Virus record (IMG/VR): IMGVR_UViG_3300028559_002714
Location: 1 to 38,274 of that record
Reading direction: 5' to 3' (one strand)
Length of the DNA: 38,274 bases
Source: a virus
Shown here: positions 1 to 38,274 of the stretch, piece after piece
Numbering within the stretch: position 1 is the stretch's first letter
Layout of the letters: each line of letters begins with the position of its first letter
Position numbers and translations under genes: made by a program
Notes under the pieces: model-generated
The model's input: the letters and a program-made list of their open reading frames with translations, nothing else
Database searches by the model: none
Told to the model about the DNA's origin: nothing

Positions 1-1602
1 ATGAAATTGAACTATATCAAACAAATTTTAGCATTTTCTATTGTTATGCTTTTTGGGGGCATGAATCAAAATGTATACGCATTTGTAGAAGTCGATAGTA
101 TTTTCTATCGACATGTAAGTGATTTAATTTATGAAAATAAATTTGATTCGGCTGAAATCCTATTACGCAATAAATTGTCCGATGATGAAATTTCAGAGTC
201 AGTATACTTAAACTGTCATCTTCAATTGGCAAAAATGTACATGAAATTAGGCGATAAAACTAGCTGGGAAAAAGAAATCAATTTTTGTAGATTGATGGAA
301 TTATCAAAATTTTCTAATCAAATGAAAATTGAGTACTATGTTGAACTAAGTCAAGATTTTTTTAGTTTTCAAAGATATGATTCTGCCTTTCATTACGCAA
401 GTTTATACCTCAACACGATTGGAGATACAAAAACAGATAAATATGCCAATATAAAAAATATTGTAGGTTATTATTTTTTTTTAAAAGGTGATTATGATAT
501 TGCCGAAAACAATTACAATGAAGCTTTGCTTTTTTACCAAAGCATAGGTGAGACGTGCGAATTACCTATTGTGTACACAAAGCTTGCTTATTTGAAGTTA
601 AAACAAAACAAACTAGATGAAGCAATAAAATATGTAAATACTTCTTTTAAAATAGCAGATTCTTGTCAAAATAAATTATATAGATTAATTACTTTGACTA
701 CACTTAAGGAAATATATACAGAGAAAAAGGATTACAAAAATGCCTATGAAACGCTTAGCAAAATCAACGACCTTAATTCTGAATTAAATCAACAAATTCA
801 AGATCAAAATACAATTGAAATAAGAGAGCGCTACAGCATGATTGAGAAAGAAAAACAATATATTATTATAGAAAAGGACAATTCTTTTAAAAGTATAATG
901 TTGAGCTATTTGTATTTATTAATAGCTTTCCTAGTCCTATTTATTGCACTCATTTACTATTACTACTACAAAAACAAACGAGCCAATAAATTTATACAGC
1001 AACAATCTACCCAATTGCATGAACAAAATGCAGTCATCAAAGACTCGTTAAATCAACGAGAGTTTTTGTATCGTGAATTAAATCATCGAATCAAAAACAA
1101 TTTGCAGCTCATAACAAGCATGCTAAATCTTCAAGATCGATACAGCCATTACACTTCTTATAAAGAATTAATTGGCGAAATTACCCAAAAAATCAATACG
1201 ATTGCTTTGACCTATGCCAAAATGTTTGTCGATGGTCGTAGAACCAATGATATTATTAATTTGAAAGATTATATCAACGAAATTGCTCACAATGTACTCA
1301 GTAGCATCAGTCACGACAATATTCGATTAGATATACATGCGAGTGAAGTCAGCACAAACTTAGATGTTGCTATTCCGTTGGGATTGATTACAAACGAGGT
1401 TATTACAAACTCTATCAAACATGCATTTGCATATCAACCCAACCCTATCATTGCTATTTATCTCAAAGAACAAAGTGACTTTATAAACTTTACCATCGAA
1501 GATAATGGCATAGGTATCAATGAAAACTTTTCGCTAGAAAATGCCCATTTATACCCCCCAAAACGAAAAGTATTAAAAGAAATAATTCATAAAAAGTGCT
1601 AA
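1..1602 (+). CDS. Sensor histidine kinase (HisKA_2 type), disrupted by prophage
   Basis: Host membrane kinase. An N-terminal signal-like hydrophobic stretch (about residues 8-27) precedes a TPR-like helical sensor region (about 30-290). One transmembrane segment follows (about 298-323). The HisKA_2 phosphoacceptor box (RELNHRIKNNLQ) places His362, and the ATPase domain shows an N box around Asn470 and the G1 box DNGIGI at 501-506. Native coding ends at base 1549 and the last 17 residues are read from phage DNA. The G2 box and the end of the ATPase fold are lost; they survive at 37455-37595. By family knowledge the kinase would phosphorylate the LytTR regulator at 37576. The truncated protein is probably inactive as a kinase. 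Confidence 0.9.
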   Translation: MKLNYIKQILAFSIVMLFGGMNQNVYAFVEVDSIFYRHVSDLIYENKFDSAEILLRNKLSDDEISESVYLNCHLQLAKMYMKLGDKTSWEKEINFCRLMELSKFSNQMKIEYYVELSQDFFSFQRYDSAFHYASLYLNTIGDTKTDKYANIKNIVGYYFFLKGDYDIAENNYNEALLFYQSIGETCELPIVYTKLAYLKLKQNKLDEAIKYVNTSFKIADSCQNKLYRLITLTTLKEIYTEKKDYKNAYETLSKINDLNSELNQQIQDQNTIEIRERYSMIEKEKQYIIIEKDNSFKSIMLSYLYLLIAFLVLFIALIYYYYYKNKRANKFIQQQSTQLHEQNAVIKDSLNQREFLYRELNHRIKNNLQLITSMLNLQDRYSHYTSYKELIGEITQKINTIALTYAKMFVDGRRTNDIINLKDYINEIAHNVLSSISHDNIRLDIHASEVSTNLDVAIPLGLITNEVITNSIKHAFAYQPNPIIAIYLKEQSDFINFTIEDNGIGINENFSLENAHLYPPKRKVLKEIIHKKC

Positions 1603-1665
1603 AAACCGCACAAACATTACATTGTATGCAATTTTTACGAATGCAATTAATAAAACGAAAAGTAT
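1550..1665 (+). repeat. Left transposon end: two transposase-site repeats
   Basis: AAAACGAAAAGTAT occurs at 1560-1573, inside the terminal inverted repeat, and again at 1652-1665, 92 bp inward in the same orientation. The right end has inverted copies of the related core only 23 bp apart. Widely spaced left sites and tightly spaced right sites match the known Mu layout (L1 far from L2, R1 next to R2), so these are best read as transposase-binding sites. The stretch 1603-1759 contains no gene. Confidence 0.75.
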
Positions 1666-1759
1666 TATTACCTTTCAATATGACGACTTTGACCTAACAA
1701 AAATCACAGATTAATCAGACTTTGAACAACATTTAAGAGTCAACATAACAACAAATAGC

Positions 1760-2611
1760 CTACTTTTTTTTAAAAACATGAACTTCTAGTGCTGAAATGC
1801 GCTCTAATGCTGTATTAAGAATGATTTGCATGTTATTGTGTGAATTATGAAAATCATCGGAGAAGTGAATAACCGCCTCGTAAATACCTAAAACATGATT
1901 AATATCCTCCTTGTAAGGAGAGTATGTTTCGTTGTCTGATACGCATTTTATGTGTTTATCACCCGATTTATAGTACAAACGCTTTAAAACAAGCCCATCT
2001 ATTGTACATAACATGTACACCTTCCCTCCTTTTATATCAGAGATACTCTCACGTTGCTCAACTATAACCCATTCTTTGTTTTTAACAGTTGGATCCATAC
2101 TATCCCCTACAACTGGAAAACAGTAGAAAATACCCATTTTATGCGCTAATTGAGGTATTGTAAACCTTGGCAATGCCTGTAAGGACTCCTCATTATGTAC
2201 TATTTGAGCAAAGCCAGCTGCTACCTTATGCTCAACCAATACTATATTTTGCCTGCCTAGGTAGATTTCTTCATTTATTGAGTTGGGCATAGTATTGGGC
2301 ATAGTATTGGGCATAGTATTTTTTGCCAATTCTAATACCTTTTTAGGTACATTTTTATCTGACTTTTCTATCAATTTTCCTAGCTTATCACCTTTAATGA
2401 GTATATCAGATAAATTGGCATGAATCAAATCGGATTCACTTATACCAAAATATTTGGATATTCTTACCAAATCTTCAAATTTTGGAAAAGATTTGTTCAA
2501 TTCGTAATTATTCCATGTAGTCTGCTTGAATCCAAGCAATGGCTCTATATCGCTTTGTGTCAAGTCATTTGACATTCGTAGAGCCCTTAAGTTTTTACCA
2601 AAATATTCCAT
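1760..2611 (-). CDS. Prophage repressor, XRE HTH plus S24/LexA-like peptidase
   Basis: A 283-aa lysogeny repressor transcribed toward the left end. Residues 4-63 form an XRE-type helix-turn-helix. Residues 125-245 form an S24 autopeptidase domain with Ala132-Gly133 as the likely self-cleavage bond (VAAGFA), Ser171 in GDSMDP and Lys210 in LVLKRL as the Ser-Lys dyad. By family knowledge RecA filament after DNA damage would trigger self-cleavage and induction. The linker contains three exact 12-bp repeats coding for NTMP (residues 98-110). It is divergent from the early operon, with two palindromic operators in between. Phage Mu's own repressor lacks an S24 domain, so this switch is more lambda-like. 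Confidence 0.93.
   Translation of the reverse strand: MEYFGKNLRALRMSNDLTQSDIEPLLGFKQTTWNNYELNKSFPKFEDLVRISKYFGISESDLIHANLSDILIKGDKLGKLIEKSDKNVPKKVLELAKNTMPNTMPNTMPNSINEEIYLGRQNIVLVEHKVAAGFAQIVHNEESLQALPRFTIPQLAHKMGIFYCFPVVGDSMDPTVKNKEWVIVEQRESISDIKGGKVYMLCTIDGLVLKRLYYKSGDKHIKCVSDNETYSPYKEDINHVLGIYEAVIHFSDDFHNSHNNMQIILNTALERISALEVHVFKKK
2285..2320. repeat. 12-bp tandem repeat (3 copies) in repressor linker
   Basis: Three exact tandem copies of GGGCATAGTATT lie inside the repressor gene. Read on the minus strand they encode repeated Asn-Thr-Met-Pro in the linker between the HTH and the peptidase domain. The unit is a multiple of three, so copy-number changes would alter linker length without breaking the frame. 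Confidence 0.9.
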
Positions 2612-2625
2612 ATTATAAATTTATA

Positions 2626-2660
2626 TACCAAACAATTTGGTAATATCAAATAGTTTGGTA
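2626..2660. promoter_or_regulatory. Paired repressor/Cro-type operators
   Basis: Two 17-bp palindromes lie 18 bp centre to centre between the divergent repressor and HTH genes. O1 at 2626-2642 is TACCAAA-CAA-TTTGGTA (perfect). O2 at 2644-2660 is TATCAAA-TAG-TTTGGTA (one mismatch). A weaker TACCAAA half-site is at 2596-2602 inside the repressor start. The position and dyad symmetry are typical for repressor and Cro/Ner binding. I could not place a convincing promoter next to them. Confidence 0.8.
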
Positions 2661-2686
2661 ATATTTGCGTTACAATAATACGCAGA

Positions 2687-2929
2687 ATGAACAAAAGTAG
2701 TGAAATAAAAACAAATAGTATCAAACCTAATAAGCATGTTACTGTAGGTATGGTGGCTGAAACTGTTGGATGTAGCAAGACGATGGTACACCAAGTATGG
2801 AGCGGATATAGACGTAGTGAGAAGAAAAAAGGCGAAGCAATAGAGGTTGCCACACTACTCCTAAATGAATGTATAGACACAGGTATAAAAAAAGCCAAAG
2901 AGTTAATTGGCGCTGTGCAAGAAGATTAG
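2687..2929 (+). CDS. Small HTH regulator (Cro/Ner-like)
   Basis: An 80-aa protein and the first gene of the rightward early operon, directly downstream of the two operators. Residues 18-45 (VGMVAETVGCSKTMVHQVWSG) look like a helix-turn-helix, with basic residues just after. By position it matches Mu Ner or lambda Cro, a small second regulator that would bind the same operators and shut down repressor or early transcription. The function is inferred from position and fold; no specific family was recognised. Confidence 0.75.
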   Translation: MNKSSEIKTNSIKPNKHVTVGMVAETVGCSKTMVHQVWSGYRRSEKKKGEAIEVATLLLNECIDTGIKKAKELIGAVQED

Positions 2930-2977
2930 TCAAGTATCCCGACTAGTGCAATGTGGTGCGAGATGCACACAAAAAAA

Positions 2978-3046
2978 CCTCCGTGTAAAGCTCTCGATGC
3001 TGATTGAATTTAGACCCCAAGACGCAAAGAGAGCCACGGACGGAGG
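2978..3046 (+). promoter_or_regulatory. Stem-loop enclosing the transposase start
   Basis: GCTCTC (2990-2995) pairs with GAGAGC (3029-3034), CCGTG (2981-2985) with CACGG (3035-3039), and CCTCC (2978-2982) can pair instead with GGAGG (3042-3046). The loop contains the TTG start at 3004. A smaller hairpin (TAGTC 2927-2931 with GACTA 2941-2945) lies upstream. The structure could limit transposase translation, but that is inference from pairing alone. Confidence 0.55.
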
Positions 3047-5088
3047 CAAAGACAAAAGTAAATGAAAAAACTATAATACAAACATACTTGCAATTAATCA
3101 ACGACATATTATACTTCAGCTACATCGAACTCGTGCCAAAAGTACTTACTAAGACTAATTATGACTGGCACAAGTCGAAAGGCAATATTATCGTTGTAGG
3201 TCGTGGTGGTAATGGTCGAGAAGTATTAATACAAGCTGATTCATTGCCTCGTAAATACGCTGAGCTTGCTAAGATGCTAGTATGTGGCGGTATGGAAATG
3301 GGCGAATACTACCTCAAAAGTAAAATTGTAAACTGGTTACCTCTAGTACCTGAAAAAGATAAGCAAGCTATATTTGAGTATAGAATCCAAAAGCAACTAA
3401 ACGACTTTGAAACTGGCGAGCAAAGCCAAGTTGATAAGAGTGGCCTACCCATGTCAGCAATTGAAATGTATATGCTTGAGGTACGTTGGATTTTACTCAT
3501 GCAGGAAGGTTACAATAGATACAAAAAAGAACTACTCACGCTCGATATTCGAAGTAAGGAGCAATTCAGAATGCTATGTATTTCGGTTGCGAAAAGTAAA
3601 GGTGTAAAGTTTGGAACTAATATGGTAGCCCTTCGTAGAGACAAAATAGCCAAATACGAAAAGCAAGGTATAATAGGCATTATAAGTGGCAAATGGGGTA
3701 ATAAAAGTGCCGAAAAAGTAAGTGACGAATGCTTGCAAACACTGATTAACCTGTACGGAGATCGTACAAAACCAAGTACTAAAAAGGTAACTAAGGCCTA
3801 CAACAATATAGCCACTGCCCAGGGCTGGGATACCGTGACCGAACAAACTGTGTTTAATAACCTGCAAAAGCCTGAAATAAAACAAGTCTGGACATTGGGC
3901 AGACATGGTTATGAAGTATGGAAACGTGATTACCAATACACTGCATCACGATTTAGAGCTACGCTACCAAATGCTTTGTGGATAGGCGATGATACCAAAG
4001 TTAACCTTTGGTACTATGATGCCAAAGGTGTAAAAGCAAGTCTACAAGTGTATGCTATAGTAGACAGCCATAGTGGTTACTGGCTTGGACGTGCATACGC
4101 TGAAAACAAAGAAGGAAAGTCTATCCAAGCAGAACACGTACGCAATGCATTTGGAGATAGCGTAGTAAAGAGCGGAGGCTACATGCCATTTCAGATGCTA
4201 TACGATAATGATGGAGCCAATAACTTCTTTGAACGACTTAATACAGTACACTTCCCTTGTATGCCCTACAATGGACAAAGTAAATACATAGAACGAATGT
4301 TTAAAAAGGTGCAAGAAGGCTTTATGGCTGACGACCCAGCATTTACTGGAATGAATATCCAAAGCAAAACAGACCAAAGTAAGCGAATATTAGCTGATGC
4401 TACACCATACAGCAATAAAGAAGAAGCGATAAAAGCCTCTGAGTTTTGGTTTGAGGTGATGAATAATACAAAGGACGAACGCACAGGATTAAGCTCTAAA
4501 GAAAAGTACTACTCAACCCTAAACGAAGAAGCCCGCAAAATGACTGATATAGATGCGTTTGAAATATTGTACGAATGGAATAAGGACACCATTACAATGA
4601 CTAAGAATGGCTTTAGAATGCAACATAATAAACGTGAATTACTCTATGATGTGCTAAACGATAACCAAATCGACATAGCATTTTATGAAGAAAATGTGAA
4701 AAGAGAATTCAAAATAAAATACAACCCTCGCGATATGAACAAAATAGCGCTTTACACCACCGACGAACGATACATAGGTGTAGCGCAAACTAAAAACAGA
4801 CTTGCTGAAGCTGTACAGGATTACCGACCAGATGAACGCATGATGATTAACGAGGTCTTGCTTGTTAAAAAAGCACAGAAAACAACGGTACAACGAAAAC
4901 TAAAAATTGCAAGCGATGTGTGTGATGCAGATACACTGCTAGGTATGGGACACAAGCATGTATCTAAAGCGGTTCTAAACCAAGCCGAAGCTGATATGTA
5001 TACTGGCTATCACGAACAACAAATAAAAGCCGAAGATATGGTTCTAAGCATAGAGCAGGAGCAACGAGCAAGAGCAAGACGGCAATAA
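3004..5088 (+). CDS. MuA-like DDE transposase
   Basis: A 694-aa transposase, slightly longer than Mu A (663 aa). It should bind the end repeats and carry out strand transfer for integration and replicative transposition. The rve-like catalytic core contains IGDDTK (Asp329/330), a second acidic motif YDNDGA (Asp401/403) and the Glu of KYIERMF (Glu430), read as the DDE triad. The spacing from second Asp to Glu is shorter than in Mu. The N-terminal region should contain DNA-binding domains and the basic C-terminus (ARARRQ) the region that contacts MuB. The frame opens at a TTG (3004); the next in-frame Met is about 90 residues later and would remove conserved sequence, so TTG is preferred. The ATPase gene follows 34 bp later. 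Confidence 0.93.
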   Translation: MNLDPKTQREPRTEAKTKVNEKTIIQTYLQLINDILYFSYIELVPKVLTKTNYDWHKSKGNIIVVGRGGNGREVLIQADSLPRKYAELAKMLVCGGMEMGEYYLKSKIVNWLPLVPEKDKQAIFEYRIQKQLNDFETGEQSQVDKSGLPMSAIEMYMLEVRWILLMQEGYNRYKKELLTLDIRSKEQFRMLCISVAKSKGVKFGTNMVALRRDKIAKYEKQGIIGIISGKWGNKSAEKVSDECLQTLINLYGDRTKPSTKKVTKAYNNIATAQGWDTVTEQTVFNNLQKPEIKQVWTLGRHGYEVWKRDYQYTASRFRATLPNALWIGDDTKVNLWYYDAKGVKASLQVYAIVDSHSGYWLGRAYAENKEGKSIQAEHVRNAFGDSVVKSGGYMPFQMLYDNDGANNFFERLNTVHFPCMPYNGQSKYIERMFKKVQEGFMADDPAFTGMNIQSKTDQSKRILADATPYSNKEEAIKASEFWFEVMNNTKDERTGLSSKEKYYSTLNEEARKMTDIDAFEILYEWNKDTITMTKNGFRMQHNKRELLYDVLNDNQIDIAFYEENVKREFKIKYNPRDMNKIALYTTDERYIGVAQTKNRLAEAVQDYRPDERMMINEVLLVKKAQKTTVQRKLKIASDVCDADTLLGMGHKHVSKAVLNQAEADMYTGYHEQQIKAEDMVLSIEQEQRARARRQ

Positions 5089-5122
5089 AAATTTCAAACT
5101 TTAAAATACAAAACCCCTTAGT

Positions 5123-6052
5123 ATGATTAACGAAACAACAAAACTACAGATTCAACAAGCAATGCTTCAATACATTGCAGAGCAAAACATCAGCGAAAGA
5201 AGATTTGCGGAAATAACCAAAGTAAATGGCTCATACATTAATGCCATTAAGCAAAGCAACTGGAACAACTTTCAAACTGGAGGTAAAAGCATTGCAATTA
5301 AAGACAGCTACTTTGAAAGAATAGCAACTTGTATAAAATTTGCTTATGAAATTACCTACTGGAAACATTTTGATACCGACAACTTCCTATTAGTACGCAA
5401 AGCTTGCAACAAAGCCAAAAAGAATCGCAGTAGAATTGGTATAGATGGATTTACTGGAAGTGGTAAAACATATGCCCTAGAAGCCTACAAGCGTGAACAT
5501 GTAGCTGAGACCTTTTTAGTCAAGTGTAGTGGCGATATGAACCCAAAAGACTTTATGCTAGCAATAGCTGAAGCAGTTGGTTCGGATGTTATTGGAAGTC
5601 GTTATCACTTGCGCAAAAGCATAGTAAAACGACTTTTAGAAATGCATAGACCTGTACTTATCATAGATGAAAGCGAAAATGTAAAAAAAGAGCCTGTACT
5701 AGATGCAATAAAAGGCATGTGTGATGAATTAGAGGGCAAATGCGGCATTGTTTTATGCGGTGTAGATATAAAGGACAAGTTCTTAAAACTAAGCGAAAAA
5801 AAGAAATATTGTTACCCTCAAATAAACCGACGATTCAACGGCTCATGGTTCAAGATGTTTACACTTTCAGAGGATGACATCAGAAAGGTTTGCAATGAAG
5901 TAGGTATAGAAAGCAATGGAGCTATCCAGTACCTGATTAGAAATGTAAAGGATTATGGACACCTAGCTCATGTGATCAGTGAAGCTTTACAGGAATCACA
6001 AGATACAGGCAAACCAGTAACAGCCGAAATGCTACGCATTCTTAACTCATAA
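5123..6052 (+). CDS. MuB-like transposition target ATPase
   Basis: A 309-aa AAA+ protein. Residues 1-60 resemble the N-terminal helix-turn-helix of MuB (ISERRFAEITKVNGSYINAIK). Walker A is GFTGSGKT at 109-116 and Walker B is VLIIDE at 178-183. By family knowledge it binds target DNA with ATP, recruits the transposase complex and gives target immunity. It directly follows the transposase, the order seen in Mu (A then B). Confidence 0.92.
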   Translation: MINETTKLQIQQAMLQYIAEQNISERRFAEITKVNGSYINAIKQSNWNNFQTGGKSIAIKDSYFERIATCIKFAYEITYWKHFDTDNFLLVRKACNKAKKNRSRIGIDGFTGSGKTYALEAYKREHVAETFLVKCSGDMNPKDFMLAIAEAVGSDVIGSRYHLRKSIVKRLLEMHRPVLIIDESENVKKEPVLDAIKGMCDELEGKCGIVLCGVDIKDKFLKLSEKKKYCYPQINRRFNGSWFKMFTLSEDDIRKVCNEVGIESNGAIQYLIRNVKDYGHLAHVISEALQESQDTGKPVTAEMLRILNS

Positions 6053-6061
6053 ACTAATACA

Positions 6062-6451
6062 ATGAATCAGCTAAAAAAACAAATTGAACTTTACAAAACC
6101 AACAGAAAGCATATAGAACGTATGCTTAAATGGACTCCCCTTGAATATGCGGAGTTTCAATGGGAAATGATGGAAGATTATATTCTATCGTTTAGTGGTG
6201 GAGATGTTGAATCACTAGAACTATATGGAAGAAGTACATCCTTTCGTAAATGGTGGGTAAATCAATGGAACTTGAGAGACCTAATCATAGTTGAAGAATT
6301 AGAATATTTGGCTTTCACTCACGACATGCGCATACACTACAAACACATTCACAGTGCCCCTTACCTACTTAAAAATACCATACTCCAAGATGGAGAAAGC
6401 ATGGTAGTAGGTAGGGTTATAGATGAACTACATCAGCGAAAAAATAAATAA
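6062..6451 (+). CDS. Hypothetical early phage protein, 129 aa
   Basis: Not recognised. It begins 10 bp after the MuB-like gene and is clearly part of the early operon. The product is soluble and predicted mostly helical, with many aromatic residues in the middle (KWWVNQWNLRDL). No signal peptide, membrane segment or catalytic motif is visible. Position suggests an accessory to transposition or early replication, but nothing in the sequence shows this directly. Confidence 0.75.
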   Translation: MNQLKKQIELYKTNRKHIERMLKWTPLEYAEFQWEMMEDYILSFSGGDVESLELYGRSTSFRKWWVNQWNLRDLIIVEELEYLAFTHDMRIHYKHIHSAPYLLKNTILQDGESMVVGRVIDELHQRKNK

Positions 6452-6455
6452 TAAG

Positions 6456-6848
6456 ATGCAACAGGATATCCATTTAAAAATTACTCCAGGACAAAAGTTG
6501 GTTTTGACAATTACAATTGAATCTGTAACTGTTGAAAACTATGAAACAGGTTCAAAACCTAGCTTGGAAAGCATATTAAAAAAGGTTAGCGAAGTAAGTA
6601 ATCTTGATGTTCAGAGCATCATACTTAAAAGCAAAAAAATGGAGTTTTTGCTACCTCGATATGCATTTTGTCACATTGCTCACAAAGTATACGGATATTC
6701 ATTAAAGAGCGTAGGTAAAACGATCAATAGACATTATACCTCTGTAATCAATGCTTGTACTGAATTGCAAAACCTTAGAAATCAAAATATATCCGATGCT
6801 GTTATTCTTATTAAAAAACTTCAAACACATTACCCTGTAGTATTATGA
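6456..6848 (+). CDS. DnaA domain IV-like DNA-binding protein
   Basis: A 130-aa protein from ATG 6456 (an upstream ATG at 6423 would add 11 residues but overlap the previous gene by 29 bp). The C-terminal half (LPRYAFCHIAHKVYGYSLKSVGKTINRHYTSVI in parts) follows the pattern of the DnaA C-terminal domain: an RQ-AM-L-A-like helix, a helix-turn-helix, and a signature resembling GRDHTTVxxA (here NRHYTSVINA). There is no AAA+ domain. It probably binds specific DNA, perhaps in replication or regulation. The stop overlaps the next start (ATGA), suggesting coupled translation. Confidence 0.72.
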   Translation: MQQDIHLKITPGQKLVLTITIESVTVENYETGSKPSLESILKKVSEVSNLDVQSIILKSKKMEFLLPRYAFCHIAHKVYGYSLKSVGKTINRHYTSVINACTELQNLRNQNISDAVILIKKLQTHYPVVL

Positions 6849-7174
6849 AAAAAGTAACCTTAAAATTGAGTTGGGATGAAATGAATACATTGAGTGTTTA
6901 CATTGATTCAACTATAAATCAATACCCTGAAGAACTTCCCAAAGCCTATAAATGGCAATGGAGGCTTGTTCAAAGTGTCATGATATTGTGGTCAATCAAG
7001 TTAAAGCAAAAATGTGTGTTTAAAAAATCTACCCCATTTAAGCTTTCCTTAGATGTACCTCAAGCCAGTGCATTTATGCTATTCTTTGGTTGGAATGCAG
7101 ATATGAAAATTACAACCCACTTAGGCATAACTGTCCTAAAGATTCAAAATGAAATAAACCAACAATTACAATGA
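6845..7174 (+). CDS. Hypothetical early protein, 109 aa
   Basis: Not recognised. It is joined by 4-bp ATGA overlaps to both the DnaA-like gene before it and the small gene after it, so it belongs to a translationally coupled early cluster. It has a moderately basic N-terminal half rich in Trp and Lys (KAYKWQWRLVQSVMILW) and no clear signal peptide. Function unknown. Confidence 0.7.
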   Translation: MKKVTLKLSWDEMNTLSVYIDSTINQYPEELPKAYKWQWRLVQSVMILWSIKLKQKCVFKKSTPFKLSLDVPQASAFMLFFGWNADMKITTHLGITVLKIQNEINQQLQ

Positions 7175-7383
7175 TTAAAATTTCTTTAACTGACCATAGA
7201 TTAATTGAAGCGCATGCCCTTCGAATAAAGATAGAGAAACTGTCGCAATGGATGCAGCTCTACCGAGATAACAAACTCAATGGCGAAAGCAATAGGCATG
7301 CAATCAATGTACTAACCCTATTACATGAAGCACAGATACAACAAAAACTTTTTAATAATCAACAAAAACAATTTATAAAATGA
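7171..7383 (+). CDS. Hypothetical early protein, 70 aa
   Basis: Not recognised. A short helical protein rich in Gln, Leu and Lys, with ATGA overlaps at both ends (7171-7174 and 7380-7383). The tight coupling to the DUF3164-like gene downstream supports a real gene despite its size. Confidence 0.65.
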   Translation: MIKISLTDHRLIEAHALRIKIEKLSQWMQLYRDNKLNGESNRHAINVLTLLHEAQIQQKLFNNQQKQFIK

Positions 7384-8036
7384 AACTAAAAGATTTAACA
7401 CCCGCTCAAATTAAAGAACTCAAACAACAACTCAAAGAAGAAGAAAAAACGTTGAATGAGCAACGTAAAGTATACAAGAAAAAGGTAAACGACACAGTGC
7501 CTGAAATTATAGTAATGCTGAAAGAACTCAGTAAAATAATTTCAGTGGCTAAAGGTAATGTTTACGAAAAACTCGAAGGGCTGATCACTGAAAAAGCAGA
7601 AGCCTATCAAAAAGAGGAAACTCAACAAACGCATTCGTTTAGCACTGAAGATGGTTGTGCTACAGTTACAATTGGATTTAGAGTAAATGACTCTTGGGAT
7701 GATACTGTTAATGTTGGTGTACAAAAAGTCAAAGAATTCATTAGTTCGATGGGCAAAAATTCAGAAACAAGGGCTTTGACCAATACAATTTTAGAGCTAT
7801 TGAGCAATGATTCAAAAGGTAATTTGAAAGCCAGTAGAGTACTTCAACTCAACAAATTTGCTCAAGAAATCAACAATGCAGAATTCACAGATGCAATAAA
7901 AATCATTCAAGATGCTTATCGACCTATTCGAACCAAACAATTTGTTAGTGTTCGATACAAAAATGAGCGTGGAGAAATAATTGAATTACCGTTGAGCATT
8001 ACGGACGCTCCAATGGTAGTTACTAAGAATGTTTAA
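7380..8036 (+). CDS. DUF3164 family protein
   Basis: A 218-aa protein. The N-terminal third is a charged coiled-coil (KELKQQLKEEEKTLNEQRK). The C-terminal part ends with the pattern typical of DUF3164 of Mu-like phages: a KASRVLQL helix, DAIKIIQDAYRPIRTKQFVSVRYKNERG and a final ELPLSI. The family is found in early operons of transposable phages, where its biochemical role is not established. Its presence supports the Mu-like assignment. Confidence 0.8.
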   Translation: MKLKDLTPAQIKELKQQLKEEEKTLNEQRKVYKKKVNDTVPEIIVMLKELSKIISVAKGNVYEKLEGLITEKAEAYQKEETQQTHSFSTEDGCATVTIGFRVNDSWDDTVNVGVQKVKEFISSMGKNSETRALTNTILELLSNDSKGNLKASRVLQLNKFAQEINNAEFTDAIKIIQDAYRPIRTKQFVSVRYKNERGEIIELPLSITDAPMVVTKNV

Positions 8037-8056
8037 CTAAGGGGTTAGTAAACAAA

Positions 8057-8099
8057 CTCCCTGCTGGCAGTCATATTAGGTTCGAGGCCTAAAGGGGAG
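8057..8099 (+). ncRNA. Compact structured RNA element with T-arm-like hairpin
   Basis: In the 86-bp gap after the DUF3164 gene, CTCCC (8057-8061) can pair with GGGAG (8095-8099). They enclose a small CTG/CAG hairpin and a 5-bp stem TTAGG/CCTAA with 7-nt loop TTCGAGG (8076-8092). That last hairpin has the stem length, loop length and TTCGA sequence of a tRNA T-arm. There are no D or anticodon arms, so it is not a tRNA. It may be a leader or processing structure for the downstream genes. Confidence 0.4.
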
Positions 8100-8122
8100 C
8101 GAAACACAAAATCAAAAAAAGA

Positions 8123-8470
8123 ATGAACAACAATCCAACGCTGTGGTTTAGCTATAAAACCAAGACGCTTTCAAGTAAAAACAAACTTGAAAAGGACATT
8201 TTAGTCGCAGTTGATGAATTACTCAATAGACGGCTATATACAAAAGACGAGCTTGCTAGTGCCTTTTTAGACTTTCAACAAAAAGTATTCGATTTGCAGG
8301 CGAAGCATACACGATGCAAGCCATTGACTATTCATTACAACATGCCCGATAAGCATCGTACTGATGCATGTGTGTATGAATCCGATTTGTTTACAGTTCA
8401 TTTTTATTTAGTGCGCAATATCAAAGATGAACAACAACTTACTGAAGCTTTACGAAAACAAGCCCTTTAA
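8123..8470 (+). CDS. Hypothetical protein upstream of the DGR, 115 aa
   Basis: Not recognised. It lies between the structured element and the first DGR target gene on the same strand. A helical N-terminal half (KLEKDILVAVDELLNRR) is followed by a part with predicted beta strands (LTIHYNMPD, LFTVHFYLVR). It does not look like the four-helix Avd accessory protein of known DGRs: the Avd pattern is absent. It may still be cotranscribed with the DGR. Confidence 0.65.
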   Translation: MNNNPTLWFSYKTKTLSSKNKLEKDILVAVDELLNRRLYTKDELASAFLDFQQKVFDLQAKHTRCKPLTIHYNMPDKHRTDACVYESDLFTVHFYLVRNIKDEQQLTEALRKQAL

Positions 8471-8498
8471 TCTTCATTTAATTAATAATTAAAACCTC

Positions 8499-8517
8499 CC
8501 AGTGTATAGGTAACTGG
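8499..8517 (+). promoter_or_regulatory. Small leader hairpin before DGR target 1
   Basis: CCAGT (8499-8503) pairs with ACTGG (8513-8517), just upstream of the ATG at 8525. The 54-bp gap also contains an AT-rich palindromic stretch. It may affect translation start of the first target gene. Weak evidence from pairing only. Confidence 0.35.
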
Positions 8518-8524
8518 TAACAAA

Positions 8525-8989
8525 ATGAGCGAAACAGTTCAAATCAAAAAAGAAGATGCACTAAAAGCATTACAGCAAGCTCCGAAGGAGTTGCAACCAT
8601 TATTCACAACCCTTTTTGGTGGGTTAAAACCGCTCAAGATTACGGAGCGAATCCAAACCTTTGAGGATGTAGAAGCCATCACTGGCAAGAAACTCACACA
8701 ACAGGATGGAGAGACCACAGACGAGTTTGCCTATCGCCAAGCCAAGCTAATTGCTGAAGCATACAATGAAGGTGAGCAACTAGACCCAATGAATACTAAT
8801 CAAACTAAGTATTTCCCTTGGTTCAAGATTAATCCATCAGTATCGGGTGTCGGGCTTTCGTACAGCGGTTACGCTTACTGGTACTCGTTTTCGCATATCG
8901 GCGTTCGCCTTTGCTTCAGCACGAGTGCGAACGCAATTGATGCAGGTAAAAAATTCACTACAATTTATTCAAATTTTTTAATCAAATAA
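8525..8989 (+). CDS. DGR variable (target) protein 1
   Basis: A 154-aa protein whose C-terminal part contains a DGR variable repeat (8844-8915, residues about 107-130). The N-terminal region includes KITERIQTFEDVEAITG, and the fold before the VR carries TKYFPWFKI, shared in pattern with target 2 (WKYTPWFKV). The VR codes for SGVGLSYSGYAYWYSF and continues to HIGVRLCF. Diversified residues replace the Asn/Asp/Tyr-rich TR version, and the constant ends GVGLSY and RLCF frame them. It has no signal peptide or membrane segment and no tail-fibre-like sequence. It probably binds a ligand through the variable surface. Target 2 starts 8 bp after its stop. Confidence 0.9.
   Translation: MSETVQIKKEDALKALQQAPKELQPLFTTLFGGLKPLKITERIQTFEDVEAITGKKLTQQDGETTDEFAYRQAKLIAEAYNEGEQLDPMNTNQTKYFPWFKINPSVSGVGLSYSGYAYWYSFSHIGVRLCFSTSANAIDAGKKFTTIYSNFLIK
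8844..8915 (+). repeat. DGR variable repeat VR1
   Basis: It aligns without gaps to TR 9416-9487 over 72 bp with 15 differences, and all 15 fall at adenines of the TR (22 adenines in total). The changes are A to G, T or C. This is the hallmark of adenine-specific mutagenic retrohoming. Confidence 0.95.
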
Positions 8990-8997
8990 TCCATATC

Positions 8998-9378
8998 ATG
9001 GCAAAAGTAAAAACATGGCAAGAAGCCTTTAAAAATCAAAAATTAGACCCTAATGTAATGCCTGACGTATCAATGCTACCAAAGGAAATGCAGAAGCCAC
9101 AAATAGCCCTATATAAATTGCATGTGGTTAGCAAAGAACTCAATGGCGACTGGACACCCGACTATACTGACCACAATCAATGGAAATATACGCCTTGGTT
9201 TAAAGTAGTAGCAACTAAGGATAAACCTTCGGGTGTCGGGCTTTCGTACTACGATTGCGACAGCCGGGGCACGGGTACGGATATCGGCTTTCGCCTTTGC
9301 TTTAAAGACGAAGACACGGCTCAATACGCAGGCGAGACCTTTTTAGAATTGTGGGAGGATTTGTTTTTAAATAGATAA
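8998..9378 (+). CDS. DGR variable (target) protein 2
   Basis: A 126-aa paralogue-like second target in tandem with target 1. The N-terminal part (WTPDYTDHNQWKYTPWF) resembles small DGR targets I recall from Bacteroidetes. The VR (9225-9301, residues about 77-102) codes SGVGLSYYDCDSRGTG and then TDIGFRLCF. The tail after the VR (EDTAQYAGETFLELWEDLF) matches the same position in target 1 (ANAIDAGKKFTTIYSNFL). No signal peptide or membrane anchor is visible. The TR follows 32 bp after the stop. Two targets served by one TR imply parallel diversification of two related binding proteins. Confidence 0.9.
   Translation: MAKVKTWQEAFKNQKLDPNVMPDVSMLPKEMQKPQIALYKLHVVSKELNGDWTPDYTDHNQWKYTPWFKVVATKDKPSGVGLSYYDCDSRGTGTDIGFRLCFKDEDTAQYAGETFLELWEDLFLNR
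9225..9301 (+). repeat. DGR variable repeat VR2
   Basis: It aligns without gaps to TR 9411-9487 (77 bp) with 16 differences: 13 at TR adenines and 3 elsewhere (TR 9447 T to C, 9451 T to C, 9475 G to T). Many A positions became G, turning Asn codons into Gly or Ser. The few non-A changes may be ordinary mutation or an older template version. Confidence 0.93.
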
Positions 9379-9410
9379 TCCCATGAAGGTTGTGTATTGC
9401 ATTGTTGCTG

Positions 9411-9487
9411 ACCTTCAGGTGTCAGGCTTTCGTACAACGATTACGATAACTGGAACACGAATACGAATATCAGCGTTCACCTATGCT
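9411..9487 (+). repeat. DGR template repeat (TR)
   Basis: Non-coding template between target 2 and the reverse transcriptase. In the VR frame it reads YNDYDNWNTNTN with AAC/AAT codons at the diversified sites, as is usual for DGR templates. A 7-bp inverted repeat (TGAAGGT 9384-9390, ACCTTCA 9411-9417) marks its 5' edge. The spacer to the RT contains hairpins at 9508-9522 (TTGCCA/TGGCAA) and 9543-9571 (GCTCT/AGAGC, enclosing GCGAAAGC). These probably fold the TR RNA for cDNA priming. Confidence 0.93.
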
Positions 9488-9594
9488 GACCTAAAGCAAT
9501 ACAGACCTTGCCAACATGGCAAAAAATGACATCATCATGAAGGCTCTTTGGTAGCGAAAGCGAACGAGAGCTTGCAAAAGCAAAGGAAAAAAGA

Positions 9595-10563
9595 ATGAAA
9601 AGAATAAGCAATTTATACCAAAAGATAATTTCGATTGAGAACCTCGCCCTCGCCCATCAGAGAGCGAGCAAGGGTAAGCGTGACCAATATGGCGTGAAGT
9701 TATTCTGCCAAAATAAGGAAGCGAACCTTTTAAAGCTTCATCAGTTACTGGCTGATAAAGCATTCAAAACATCTGCATATACTACTTTTAAAGTGTATGA
9801 ACCAAAGGAGCGTGATGTGTTTCGCTTACCGTATTATCCTGATAGAATTGTACATCATGCTATCATGAATATATTTGAGCCTATTTTCGTTAAATGCTTC
9901 ACGACTGACACTTATAGCTGTATCAAAGGACGAGGCATACACAAGGCTGTGAGCAAGGTTAAATTGGCATTGAAAGATGAAGCCAATACAACCTATTGCC
10001 TGAAGCTTGATATTAAGAAGTTCTATCCGAACATTGACCACGATGTATTAAAGTCATTGCTTCGCCGAAAATTCAAAGACAAGGACTTGCTTTGGCTATT
10101 GGATGAGATAATTGATAGTGCTGAAGGAGTTCCAATTGGAAACTATCTCAGTCAATATTTTGCCAACTTCTATTTGACATACTTTGACCACTGGATAAAG
10201 GAGTTTCAATATGTAAAATACTACTTCCGATATGCGGACGACATCGTAATACTAAGTAGCGATAAGAAGCACTTGCACATGATTTTATCTGTAATTAAGC
10301 GGTACTTAAATGATAATTTAAAACTTACAGTAAAAGAAAACTATCAGGTGTTTCCTGTGCAAGCTCGTGGTATTGATTTTGTTGGATATGTATTCTATCA
10401 CACGCATATCATGCTACGCAAACGCATCAAACAAAACTTTGCTCGTATGCTCAAGCGCAACCCAAACCAAGCATCCATTACTAGTTACTGGGGATGGGCA
10501 AAGCATTGTAATTCAAATCACCTAATTAAAAAATTACTATATGAAAAAGTTTGCACAATTTAA
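9595..10563 (+). CDS. DGR reverse transcriptase
   Basis: A 322-aa reverse transcriptase. The palm domain carries LDIKKFYPNIDH (first catalytic Asp), the PIGNYLSQ motif at 180-187 that is typical of DGR/retron-type enzymes, and the catalytic FRYADD box at 211-216. A thumb-like C-terminus (SYWGWAKHCNS) follows. There is no maturase or endonuclease domain, which separates it from group II intron enzymes. With the TR just upstream and two VRs, it is the error-prone enzyme that copies TR RNA and misincorporates at adenines. No Avd gene is recognisable nearby. Its end overlaps the next start by 23 bp. Confidence 0.95.
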   Translation: MKRISNLYQKIISIENLALAHQRASKGKRDQYGVKLFCQNKEANLLKLHQLLADKAFKTSAYTTFKVYEPKERDVFRLPYYPDRIVHHAIMNIFEPIFVKCFTTDTYSCIKGRGIHKAVSKVKLALKDEANTTYCLKLDIKKFYPNIDHDVLKSLLRRKFKDKDLLWLLDEIIDSAEGVPIGNYLSQYFANFYLTYFDHWIKEFQYVKYYFRYADDIVILSSDKKHLHMILSVIKRYLNDNLKLTVKENYQVFPVQARGIDFVGYVFYHTHIMLRKRIKQNFARMLKRNPNQASITSYWGWAKHCNSNHLIKKLLYEKVCTI

Positions 10564-10846
10564 TATCCAAACCGAAAACAAAGCCTTTGAAGGCGACCGA
10601 ATTAAAATAGACAGAGTATTCAACAAACTCATAGTTGTGGAAGCCTTTGATATAAGAGAGTCGAAATTTAAGGACAAAGGAAATGGCAACTACCTTCTCA
10701 TGCAAGTTCATGTCGATAATACCAAACGTGTAGTTTGGACTGGCTCTGCCAACTTGATGGACATGATTAAAAAAGTACCTCAATCAGACTTTCCATTCGA
10801 AACAACCATTATAAAAAACAATAACGACCGATACGAATTTACTTAA
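10541..10846 (+). CDS. Small conserved-looking protein coupled to the DGR RT, 101 aa
   Basis: It starts inside the last codons of the RT and so is likely translationally coupled to it. The sequence alternates short beta-like strands (FNIQTEN, RIKIDRVFNKLIVVEAFDI, NYLLMQVHVDN, RVVWTGSANLM) and ends FPFETTII, compatible with an OB-like fold that could bind nucleic acid. I recall similar proteins after RT genes in Bacteroidetes DGRs, but cannot verify this here. It is a candidate accessory factor in a DGR that lacks Avd. Function not shown. Confidence 0.75.
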   Translation: MKKFAQFNIQTENKAFEGDRIKIDRVFNKLIVVEAFDIRESKFKDKGNGNYLLMQVHVDNTKRVVWTGSANLMDMIKKVPQSDFPFETTIIKNNNDRYEFT

Positions 10847-10859
10847 TAAAACAAACAAA

Positions 10860-11180
10860 ATGCAACGAAAAAAGAAAATATACATCGCAGGTAAAGTGAC
10901 TGGATGTAAGTATACAGAACTCACTTTTAAATTTGGAGAAGCCGAACAACTTTGGAAAAGTAAAGGCTATGAACCTATTGTACCCATCAATTTGATTGAT
11001 CAGGATACACCTTGGAACGATGCTATGAAAGTATGTTTTGAGCAAATAGCAAACTGCGATGCAGTCTATATGCTTAATGACTGGCAAGACAGTACAGGCG
11101 CAAAGCTTGAACATACAAAAGCATTAGAACTAGGAATTGAAGTTATCTATCAACCTGCAAAAAAAATGAGCAATGAGTAA
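10860..11180 (+). CDS. DUF4406 protein (nucleoside deoxyribosyltransferase-like)
   Basis: A 106-aa Rossmann-like protein with the DUF4406 pattern: N-terminal IYIAGKVTG, a central WNDAMKVCFEQIANCDAVYMLNDW in parts, then STGAKLEHTKALELGIEV. The family is related to nucleoside 2-deoxyribosyltransferases and is frequent in phages; a role in nucleotide metabolism is possible but unproven. The Asn/Asp and Glu of DWQDSTGAKLE are at the expected active-site position. It overlaps the next gene by 8 bp. Confidence 0.8.
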   Translation: MQRKKKIYIAGKVTGCKYTELTFKFGEAEQLWKSKGYEPIVPINLIDQDTPWNDAMKVCFEQIANCDAVYMLNDWQDSTGAKLEHTKALELGIEVIYQPAKKMSNE

Positions 11181-11802
11181 GGCAATAGGCATTAAAGCCT
11201 TTTTAGACAAAACTTTCGATGTATTCGAATTTGATGGTATATGGAAAGCCCATTTGGGTAAGCCTGAGAAAACATTTCAGATGTTGGTTTACGGACATTC
11301 AGGCAATGGTAAAACAGATTATGCCATTAAGTTTGCAAAGTACCTTGCAGGGTTCAGCATTCGAGTATTGTATAATTCCTACGAAGAAGGAATATGCAGA
11401 ACCTTGCAAGAGGCTATTCAGCGCAACGACCTTTTGAGCGTAGACGGCAAAGTTATCTTTACAAACAAAGAATCATTAAATGAAATGATTACACGGTTGA
11501 AAAAGAAAGGAAGCCCTCAAGTTGTTATCATAGATAGTCGCGATTATATGAACATGACCACTGAGCAATACAAGACATTGGTCAAATTGTTTCCACGCAA
11601 AGCATTTATTACACTATGTTGGGAAAGTGCAGGAAAGCCAAAGAGCCAGTACGCAAAGGATATTGAATACATGTGTGATATCAAAGTACAAGTGCGCAAT
11701 TTTAAAGCCTACCCACGTTGCCGATTTGGAGGCAATGAAACCTTTGTGATATGGAATAAGCAAGCCAAAATGGGTGAACAAATACAATTATTAGAACACT
11801 GA
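11173..11802 (+). CDS. RecA-like P-loop ATPase
   Basis: A 209-aa ATPase with Walker A GHSGNGKT (41-48) and a Walker B-like strand VVIIDS (Asp121). The order matches RecA/DnaB-type folds, and similar single-domain phage proteins are often labelled AAA_24 or RadA-like. In an early operon it may help replication or recombination of phage DNA. No helicase, zinc-finger or protease domain is visible. A short gene follows after about 37 bp. Confidence 0.8.
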   Translation: MSKAIGIKAFLDKTFDVFEFDGIWKAHLGKPEKTFQMLVYGHSGNGKTDYAIKFAKYLAGFSIRVLYNSYEEGICRTLQEAIQRNDLLSVDGKVIFTNKESLNEMITRLKKKGSPQVVIIDSRDYMNMTTEQYKTLVKLFPRKAFITLCWESAGKPKSQYAKDIEYMCDIKVQVRNFKAYPRCRFGGNETFVIWNKQAKMGEQIQLLEH

Positions 11803-11839
11803 TTTAACAGATTCACTAGATAAACACAGATTAATAATT

Positions 11840-12001
11840 ATGAAAAGAGTAAACATTCTTTGGTTTTTTTGGCTCAAAAACGGTAGTTGGACATTGATAC
11901 CAACTTTAAAAATAGATCGATACGAAATAGCATTTAGATTTTTAAAAATTAAAATAGCTTATCAATATTATGATATTGACGACAGCGAACATTCTTTTTA
12001 G
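11840..12001 (+). CDS. Small hypothetical protein, 53 aa
   Basis: A short frame starting at ATG 11840 and ending TAG 11999-12001, one base before the next start. The product is basic and aromatic, beginning MKRVNILWFFWLKNG and ending in an acidic DIDDSEHSF tail. The first 20 residues are rather hydrophobic but do not form a convincing membrane helix. It is supported by its tight fit between its neighbours. Function unknown. Confidence 0.5.
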   Translation: MKRVNILWFFWLKNGSWTLIPTLKIDRYEIAFRFLKIKIAYQYYDIDDSEHSF

Positions 12002-12002
12002 T

Positions 12003-12077
12003 ATGAAACATTTTATACTCACATCTCCAAACTTTCAAGGACAAATAAGTTACAAATACTCAGAGGATGGGTATTAG
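12003..12077 (+). pseudogene. 5' part of amber-split phage gene
   Basis: Frame from ATG 12003 to TAG 12075-12077 (24 codons, starting MKHFILTSPNFQGQISYKYS). It is in the same frame as the gene at 12102, with no intervening stop after the amber (codons between read IQFVYEAT). The pieces together match the usual start of this phage protein type as I recall it (short beta hairpin ending in an xxDGxL-like turn). The amber therefore looks like a nonsense mutation, or a readthrough site, in a gene spanning 12003-12431. Confidence 0.65.
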
Positions 12078-12101
12078 ATACAATTTGTATATGAAGCAAC
12101 C

Positions 12102-12431
12102 ATGAGTGACAAACAACGCGACTATTTATTGACTAAAATGCCTTTGACTATTGGAGGTTTCAGTGAATTTACTAGCAAGTCCACTACAGTGAAAATAGAA
12201 GAAGTTAAACAAGATTTATCCTTTGAAAGCTTTTGGAAAAAATACCCACACAAGCGCAATCCACAAAGATGCAAACCCCTTTGGGATAAAATGAGTGACA
12301 AAGCTAGATTAGTATGTTTACAAAGCATTGAACCATATAAACGATATGTTTTCAGACGTGGGATATCACACAAAGACCCTGAAGGTTATTTGAGAGGCAA
12401 AGAATACTTAAACGATTTTAATACCTTATAA
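12102..12431 (+). CDS. Hypothetical phage protein, amber-split C-terminal part, 109 aa
   Basis: Reads MSDKQRDYLLTKMPLTIGG, then a linker, then LSFESFWKKYPHKRNPQRC and a helical tail ending EYLNDFNTL. The SFxxFWxxYxxKxNxxRCxPLWxK region is a common module in phage proteins near replication genes. The natural start is probably ATG 12003, but an in-frame TAG at 12075 separates the parts. Translation could restart at 12102. The next gene starts 2 bp after the stop. Confidence 0.7.
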   Translation: MSDKQRDYLLTKMPLTIGGFSEFTSKSTTVKIEEVKQDLSFESFWKKYPHKRNPQRCKPLWDKMSDKARLVCLQSIEPYKRYVFRRGISHKDPEGYLRGKEYLNDFNTL

Positions 12432-12433
12432 CT

Positions 12434-12862
12434 ATGAATTTGATTACAAACAAACAATTGCAGTACTTAACATCATTAATGACTAAGCAACAAATGCTTG
12501 GCTATAGCTCCGAATTAGCCCTAAAGGTCAGTAACCAACGAGTATTTGAAATGCAGTCTCTTACATCGCTTGAAGCTAGCAATTTGATAAAACTATTGCA
12601 AAACTCCGATTCCAAAGCAGTACAATCAGATACTATGCGAAAAAAAATGATTAGTATGGCAAGAGAAATGGGTTGGGTACTTGTAAAAGATAATCCAACA
12701 AATGGCACTCCCATGTTAGAAGCCAATATGGAACGTATTAACAATTGGTGTAAGCAGTATGGATATTTGCATAAAACACTTAATCAGTATACCTTTGAGG
12801 AGCTTCCTAAGCTTGTAAGCCAGTTTGGGATATTACATGAAGAATTTTTAAACGAATTATAA
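12434..12862 (+). CDS. GemA-like (DUF1018) regulatory protein
   Basis: A 142-aa protein. The central and C-terminal parts (SDTMRKKMISMAREMGW, ERINNWCKQYG, FEELPKLVSQF) follow the DUF1018 pattern of Mu GemA: a short helix with a conserved RxK-xxx-A-xxxGW segment, then a winged-helix-like part ending in an EL-xL helix. GemA in Mu affects host gene expression and DNA supercoiling. It comes at the end of the early operon as in Mu. Similarity is moderate, so a different DNA-binding protein remains possible. Confidence 0.6.
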   Translation: MNLITNKQLQYLTSLMTKQQMLGYSSELALKVSNQRVFEMQSLTSLEASNLIKLLQNSDSKAVQSDTMRKKMISMAREMGWVLVKDNPTNGTPMLEANMERINNWCKQYGYLHKTLNQYTFEELPKLVSQFGILHEEFLNEL

Positions 12863-12865
12863 ACT

Positions 12866-13729
12866 ATGAAATTAATATTACTTTTTATTACCATAATTAC
12901 TGTACTGAATACAGCACAAGCGCAAATAACAGTTGGCTCTCTGATAAATACAATTGCGGACAATGCGTATGAAAAAAGTAATTCCACAAAAGGAGCATTA
13001 AAGAATGTACCTTTTACTTTAGATACATTTTCGTCTAAACACTTCACATTGGTCAAAAAAAGAATCAACCAAGAGTTTAGTAGTAAACTTAGTTCTAAAA
13101 GTTCAGAGGTTGTGAGTTTTCAACAACACCTATTAAATGTAGAAAATCAATTAGATAAATTGAATGATCAAATCAAAACTGTAGAAAGTGGGTTTGATGA
13201 TAAAAAAAGAAATAATGCTAGATATAAGTTTGATGGGGATATTCAGAGTAGTCTTACGCATTTAAAAAAGTTTCAAACTTATTATGACATAAAGCCTCTT
13301 GAGACAGAATATACTTGGTATATCGAAAGAAACGAAGCTATTTGGCAATCAAATATTTTAGCAATAGAAAAAAAGGATAGTATTAAAAAGGCTGAAAATG
13401 AAACTGCATTCGCTAATGAAATAGAATCACAACGAATTAAGGATTCAATAGAGACAGACAAATCTATGAGATATCAAATGTTTATTGATGAAGGCCTAAA
13501 ACTACTTAGAGAATTATACATAAAAAAGTATGGCACCAAATTAGGAACATTAATTGCTGATGGCAAAGTTGATATTGGCATGACAACAAAAATGTGCGAA
13601 GAAGCATTGGGTGAGCCAGACAGCATGAGTAAAACGTCCTTTAAAACAGGTGTAATAGAAACATGGGAATATGACAATGGCGTGAAGTTGATTTTTAAAA
13701 ACAACAAGCTAGTCAGTTTTAAAAAGTAA
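12866..13729 (+). CDS. Secreted BamE/SmpA-like protein (possible lysogenic cargo)
   Basis: A 287-aa protein with a clear Sec signal peptide (MKLILLFITIITVLNTAQAQ, likely cleavage after AQA). A long charged helical region follows (about 60-200). The C-terminal domain KVDIGMTTKMCEEALGEPD then ETWEYDNGVKLIFKNNKL resembles BamE/SmpA-type folds (GMTxxxVxxxxGxP). It is the only exported protein of the early operon. It is 3 bp after the GemA-like gene and directly before an internal copy of the transposon-end motif. This points to a cargo (moron) gene acting in the host periplasm. Its substrate is unknown. Confidence 0.75.
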   Translation: MKLILLFITIITVLNTAQAQITVGSLINTIADNAYEKSNSTKGALKNVPFTLDTFSSKHFTLVKKRINQEFSSKLSSKSSEVVSFQQHLLNVENQLDKLNDQIKTVESGFDDKKRNNARYKFDGDIQSSLTHLKKFQTYYDIKPLETEYTWYIERNEAIWQSNILAIEKKDSIKKAENETAFANEIESQRIKDSIETDKSMRYQMFIDEGLKLLRELYIKKYGTKLGTLIADGKVDIGMTTKMCEEALGEPDSMSKTSFKTGVIETWEYDNGVKLIFKNNKLVSFKK

Positions 13730-13733
13730 ATTT

Positions 13734-13750
13734 ATAAAACGAAAAGTATC
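13734..13750 (+). repeat. Internal copy of the transposon-end motif
   Basis: ATAAAACGAAAAGTAT at 13734-13749 is a 16-bp exact match to the second left-end site (1650-1665), in the same orientation. It lies four bases after the stop of the secreted-protein gene and before the early terminator. No other internal copies were noticed. Confidence 0.7.
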
Positions 13751-13833
13751 TTTTTTTAAATATTTGAATTATGAATGATTATTAAAAGGCTTTTTTATTG
13801 CAACTCACATTCTATGTTCATATCGTTTTTATG

Positions 13834-13866
13834 AAACTACATACCAAGTATGTAGTTTTGTTTTTT
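13834..13866 (+). terminator. Intrinsic terminator of the early operon
   Basis: A perfect 11-bp stem AAACTACATAC / GTATGTAGTTT (13834-13844, 13848-13858) with 3-nt loop CAA is followed by a T-rich tract (TGTTTTTT). It lies after the last early gene and stops rightward transcription. It also argues against an upstream start for the next gene. Confidence 0.85.
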
Positions 13867-13878
13867 ATAGACAACTCA

Positions 13879-14103
13879 ATGGCTCGCAATCCACTACGAA
13901 AACATCAACGTAATAGAGATATAAAGGCGTATTTCCAAGCACTCAAAGAAAAGAATAAAGTGGAAAAGAAATATCGTACTGATTACCTCGTGGAACAAAC
14001 TGCCAAAAAATTTTATTTAGAGTCGCGTACCATTTATGCCATACTAAGGCAGGAGGAGCCAGTCGAAGACCCAAACCAATTACAGCTATTTGCTAAGGTA
14101 TAG
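13879..14103 (+). CDS. Small HTH-like phage protein, 74 aa
   Basis: Start chosen at ATG 13879 (MARNPLRKHQRNRDIK), because the frame further upstream runs through the terminator hairpin. The product is basic and helical. LVEQTAKKFYLESRTIYAILRQ looks like a helix-turn-helix, as in small DNA-binding proteins found at this place in related Bacteroidetes phages. It may be a middle/late regulator (the job of Mor or C in Mu), but no sequence similarity to those is seen. Its end overlaps the convergent late gene by 11 bp. Confidence 0.7.
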   Translation: MARNPLRKHQRNRDIKAYFQALKEKNKVEKKYRTDYLVEQTAKKFYLESRTIYAILRQEEPVEDPNQLQLFAKV

Positions 14104-14659
14104 TATAGCCTCCAGTATTTGTAGAATTATGAGGAGGCACTGTATTGGGTATGACCTCTACATCAGGAAGTGGCACAATATTATTATACACCTGATTCGT
14201 TGTAGATTGCACATTATCGCGAAGTATAGTTTTATATTCAATAGCGTCTAAGATGTAGCCATCGTGGTTATGATCAAGAGTGCTTCCTACACGGTCTAAT
14301 TCATCGAAATACACCGTATTAAAGTCCTGCAGTACATTATGTACATCTTGTAATAGATCAAACCTTAAAAGAGTATCCTGTTGCGTAGGAAGGTTAGTGC
14401 CATCCACAGAAGCACTATCGGTAATAATGTGTTGAGCTATGTGGATTTTGATAGTACCATAGCCATGCTGTTCGGGACCTTTACCTATAGTAATCCATGA
14501 AGTAGGCAAAAATTCAATAAATACGGCTGGCATAGGTATTGTATATTCGTCTCGATACATATTTATTTGTTCATTCCATAAATCAATAAATGCGATAGGA
14601 GTAGAAGTAAGTTTTAACTTATCTTGAATGGCTATTAAAGCTTGTTTAAATACTAGCAT
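14093..14659 (-). CDS. Phage neck/tail protein, 188 aa
   Basis: Last gene of the leftward late block, after the Mu G-like gene. The N-terminal half (KLTSTPIAFIDLWNEQINMY, AVFIEFLPTSW) and the central HGYGTIKIHIAQHII strand are reminiscent of head-tail connector or tail-terminator proteins, which fits the size and gene order. The C-terminus is Asn/Pro/Thr rich. The specific family was not recognised. Confidence 0.65.
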   Translation of the reverse strand: MLVFKQALIAIQDKLKLTSTPIAFIDLWNEQINMYRDEYTIPMPAVFIEFLPTSWITIGKGPEQHGYGTIKIHIAQHIITDSASVDGTNLPTQQDTLLRFDLLQDVHNVLQDFNTVYFDELDRVGSTLDHNHDGYILDAIEYKTILRDNVQSTTNQVYNNIVPLPDVEVIPNTVPPHNSTNTGGYTIP

Positions 14660-14666
14660 AGTTTTA

Positions 14667-15224
14667 TTATTTGATGCCTAAGGCTTGTTTAAGTTTATAT
14701 TCGCTTTGCAATTGTATTCTACGCTCAAAAAAGCGAGATTTGCCAATAAACTGACGTTTAGGCATATTAACCCTTCTGCCAAATCCTTTGACGTTGTGCC
14801 TAGAGCCTGCGCCTTTAATAGTAGTATTTCTACCAGTGTAGGAGTTTTTCCATTTCATTTTTCTAGTGGCGGTTCGTTTATGTGGTTTTACATATTGAAC
14901 CCCACTAAATCCTTCGTTGTGAATCTGAGCATACGGCAAGTTGGTACCTACAGTTACAGAATGAGCGGTTTTGTCTGTAATTCTGATACTACGCTTAAGC
15001 GCACCAGAATCAATTAATATTTTACGTCCCTTGTTACGTTTAGCTTTTTTATTCCTTGGTTTCCATCGCTTTACACCTCCTTCGTCTATAAATCCTTGGC
15101 GGTTAAAGCTGTCTTTGAAAAAACGAACTGCTTCAGTACCTACATACTGAGGCAGGTCGCGAGCGAAGGCTCTAAAGTCGCGCACCTGATCCTGAATAGA
15201 CTTACCTGAATGTTTTATACTCAT
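14667..15224 (-). CDS. Virion morphogenesis / tail completion protein (Mu gpG-like)
   Basis: A 185-aa basic protein of the phage virion morphogenesis (Mu gpG/HK97 gp10-like) type. EAVRFFKDSFNRQGF and KILIDSGALKRSIRI followed by VTVGTNLPYAQIHNEG are the family hallmarks. It joins the tail to the head in virion assembly. It is directly downstream of the tape measure gene (9 bp). Confidence 0.88.
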   Translation of the reverse strand: MSIKHSGKSIQDQVRDFRAFARDLPQYVGTEAVRFFKDSFNRQGFIDEGGVKRWKPRNKKAKRNKGRKILIDSGALKRSIRITDKTAHSVTVGTNLPYAQIHNEGFSGVQYVKPHKRTATRKMKWKNSYTGRNTTIKGAGSRHNVKGFGRRVNMPKRQFIGKSRFFERRIQLQSEYKLKQALGIK

Positions 15225-15233
15225 AATACAGTT

Positions 15234-17207
15234 TTAATGGGCTAATGCTATCTCAGCGTCACGTACTGAAGTAACCAATAGTTCTTCTAAAATCTTTTTT
15301 ATTTTGTTTACATCCATTCCTTGCATATTGGTTGTAGATATTTCTACCTTTTCTATTTGCTTACCTATATTGACTATTACATTCCTTATTTGCGTACCAC
15401 CGCCTGATACACTATTGAGGTCTTTTTGTGCTTTTTGTTTATCCTTCTTTGTATTATCGTTTTGATATGGCGAGGAAGAAGGAGGCATTACACCTTTTCC
15501 TTTGGGTGCGACTCCCTGTCCTGGTACTTGTATACCCAACTTGTCCGCCCATGCTTCTAATTTATCTTTTGGTACACCTTTCGATGTTAAATATTTATAC
15601 ATTGCATCAGCATCAGCTTGCGAGGCTTTATATTGTTGCTTCCCATTTATAGCATAATCATGATTACGCATAGCTACTATATTGTCCTTAACCCCTTCAA
15701 AATCGAAGTTTGCAAGTTTTGCAAGCACATCTACTGTTTCAGATATGATATAAAATAAGTCCTTAAACATGCCTATGGTAGTGCGAATAGGTAACATAGC
15801 AATTTCAAAAGCAACTGGGAAACGGTCGGATAAAAAGGAAGAAAACTTTTGAAATAAATCGTATCCCCATTGTAATGCTTTGAATATACTTACAAATGGT
15901 GCAAAGGCAATTTTAACTAAATTCGACAAATAATTCCATGCCATGCTGAACATACCTGTTTTTTGCTCTACTTTTTCAAGCCAGTCCCAAGTATTGGCTA
16001 AACCTGTAGTTATCTTTTCCCAAACTGGAGCAATCTTTTGACCAAGTTTCATTTGTAATTTTTCCCACTTTTCCTTTATTCTATCAACTCCGTCCCCTGC
16101 ATTTTTACTATCTCCAAAGGCTTTTTCTAAAGCACCTTTGCCATTTGAACTATTATTTATGTAGCCAATAAAATCTTTTAATTGATCAGAGTTTTGAGAC
16201 AATACAGAAAAAGCAGATGCAGCTTGAGCATCAAGACCGAGTTTGTCAAGCAGGTTAACTCTTTGTTGGTCACTCATACCTTTCATTTTATTGCTTAGGT
16301 CACCGATAATGTTTGCAAATGGTCTGATTTTACCGTGGTCGAATATTTTTACAAATTGTTCCATTTTACCTCTTTTTTTACCATCTAAAAGAGAAATAAA
16401 AGCGTTTTGCAACAACATAGTTGTTTGCTCAGTAGTTTGACCTTTTGCAGTCATCAATGCGAACATTGCTGATGTTTCTTTAAATGAGACACCCAATTGA
16501 TTTGAATATGGTATAATTCGAGGTAAGTAATCAGCTATATCTTTAAATTCGCCTTTACCTTTATTAAGTGTTGCAAATAACACATCGTATACTTCCTTTG
16601 CACCACTTACTTTATCCCCAACAGAGTTCATTATATTAGTCCCAGCATCTGCTACAGTTGCAAGGTCTGTAAACCCTGCTCTTGAACCTTTGAGTGCATA
16701 TTGAAGTATATCCATGCTTTTAGTTACATCCCCAGTACCCGAAACAATTTGATTAAAGGTTTCAGGAATAACAGCCATTTTGGTACCATATAAAGGCATT
16801 TTTTGAAGTTGATCAGATATTCTTTTCAACCCTTCAGGAGTTTCGCCAATAGTCACATTAGCTTTAGACATACCCTTATTCCATTCATTGGCCTTTTGTG
16901 TACCATCAGCTGCATATGCTCCAAATGCTACAACAGCAGCACCTGCTATAACATATGGATTAGCAATACCCATTGCACTAGAAAGTATGCCTGTATTAAG
17001 GTTTGGAATATCATTGAGCATGCCAAGGCCTTTCTCTAGTTTACCGCCTGAAGGAATAATGTTTGCAAAATTAGCCCCTTTACCAAAGCCTTTCACTTTG
17101 TGATCAGTTTTAGTCAGTGTCGCATCAAAGTGCTTAAACTTTTTTTCCAAAGCTTCGAGCCTAGCAGTTACCTCGTCCCTCAGTATATATTTAGCTTCGA
17201 CTATCAT
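15234..17207 (-). CDS. Tail tape measure protein (TP901 type)
   Basis: A 657-aa protein that sets tail length and is loaded into the tail tube. The N-terminal coiled-coil region is followed by a hydrophobic Ala/Gly stretch (about 75-100) and the TP901-type core (VIPETFNQIVSGTGDV, GFTDLATVADAGTNIM, FKETSAMFALMTAKGQTTEQ in parts). Central hydrophobic helices (about 395-500) are typical of membrane-crossing tape measures. In Mu it follows the tail chaperone on the same strand. Here it is some 15 kb away on the opposite strand, in the block with terminase and portal. Confidence 0.92.
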   Translation of the reverse strand: MIVEAKYILRDEVTARLEALEKKFKHFDATLTKTDHKVKGFGKGANFANIIPSGGKLEKGLGMLNDIPNLNTGILSSAMGIANPYVIAGAAVVAFGAYAADGTQKANEWNKGMSKANVTIGETPEGLKRISDQLQKMPLYGTKMAVIPETFNQIVSGTGDVTKSMDILQYALKGSRAGFTDLATVADAGTNIMNSVGDKVSGAKEVYDVLFATLNKGKGEFKDIADYLPRIIPYSNQLGVSFKETSAMFALMTAKGQTTEQTTMLLQNAFISLLDGKKRGKMEQFVKIFDHGKIRPFANIIGDLSNKMKGMSDQQRVNLLDKLGLDAQAASAFSVLSQNSDQLKDFIGYINNSSNGKGALEKAFGDSKNAGDGVDRIKEKWEKLQMKLGQKIAPVWEKITTGLANTWDWLEKVEQKTGMFSMAWNYLSNLVKIAFAPFVSIFKALQWGYDLFQKFSSFLSDRFPVAFEIAMLPIRTTIGMFKDLFYIISETVDVLAKLANFDFEGVKDNIVAMRNHDYAINGKQQYKASQADADAMYKYLTSKGVPKDKLEAWADKLGIQVPGQGVAPKGKGVMPPSSSPYQNDNTKKDKQKAQKDLNSVSGGGTQIRNVIVNIGKQIEKVEISTTNMQGMDVNKIKKILEELLVTSVRDAEIALAH

Positions 17208-17214
17208 AGTTTGA

Positions 17215-17823
17215 TTATTTTATACAACTTAAAAACTCTGTGTAATGTTCTTTGATCAGCAACGCTTTGTCAGTACCATTGATAATTTTTCTTGCACCCA
17301 ATGGGTCGTTCGTTTTCGAATTGAAATACATTTCTAAGCACTTCCCAGTAAAATCACCAAATGAAGATGAGCCTTGTGTCATACCTTCAAACATAATTTT
17401 AACTGCAATAATTGGATTGAGCGCCATGTCTGGGTTATTCAATAAATCAACTTTAAGTAACCTACCCATTAATTCATAGTTTTCATACCATGTTAATTGT
17501 ACTAGCCCACGGCCATAGTATAATTGATTAGGTTTTGAATAAGCTTGTTTGCTATGTTTGATTTTTCTACCATATGGACGGCCTTTGCCTTTGCCGTACT
17601 CATTTATAGCGCACATAGTACCATCTGTTTCATGATACACAGTAGCTAGCATATAGGCTAACCATCTATGGTCAATAAGTTCTAAACTAGCGTCCCATTC
17701 ATCTAAAATGTAATTAATACCATCTACCTGTGCTTGAGATAAAGGTTTTAATTTCGCTAATTTGACCATCTTTAGTTGCTTATAAAAATGGGTTCTGTTC
17801 AGGTTTGATTTCACTAATTTCAT
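17215..17823 (-). CDS. Endolysin, glycoside hydrolase family 19
   Basis: A 202-aa protein from ATG at 17823; an earlier ATG at 17889 would add 22 residues that look unlike the rest. The GH19 (chitinase-like) core shows LATVYHETDGTM with the catalytic Glu65, an INEYG loop and YYGRGLVQLTWYENY. It cuts peptidoglycan glycan strands for host lysis. It has no signal peptide, so release through the holin (candidate at 24582) is expected. It is inserted between the MuF-like and tape measure genes. Confidence 0.9.
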   Translation of the reverse strand: MKLVKSNLNRTHFYKQLKMVKLAKLKPLSQAQVDGINYILDEWDASLELIDHRWLAYMLATVYHETDGTMCAINEYGKGKGRPYGRKIKHSKQAYSKPNQLYYGRGLVQLTWYENYELMGRLLKVDLLNNPDMALNPIIAVKIMFEGMTQGSSSFGDFTGKCLEMYFNSKTNDPLGARKIINGTDKALLIKEHYTEFLSCIK

Positions 17824-17895
17824 TTTTTTTAATTTAGGTTTAAAAAAGTTTATATATTTGCATTGTTGGGGGACATGCGCCCTCGGCACCTCTTG

Positions 17896-17916
17896 ATAGC
17901 AACCTTTGGTTGCTAT
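17896..17916. promoter_or_regulatory. Hairpin between MuF-like gene and endolysin
   Basis: A perfect 9-bp inverted repeat ATAGCAACC-TTT-GGTTGCTAT overlaps the MuF stop codon. It has no T-tract on the minus strand, so a classic terminator is unlikely. The core TAGCAAC/GTTGCTA also occurs at 23334-23350 before the first gene of this block. That suggests a shared regulatory or mRNA-processing site. Confidence 0.55.
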
Positions 17917-19184
17917 TCTTGATTGAATAGGTTTTTTAGTTTTGTGATATTATTTTCTAGTGCTTCTTCTCTTGTGTAGCGAATCCAATTTTCATTGTAT
18001 CTTAGAAAGTAGGTTTCTATATGCGATTTAGCTACGTTTTTACGGTTTAAAGCAACACCACGGATAGCATCAATGACCAATTGAGGTGTAGCGTCAGGGT
18101 GAGAAATATTGATGAATAAGTTCGTACATTTTTGTTTCATCCCACCCAGAATATGACTTTGCAAAGAGCTATGAGTACATACGTCAACAGCATCTTTAAA
18201 ATCAGCTAAATGGGTATTGTCAACCAACAATTCGGGATTCTTATACCCTTGATACAATTTACCCTCAAAATGAGGTCTAATTTTCAAATCCAACGATTTT
18301 ACCCGTTCACACCACCATGTAGCATTTGTAATGTTGTGTTTTAAATCACTATCATAAGCCAAGCCGTGTACTTCAAGAGAGGACTTATTAGGAAACCCAG
18401 TGAGTTTATAATAAGCCTCTGTATTAGCATTGTAAAAGCTATCAAATTGTTGAAATACCTTTTTTTGCATTGCGCCCGGCATTGCCCAGTATGGATGCTT
18501 AGGAGGATAAATCATCCCAAGCTTTGCCGTATTGGTTTTAAACATATCAGGCACATCATTTGGCAGTACTATTTTACTATCTTCAGTAACCTTACTACAT
18601 GGTACTTGTTGTACATCACAACGGCAATTCCAACCATTGGGTGGATACCAAGTGTCCCAAAATGCATCGTCAATAGGTTTGGTTACACCTTCTAATCCTC
18701 TGTGAGTTTGACGTACCCTGTCGTCTTTGGCTGTATCATAGCGTAAACATCCATGAGTGTCCTTGGCTTCTTGTATATCTACCCAACGTCTAGCCATTTG
18801 AGAACTTGCAACAGCGTGGTTGTATTCGGCTCTTAAATAGTTTGCGTTATATTTATCATTGATAGCAAAAGCCTTTTGCTTAAACTCATTGAACGTAAGT
18901 ACACGATCACCATCCCTAAGCGCATTATTGAGTTCTACAACTTCATGATAGTTTTTAACAGCCGAAAAATGAAATACATTTTTTTCTAAATAACTTAACA
19001 TTTTTCGGTCTGGCGAAGCATAATCTACTGTGTCAAAATCGCCGTTAAAACCTGTAAATACACCTTTTAAAAGGCTATTAGCCACAAAAGATGTTACCTC
19101 TTGGTCTATCTGACCAGGAGTAAGTTTACCTGAGTGGACGGCTTTTGCCATTGCAATAAATTTCTTCTCTATACTAGTGGGCAT
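17913..19184 (-). CDS. MuF-like head morphogenesis protein with CdiA-like toxin C-terminus
   Basis: A 423-aa minor head protein. Residues about 100-195 carry the MuF signature: helix AEYNHAVASSQMARRW, then DDRVRQTHRGLEGV, and DDAFWDTWYPPNGWNCRC at 172-189. It helps head assembly and is injected with or sits at the portal. Residues about 283-410 are an added domain. KIRPHFEGKLYQGYKNPELL, then LADFKDA and the QSHILGGMKQKCTNLFINIS strand resemble CDI/CdiA-type tRNase C-termini; E318, D328 and K330 could be a PD-(D/E)xK-like nuclease set. It overlaps the portal gene by 11 bp. The toxin assignment is from pattern only. Confidence 0.85.
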   Translation of the reverse strand: MPTSIEKKFIAMAKAVHSGKLTPGQIDQEVTSFVANSLLKGVFTGFNGDFDTVDYASPDRKMLSYLEKNVFHFSAVKNYHEVVELNNALRDGDRVLTFNEFKQKAFAINDKYNANYLRAEYNHAVASSQMARRWVDIQEAKDTHGCLRYDTAKDDRVRQTHRGLEGVTKPIDDAFWDTWYPPNGWNCRCDVQQVPCSKVTEDSKIVLPNDVPDMFKTNTAKLGMIYPPKHPYWAMPGAMQKKVFQQFDSFYNANTEAYYKLTGFPNKSSLEVHGLAYDSDLKHNITNATWWCERVKSLDLKIRPHFEGKLYQGYKNPELLVDNTHLADFKDAVDVCTHSSLQSHILGGMKQKCTNLFINISHPDATPQLVIDAIRGVALNRKNVAKSHIETYFLRYNENWIRYTREEALENNITKLKNLFNQE

Positions 19185-20505
19185 GACCTTTATATAATTC
19201 TTCGATAGAATGATTTAGTAATTCAATGTTGGAAAGTTTTTTATTTTTATTGTTTATCGGAGGCTCAACTTTGCTTTCTAACTTTTGTTTAATGGCTTTA
19301 ATAGGCACTCGATACTTGTTTTTAAAATATTTCAAATCGTCAAATTCAAAGTGATTGACTAGAAACTCATCCATTTTTATGTCAGTTTCTGTTATTTCGG
19401 TAGAGGCATCCCAAAAAAATTGCAAGCCATTGAGTTTATAACCATTCGCAATCAGGAACGGGAAAAGCCTAAAGTTGACAGTAAACTCAATAAATAGCTT
19501 TATTTCTGAAAAGCGTTTTTCGGACACTCTTTCATGTACTTCAGCTTGAGAACGAGAACTACCATCATCGGTAGTCATTGTTTGGCCAAGTAATATTTTA
19601 CTAATGGCTTTATCCTTCCGATCTAGTAACTTGTCGTATACCATATAAGCATCACCTCGAGAAGTTTCTTTTAGTTCTATAGTATCGTCTGTACCAGTAA
19701 CTGCGTATGCAGCACTACCCATTGCTTTGAGGAAAGATTCCATACGGTCTATATCTGTTTGGTTTCTACTAGCTACTTTACCTACTCTTATAGGCATGCC
19801 AAACATTTCGCAGAATTCAGCCCAAGCGGCCTCAACGTTTCTTTTTACAATGGCTTGAGGCGATATCGGATTTAACAAGCCCAAATTGTTTTTCTTTCCT
19901 ATTGGGAATATAGTTTTAGCAAACATAGGATCTGTGAAGTTGATGCCTTTTTCGTCTCCCACTTTTATTACTACTAAAGAACGTTCGGGGATAACATGGT
20001 CTTTTGGTATTTCCTCAAAAGAAGAAATTTCAACACCAAGGTTAGTTTTTACGAACTCAGAAAGCTCAAGTAATACAAATCCTTCAATTAGGCTATCTAT
20101 ACAGCTATCTATGAAATCATAAAACCAAGGGCGCTCCAGTAATTTAGTGGCATTTTCATCTTTTTCTTTATTCTCTGAATTGCCAATATAAAAGCTTTCA
20201 GATTTGACAGTAGACTTAATATTGCCAGTACAGGCAATGACTTGCTCATCCAACTTGTTGTCTTTATAGATTTGATTGAGCCTAAACCGTTGAGGGTTTT
20301 CAATATTTTCGGCCACGGTTAAAGCAGTTCGCCATGAACCTATATCGTGTTTGGTTCTACTTACAAAAGACTGTACAATTTGTTTGATTAGTCGTCTATC
20401 GTTTTCGGATGTTTTCGACAACTGAGTAAACATTTGATTGTTTACCGCTGTTTTGCCTGCAAGTGCATTTGCGAGTGTATGTATGTAATTTTTGATATTC
20501 GCCAT
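19174..20505 (-). CDS. Portal protein (DUF935, Mu gp29-like)
   Basis: A 443-aa portal of the Mu DUF935 family, forming the DNA entry ring at the head vertex. N-terminal helices lead into IGSWRTALTVAENI and a central DFIDSCIDSLIEGFVLLEL. The FRLFPFLIANGYKL region and the Asp/Glu-rich EITETDIKMDEF end follow the family. It is in the order terminase, gp36-like, portal, MuF as a morphogenetic unit. Confidence 0.92.
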   Translation of the reverse strand: MANIKNYIHTLANALAGKTAVNNQMFTQLSKTSENDRRLIKQIVQSFVSRTKHDIGSWRTALTVAENIENPQRFRLNQIYKDNKLDEQVIACTGNIKSTVKSESFYIGNSENKEKDENATKLLERPWFYDFIDSCIDSLIEGFVLLELSEFVKTNLGVEISSFEEIPKDHVIPERSLVVIKVGDEKGINFTDPMFAKTIFPIGKKNNLGLLNPISPQAIVKRNVEAAWAEFCEMFGMPIRVGKVASRNQTDIDRMESFLKAMGSAAYAVTGTDDTIELKETSRGDAYMVYDKLLDRKDKAISKILLGQTMTTDDGSSRSQAEVHERVSEKRFSEIKLFIEFTVNFRLFPFLIANGYKLNGLQFFWDASTEITETDIKMDEFLVNHFEFDDLKYFKNKYRVPIKAIKQKLESKVEPPINNKNKKLSNIELLNHSIEELYKGHAH

Positions 20506-20581
20506 TATTTTGGAGTTTAAGCGGGGTTAAGCACTATTTTTTTTAAATGAACGGACTGCTTGCTATTGAAAACAGTTTTTT

Positions 20582-20600
20582 TGCCCGATTGGGCATTTTT
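20582..20600 (+). terminator. Terminator-like hairpin facing right
   Basis: TGCCC-GATT-GGGCA (20582-20595) is followed by TTTTT on the plus strand. The neighbouring genes are on the minus strand, so it would stop antisense rather than sense transcription. Weak support for a function. Confidence 0.4.
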
Positions 20601-20609
20601 AACTACAAC

Positions 20610-20840
20610 TTATGACTTTCGCCAAACCCTTTTATGGAGTATATAAGTTAACCAGCGTTTTCGAGTAGGAAAAGGCAGACATGCGAATGGTTTTGAGCAA
20701 TTACCACCTGCCCCCTCGCCAAATGGCGAGGGGCTTATAGTATAAATGCCTCCTTGGGGCAGTGGTTTAGCTTGCAATTCAATTATATATCCTGATAATA
20801 GGATTATAAAAGCAGATATGATATTGTAAATAGGTTTCAT
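20610..20840 (-). CDS. Possible small secreted protein carrying a palindromic repeat
   Basis: A 76-aa frame starting right after the gp36-like stop. The first 25 residues (MKPIYNIISAFIILLSGYII) look like a signal peptide or membrane helix. The second half (SPSPFGEGAGG and beyond) is coded by a palindromic dispersed-type repeat and is probably not a natural protein domain. The gene may be real but damaged by repeat insertion, or spurious. Otherwise the interval 20506-20841 has no gene. Confidence 0.3.
   Translation of the reverse strand: MKPIYNIISAFIILLSGYIIELQAKPLPQGGIYTISPSPFGEGAGGNCSKPFACLPFPTRKRWLTYILHKRVWRKS
20712..20733. repeat. 22-bp perfect palindrome (REP-like)
   Basis: CCCCTCGCCA (20712-20721) pairs with TGGCGAGGGG (20724-20733) with loop AA, flanked by CCCTGCC-like sequence. 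The GC-rich palindrome is unlike the AT-rich surroundings. It resembles dispersed GGxGAGGG palindromes common in Bacteroidetes genomes, and probably comes from the host. Confidence 0.65.
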
Positions 20841-20841
20841 A

Positions 20842-21258
20842 CTAGAATGAATGATTTAATTTTGGGTTAGAGCCTAGCCTTAAATCCGACAACGCACCGC
20901 CATTGATGGTATCTGGTCTAGTAGGCAAATCAGGAACAACTGTACCTTTATTTACAGCTTTAAGCCAGTCTATAGCTTGTTCGTATCGAACTTCACGTAT
21001 TTCAGGTATGTTGCGAGGTGCAATACGACTATGTACATGGTATAGACTAACATCAACCATAAGCATGACTAATCTGGGGTTACGATCTGTACCTACTTTA
21101 TTGAATATTTCTGGTACATCAAAACGGTTTCGTAGGTAACCTGTGATTTCTTCTTCAGCTTGTAACTCAGCACTTGACCATATAGTGAGGTCGGAGGCTA
21201 TTGCCTGTTTTATTTCAGGCTGTATTTGTTGTAAGTAGTCGGACTGTGTTAAAAACAT
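20842..21258 (-). CDS. DUF1320 / Mu gp36-like protein
   Basis: A 138-aa protein. The pattern QPEIKQAIASDLTIWSSAELQAEEEITGYLRNRFDVPEIF, in parts, then LVMLMVDVSLYHVHSR and RYEQAIDWLKAVNKG, is that of DUF1320 (Mu gp36), a structural or head-completion protein in transposable phages. It ends SNPKLNHSF. In Mu gp36 follows the capsid gene; here it lies between terminase and portal. Confidence 0.85.
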   Translation of the reverse strand: MFLTQSDYLQQIQPEIKQAIASDLTIWSSAELQAEEEITGYLRNRFDVPEIFNKVGTDRNPRLVMLMVDVSLYHVHSRIAPRNIPEIREVRYEQAIDWLKAVNKGTVVPDLPTRPDTINGGALSDLRLGSNPKLNHSF

Positions 21259-21285
21259 AATTTGATTTTTTAATTTAAAATTGGT

Positions 21286-22857
21286 TTACCATCCCCTAGG
21301 CTTGCGTGTACCTAATCGCGGGGCTATATTTTTCGCTCTTGAAAAACGTTGTAATTGCCATATCGCACCTTCATCAGCATCAGGAGCATCATCGTGTGAG
21401 CGACTGCCGTGGTCAAAAGATAAAATTTGCTCAAGCCCTGTTTGCATATCACGATTGCCCTTTTCGGCCTCGTTAAAGAATACCATACTGCGTTCGTAGA
21501 AGGGTGTCAAGCTTTCAATACGTGTCGTTTTATCTTCCTTTTTCCTATGATCAGGACGGATTGGCAATTGCCAACCACGCCTAGCACCTTCTTCAGTAAA
21601 CTCATCTAGGAATAAATCTTGAATAAAATTAGCCTCCATCCATAGTTCTATAATACTGGAAGGGACATGGTAATCGCATCCTTTAAGATTTGGATATAGG
21701 GACTCATAATAATCATAAAGCCAACAAACCGCTTCGCTTATAGTACATTGACGACAAAATGATTTTATACAATGGAATTCCCTATCAGTTTTCCCCCAAT
21801 GCCTAATTGCTTTAAAGTCATTTTTAGTACCTGATTTAAACGAAGGGTCAAAATAGATGACATGGCCTAGGTATTCATTAAGTTTAAACATTTTTTTCCA
21901 GTGGATCCATTCGTTTTTGAATACCTTACCTTCAATTATTGGATTATGGAAATATTCACGTTGGGACAATCGCCAACCCATTTTTATCATCTTGGCCTGA
22001 AGTACCTCCAAAGTATATTTTTCAGGCCATGCTGGCTTACCATTTTCAATAGCACAAACTTTACTATGCCAAATGCCTTCACGTTTAGGCATGCCCGGCT
22101 CTAAGTCACCAACTAAATGAGCTAAAATAGACTGGCGATGAATACGGTTGTTTGCAATAACTATTCGACCAGCTTCGGTATTTAATGCACCATATACAGC
22201 GCCCAATATCCAATCGACGGTTTCTTTAATACCTTCTTGATTTTTGCAGTCTCTCTCTTCGTCTATATCATCAATAACAGCATAGTTTGGACGTTTGGCT
22301 CCTTTACGTAATCCCCTTGGTGATTGTCCTTTGCCTAGAGCCACAAAAAAAGTTCCATCTTTAAACATGAAGTCCCCTTCCATCCAATGGCCAATATTTT
22401 GTTGTTTGCCAAAGTCGTTAATGAGAAGTTCATTGTATTCTACCTCAGCTTGAACATCGCCAAGCAACCTTTTGGCTCCAGTTTCATTTTTATTGATAAG
22501 CGTCATGCCATCCAGCTCGCCATTAATCCAAAGGAAAAGAGGGATTAGAATGTCGGCATGAACACTCTTAGCATGTTCGCGAGCCCATTCAAGGATAGCA
22601 AAAATATTTCTATCTGCAAGTATTTTGTTAGCTGCTTCGATTTGAAACTTAGAACATGGGGAGCTGGCATAGTGCGGAAAGTAGAAGTTAACAAAAAACG
22701 GATAATTTTTTTTTGCCTTAGAAATTCGCTTGTCTTTTGAGGCCTTAGACTCTATTTCTTTTACTACAGTAGCGGATGCAATAGCTTGGCATTTTTTATT
22801 CCAAAGTTCTAGGGCTTTTTTATCGTCTTTGGATAACTTACTAATATCAAAACTCAT
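21286..22857 (-). CDS. Terminase large subunit (Mu gp28-like)
   Basis: A 523-aa packaging motor. A Walker A-like site WAREHAKS lies at 91-98 and Walker B YAVIDDIDEE at 192-201. The RNase H-like nuclease begins with VIYFDPSF (Asp337) and ends with the DDAPDAD region. It cuts and pumps concatemer or integrated DNA into heads. It follows the small subunit by 2 bp. The family length is usual. Confidence 0.93.
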   Translation of the reverse strand: MSFDISKLSKDDKKALELWNKKCQAIASATVVKEIESKASKDKRISKAKKNYPFFVNFYFPHYASSPCSKFQIEAANKILADRNIFAILEWAREHAKSVHADILIPLFLWINGELDGMTLINKNETGAKRLLGDVQAEVEYNELLINDFGKQQNIGHWMEGDFMFKDGTFFVALGKGQSPRGLRKGAKRPNYAVIDDIDEERDCKNQEGIKETVDWILGAVYGALNTEAGRIVIANNRIHRQSILAHLVGDLEPGMPKREGIWHSKVCAIENGKPAWPEKYTLEVLQAKMIKMGWRLSQREYFHNPIIEGKVFKNEWIHWKKMFKLNEYLGHVIYFDPSFKSGTKNDFKAIRHWGKTDREFHCIKSFCRQCTISEAVCWLYDYYESLYPNLKGCDYHVPSSIIELWMEANFIQDLFLDEFTEEGARRGWQLPIRPDHRKKEDKTTRIESLTPFYERSMVFFNEAEKGNRDMQTGLEQILSFDHGSRSHDDAPDADEGAIWQLQRFSRAKNIAPRLGTRKPRGW

Positions 22858-22859
22858 AA

Positions 22860-23321
22860 TTAATCTTGTTTTGTAGATGCTTCAGCAACATCATTTAAAA
22901 AATCATTTGCAATAGGGGCCAACTTTTTACTGAGTTCTAAATCAAGTCTTTGTATATGCTCTAAAAATTTACTCAATACAGCGACGTACTGAGGTAATGC
23001 AATTTGTTGTTGCATACGTTTGATGCCTAGAATGATTAAGTTTCGACTATTGGCTATTGCTGCATCAGGAAAGCGAAGCCCTTCTTTTTGTTTTTTAATA
23101 AATTCATTAATTTGATCAAGCTCAGCATACATACTTTGAACTACACGCTCGGGAGTTTGCTTTTGAGCTTCTTTGATAGCTTTCCAATTGCCTTCTTTAG
23201 CCCACCCACCAACTGTTAATCTATTGACACTGACAATTGTAGATATCTCATCAATAGTTTTGCTAGTCTGCATGTATAGCTCCTTTGCTAATAATTTTTC
23301 TTTGTCTTTTGCCTTTGCCAT
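22860..23321 (-). CDS. Terminase small subunit-like protein
   Basis: First gene of the leftward late block, 153 aa from ATG at 23321. A start at 23399 would place the hairpin at 23334-23350 and unlike sequence in the coding region. The N-terminal part (MQTSKTIDEISTIVSVNRLTVGGWAKEGNWKAIKEA in parts) is a helix-turn-helix of the terminase small subunit type (Mu gp27/DUF1804-like) that recognises DNA. A helical C-terminus should contact the large subunit. Confidence 0.78.
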   Translation of the reverse strand: MAKAKDKEKLLAKELYMQTSKTIDEISTIVSVNRLTVGGWAKEGNWKAIKEAQKQTPERVVQSMYAELDQINEFIKKQKEGLRFPDAAIANSRNLIILGIKRMQQQIALPQYVAVLSKFLEHIQRLDLELSKKLAPIANDFLNDVAEASTKQD

Positions 23322-23492
23322 TTGTACATATTCTAGCAACAAAGTTGCTACACAATGATAGCCGTACCCAACGCTTAAACGTGGCTTGCAATTTTTCAAA
23401 ACATAGACTGCAATTATTGTTGCAGTGAGCGATTGGTCATTTTTTTAAGGTAAAAAACACAACCACTTTTACATCATAATCACGAGTAAAAA
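23322..23492. promoter_or_regulatory. Divergent late control region with inverted repeats
   Basis: 171 bp between the leftward (terminase) and rightward (protease) late blocks. It holds TAGCAAC-AAA-GTTGCTA at 23334-23350 and ACTGCAA-TTATTG-TTGCAGT at 23407-23426; both share GCAA/TTGC half-sites. A third imperfect repeat (23464-23472 with 23486-23495) would pair with the GTG start at 23493. This is the natural place for the late promoters and an activator site. I could not fix -33/-7 boxes with confidence. Confidence 0.6.
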
Positions 23493-24542
23493 GTGTCGAA
23501 ACCTAAAACATATCCATTTACAATGTCTGACGAAAGCATAAACTGTTATGGTTTTCGAGTGCTCACAAATGGCATTGATACAGAAACGGCTTTTGCAAAA
23601 AATCCTGTTTCATTTTGGAATCATAGAACGGATGACCGCTATAAGGATAGCCATGATTTTCCAGTAGCGAAATGGCTTAATTGGAAAAAACAGGATGGAA
23701 AACTAATTGGTGATTTGCAAGTGGATGACAGTAATGATTTTGGAAAAGAGCTTGTGTCCAAAATTGAAAACGGGTATATAAACGCCGTATCAATATATTT
23801 TGACCCGATTGAAGTAAGCGATGCACCTGAACATTTATTAGCAGGTCAAACAAGAAGTACTATAACACGATGTGTATTACTGGAGTGTTCGCTCGTTGGA
23901 CTACCCGGAAACTTTAACGCCGTAAAGTTAAAACAGAAAGAGGGAGGCTTTGTTTCATTAAATGCAACCAGTACTGCCACAGATATAGATGTGGTAATCC
24001 CTCGTATTAAAACGTCAAATTCAAATTCTCATAGTATGACTAAAGAACAAAAAGAGTTGATAGGCTTAGATGCTAATGCAACTGATGAGCAAGTAACTAA
24101 CGCTCTAAATGCTTTGAAGCTAAAAGCTGATAAAGTAGAAGTGAAACCAGCTGATATTGTACCTACTGTATTGGCAGGAGGTGACAAAACGGAATTGGAA
24201 ACCTTACGCAAGGAGCGTGTAACCACGCTAATCAACCAAGCCATTAATGATAAAAAATTCACAGAGGCAGACCGTGGTACATATACAGAATTGGCAAATT
24301 CAAATTTCGACAGTACAAAAAAAGCTATTGAAAATATGCAAGCAACTGTCAAGATTTCTCAATTATTAAATTCAGGAGCCCATTCAACCACCGCTACGAC
24401 AACTGCAACCAAAATAGAAGATTGCGAATTCTACAAACTGAGTAAAGGCAATCCAACTGCCTTGGGAAAATTGCAACAAGAAGATGAAGCGAAGTTTAAC
24501 CAAATAAAAGATGAGTATTTGAATCTTTTAAAAACCAACTAA
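23493..24542 (+). CDS. Prohead protease with scaffold domain (Mu I-like)
   Basis: A 349-aa protein beginning with GTG. The N-terminal domain resembles HK97-type caudovirus prohead proteases: His44 in FWNHRTD, then Ser100 in YINAVSIYFDP and a CVLLECSLVGLPGN strand. The C-terminal part (from about residue 180) is a charged helical scaffold (MTKEQKELIGLDAN, KLKADKVEVKPAD). It should cleave scaffold and capsid during maturation. It is the first gene of the rightward late block. Confidence 0.87.
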   Translation: MSKPKTYPFTMSDESINCYGFRVLTNGIDTETAFAKNPVSFWNHRTDDRYKDSHDFPVAKWLNWKKQDGKLIGDLQVDDSNDFGKELVSKIENGYINAVSIYFDPIEVSDAPEHLLAGQTRSTITRCVLLECSLVGLPGNFNAVKLKQKEGGFVSLNATSTATDIDVVIPRIKTSNSNSHSMTKEQKELIGLDANATDEQVTNALNALKLKADKVEVKPADIVPTVLAGGDKTELETLRKERVTTLINQAINDKKFTEADRGTYTELANSNFDSTKKAIENMQATVKISQLLNSGAHSTTATTTATKIEDCEFYKLSKGNPTALGKLQQEDEAKFNQIKDEYLNLLKTN

Positions 24543-24581
24543 TCATCTATTAACCCATTATTAAAATTGAAAGCGTAAATT

Positions 24582-24926
24582 ATGGACACAGTAAATATAT
24601 GGCAATCATTGGCTCAAGGAGGTATCGCAATATTGGTATTGGCCGTTGGAGCATGGTTGTTTTGGAAGCAAATACAAACCCAATTCAAAGATACACGTGA
24701 TGAGATGAATCAAATGCGTGAAGATTTGAAAGAAACCCAAAAAGATAAAGACCTACTCCAAAAGGAGTTTGCGGACTATATCAAGGAATCGACCCAGGAG
24801 GCGAAGAACTTCATGATTTCAGTACAAGAAAAGTATATCCAAGCCTTTGAGGACTTTACCAAAATACAGAAAGAAAACACCTCAATGTTATCTGATCTGA
24901 AAAAATTAATTGAGGAAAAATTTTAA
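24582..24926 (+). CDS. Putative holin-like membrane protein with coiled coil
   Basis: A 114-aa protein. One transmembrane segment lies at about residues 12-30 (GGIAILVLAVGAWLFW), followed by a long charged coiled coil (QMREDLKETQKDKD to EEKF). This layout resembles BhlA/UviB-type holin-like proteins. A holin is expected because the endolysin lacks a signal peptide. A scaffold-associated protein is an alternative, given its place between protease and capsid. Confidence 0.55.
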   Translation: MDTVNIWQSLAQGGIAILVLAVGAWLFWKQIQTQFKDTRDEMNQMREDLKETQKDKDLLQKEFADYIKESTQEAKNFMISVQEKYIQAFEDFTKIQKENTSMLSDLKKLIEEKF

Positions 24927-24949
24927 CTAAAACATAAATAGGTATAAAA

Positions 24950-26020
24950 ATGAAACAAATATTAAACATTTTATCAGGATTACTGATGTGTATTATGGCA
25001 GGCTTACTAATAGCTCATGTATTAGAAACCTCTCCAGTTATTGCAATTTTGTCTTGCTTGGGTTTGTCACTCTTGTTAGGTTATATAAACCAAAAACTAC
25101 CAGCATCTAAACAGGGCGTATTACAAGCAGGTTTACTTCGTGAAATATGGATTGGCGAGATGGCCAACCGTTTCTTTGACAATGACGACTTTTTGCAAGA
25201 TGGGAAAGACTGGACACCTTGGGTTGATAATGATGCCATAAATTTAAGTGAAATTGGAGCTAGTCCAAACGTAGTAATTAATAGGACGGTTTACCCAGTG
25301 CCAGCAACGACACGGACAGATGTACCGATCAGATTGCCACTTACAAACTATTCGACTGATTCTACAATACACAGAAACATTGACCAAATTGCATTAGCAG
25401 CTGATAAACGAAAGTCAATAATAGACGATCATAAAGCAGTATTACAAGAAAAGGTTTCTGATCATGGCATATTCAATATCGCCCCCACTGTAAATTCAGC
25501 AGATACTCCAGTATTTAAAACTTCAGGGGCTATAAGTGCAGATACAGGCAATAAAATTTTGCAATCTTCTGAAATAAGCAAAATGAACAAATTGTTCGAC
25601 AATAAAAAGTACCCTCAAAAGGGAAGAACTTTGGTAGTGCCACCAAACATGTTTTGGGAGTTTGTAGAAACTAATCCAACCATTAAAGCTCAAGCTGAAC
25701 GTAATGGACAAGGCGGTACTGGAACAGGCATGTGGGTTGAATGGATGGGATTTGTAATCCGACCTCGAGTAACTACTGCACTGTATAATAAAAATACGCT
25801 AGCAAAGAACTCTTGGGGCGCAGTACCTACAGCAAACGACAAGGAAGCTGCTATAGCATATGTAAAAGGTGTATCATTTGGCAAGGCTATGGGTACTACT
25901 GAAATGTTTGCTAAAGTCAAAGACCCTGACCAACAAGGGGATACTATAAACTTCCTTACAACTGCAATTGTACTTCCTGTGCGACAAAAAGTACTTGGAG
26001 CGATAGTATATAGCGACTAA
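24950..26020 (+). CDS. Major capsid protein with N-terminal membrane leader
   Basis: A 356-aa protein. From about residue 60 it reads like a Bacteroidetes Mu-type capsid: GLLREIWIGEMANRFF, then DWTPWVDNDAINLSEIG, RTVYPVPATTRTDVPI, a long helix IDQIALAADKRKSIIDDHK and a C-terminal part with GRTLVVPPNMFWEF. The first 55 residues hold two hydrophobic segments (about 4-23 and 28-46), odd for a capsid. The protease in this block probably removes the leader during maturation. A terminator-like hairpin follows. Confidence 0.82.
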   Translation: MKQILNILSGLLMCIMAGLLIAHVLETSPVIAILSCLGLSLLLGYINQKLPASKQGVLQAGLLREIWIGEMANRFFDNDDFLQDGKDWTPWVDNDAINLSEIGASPNVVINRTVYPVPATTRTDVPIRLPLTNYSTDSTIHRNIDQIALAADKRKSIIDDHKAVLQEKVSDHGIFNIAPTVNSADTPVFKTSGAISADTGNKILQSSEISKMNKLFDNKKYPQKGRTLVVPPNMFWEFVETNPTIKAQAERNGQGGTGTGMWVEWMGFVIRPRVTTALYNKNTLAKNSWGAVPTANDKEAAIAYVKGVSFGKAMGTTEMFAKVKDPDQQGDTINFLTTAIVLPVRQKVLGAIVYSD

Positions 26021-26040
26021 AAAATAAACACTTGAAAAAA

Positions 26041-26067
26041 GCCCGTAGCGATAATGTCAAAGCGGGC
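26041..26067 (+). terminator. Weak terminator hairpin after capsid gene
   Basis: GCCCG (26041-26045) pairs with CGGGC (26063-26067) across a 17-nt loop and is followed by ATGTTTTC. The stem is short and the T-run brief, so only partial termination is likely. This could set the excess of capsid message. Confidence 0.4.
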
Positions 26068-26159
26068 ATGTTTTCAAATCAATAACTGTAAATGATTTCA
26101 AACATATATTTTAAATTAAAATCACTTTTGAATAGCACGAATGTAGAGACTGGGTGTGC

Positions 26160-26183
26160 ATTTTCAAACGGATTTTCAAACGG
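26160..26183. repeat. 12-bp tandem duplication
   Basis: Two exact tandem copies of ATTTTCAAACGG (26160-26171, 26172-26183) lie just before the start of the 55-aa gene at 26196. The interval 26068-26195 is otherwise gene-free and AT rich. Confidence 0.85.
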
Positions 26184-26195
26184 GTTTAGTTAACA

Positions 26196-26363
26196 ATGGA
26201 ACTAAGTAGAGATACCATAATTGAGCAAGTAAATACATTGCTAGCAGACAATACAACTAGGCAAATTACGCCTGAGCGTCTACGAACAATCTTGATCAAC
26301 ATCATTGACTCAGTGGTATTTAAAAGCGAAATAGAACTAGACCCACCTTCAATTTTACCATAA
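26196..26363 (+). CDS. Small phage protein, 55 aa
   Basis: A short frame from ATG 26196 to TAA 26361-26363, whose last base is the A of the next ATG. The product (MELSRDTIIEQVNTLLADNT, then ITPERLRTILINIIDSV) matches a pattern I associate with short N-terminal modules of phage appendage proteins (ITPxxLRxVLxxIIDS). It is probably a structural accessory. The start and stop fit its neighbours exactly. Confidence 0.6.
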   Translation: MELSRDTIIEQVNTLLADNTTRQITPERLRTILINIIDSVVFKSEIELDPPSILP

Positions 26364-26851
26364 TGAATATTGAATACACATTAATACTTGCTGACTTGCC
26401 ATTGGAAATAGACACACCAATAGCTAAAGTAGTTCTTAATAAAGAGCCTGCTGAAGGAGATATAGTACGTGTACCTGTTGTAGACAAATTCTATGTTGTG
26501 CTTCGCAAAATGCTCTATCAGTATTCGCATTTATCTACCAATTTTAATACCGAATATTACTTATTGGTAATAGAATACTTAGGTGAATCAACTGGAGCTT
26601 CAGTGGCATATAATGGTCAAAAAGCAACACAACTTACAGGTGCTAATACTTATACAATTGCTGCTAATAGTTCGCATAAAATCCAAATTGTTTGTATGAG
26701 CGGTAGTGGTAAATTAAGAATAGAAAGTGTAGTGCTTGATATTTCAGAGACATTCTCAACAGTGCTTGATTCAAGCCAACATGTAAATGTAGAGGTTGAA
26801 ATTCAAACGTTTGCTGTTGAAGATACAATAATAATCATAGAACAATATTAA
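26363..26851 (+). CDS. Hypothetical phage structural protein, 162 aa
   Basis: Not recognised. Strand-rich and acidic, with no signal peptide. It shares one base with the preceding small gene and is one base from the next gene, so it is part of the appendage segment between capsid and sheath. A beta-sandwich-like pattern (HKIQIVCMSGSGKLRIESVVLDIS in parts) suggests a decoration or fibre-related role, but this is only inferred. Confidence 0.65.
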   Translation: MNIEYTLILADLPLEIDTPIAKVVLNKEPAEGDIVRVPVVDKFYVVLRKMLYQYSHLSTNFNTEYYLLVIEYLGESTGASVAYNGQKATQLTGANTYTIAANSSHKIQIVCMSGSGKLRIESVVLDISETFSTVLDSSQHVNVEVEIQTFAVEDTIIIIEQY

Positions 26852-26852
26852 T

Positions 26853-27776
26853 ATGAAAAAAATATTTCAAATACTTATATTTCTAACACCAATAAGTATA
26901 CAGGCCCAAACCACTTACAATTCTGCTTACCCAGCAGGTGGATTAAAGCTATCTACTTCCTTAAGTTCAACTCTACAAACAGTAAAAGACAAGGCTGGGA
27001 ATAATTCAATATTGAAAATAAGCACGCAACGTATAGCATTGGGTAATGCAACTAGTATAGGGTTAATAAATTTGCCCGATAGCACAAATGCGGCTAATGG
27101 CATTCAGTTTGGTACTGGTACTGCAAATTTGTATAGGAGTTCATCAAGCACATTGAAAACTGATGGTAATTTATTGATAAATGGAGTTACTTACATAAAT
27201 AGTGAATTATCAAATCTTTTGACTGGAATTGTAAGGTCGGGTCAGTCCATTCATATTCAAGGAAATACACTAACTGGAAGCCAGTCAACTCCAGCAATAA
27301 ATGTTGTACAAACATTAAATACAACTGGAAATCCTGATATATTTAATTTAGATATTACTAATACTGCAAGCGGTACAAACTCCAATATTGCTCATTGGAA
27401 AGTTGGTGGTTCTACTCGATTTAGAGTCAAAATAAATGGCGATATGACAATGGGAGGTAGTAGCGATTTTGGTATTGGTACTGGATTGGGTGCATTTTTT
27501 AGATATAACTTAAGTATTGGTTCACTATCCTATCCAGTTGCAAGCGCAATATTAGAATGCGCCAGTACTACAAAAGGATTCTTACCGCCTAGAATGACAA
27601 CGGCCCAACGTGTAGCCATACCAAGTCCAGCAAACGGACTAGAGGTTACAGATACCGACATGGATGCAGATATGAAATATAGCGTGACACTTGGTAAGTG
27701 GATAGGATTTAGATACAATGGTATCACATCTAAATTCCAAGGTTATGACGGTACAAATTGGATAGACCTTAATTAA
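26853..27776 (+). CDS. Appendage/tail-fibre-like protein with signal peptide
   Basis: A 307-aa protein. It starts with a Sec-type signal (MKKIFQILIFLTPISIQAQ). The middle is Ser/Thr/Gly/Asn-rich with repeated beta-like segments. The C-terminal part has ECASTTKGFLPPRMTTAQR, a motif frequent in Bacteroidetes phage fibres and cell-surface beta proteins, and ends YDGTNWIDLN. It would bind a surface. A cytoplasmically assembled virion part should not need a signal peptide, so it may instead be exported to the host surface. Confidence 0.6.
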   Translation: MKKIFQILIFLTPISIQAQTTYNSAYPAGGLKLSTSLSSTLQTVKDKAGNNSILKISTQRIALGNATSIGLINLPDSTNAANGIQFGTGTANLYRSSSSTLKTDGNLLINGVTYINSELSNLLTGIVRSGQSIHIQGNTLTGSQSTPAINVVQTLNTTGNPDIFNLDITNTASGTNSNIAHWKVGGSTRFRVKINGDMTMGGSSDFGIGTGLGAFFRYNLSIGSLSYPVASAILECASTTKGFLPPRMTTAQRVAIPSPANGLEVTDTDMDADMKYSVTLGKWIGFRYNGITSKFQGYDGTNWIDLN

Positions 27777-27793
27777 AAATCAATTATATCAAA

Positions 27794-28039
27794 ATGGCAA
27801 CAATAACATCAACCCCCAGCACCGAAATTTCAAGTTCAACTACTGAATTTATCAATGGAAAAATCATAGTCACTGAAACTAAAGTACTAGAATTTGACCC
27901 AAATTACATATTAGAAGACTTGCGACAAAAAAAAGCAGATCAAATAATTCAAAAACAAAAAGCGATTGAAGCAAACGACAACATCATTGCTTCTTATGAT
28001 TTACAAATTGCAGAAATTGAAAAGCAAATCGGGTTGTAA
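27794..28039 (+). CDS. Small coiled-coil phage protein, 81 aa
   Basis: Not recognised. A Ser/Thr-rich N-terminus (MATITSTPSTEISSSTTEF) and a C-terminal charged coiled coil (DLRQKKADQIIQKQKAIEAND). No signal peptide. It sits in the appendage segment and is probably an accessory structural protein or chaperone. Confidence 0.6.
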   Translation: MATITSTPSTEISSSTTEFINGKIIVTETKVLEFDPNYILEDLRQKKADQIIQKQKAIEANDNIIASYDLQIAEIEKQIGL

Positions 28040-28060
28040 AAAACGTAAAAATACATATAT

Positions 28061-28537
28061 ATGAAAAAGATAGCCATCCTTTTAGGATTATTAGAAACTG
28101 CCACACCAGCAGAAATTGAAACCTCAATTAATGAATTATTGGCGGTAAAAAACAGTCAACAAAGCATCATAGATGCGAATGCTAACTATGCTTTAAAAGT
28201 CGAACAAGATGCAAAATTAGTTGATTCTCTTAAATTAGAAAAGGCACAACTTGAACATGCATTAACAACAGCTGAGCAACTCTTACTAGAGAAGGAAGCT
28301 GAATTAAATAAAGCACTACAATTTATTGCAGATATCGAATCCCCTGCTTTATCCACTGAAATGGATATTAAACTTGATGAGCAAATGCATGAATTAGCAT
28401 CTGAATTGATGGCGAAAACAGGAGTTCAAGTTATTTATATAACTAGTGATTTAACTGCTTTTTACACTAAAGAAGATGCAAACAAATACGCTTACGATCA
28501 CAAACAGAAGGTATTTGATTTCGGGGAAACCGCATAA
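28061..28537 (+). CDS. Coiled-coil phage protein, 158 aa
   Basis: Not recognised by family. Starts with a short helical part (MKKIAILLGLLETATPAEIE), then a long coiled coil (about 30-100), then a compact C-terminal domain with QVIYITSDLTAFYTKEDANKYAYDHK. Phages of this type often have similar sized proteins before the spanin and sheath genes. Role unknown. Confidence 0.65.
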   Translation: MKKIAILLGLLETATPAEIETSINELLAVKNSQQSIIDANANYALKVEQDAKLVDSLKLEKAQLEHALTTAEQLLLEKEAELNKALQFIADIESPALSTEMDIKLDEQMHELASELMAKTGVQVIYITSDLTAFYTKEDANKYAYDHKQKVFDFGETA

Positions 28538-28548
28538 AAAATTTAATT

Positions 28549-29079
28549 ATGAAACATATTCTTTTTTTGGTTTTGTGTTCTATGCTACTTGCTTCTTGCG
28601 GGCTGTTCCGTAAGACAGCTCGTGAGAGGTCTGTAGCATTATACAATGAAAAAAATTATCAGCAATTTGTAGATACATCATTTACTTACGAGCATACTAA
28701 AGTAGATACTATCCTACATATTGACGGTTCAGATGACCAAATAATCAATATGCCATTTGATATACATAACTTACAATTAGATGAAAAAATAATTGATAAT
28801 CCAAGGTTATTAGGTTCTATTAAAATTATTCCTGATACAGGTATTCGTGTAAGATTAAGATTAAAGCCCATATCAGTTCCTATAATAATAGATAAAAAAA
28901 CTGCAACAAAAAACAATGTGACTTGGCATGAAAGTAACAATATTGAAGCCAAACAAAAACAAAGTGAAACTATTCATAAACCTTCACTAAACTGGAACTT
29001 TTTAATTCCAATGTGTTTTGGAATGCTTCTGTTATTTCTCATTATATATATAAAAACTAAAAAATTACTTACAAAATGA
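28549..29079 (+). CDS. Putative unimolecular spanin (lipoprotein with C-terminal membrane helix)
   Basis: A 176-aa protein. The N-terminus is a type II lipoprotein signal with lipobox LLASC (Cys17). The periplasmic part is strand-rich (IRVRLRLKPISVPIIID) and a single transmembrane helix closes the protein (about 150-169, FLIPMCFGMLLLFLIIYI), with a basic tail. This combination of an outer-membrane lipid anchor and an inner-membrane helix in one chain is the layout of u-spanins such as T1 gp11, which fuse the two membranes at lysis. No sequence similarity to T1 gp11 is claimed. It overlaps the sheath gene by 4 bp (ATGA). Confidence 0.6.
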   Translation: MKHILFLVLCSMLLASCGLFRKTARERSVALYNEKNYQQFVDTSFTYEHTKVDTILHIDGSDDQIINMPFDIHNLQLDEKIIDNPRLLGSIKIIPDTGIRVRLRLKPISVPIIIDKKTATKNNVTWHESNNIEAKQKQSETIHKPSLNWNFLIPMCFGMLLLFLIIYIKTKKLLTK

Positions 29080-30311
29080 ATGATATTTTAATTACCAAAG
29101 GACAAGGTGGTATAGGCAGACTAAGCCCCAATGAGGATAACATCAGAGGCTTGGTGATGAATGCTGGTGCAGTCGCACCATCAGGATTAGCTTTAAACAC
29201 CGTTAAGTTACTATTAACTCTCAAAGATGCTGAGGATGTAGGTATTGATCAAGCTTATGATACAGCAAATGTTGTATTGTGTTATTATCATATTAAAGAA
29301 TTTTTTGCGGAAAGTCCAAGTGGTAAATTATGGATTTACTTAGTACCTCAAGCAACAACATTGACTCAAATGGCAGACGGCACAGCTGGCACACCTTGCC
29401 CAGTGATGAAGCTTGCTCTAGCAACTAATGGGGAAGTAAAACAATACGGGATAGCTCGTAATCCCGATATTGCATATGTACCAGTAATTACAAATGGTAT
29501 AGATGCAGATGTAACAAGTGCTATACCCAAAGCTCAAATTTTGATGGATATTTTGTTTGCAAATCACATGCCTTCTGATATTGTAATTGAAGGTCGTGGC
29601 TTTTCGGGTTCAGCTGGTACGCTTACTAATTTTAGAAGTTTAGCTTCAGATAATGTTCGTGTCGTTTTTGCTCAAGATTTAGACATTGCAACCCCAGCTA
29701 CAAATGCTGTAATAAAAGCTCATGCAGCAGTAGGCACCTACTTAGGAACGTCAAGTAAAGCAAAGGTTTCTGACAATATAGGTTGGGTTGAAAGATACAA
29801 TGTAAGTAGCCTTGCATTTGGCAGATGGTTAAATGTAGGGTTAAGTTCCAATACAGCGATTAGCACTTTCACTGCGGTGGATTTAAATACTCTGAATACT
29901 AAAGGATGTATTTTCTTAAGAAAGTTTGTAGGAGAAACAGGCGCTTACTGGAATGATTCGCACAGTTGCACACTTATAACGAGTGATTATGCATACGCTG
30001 AAAACGTTTTAGTTATAAATAAAGCCGTACGAGGTGTTTACAAGGCCTTGTTACCAAAAGTAAATAGCCCAGTTAAAGTAAATGCAGATGGCCAGTTAAG
30101 TAGTGAAGTTATTGCCTCCTTTGAAAGTACTGGTAATCGTCCTCTCGATACGATGTTGATCAATGAAGAGATAAGTGCTAAAGACATATATATTGACCCA
30201 TTACAAAATATTGTAGTCACAAGTAAATTGAAAGCTAAAATATCACTTGTATCTATAAGTACAGCAAGAAATATTGAAGTGGAAATTGGCTACGCAGTTT
30301 CAGTAGATTAA
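29076..30311 (+). CDS. Tail sheath protein (DUF2586-like)
   Basis: A 411-aa contractile tail sheath. The N-terminal IRGLVMNAGAVAPSG and a long beta-alpha core lead to CTLITSDYAYAENVLVINKAVRGVYKALL in parts, the C-terminal helix seen in sheath proteins, and a domain ending EVEIGYAVSVD. Contraction of the sheath drives the tube through the envelope. Coupled to the spanin gene by ATGA overlap; the tube gene follows. Confidence 0.85.
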   Translation: MNDILITKGQGGIGRLSPNEDNIRGLVMNAGAVAPSGLALNTVKLLLTLKDAEDVGIDQAYDTANVVLCYYHIKEFFAESPSGKLWIYLVPQATTLTQMADGTAGTPCPVMKLALATNGEVKQYGIARNPDIAYVPVITNGIDADVTSAIPKAQILMDILFANHMPSDIVIEGRGFSGSAGTLTNFRSLASDNVRVVFAQDLDIATPATNAVIKAHAAVGTYLGTSSKAKVSDNIGWVERYNVSSLAFGRWLNVGLSSNTAISTFTAVDLNTLNTKGCIFLRKFVGETGAYWNDSHSCTLITSDYAYAENVLVINKAVRGVYKALLPKVNSPVKVNADGQLSSEVIASFESTGNRPLDTMLINEEISAKDIYIDPLQNIVVTSKLKAKISLVSISTARNIEVEIGYAVSVD

Positions 30312-30364
30312 TAGGCTAATTAATACGAATAAAACAAAATTAAACACCTTTTAAAAATTAAAAA

Positions 30365-30790
30365 ATGGCACTAATTAACGGAATTGAATACGGTTGGAGC
30401 GACATCAAAATTAACATTTTAGGTAGAACCGTTGAGGGTATCTCTGCAATTGAATATTCTGATAATGTTGAAAAAACAAACAATTATGGACGTGGCCGTC
30501 AACCTGTAAGCAGAAGTAGGGGTAAATATGAGGCAAAATCAAAGGTTACCTTATCAATGAAGGAAGTCGAAGCCATTCAAAGAGCATTGCCTAAAAATGG
30601 TAGAATGCAGGATATACCAATGTTTGACATAAATATTGCATTTGACCCTGAAGACGGCAGTTCGCCAATTGTTCGAGATAGAATACGCCATTGTGAATTT
30701 ACCAACAAGGAGCGAAAGGTCAAAACTGGAGATGGGCAAATTGAACATGAGTTTGAATTGGTAACAGGCTCTGTTGACTGGAATGTCTAA
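30365..30790 (+). CDS. Tail tube protein
   Basis: A 141-aa protein placed directly after the sheath gene, as in Mu (gpL then gpM). It begins MALINGIEYGWSDIKINILG and has the strand-rich pattern YEAKSKVTLSMKEVEAI and FELVTGSVDWNV typical of tube proteins. It forms the rigid inner tube. Size fits. Confidence 0.8.
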   Translation: MALINGIEYGWSDIKINILGRTVEGISAIEYSDNVEKTNNYGRGRQPVSRSRGKYEAKSKVTLSMKEVEAIQRALPKNGRMQDIPMFDINIAFDPEDGSSPIVRDRIRHCEFTNKERKVKTGDGQIEHEFELVTGSVDWNV

Positions 30791-30850
30791 TCTGTCCTTT
30801 AAATATCAAACAAAGAAATCATATTTTTTAAATAAAAACTATCAATTAAA

Positions 30851-31246
30851 ATGAGCAACAAAGCCGACAACAAAGACAAATCAAACGAAATTGCACCTTC
30901 AATAACAGCTATGCAAGTTGTGGAACAACAAATTACTGGAGCGTTGAGTCCTGACCAGGAGCAGGAGTTGAAAACAAAGTATAACCGTATTCGAAAGATA
31001 AAAGTTAAACTTAAAGATGGTTCAATTTCAGTATGTTATTGCAAATATCCTGATCGCAATATTTTTGCTTTAGCAATGAGCAAACGAGGACAAAACAAAA
31101 TACTTGAAGCTGGGGAAGCTATTTTAGACAATTGTTTTGTTGCAGGCGATGAGCAATGTAAATCAGTTGATAGCGTAAGAATTGCTTCCGCAATGGAATG
31201 CTACGAGTTGCTCGATTTTTTGGATGCCAGTTCCGAAGAACTGTAA
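30851..31246 (+). CDS. Tail assembly chaperone, frame 0
   Basis: A 131-aa protein between tube and baseplate genes, where Mu-like phages carry the tail assembly chaperones. The charged N-terminus (NKADNKDKSNEI) leads into a DPLRxx-like helical region. Near its end is T-TTT-TTG at 31216-31222, a canonical -1 slippery heptamer in frame 0. Slipping there gives a 192-aa fusion with the frame ending at 31428. The short and long forms would together coat the tape measure, as lambda gpG/gpGT do. Part of this is inferred from the frames. Confidence 0.8.
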   Translation: MSNKADNKDKSNEIAPSITAMQVVEQQITGALSPDQEQELKTKYNRIRKIKVKLKDGSISVCYCKYPDRNIFALAMSKRGQNKILEAGEAILDNCFVAGDEQCKSVDSVRIASAMECYELLDFLDASSEEL

Positions 31247-31428
31247 GCCCAATAGATGAGAGGTATGGATATGATATACTTCGCAAACACTATGCATATA
31301 TCAGATACTTTTTACATGTCCCTTTTCCTGAACTATTGACAGACGAACAGTACGAAGAAATGTGGGAAGGATTGGTTTACGTTCGAAATGAACTGGCTCA
31401 ACAAAAAGAAATAGAATTAACTAACTAA
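31198..31428 (+). CDS. Tail chaperone extension reached by -1 frameshift
   Basis: This frame begins inside the preceding gene; the real coding part follows the slippery site at 31216-31222 and continues GCQFRRTVSPIDERYGYDI, a helical region and NELAQQKEIELTN. It has no start signal of its own that would be better than the frameshift. It corresponds to the T part of lambda GT or the second Mu chaperone. The conserved part after the slip is 68 residues. Confidence 0.72.
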   Translation: MLRVARFFGCQFRRTVSPIDERYGYDILRKHYAYIRYFLHVPFPELLTDEQYEEMWEGLVYVRNELAQQKEIELTN

Positions 31429-31430
31429 AA

Positions 31431-31464
31431 ATTAATCCCCTTTACACTAATAGAGGGGATTAAT
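31431..31464 (+). terminator. Strong hairpin after tail chaperones
   Basis: A perfect 11-bp stem ATTAATCCCCT / AGGGGATTAAT (31431-31441, 31454-31464) with a 12-nt loop. It is followed by TATAAAATT rather than a T-run, so it may lower downstream expression or stabilise mRNA rather than terminate fully. Confidence 0.5.
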
Positions 31465-31478
31465 TATAAAATTAAAAT

Positions 31479-32114
31479 ATGCCATTTGACTATAACATAT
31501 CAGATTTGCTCCAAAAAGCGTTCGGCCTTACTGGCTCAATATTGCCAGTTAATGCATCTGGTTATTCAGGTTATCTAAGTCAAAAAATAAATGGATATAC
31601 AGATATTCCTGCTATTAAAATAAATCAACAAACCGCAACTTCTTATTTAGGTACACCGATAGTAATGCCAGTTACATTTGATGAAGTTAAATGGCATGAA
31701 ATTGAAAATGGAGAAAAAAAGGAAAAGTCTTTACCTCGAATTCAACTCCCTTCAGCAACATTATTAGATTTCAGTCAAGCTAAAATAATAGAGAAAACAA
31801 GAATTTCAGGTAGGAATGGTACAGTAAAAGAATATATAGGCTTAGATGACTGGAGTATTAGGGTTAGAGGCATTATAGTAAACGAATTATCGGATACACC
31901 TCCTGAGGATGGAATTAAATCAATTAAAGCCTTAAAAAATTGCCCTGTTGCAATTCCTATACTTAATGATATGTGTCTTTGGTTAGATATCTATGATGTA
32001 ACAGTTGAGGATATTGAATTTACAGCCTTAGAAGGCTATCCGGGCGTCCAACCTTTTACAATCAATCTAAGCAGTGATTTAATTTTCGAATTGAAATATA
32101 AAAACGGTTTGTGA
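31479..32114 (+). CDS. DUF6046-like baseplate-region protein
   Basis: A 211-aa protein. TPIVMPVTFDEVKWHEIENG, then IIEKTRISGRNGTVKEYIG and DDWSIRVRGIIVNE form a beta-rich core like the Bacteroidetes phage family DUF6046. It is placed at the head of the baseplate genes and probably caps the tube or joins tube and hub. ATGA overlap with the next gene. Confidence 0.75.
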   Translation: MPFDYNISDLLQKAFGLTGSILPVNASGYSGYLSQKINGYTDIPAIKINQQTATSYLGTPIVMPVTFDEVKWHEIENGEKKEKSLPRIQLPSATLLDFSQAKIIEKTRISGRNGTVKEYIGLDDWSIRVRGIIVNELSDTPPEDGIKSIKALKNCPVAIPILNDMCLWLDIYDVTVEDIEFTALEGYPGVQPFTINLSSDLIFELKYKNGL

Positions 32115-32356
32115 TGGAATTTTATAAACGAAAAATAGAAGAAGGCCAAACAATTTTTGACATAGCAATTCAAGAGTATGGCGATGTAATGATGATTTGG
32201 ATATTGTTAGATGACAACTTAGCTACAATAACAGATTTAAATACTGATCTAGTACCAGGAGCCGAACTGAATATAAGAAAAGAACCTGTTGTGAATGACA
32301 AAGAACTAATGAATTATTTTAGAAACCAACAAATATTTGTGAACTGCAAAAGCTAA
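32111..32356 (+). CDS. LysM-like tail protein X, 81 aa
   Basis: Short protein with IEEGQTIFDIAIQEYGDVMM and LVPGAELNIRKEP, the helix-strand pattern of LysM-like tail protein X, which helps link tube and hub in contractile tails. It overlaps the DUF6046 gene by 4 bp and precedes the hub gene. Confidence 0.75.
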   Translation: MMEFYKRKIEEGQTIFDIAIQEYGDVMMIWILLDDNLATITDLNTDLVPGAELNIRKEPVVNDKELMNYFRNQQIFVNCKS

Positions 32357-32357
32357 A

Positions 32358-33326
32358 ATGTTAATACCTAATATAGATATCCGTATAAAAAATGAAGCAG
32401 GTAACGTGCTTTTTTTCGACTACGTAGTTGAAGGTGAAATTATTAGCACATGGAAAGAATTAACAAATACTGCAAAATTTAGTTTACCAAGGAGAGTAAG
32501 CCAACTTGGAGATAAATTACCTAATTTGATTCAAGTAGGTAATGAGATATCTATCAAATTGGGATATGATGGAGATTTAGTTCAAGAGTTTAAAGGATAT
32601 GTTACCAATATAGGTGGAAAGATACCTGTAGAGATAGAGTGCCAAGATTTAATGTGGAAACTAAAGCAAACAGAAGTAAATGAAGTTTGGAAAAAGGTAG
32701 ACTTATACACGGTTATTAAAAAAATAGTGCCAAAAGGCATTGATATTAAGGTAGATAATAGAATGATTGGAGATTTGAGATTATCTAAAGTTAGTGTCGC
32801 AAAGGTGTTAGAAAAATTAAAAGAAATTGGTATTACTAGCTTTATTCGAAATGGTATTTTACATGTTGGAAGTACCTATGATGCATCATGGAGGGCTGAT
32901 TCCAAAACTAAAGTATTTTATCATTTTCAAAAAAATATTATCGAAAACGATTTGATTTTTAGAAAGAAAAAGGATGTACAAGTAAAAATAGAATGCAGTA
33001 GCCTTCAGAGTAACGGTTCTGTTGAAAAATATATTTATCCAAACAATAATGCAGATGCAGAATTACATACAATTCATTGTAACAATGGTTGCTCTAAAAT
33101 GGATATGAAAAAAGTTGCTGAAGCTGAGTATTCTAAATTTGTTTATGATGGTTATAGGGGAAGCTTCTTGACATTTGGAAGTCCATATTGTGATCATGGT
33201 TATGTAGCAAGTTTAGAAAATGATTTTTATACTGAACACAACGGCGCTTATTTAATTGACAAAGTAATAACGCGATTTGGCCGAAAAGGATATAAACGAG
33301 AATTAACATTAGGAGGTAAGGTATGA
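32358..33326 (+). CDS. Baseplate hub protein (gpD/Mu gp44-like)
   Basis: A 322-aa hub protein. The pattern TAKFSLPRRVSQLGDKL, then VGNEISIKLGYDGDLVQEFKGYVTNI in parts, and the helix DLYTVIKKIVPKGIDIK agree with late control D-type hubs. It forms the ring beneath the tube that holds the spike. The C-terminal part (GAYLIDKVITRFGRKGYKRE) is typical. Next gene overlaps by 4 bp. Confidence 0.83.
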   Translation: MLIPNIDIRIKNEAGNVLFFDYVVEGEIISTWKELTNTAKFSLPRRVSQLGDKLPNLIQVGNEISIKLGYDGDLVQEFKGYVTNIGGKIPVEIECQDLMWKLKQTEVNEVWKKVDLYTVIKKIVPKGIDIKVDNRMIGDLRLSKVSVAKVLEKLKEIGITSFIRNGILHVGSTYDASWRADSKTKVFYHFQKNIIENDLIFRKKKDVQVKIECSSLQSNGSVEKYIYPNNNADAELHTIHCNNGCSKMDMKKVAEAEYSKFVYDGYRGSFLTFGSPYCDHGYVASLENDFYTEHNGAYLIDKVITRFGRKGYKRELTLGGKV

Positions 33327-33877
33327 CAAACATTATAACATCAGTAAGACAAATGGTGGGTAATCCACTACTACAAACATATTTATGTAAAGTGTTAAGT
33401 GTAGACGAGTACTCATGTGAATGCGAACCAGTCAATGGAGGTGCGAATTTTTTAGAGGTAAGATTAAGAAGCGTTTTAGATGGAAACACAGGAGGTTTAA
33501 TTCTAAAGCCTAAATTGAATAGCATAGTCATCATTGGGTTGATAGAAAACAATGAAGCCACAGCCTTTGTAGTGGCTTACAGCGATATAGATGAATTGAC
33601 TTTTAAGAATGAAGGAGGTATAACTTTTGAAGTTAAAAAGGATGTAGTCAAGATTAATGGAGATACACATGATGGGTTAGCAAAAGTAAAGGAGCTAACT
33701 AAAAAATTTAATAATCTTGAAAATAAATTTAATTCTGTTTTACAAGTCCTTCAAAGTGTTATTGTGCCATTAGCCCCTTCAGGAACATACCCATTTGCAC
33801 CCTTGTTTGCAAGTATAAGCCCATTGGTCAAAACAACAAAAAATGAAATAGAAAATACCAAAGTGAAGCATGGATAA
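33323..33877 (+). CDS. Baseplate assembly/spike protein (gpV/Mu gp45-like)
   Basis: A 184-aa protein. An N-terminal OB-like domain (LCKVLSVDEYSCECEPVNGG, then SIVIIGLIENNEATAF) is followed by a beta-helix-like part (GGITFEVKKDVVKING) and a coiled-coil plus hydrophobic tail. This is the order in contractile-tail spike proteins, which puncture the outer membrane. It overlaps the next gene by 8 bp. Confidence 0.75.
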   Translation: MTNIITSVRQMVGNPLLQTYLCKVLSVDEYSCECEPVNGGANFLEVRLRSVLDGNTGGLILKPKLNSIVIIGLIENNEATAFVVAYSDIDELTFKNEGGITFEVKKDVVKINGDTHDGLAKVKELTKKFNNLENKFNSVLQVLQSVIVPLAPSGTYPFAPLFASISPLVKTTKNEIENTKVKHG

Positions 33878-34178
33878 CGTAAAAGATATTGAACTAGATA
33901 ATTTTGATTTACGGATAGTGAACGGTGATTTCATGTTGCATGAAAGTGATACAACACACATTGAACATTTGCTTTTATTAGACAAAGGCAATTTAAAGCA
34001 TAGCCCAATAACTGGGGTCGGTATAGCTAAATATATAAACAGTCCTGGTACTGTAAATAATATAGCCTCTTTCAAAAGTAAATTGAAAGCCCAGCTTGAG
34101 TATGACGGTTATTCAAACATTGAAATTGAGGTTCCAATTGATTTTAAAAATATTAAAATTGACGCAAAAAGAATTTAA
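33870..34178 (+). CDS. Baseplate wedge protein (gpW/gp25-like)
   Basis: A 102-aa protein with DFDLRIVNGDF-like N-terminal strand, a helix with DTTHIEHLLLLDKGNLKHSP and GVGIAKYIN, as in Mu gp46-type/gp25-like wedge proteins. It initiates sheath assembly on the baseplate. Position before baseplate J supports it. Confidence 0.72.
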   Translation: MDNVKDIELDNFDLRIVNGDFMLHESDTTHIEHLLLLDKGNLKHSPITGVGIAKYINSPGTVNNIASFKSKLKAQLEYDGYSNIEIEVPIDFKNIKIDAKRI

Positions 34179-34180
34179 TT

Positions 34181-34942
34181 ATGAGCAAGACTGCCCAACA
34201 AATATTTAATGAATTACTAGCTGAAAAAAATGCCAATATTGAACTAGCAGATTTAAATAGTGCATCAAACACAGCTATTTACAGAATATGGCTGTGGTTA
34301 GTTGCTTATGCCCATAAATTACTATATGACGCTTGGGATGTATGCAAAGCGGAATTAGCAAAAATAGGTGATCAACAAATAATTGGAAAAGATTCGTGGT
34401 ATGAAGGATTAGCATTGAATTGGTCAGCTGGTTCTACAACAGTTGATGTGGCTTCATGCAAAGAAATTTTATCAGCAAATCTTCGAAAAGTAATCCTGAA
34501 AGTAGCAACATTTGATAATGGTACTCAATCACTTATTAATCTAAATTCTTCCGACCTTGATTTATTAAAATTATATATTAATTCTAAAAAAGTATTAGGA
34601 ACAGACATTGATGTAATTAGTCAGTCATCTGATTTGCTTTGGCTTGCTTTTTCAATCAAGTATACAGGAACATTAAACGATGTTAAATTGGCTGTTAAAC
34701 AAGCAATAAAAGCTTATTTAGCTGCAATTCCATTTGGAGAAAACCTATCAATGTCTTTATTAGTTAATCATATCTTTTCAGTAAATGGTGTACTTGACGT
34801 GAATATGATTTTTTGCAAATTGAATATTGGACTTGGATATACTGATCAAATTCAAAATATAGTAGTTACAGACGCAGGATATTTTGAAATTGGAAAGGAT
34901 GTACTCAGCAATGATTTGTTAGACTTAAATATGTATCAATAA
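34181..34942 (+). CDS. Baseplate J-like protein (Mu gp47-like)
   Basis: A 253-aa protein between the wedge and the protein-I-like gene, the place of baseplate J/gp47. The N-terminal SNTAIYRIWLWLVAYAHKLLYDA helix and a domain near residue 160-235 (TLNDVKLAVKQAIKAYL, SLLVNHIFSVNGV) fit the J fold. It is shorter than typical J proteins (about 300-400 aa). The next ATG overlaps its stop by one base. Confidence 0.72.
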   Translation: MSKTAQQIFNELLAEKNANIELADLNSASNTAIYRIWLWLVAYAHKLLYDAWDVCKAELAKIGDQQIIGKDSWYEGLALNWSAGSTTVDVASCKEILSANLRKVILKVATFDNGTQSLINLNSSDLDLLKLYINSKKVLGTDIDVISQSSDLLWLAFSIKYTGTLNDVKLAVKQAIKAYLAAIPFGENLSMSLLVNHIFSVNGVLDVNMIFCKLNIGLGYTDQIQNIVVTDAGYFEIGKDVLSNDLLDLNMYQ

Positions 34943-35436
34943 TGTTTATACTCAGTAAAGCAAAGTTTGTTCATAATTTCTTACCTCCGAGACTAAGAAA
35001 CCCTAAGCATTTAGCTTGGGTTAAAGTTATGGTTTGGCATGTATTTGAATTGTGGAACGAGTTATATAACTACTTTAATCTAATTGTATTAAGTACAGAC
35101 ATTACTATCCAAACCGATGTGTTTCAAACATATTTGAGAACTATTTATCCAAATGTCGGAACATATAAAGTTTATATAAAATCAACTTGGGAGTCAATAC
35201 CTCAAAATTACAATAAGTATTTAGGTGAACACCAAATTATAGAATTTGATGCATTTCTAGCTGAAGCAATCCCAACGGAGTATGACTTATACATATCTGA
35301 GAGAAATCTTGAATTTGACTATTTAGTAATATTTCCATTAGCTTATGCGAATTCTTTAATATCAATTGAAGCTCTTTTGAAAAAATACAAACCAGCAGGG
35401 AAAAATTATAAAATAATTTTTGAAAATATAACATAA
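34942..35436 (+). CDS. Tail protein I-like baseplate protein (Mu gp48-like)
   Basis: A 164-aa protein. Starts with FLPPRLRNPKHLAWVKVM, the usual start (LPPxLR) of tail protein I/YmfQ-type wedge components, which link the baseplate to the fibres. It lies between the baseplate J-like gene and the fibre gene, as expected. Confidence 0.65.
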   Translation: MFILSKAKFVHNFLPPRLRNPKHLAWVKVMVWHVFELWNELYNYFNLIVLSTDITIQTDVFQTYLRTIYPNVGTYKVYIKSTWESIPQNYNKYLGEHQIIEFDAFLAEAIPTEYDLYISERNLEFDYLVIFPLAYANSLISIEALLKKYKPAGKNYKIIFENIT

Positions 35437-35439
35437 AAT

Positions 35440-36318
35440 ATGAAACAAACGATTATACATAACGGTTATCATCCACGTAGTAACAATGATTTAATGCATG
35501 CTCAAGAAGGTATGATACAAGCAATTCAGGAATTAACTAAAGGCTTAATTGCAAGCGGTTCAAATATACCTAATTGTATATTGTATGGGGTTGAATTTAC
35601 GACATATATTGGAACATCAATTGTAGATATCACTGCTGGTGCAGTGGTTTTAAATGGCGAAATATGTATTTACGATGGAGTTGTAGGTATTGATTTAGAT
35701 GTTGCACCTAGCACAATGATGTTTAGCCCTTTAGATACTTACCCTGCTGACAATCCAGTAGGTTATGGAGACTTAACCTTGAAAAATGTTCATTTGAATC
35801 GTAAAGCTCAACTTATTCCTGTTTTAGGAGCGCCCGCGAACAATCAAATTCATGTTGGACAAGCAAAACGTTTTTTAGATTTGATCAGGACCAATTTGTA
35901 CAACCAAAAGTGGAAATATGTTGGTTCTTTGGGAGAGCCTGTTGTTTATTTAAACGGCTTTATTAATGGGTATCAAGCAAATGGGCCAGTGGATGCTTTA
36001 AGATATCGTAAAGGGGCCAATGAATGCGTTTATATACAAGGTGCAATAGACTATACCCCATTACAAAGTGTTGCCACAACATTTGATTATTTGGACATAT
36101 GTACATTACCACTATTGCATAGGCCTGATAAAATAACATATAAAGACCTTCAGGTTAACACTCCTGCTGGCTATTATGGGTTAAGATTGAAAGTTGCTTT
36201 AAATGGTAATTTGTCTGTAGCTATATCTTCTATTCCAGTAGGCGCTTCCATAGCAGATATATCAGCTGGTAGTCCATTTGGTGAAGATTTCGAAATAGTT
36301 TATTCGACCTTGCAATAA
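35440..36318 (+). CDS. Tail fibre-like protein
   Basis: A 292-aa protein, last of the late block. The N-terminal part (MKQTIIHNGYHPRSNNDLMH) could attach to the baseplate; the middle is strand-rich (SIVDITAGAVVLNGEICIYD) and the C-terminal part ends in a compact beta region. It likely binds the host surface. No DGR variable repeat or C-type lectin-like cassette is visible in it. Confidence 0.65.
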   Translation: MKQTIIHNGYHPRSNNDLMHAQEGMIQAIQELTKGLIASGSNIPNCILYGVEFTTYIGTSIVDITAGAVVLNGEICIYDGVVGIDLDVAPSTMMFSPLDTYPADNPVGYGDLTLKNVHLNRKAQLIPVLGAPANNQIHVGQAKRFLDLIRTNLYNQKWKYVGSLGEPVVYLNGFINGYQANGPVDALRYRKGANECVYIQGAIDYTPLQSVATTFDYLDICTLPLLHRPDKITYKDLQVNTPAGYYGLRLKVALNGNLSVAISSIPVGASIADISAGSPFGEDFEIVYSTLQ

Positions 36319-36320
36319 TA

Positions 36321-36337
36321 ATTGATTGAAAGAGTAT
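36321..36337 (+). repeat. 17-bp direct repeat, left copy, flanking the Dam module
   Basis: ATTGATTGAAAGAGTAT occurs here and, identically, at 37262-37278. The copies flank the Dam methylase gene and the structured element at 37187-37260. This suggests the pair marks a cassette insertion or duplication. Confidence 0.75.
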
Positions 36338-36369
36338 ATCAAAAGAGTCATTTAAAAACAGATATACTA

Positions 36370-37176
36370 ATGAAAGCAAGATTAAAAACGCCTATCACCT
36401 ATTATGGAGGCAAACAACAGTTATTGACTACAATTCTGCCACTTATTCCTGAGCACAATTTGTATTGTGAGCCTTTTTGTGGAGGAGCAGCAGTATTTTG
36501 GGGGAAAGAACCTTCGCCAGTTGAGGTAATTAATGATATCAACTCAGAGGTTATCAATTTCTATACAGTAATGCAAACTAAGTTTGAAGCATTATACGCT
36601 ATGATTGAGGCTACACTTCATTCAAGAAAACACCATCAGGACGCTGAGGTAATTTACAAAAACCCGCATTTGTTTACTGATGTTGATAGAGCATGGGCAT
36701 TTTGGGTGCAGTGTAATCAGTCATTCAGTTCAAAAATTTGTGCAGGCTGGGCTTATGCAAGAAAGAAAAATAGTTGTGAAAAGAAAACCTATCACAACAA
36801 AGAACGATTTAAAGAAGTCTTTAAGGATCGATTAAAGTTTGTTCAAATCGAGAGTAACCATGCTGTAAAAGTGATAAATTCAAGGGACTGTGAGGAAGCC
36901 TTTTTTTATGTTGACCCACCATATCCAGAATCAAATCAAGGTCATTATGCAGGCTATAAGCTTACAGATTTTGAAGAACTACTTGATACGTTAGCGAATA
37001 TCAAGGGTAAATTTTTATTAAGCAGTTATGACTATGATATGCTTGACAATACTGTAAAAAAGCACAAATGGCATCAAATTAAAAAGGAAATGTTTATTAC
37101 TGCCAGTAAAGGAGAAACAGGTAAGGGGCGCACTAAAAAGAAAATAGAGGTTTTTACTTCTAATTACCCAATATAG
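36370..37176 (+). CDS. DNA adenine methyltransferase (Dam family)
   Basis: A 268-aa protein from ATG 36370; a TTG at 36322 would add 16 residues that include the direct repeat and are unlike the family. It shows the AdoMet site ITYYGGKQQ and FCGGAAVFW, and the catalytic DPPY motif (FYVDPPYP) in the class of N6-adenine Dam enzymes. It should methylate phage and host DNA, which may protect the phage from restriction or affect transposition. It is separate from the late block by its flanking repeats and seems a cargo module. Confidence 0.9.
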   Translation: MKARLKTPITYYGGKQQLLTTILPLIPEHNLYCEPFCGGAAVFWGKEPSPVEVINDINSEVINFYTVMQTKFEALYAMIEATLHSRKHHQDAEVIYKNPHLFTDVDRAWAFWVQCNQSFSSKICAGWAYARKKNSCEKKTYHNKERFKEVFKDRLKFVQIESNHAVKVINSRDCEEAFFYVDPPYPESNQGHYAGYKLTDFEELLDTLANIKGKFLLSSYDYDMLDNTVKKHKWHQIKKEMFITASKGETGKGRTKKKIEVFTSNYPI

Positions 37177-37186
37177 ACCAATATTA

Positions 37187-37260
37187 GAAAGTAGGGACTG
37201 GCAGGTATCCCGACCTATGCTCAAGCATCTTGACTTGCGTCAATGCCAATCCCAAACTTT
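37187..37260. ncRNA. Cloverleaf-like structured element after the Dam gene
   Basis: An outer imperfect stem pairs GAAAGT..GGGACTGGCA (37187-37203) with TGCCAATCCC..ACTTTC (37244-37260). Inside are three short hairpins packed with 0-1 nt between them: GGT/ACC (37204-37215), ATGC/GCAT with TCAA loop (37217-37228) and TTGAC/GTCAA with TTGC loop (37230-37243). It is not a tRNA: loops and conserved bases do not fit. TATCCCGACC (37206-37215) can also pair with GGTCGGGATA at 37302-37311. It could be a small RNA or a folded DNA site. No gene overlaps it. Confidence 0.5.
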
Positions 37261-37261
37261 C

Positions 37262-37278
37262 ATTGATTGAAAGAGTAT
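37262..37278 (+). repeat. 17-bp direct repeat, right copy, flanking the Dam module
   Basis: Exact copy of 36321-36337, starting just after the cloverleaf-like element. A related CATTTAAA follows both copies at similar distance. Confidence 0.75.
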
Positions 37279-37340
37279 TGGTTTTAATTAAGCATTTAAA
37301 TGGTCGGGATAAGGCAATATTACAGCCTCTTTACTCTTTT

Positions 37341-37375
37341 GCAAAAAAAAGCTATGAACATTAATGTGCATAGCT
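37341..37375 (-). terminator. Leftward intrinsic terminator near the right end
   Basis: AGCTATG (37350-37356) pairs with CATAGCT (37369-37375), enclosing the palindrome ACATTAATGT. On the minus strand the stem is followed by a T-run (the A8 tract at 37343-37350 read in reverse). It would stop transcription coming from the right end inward. Confidence 0.65.
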
Positions 37376-37401
37376 AATAGTACTCTTTTAAATATCACTT
37401 T

Positions 37402-37454
37402 AAAACGATACTTTTGATTCTTTAAAAACGATACTTTTCGTTTTTGCGATTATA
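37402..37454. repeat. Right transposon end: two transposase-site repeats
   Basis: The 14-mer AAAACGATACTTTT is present at 37402-37415 and 37425-37438, 23 bp apart; the outer one overlaps the terminal inverted repeat (37431-37454). It is the inverted form of the left motif. The stretch 37177-37454 holds no gene, only the structured element, the direct repeat, the terminator and these sites. Confidence 0.78.
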
Positions 37455-37595
37455 CATTCTCTAGGCTCTAAAATTATTTATTTATTAAGTCAGCAACTTA
37501 AGTCTGAATTATACATAGATTCTTCTCATGGCACGAAATATAGTTTTCGTATCAAAAATTTAAAAACAATCCATCATGAAAATACTAATTTGTGA
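37455..37595 (+). pseudogene. 3' remainder of the disrupted histidine kinase
   Basis: 46 codons and a stop, HSLGSKIIYLLSQQLK onward to a TGA at 37593-37595. SLGSKII is the G2 box region (G-L-G-like) of the ATPase domain and continues the frame cut at base 1549 when the element and one CATT copy are removed. It has no start codon and overlaps the next gene by 20 bp. Confidence 0.88.
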
Positions 37596-38274
37596 GGATG
37601 AATTCATCATTGCTGAGAATCTAAAATCCTACTGTATCGATTTAGGATATGATGTAGTCGGCTTAGCACCATCTAGCCAACGCGCGCTGGAATTATTGTC
37701 TTTGCACAAGCCCGAAATTGTTTTATTGGATATCAACTTAGAAGGAAATAAAGAAGGTATTGAAATTGCCCATTACATTAATGAACACCACCAAATCCCA
37801 TTTATATACATAACTGCCTATAGCGATCCTGAAACATTTATGTTTGCTAGTAAAACTTTTCCGAGCGCCTATATTATCAAACCAGTTGATGAAATTACGC
37901 TCAAAATAAACATTGAACTTGCTTTACTGAAATTTAAGAATCAATTTAATATCAACAAAATTTCAAGTACAACCAAATTAAACAAGTCTCCAAAAGATAT
38001 AACACAAGTCGATTTTAACAGTTGTTCGTATATCACTGCTACTCAAAACTATATACATATATATTTTACTAATAACGAGAAATGCATTTTACGCTATACT
38101 ATTTCCGAATTAGAATCGCAATTAGATCAAAATTTTATACGTGTTCACAAATCTTATATCGTAAATTTAAAATACGTAAGTACTGTATTATCAGGTAAAT
38201 TGAACGTTTTGGGTACTTGGATACCTGTAGGCAGAGTGTATAAAGGGAATCTGAATGAATATCTACTTTATTAA
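37576..38274 (+). CDS. LytTR-family response regulator
   Basis: A 232-aa host regulator. The receiver domain has the acidic pocket (CEDE), phosphoacceptor Asp52 in VLLDINL, Thr80 and Lys102 in IIKPVD. The C-terminal LytTR DNA-binding domain covers about residues 140-232 (SYITATQNYIHIYF, RVHKSYIVNLKYV). Its start lies within the last codons of the kinase, so the two were translationally coupled partners. The prophage separates it from the intact kinase and probably from its promoter. Confidence 0.92.
   Translation: MKILICEDEFIIAENLKSYCIDLGYDVVGLAPSSQRALELLSLHKPEIVLLDINLEGNKEGIEIAHYINEHHQIPFIYITAYSDPETFMFASKTFPSAYIIKPVDEITLKINIELALLKFKNQFNINKISSTTKLNKSPKDITQVDFNSCSYITATQNYIHIYFTNNEKCILRYTISELESQLDQNFIRVHKSYIVNLKYVSTVLSGKLNVLGTWIPVGRVYKGNLNEYLLY

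Follow-up and report, generated by a model that had tools for sequence, protein, structure and literature searches.

Phage diversity-generating retroelements (DGRs) with an assigned target have mostly been read as diversifiers of tail fibres. In the BPP-1 DGR (mtd/avd/TR/brt), the spacer between the template repeat (TR) and the reverse transcriptase (RT) forms a folded RNA to which the RT-Avd complex is recruited (PMC12875486), and Avd is one of three accessory types named in the literature, the others being HRDC and MSL (PMC10053308). In the Hankyphage DGR, the variable repeat (VR) spans residues 2188-2225 of a single huge C-type lectin-domain protein, and an Avd-like small ORF is present (PMC6199706). 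Two-target DGRs have been described in nd4 and nd12, where the targets (tentaclins) are mutually unrelated C-lectin proteins thought to bind surfaces (PMC10743442). In Quimbyvirus, a second DGR target lies in a defence-related island (Benler et al., PMC8008677).

Here, we analyzed a viral DNA stretch of 38,274 nucleotides (IMG/VR record IMGVR_UViG_3300028559_002714, hereafter the window). On the core features tested, its cassette is a DGR, and the locus is very probably a DGR in the early operon of a Mu-like (transposable) Bacteroidota-type prophage, with two early paralogues as targets. Mutagenic retrohoming is a known mechanism; what differs here is the target class, the probable helper protein and the RNA. 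The features are listed in Table 1.

Table 1. Coordinates of the cassette, its early-operon neighbors and comparable sites in two Bacteroides phages (window positions unless a locus or accession is given).
Feature	Position	Strand	Remarks
HTH + S24-peptidase repressor	1760-2611	-	divergent from early operon
Mu-type transposase	3004-5088	+	head of early operon; phrog_310, E 2.5e-51
MuB-like transposition ATPase	5123-6052	+	phrog_296, E 1.2e-32; AAA_22
Target protein 1, 154 aa	8525-8989	+	phrog_11581 family, E 1.1e-13; VR1 near C-terminus
VR1	8843-8915	+	differences to TR given in text
Target protein 2, 126 aa	8998-9378	+	phrog_11581 family, E 1.2e-20; VR2, then conserved C-terminal helix
VR2	9225-9301	+	differences to TR given in text
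P1 helix, 5' arm	9388-9400	+	upstream of TR; pairs with 9496-9507
Template repeat (TR), non-coding	9411-9487	+	ungapped match to VR1 and VR2 over 9415-9487
IMH*-like 3' TR boundary	9472-9487	+	adenines 9472, 9479, 9483; both VRs and relatives non-A in GxRL motif
P1 helix, 3' arm	9496-9507	+	downstream of TR
P2 hairpin	9509-9521	+	4 pairs, 3 with compensatory change
P3/P4 stem-loop	9542-9572	+	before RT; 8/8 pairs changed on both sides
DGR reverse transcriptase, 322 aa	9595-10563	+	phrog_1423, E 1.4e-123; RVT_1; bRT-like
Putative accessory protein, 101 aa	10541-10846	+	phrog_19665, E 4.5e-12; start overlaps RT stop by 22 nt
Versailles shared TR/early-gene sites	L163:6232-6343; L166:3624-3738
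BI-TP1 shared TR/early-gene sites	L165:5264-5375; PQ571265.1 near 6.5-6.7 kb

Template and variable repeats

Positions 9415-9487 of the TR align without gaps to VR1 at an offset of -572 and to VR2 at an offset of -186. All 15 differences in VR1 and 13 of the 16 in VR2 fall at TR adenines, which make up 22 of the 73 sites (hypergeometric p 1e-10 and 2e-6, respectively). The asymmetry is one-sided: counted by the VR base, 0/7 and 0/9 adenines differ. The remaining changes in VR2 are two T>C and one G>T, so some ordinary drift is present. The repeats, coordinates and difference counts of the original prediction were correct on recount. Its adenine bias is real also in the core (9425-9471, without the boundary sites described below), where 10/10 differences in VR1 (p 4e-6) and 8/10 in VR2 (p 0.002) lie at TR adenines, but a third of the differences counted toward it are fixed boundary sites. 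A third VR is absent from the whole window, the next best score being 13 versus 48-50 for the two repeats. In both targets the VR ends about 25 residues short of the C-terminus, and a short hairpin is visible 3' of VR1, around 8916-8933, a candidate for the stem-loop that DGRs carry just 3' of IMH.

VR1 and VR2 carry the same substitution at sites 9417, 9424, 9472, 9479 and 9483, and this boundary pattern is fixed family-wide among 100 non-redundant relatives. TR AGC is opposed by VR GGC in 77/77 loci, TR CAC by VR CGC in 70/70 and TR CTA by VR CTB in 49/49, each identical in both VRs; these three differences sit at invariant GxRL codons, and two further fixed differences are found at the 5' edge (49/50 and 42/44). 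By their sequence pattern, the five shared sites are best described as template/target boundary differences of an IMH/IMH*-like kind and not as random hits. They would delimit the exchanged tract and are similar to IMH/IMH* of BPP-1, the difference at the VR/TR 3' end being a recognized feature of DGRs.

Spread of the cassette and natural variation

A scan with the RT recovered 330 relatives among the pattern hits in viral contigs, of which the best 80 were kept (68-74% identity), and 76 relatives in genome contigs (38-74% identity); most are from Bacteroidota. Carriers of the module comprise flavobacterial, sphingobacterial, chitinophagal and other Bacteroidota prophages as well as viral metagenomes. 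Relative to the RT, the TR lies at about -180 in nearly all relatives, one VR at about -370 and another at about -750. In a set of 122 loci with 253 VRs, which includes some duplicates and hence partly non-independent counts, two VRs are present in 99 loci, three in 16 and one in seven, and 3546 of 3665 TR/VR differences fall at TR adenines, the concentration that the original prediction had anticipated for an alignment of related prophages. With neutral mismatch scoring, 67% of TR adenines differ versus 0.5-1.8% of C, G and T.

Near-identical loci display this variation against an otherwise invariant background. One pair (L010/L087) differs at 21 TR-adenine positions, 11 in VR1 and 10 in VR2 (p 5e-45), with 0 differences at 3564 other sites and 0 at 116 non-adenine VR positions. 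A second pair (L053/L055) differs at 11 TR-adenine positions of VR1 and nowhere else (p 3e-23); since VR1 alone has changed, the two targets vary independently. Natural variation between these twins is confined to VR positions at TR adenines, as is characteristic of a DGR. The window had been taken as direct evidence of adenine-specific mutagenic retrohoming; adenine-restricted change is directly visible in the twin loci, and activity of the window copy is predicted from its anatomy and its relatives.

Ten isolate prophages likewise yielded no third VR in the late regions retrieved; structural genes were recognizable with window queries in eight of the ten. Separately, a second cluster of target-family genes is present in two of the genomes (G013, contig C12, at about 1.78-1.79 Mb; G011, contig C30), possibly representing a second cassette.

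Targets and their early-operon setting

In the window, the cassette is located amid the transposase, the MuB-like ATPase, a DUF3164 gene and further early genes on a single strand pointing away from the repressor, and the head and tail genes begin beyond 14 kb. The assignment of the window to a Mu-like prophage holds. As to the targets, the prediction of two different proteins stands insofar as one TR serves two tandem genes, but their products are paralogues, both of phrog_11581. The early, non-tail character of the targets, the structured template RNA and the probable membership of the small gene behind the RT in the system go beyond that prediction.

The prophage ends (1546-1665 and 37431-37456) share a 14-bp inverted repeat, AAAACGAAAAGTAT, present in two copies at the left end. 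The insertion interrupts a gene for a LytS-like sensor kinase, and CATT is found at each of the two junctions.

Among 92 larger relatives, an early marker taken from the window or from locus L100 lies at most 6 kb from the cassette in 46; the other 46 are without a window-type early marker, and few of those are annotated in depth. A window-type head or tail marker was found within 3.5 kb in 0/92, a weak negative given that the queries were window proteins. Mu-like relatives have transposase, MuB or Gam-type genes near the cassette. Elsewhere, the cassette follows a repressor and precedes replication-initiation and DnaB genes (L100), or has as neighbors a RecE-like exonuclease (L006 and L053) or a DNA primase and methyltransferases (L089).

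In the Bacteroides phages Versailles and BI-TP1, phrog_11581 members are found amid recombination, replication or methyltransferase genes and are fed by the same TR as Mtd-like tail proteins. The TR beside the tail gene also matches an early gene about 43 kb away in Versailles, with 15/16 differences at TR adenines, and about 56 kb away in BI-TP1, with 14/14. Two other candidates were rejected: cr52_1 as a case of a shared TR, in which tail and early genes share VR-like sequence and no A-biased TR pair was found, and, as a precedent, the BPP-1 stretch labelled 'VR2' in the early gene bbp36 (L192:33229-33558), which has no match to the BPP-1 TR.

The tandem target pair is kept in more than 100 loci, as paralogues about 155 and 125 aa long, each with a conserved N-terminal portion, a VR and a C-terminal helix. 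An AlphaFold (AF2) model of target 2 is confident except in the VR (pLDDT 85, pTM 0.79). The targets had no convincing fold match in the PDB (best Foldseek E 0.83; VIA-align Z 2.5), and in BFVD they matched uncharacterized phage proteins only. No lectin fold was recognized by Foldseek, VIA-align or Pfam, the VR being of low confidence in the model. As a single query against the viral contigs and the phage collection, target 2 returned nothing, whereas a more typical family member gave matches.

Template RNA

An alignment of 79 loci spanning TR-45 to TR+130 yielded a consensus of 24 base pairs, 12 in P1, four in P2 and eight in P3/P4. Two-sided (compensatory) change is seen in 21 of the 24, including 10 of the 12 pairs in P1. 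Paired cells amount to 96.3% versus 33-44% in slid controls, a comparison biased by the structure having been drawn from the same alignment; 0 of 500 shuffles reached any measure, and compensated pairs are far above both controls. An unguided search for stems on either side of the TR left real and mismatched loci not clearly distinguishable, whereas the alignment-based test told them apart.

The P3/P4 region gives sub-gathering matches to Rfam RT-17 and RT-14. In the window, RT-17 matches 9504-9592 with E 0.0084 and 29.2 bits, short of the gathering score of 40.4 bits, and that score is reached between TR and RT in loci L128 (1859-1939) and L147 (1281-1361). This suggests that the Rfam RT-17 RNA is part of a DGR template RNA. 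Since the BPP-1 spacer recruits RT-Avd, an equivalent RT-recruiting role is likely, by analogy, for the part of the window template RNA between TR and RT.

Reverse transcriptase and putative accessory gene

The DGR-type RT expected downstream is indeed present: with its YADD and IGNYLSQ motifs and a phmmer match to BPP-1 bRT (E 9e-46), it belongs to the DGR clade. No Avd-type protein was recognized beside it. Queried with BPP-1 Avd, the loci gave no ORF match at E 1, and PF22296 (bAvd) is absent from the window ORFs near the RT, while the BPP-1 Avd control matches at 7e-36.

Instead, 147 of 159 loci pair the RT with a phrog_19665 gene: it is downstream of the RT in 139 and in the Avd position in eight, with none in 10 and the contig ending in two. 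The gene encodes about 100 aa, and its overlap with the RT stop is 7-22 nt in most cases. In a sister group (L129-L145), the slot that separates VR from TR holds a phrog_19665 gene (E values as low as 3e-40; profile comparison, E 8e-10), and L129, L133, L136, L140, L142 and L145 have tail-like targets of 440-480 aa with the gene in this slot and not after the RT. In the archaeal virus vir525 it overlaps the RT stop, and the target is a tail protein. Since phrog_19665 accompanies the RT whether the targets are early, tail-like or the vir525 tail protein, it tracks the RT and not the target. Among a sample of 296 Bacteroidota genomes, it occurred only in one already known DGR carrier.

Solved-structure relatives of phrog_19665 were not found; judged by sequence, the protein would be small and beta-rich, perhaps of OB-like type. 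From the linkage, we consider it reasonably likely that it replaces Avd as a partner of the RT, the RNA or the cDNA. In the literature surveyed, both this putative helper and the shape of the template RNA appear to be undescribed for DGRs, and an earlier description of the protein or of the RNA-DGR link may exist.

Discussion

As the sequences show, the cassette has a structured template RNA in which P1 closes the TR and P2 and P3/P4 lie between TR and RT. By analogy to the BPP-1 mechanism, the RT would reverse-transcribe the TR RNA with errors at adenines, and the resulting cDNA would replace VR1 or VR2. The transferred tract might be bounded by the fixed, IMH/IMH*-like TR/VR differences at the GxRL codons, and the phrog_19665 protein, given its linkage, could act in the place of Avd.

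Judging from gene position, the targets are probably cytoplasmic, early-expressed binding proteins and not parts of the virion. They would then most likely serve in counter-defence or host takeover, with a binding patch diversified against host partners that themselves vary, an assignment that we offer tentatively. More speculatively still, the locus may exemplify a distinct class of DGR, in which phrog_19665 and the RT act on a TR-closing RNA and which is dedicated to small intracellular early proteins, providing a hypervariable repertoire against host defences.

It is conceivable that the targets are receptor-binding proteins of the tail or baseplate, as in BPP-1, whose genes simply precede the late region. 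In the main phage DGR clades, most viral targets are tail proteins (PMC8144416); the VR segment in family relatives matches the tail family phrog_5302, and one homologue in Versailles carries the annotation 'tail protein'. Yet the window proteins measure only 126-154 aa and are encoded amid Mu-like early genes, distant from the tail genes; the early placement recurs in unrelated phage types, and in BI-TP1 and Versailles a true tail gene is already served by the same TR, the early gene being separate. A virion role is, on this evidence, quite unlikely. Cytoplasmic early proteins, our preferred reading of the targets, could also belong to a decayed DGR, with VRs that are historical and an element that is inert in the window prophage. 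VR2 does have three non-adenine differences, and the window copy is known from sequence alone. We nevertheless think decay very unlikely, as the RT, both target ORFs, the accessory ORF and the template RNA pairs are all intact, and relatives change at TR adenines only, with zero background divergence.

The accessory gene requires separate consideration. Genes for single-stranded DNA-binding proteins are found near replication genes in phages, which fits a reading of phrog_19665 as a mere operon neighbor outside the DGR, for instance a phage ssDNA-binding protein; its sequence pattern would resemble that of a small beta-rich nucleic-acid binder. This interpretation is doubtful in light of the overlapping frames in which the gene accompanies the RT across phage types including the archaeal vir525, its move in the sister group to the VR-TR slot, which is Avd's place in BPP-1, and its restriction in the genome sample to the known carrier of the DGR. 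A helper that stands in for Avd remains our favored interpretation, making phrog_19665 a testable candidate replacement.

The module suggests that adenine mutagenesis is directed at cytoplasmic early proteins; if true, hypermutation joins the fight between phage and host within the cell. The template-RNA structure is backed by covariation, and it ties an Rfam 'RT' RNA to DGR template RNA. Because the module is present in sequenced isolates of Elizabethkingia, Flavobacterium, Chryseobacterium and Pedobacter, it is open to testing.

Comparison with known systems

The cassette shares with the BPP-1 DGR one TR, a VR near the target C-terminus, adenine-specific differences, a homologous RT and a folded spacer RNA between TR and RT (PMC12875486). 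BPP-1 differs in having a single tail target and Avd, whereas the window has two early paralogues, phrog_19665 and a TR-enclosing helix, with no Avd found. Matches to Rfam RT-17 (RF03020) and RT-14 (RF02921) exclude the 5' arm of the TR-enclosing P1. Like the window, Hankyphage is a transposable Bacteroidota phage carrying a DGR (PMC6199706); in contrast to its huge target, the window has two very small early ones. The DGRs of nd4 and nd12 likewise feed two target genes from one TR (PMC10743442), which in the window are early-operon paralogues. Quimbyvirus (PMC8008677) and LoVEphage/BI-TP1 have one DGR target that is not part of the structural module, next to nuclease and methyltransferase genes; the early target of BI-TP1 also belongs to phrog_11581, and ORF80/84 of Quimbyvirus may, from their context, be candidate members. 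In these phages, the non-structural target is secondary to a tail target, whereas the window cassette feeds early paralogues only.
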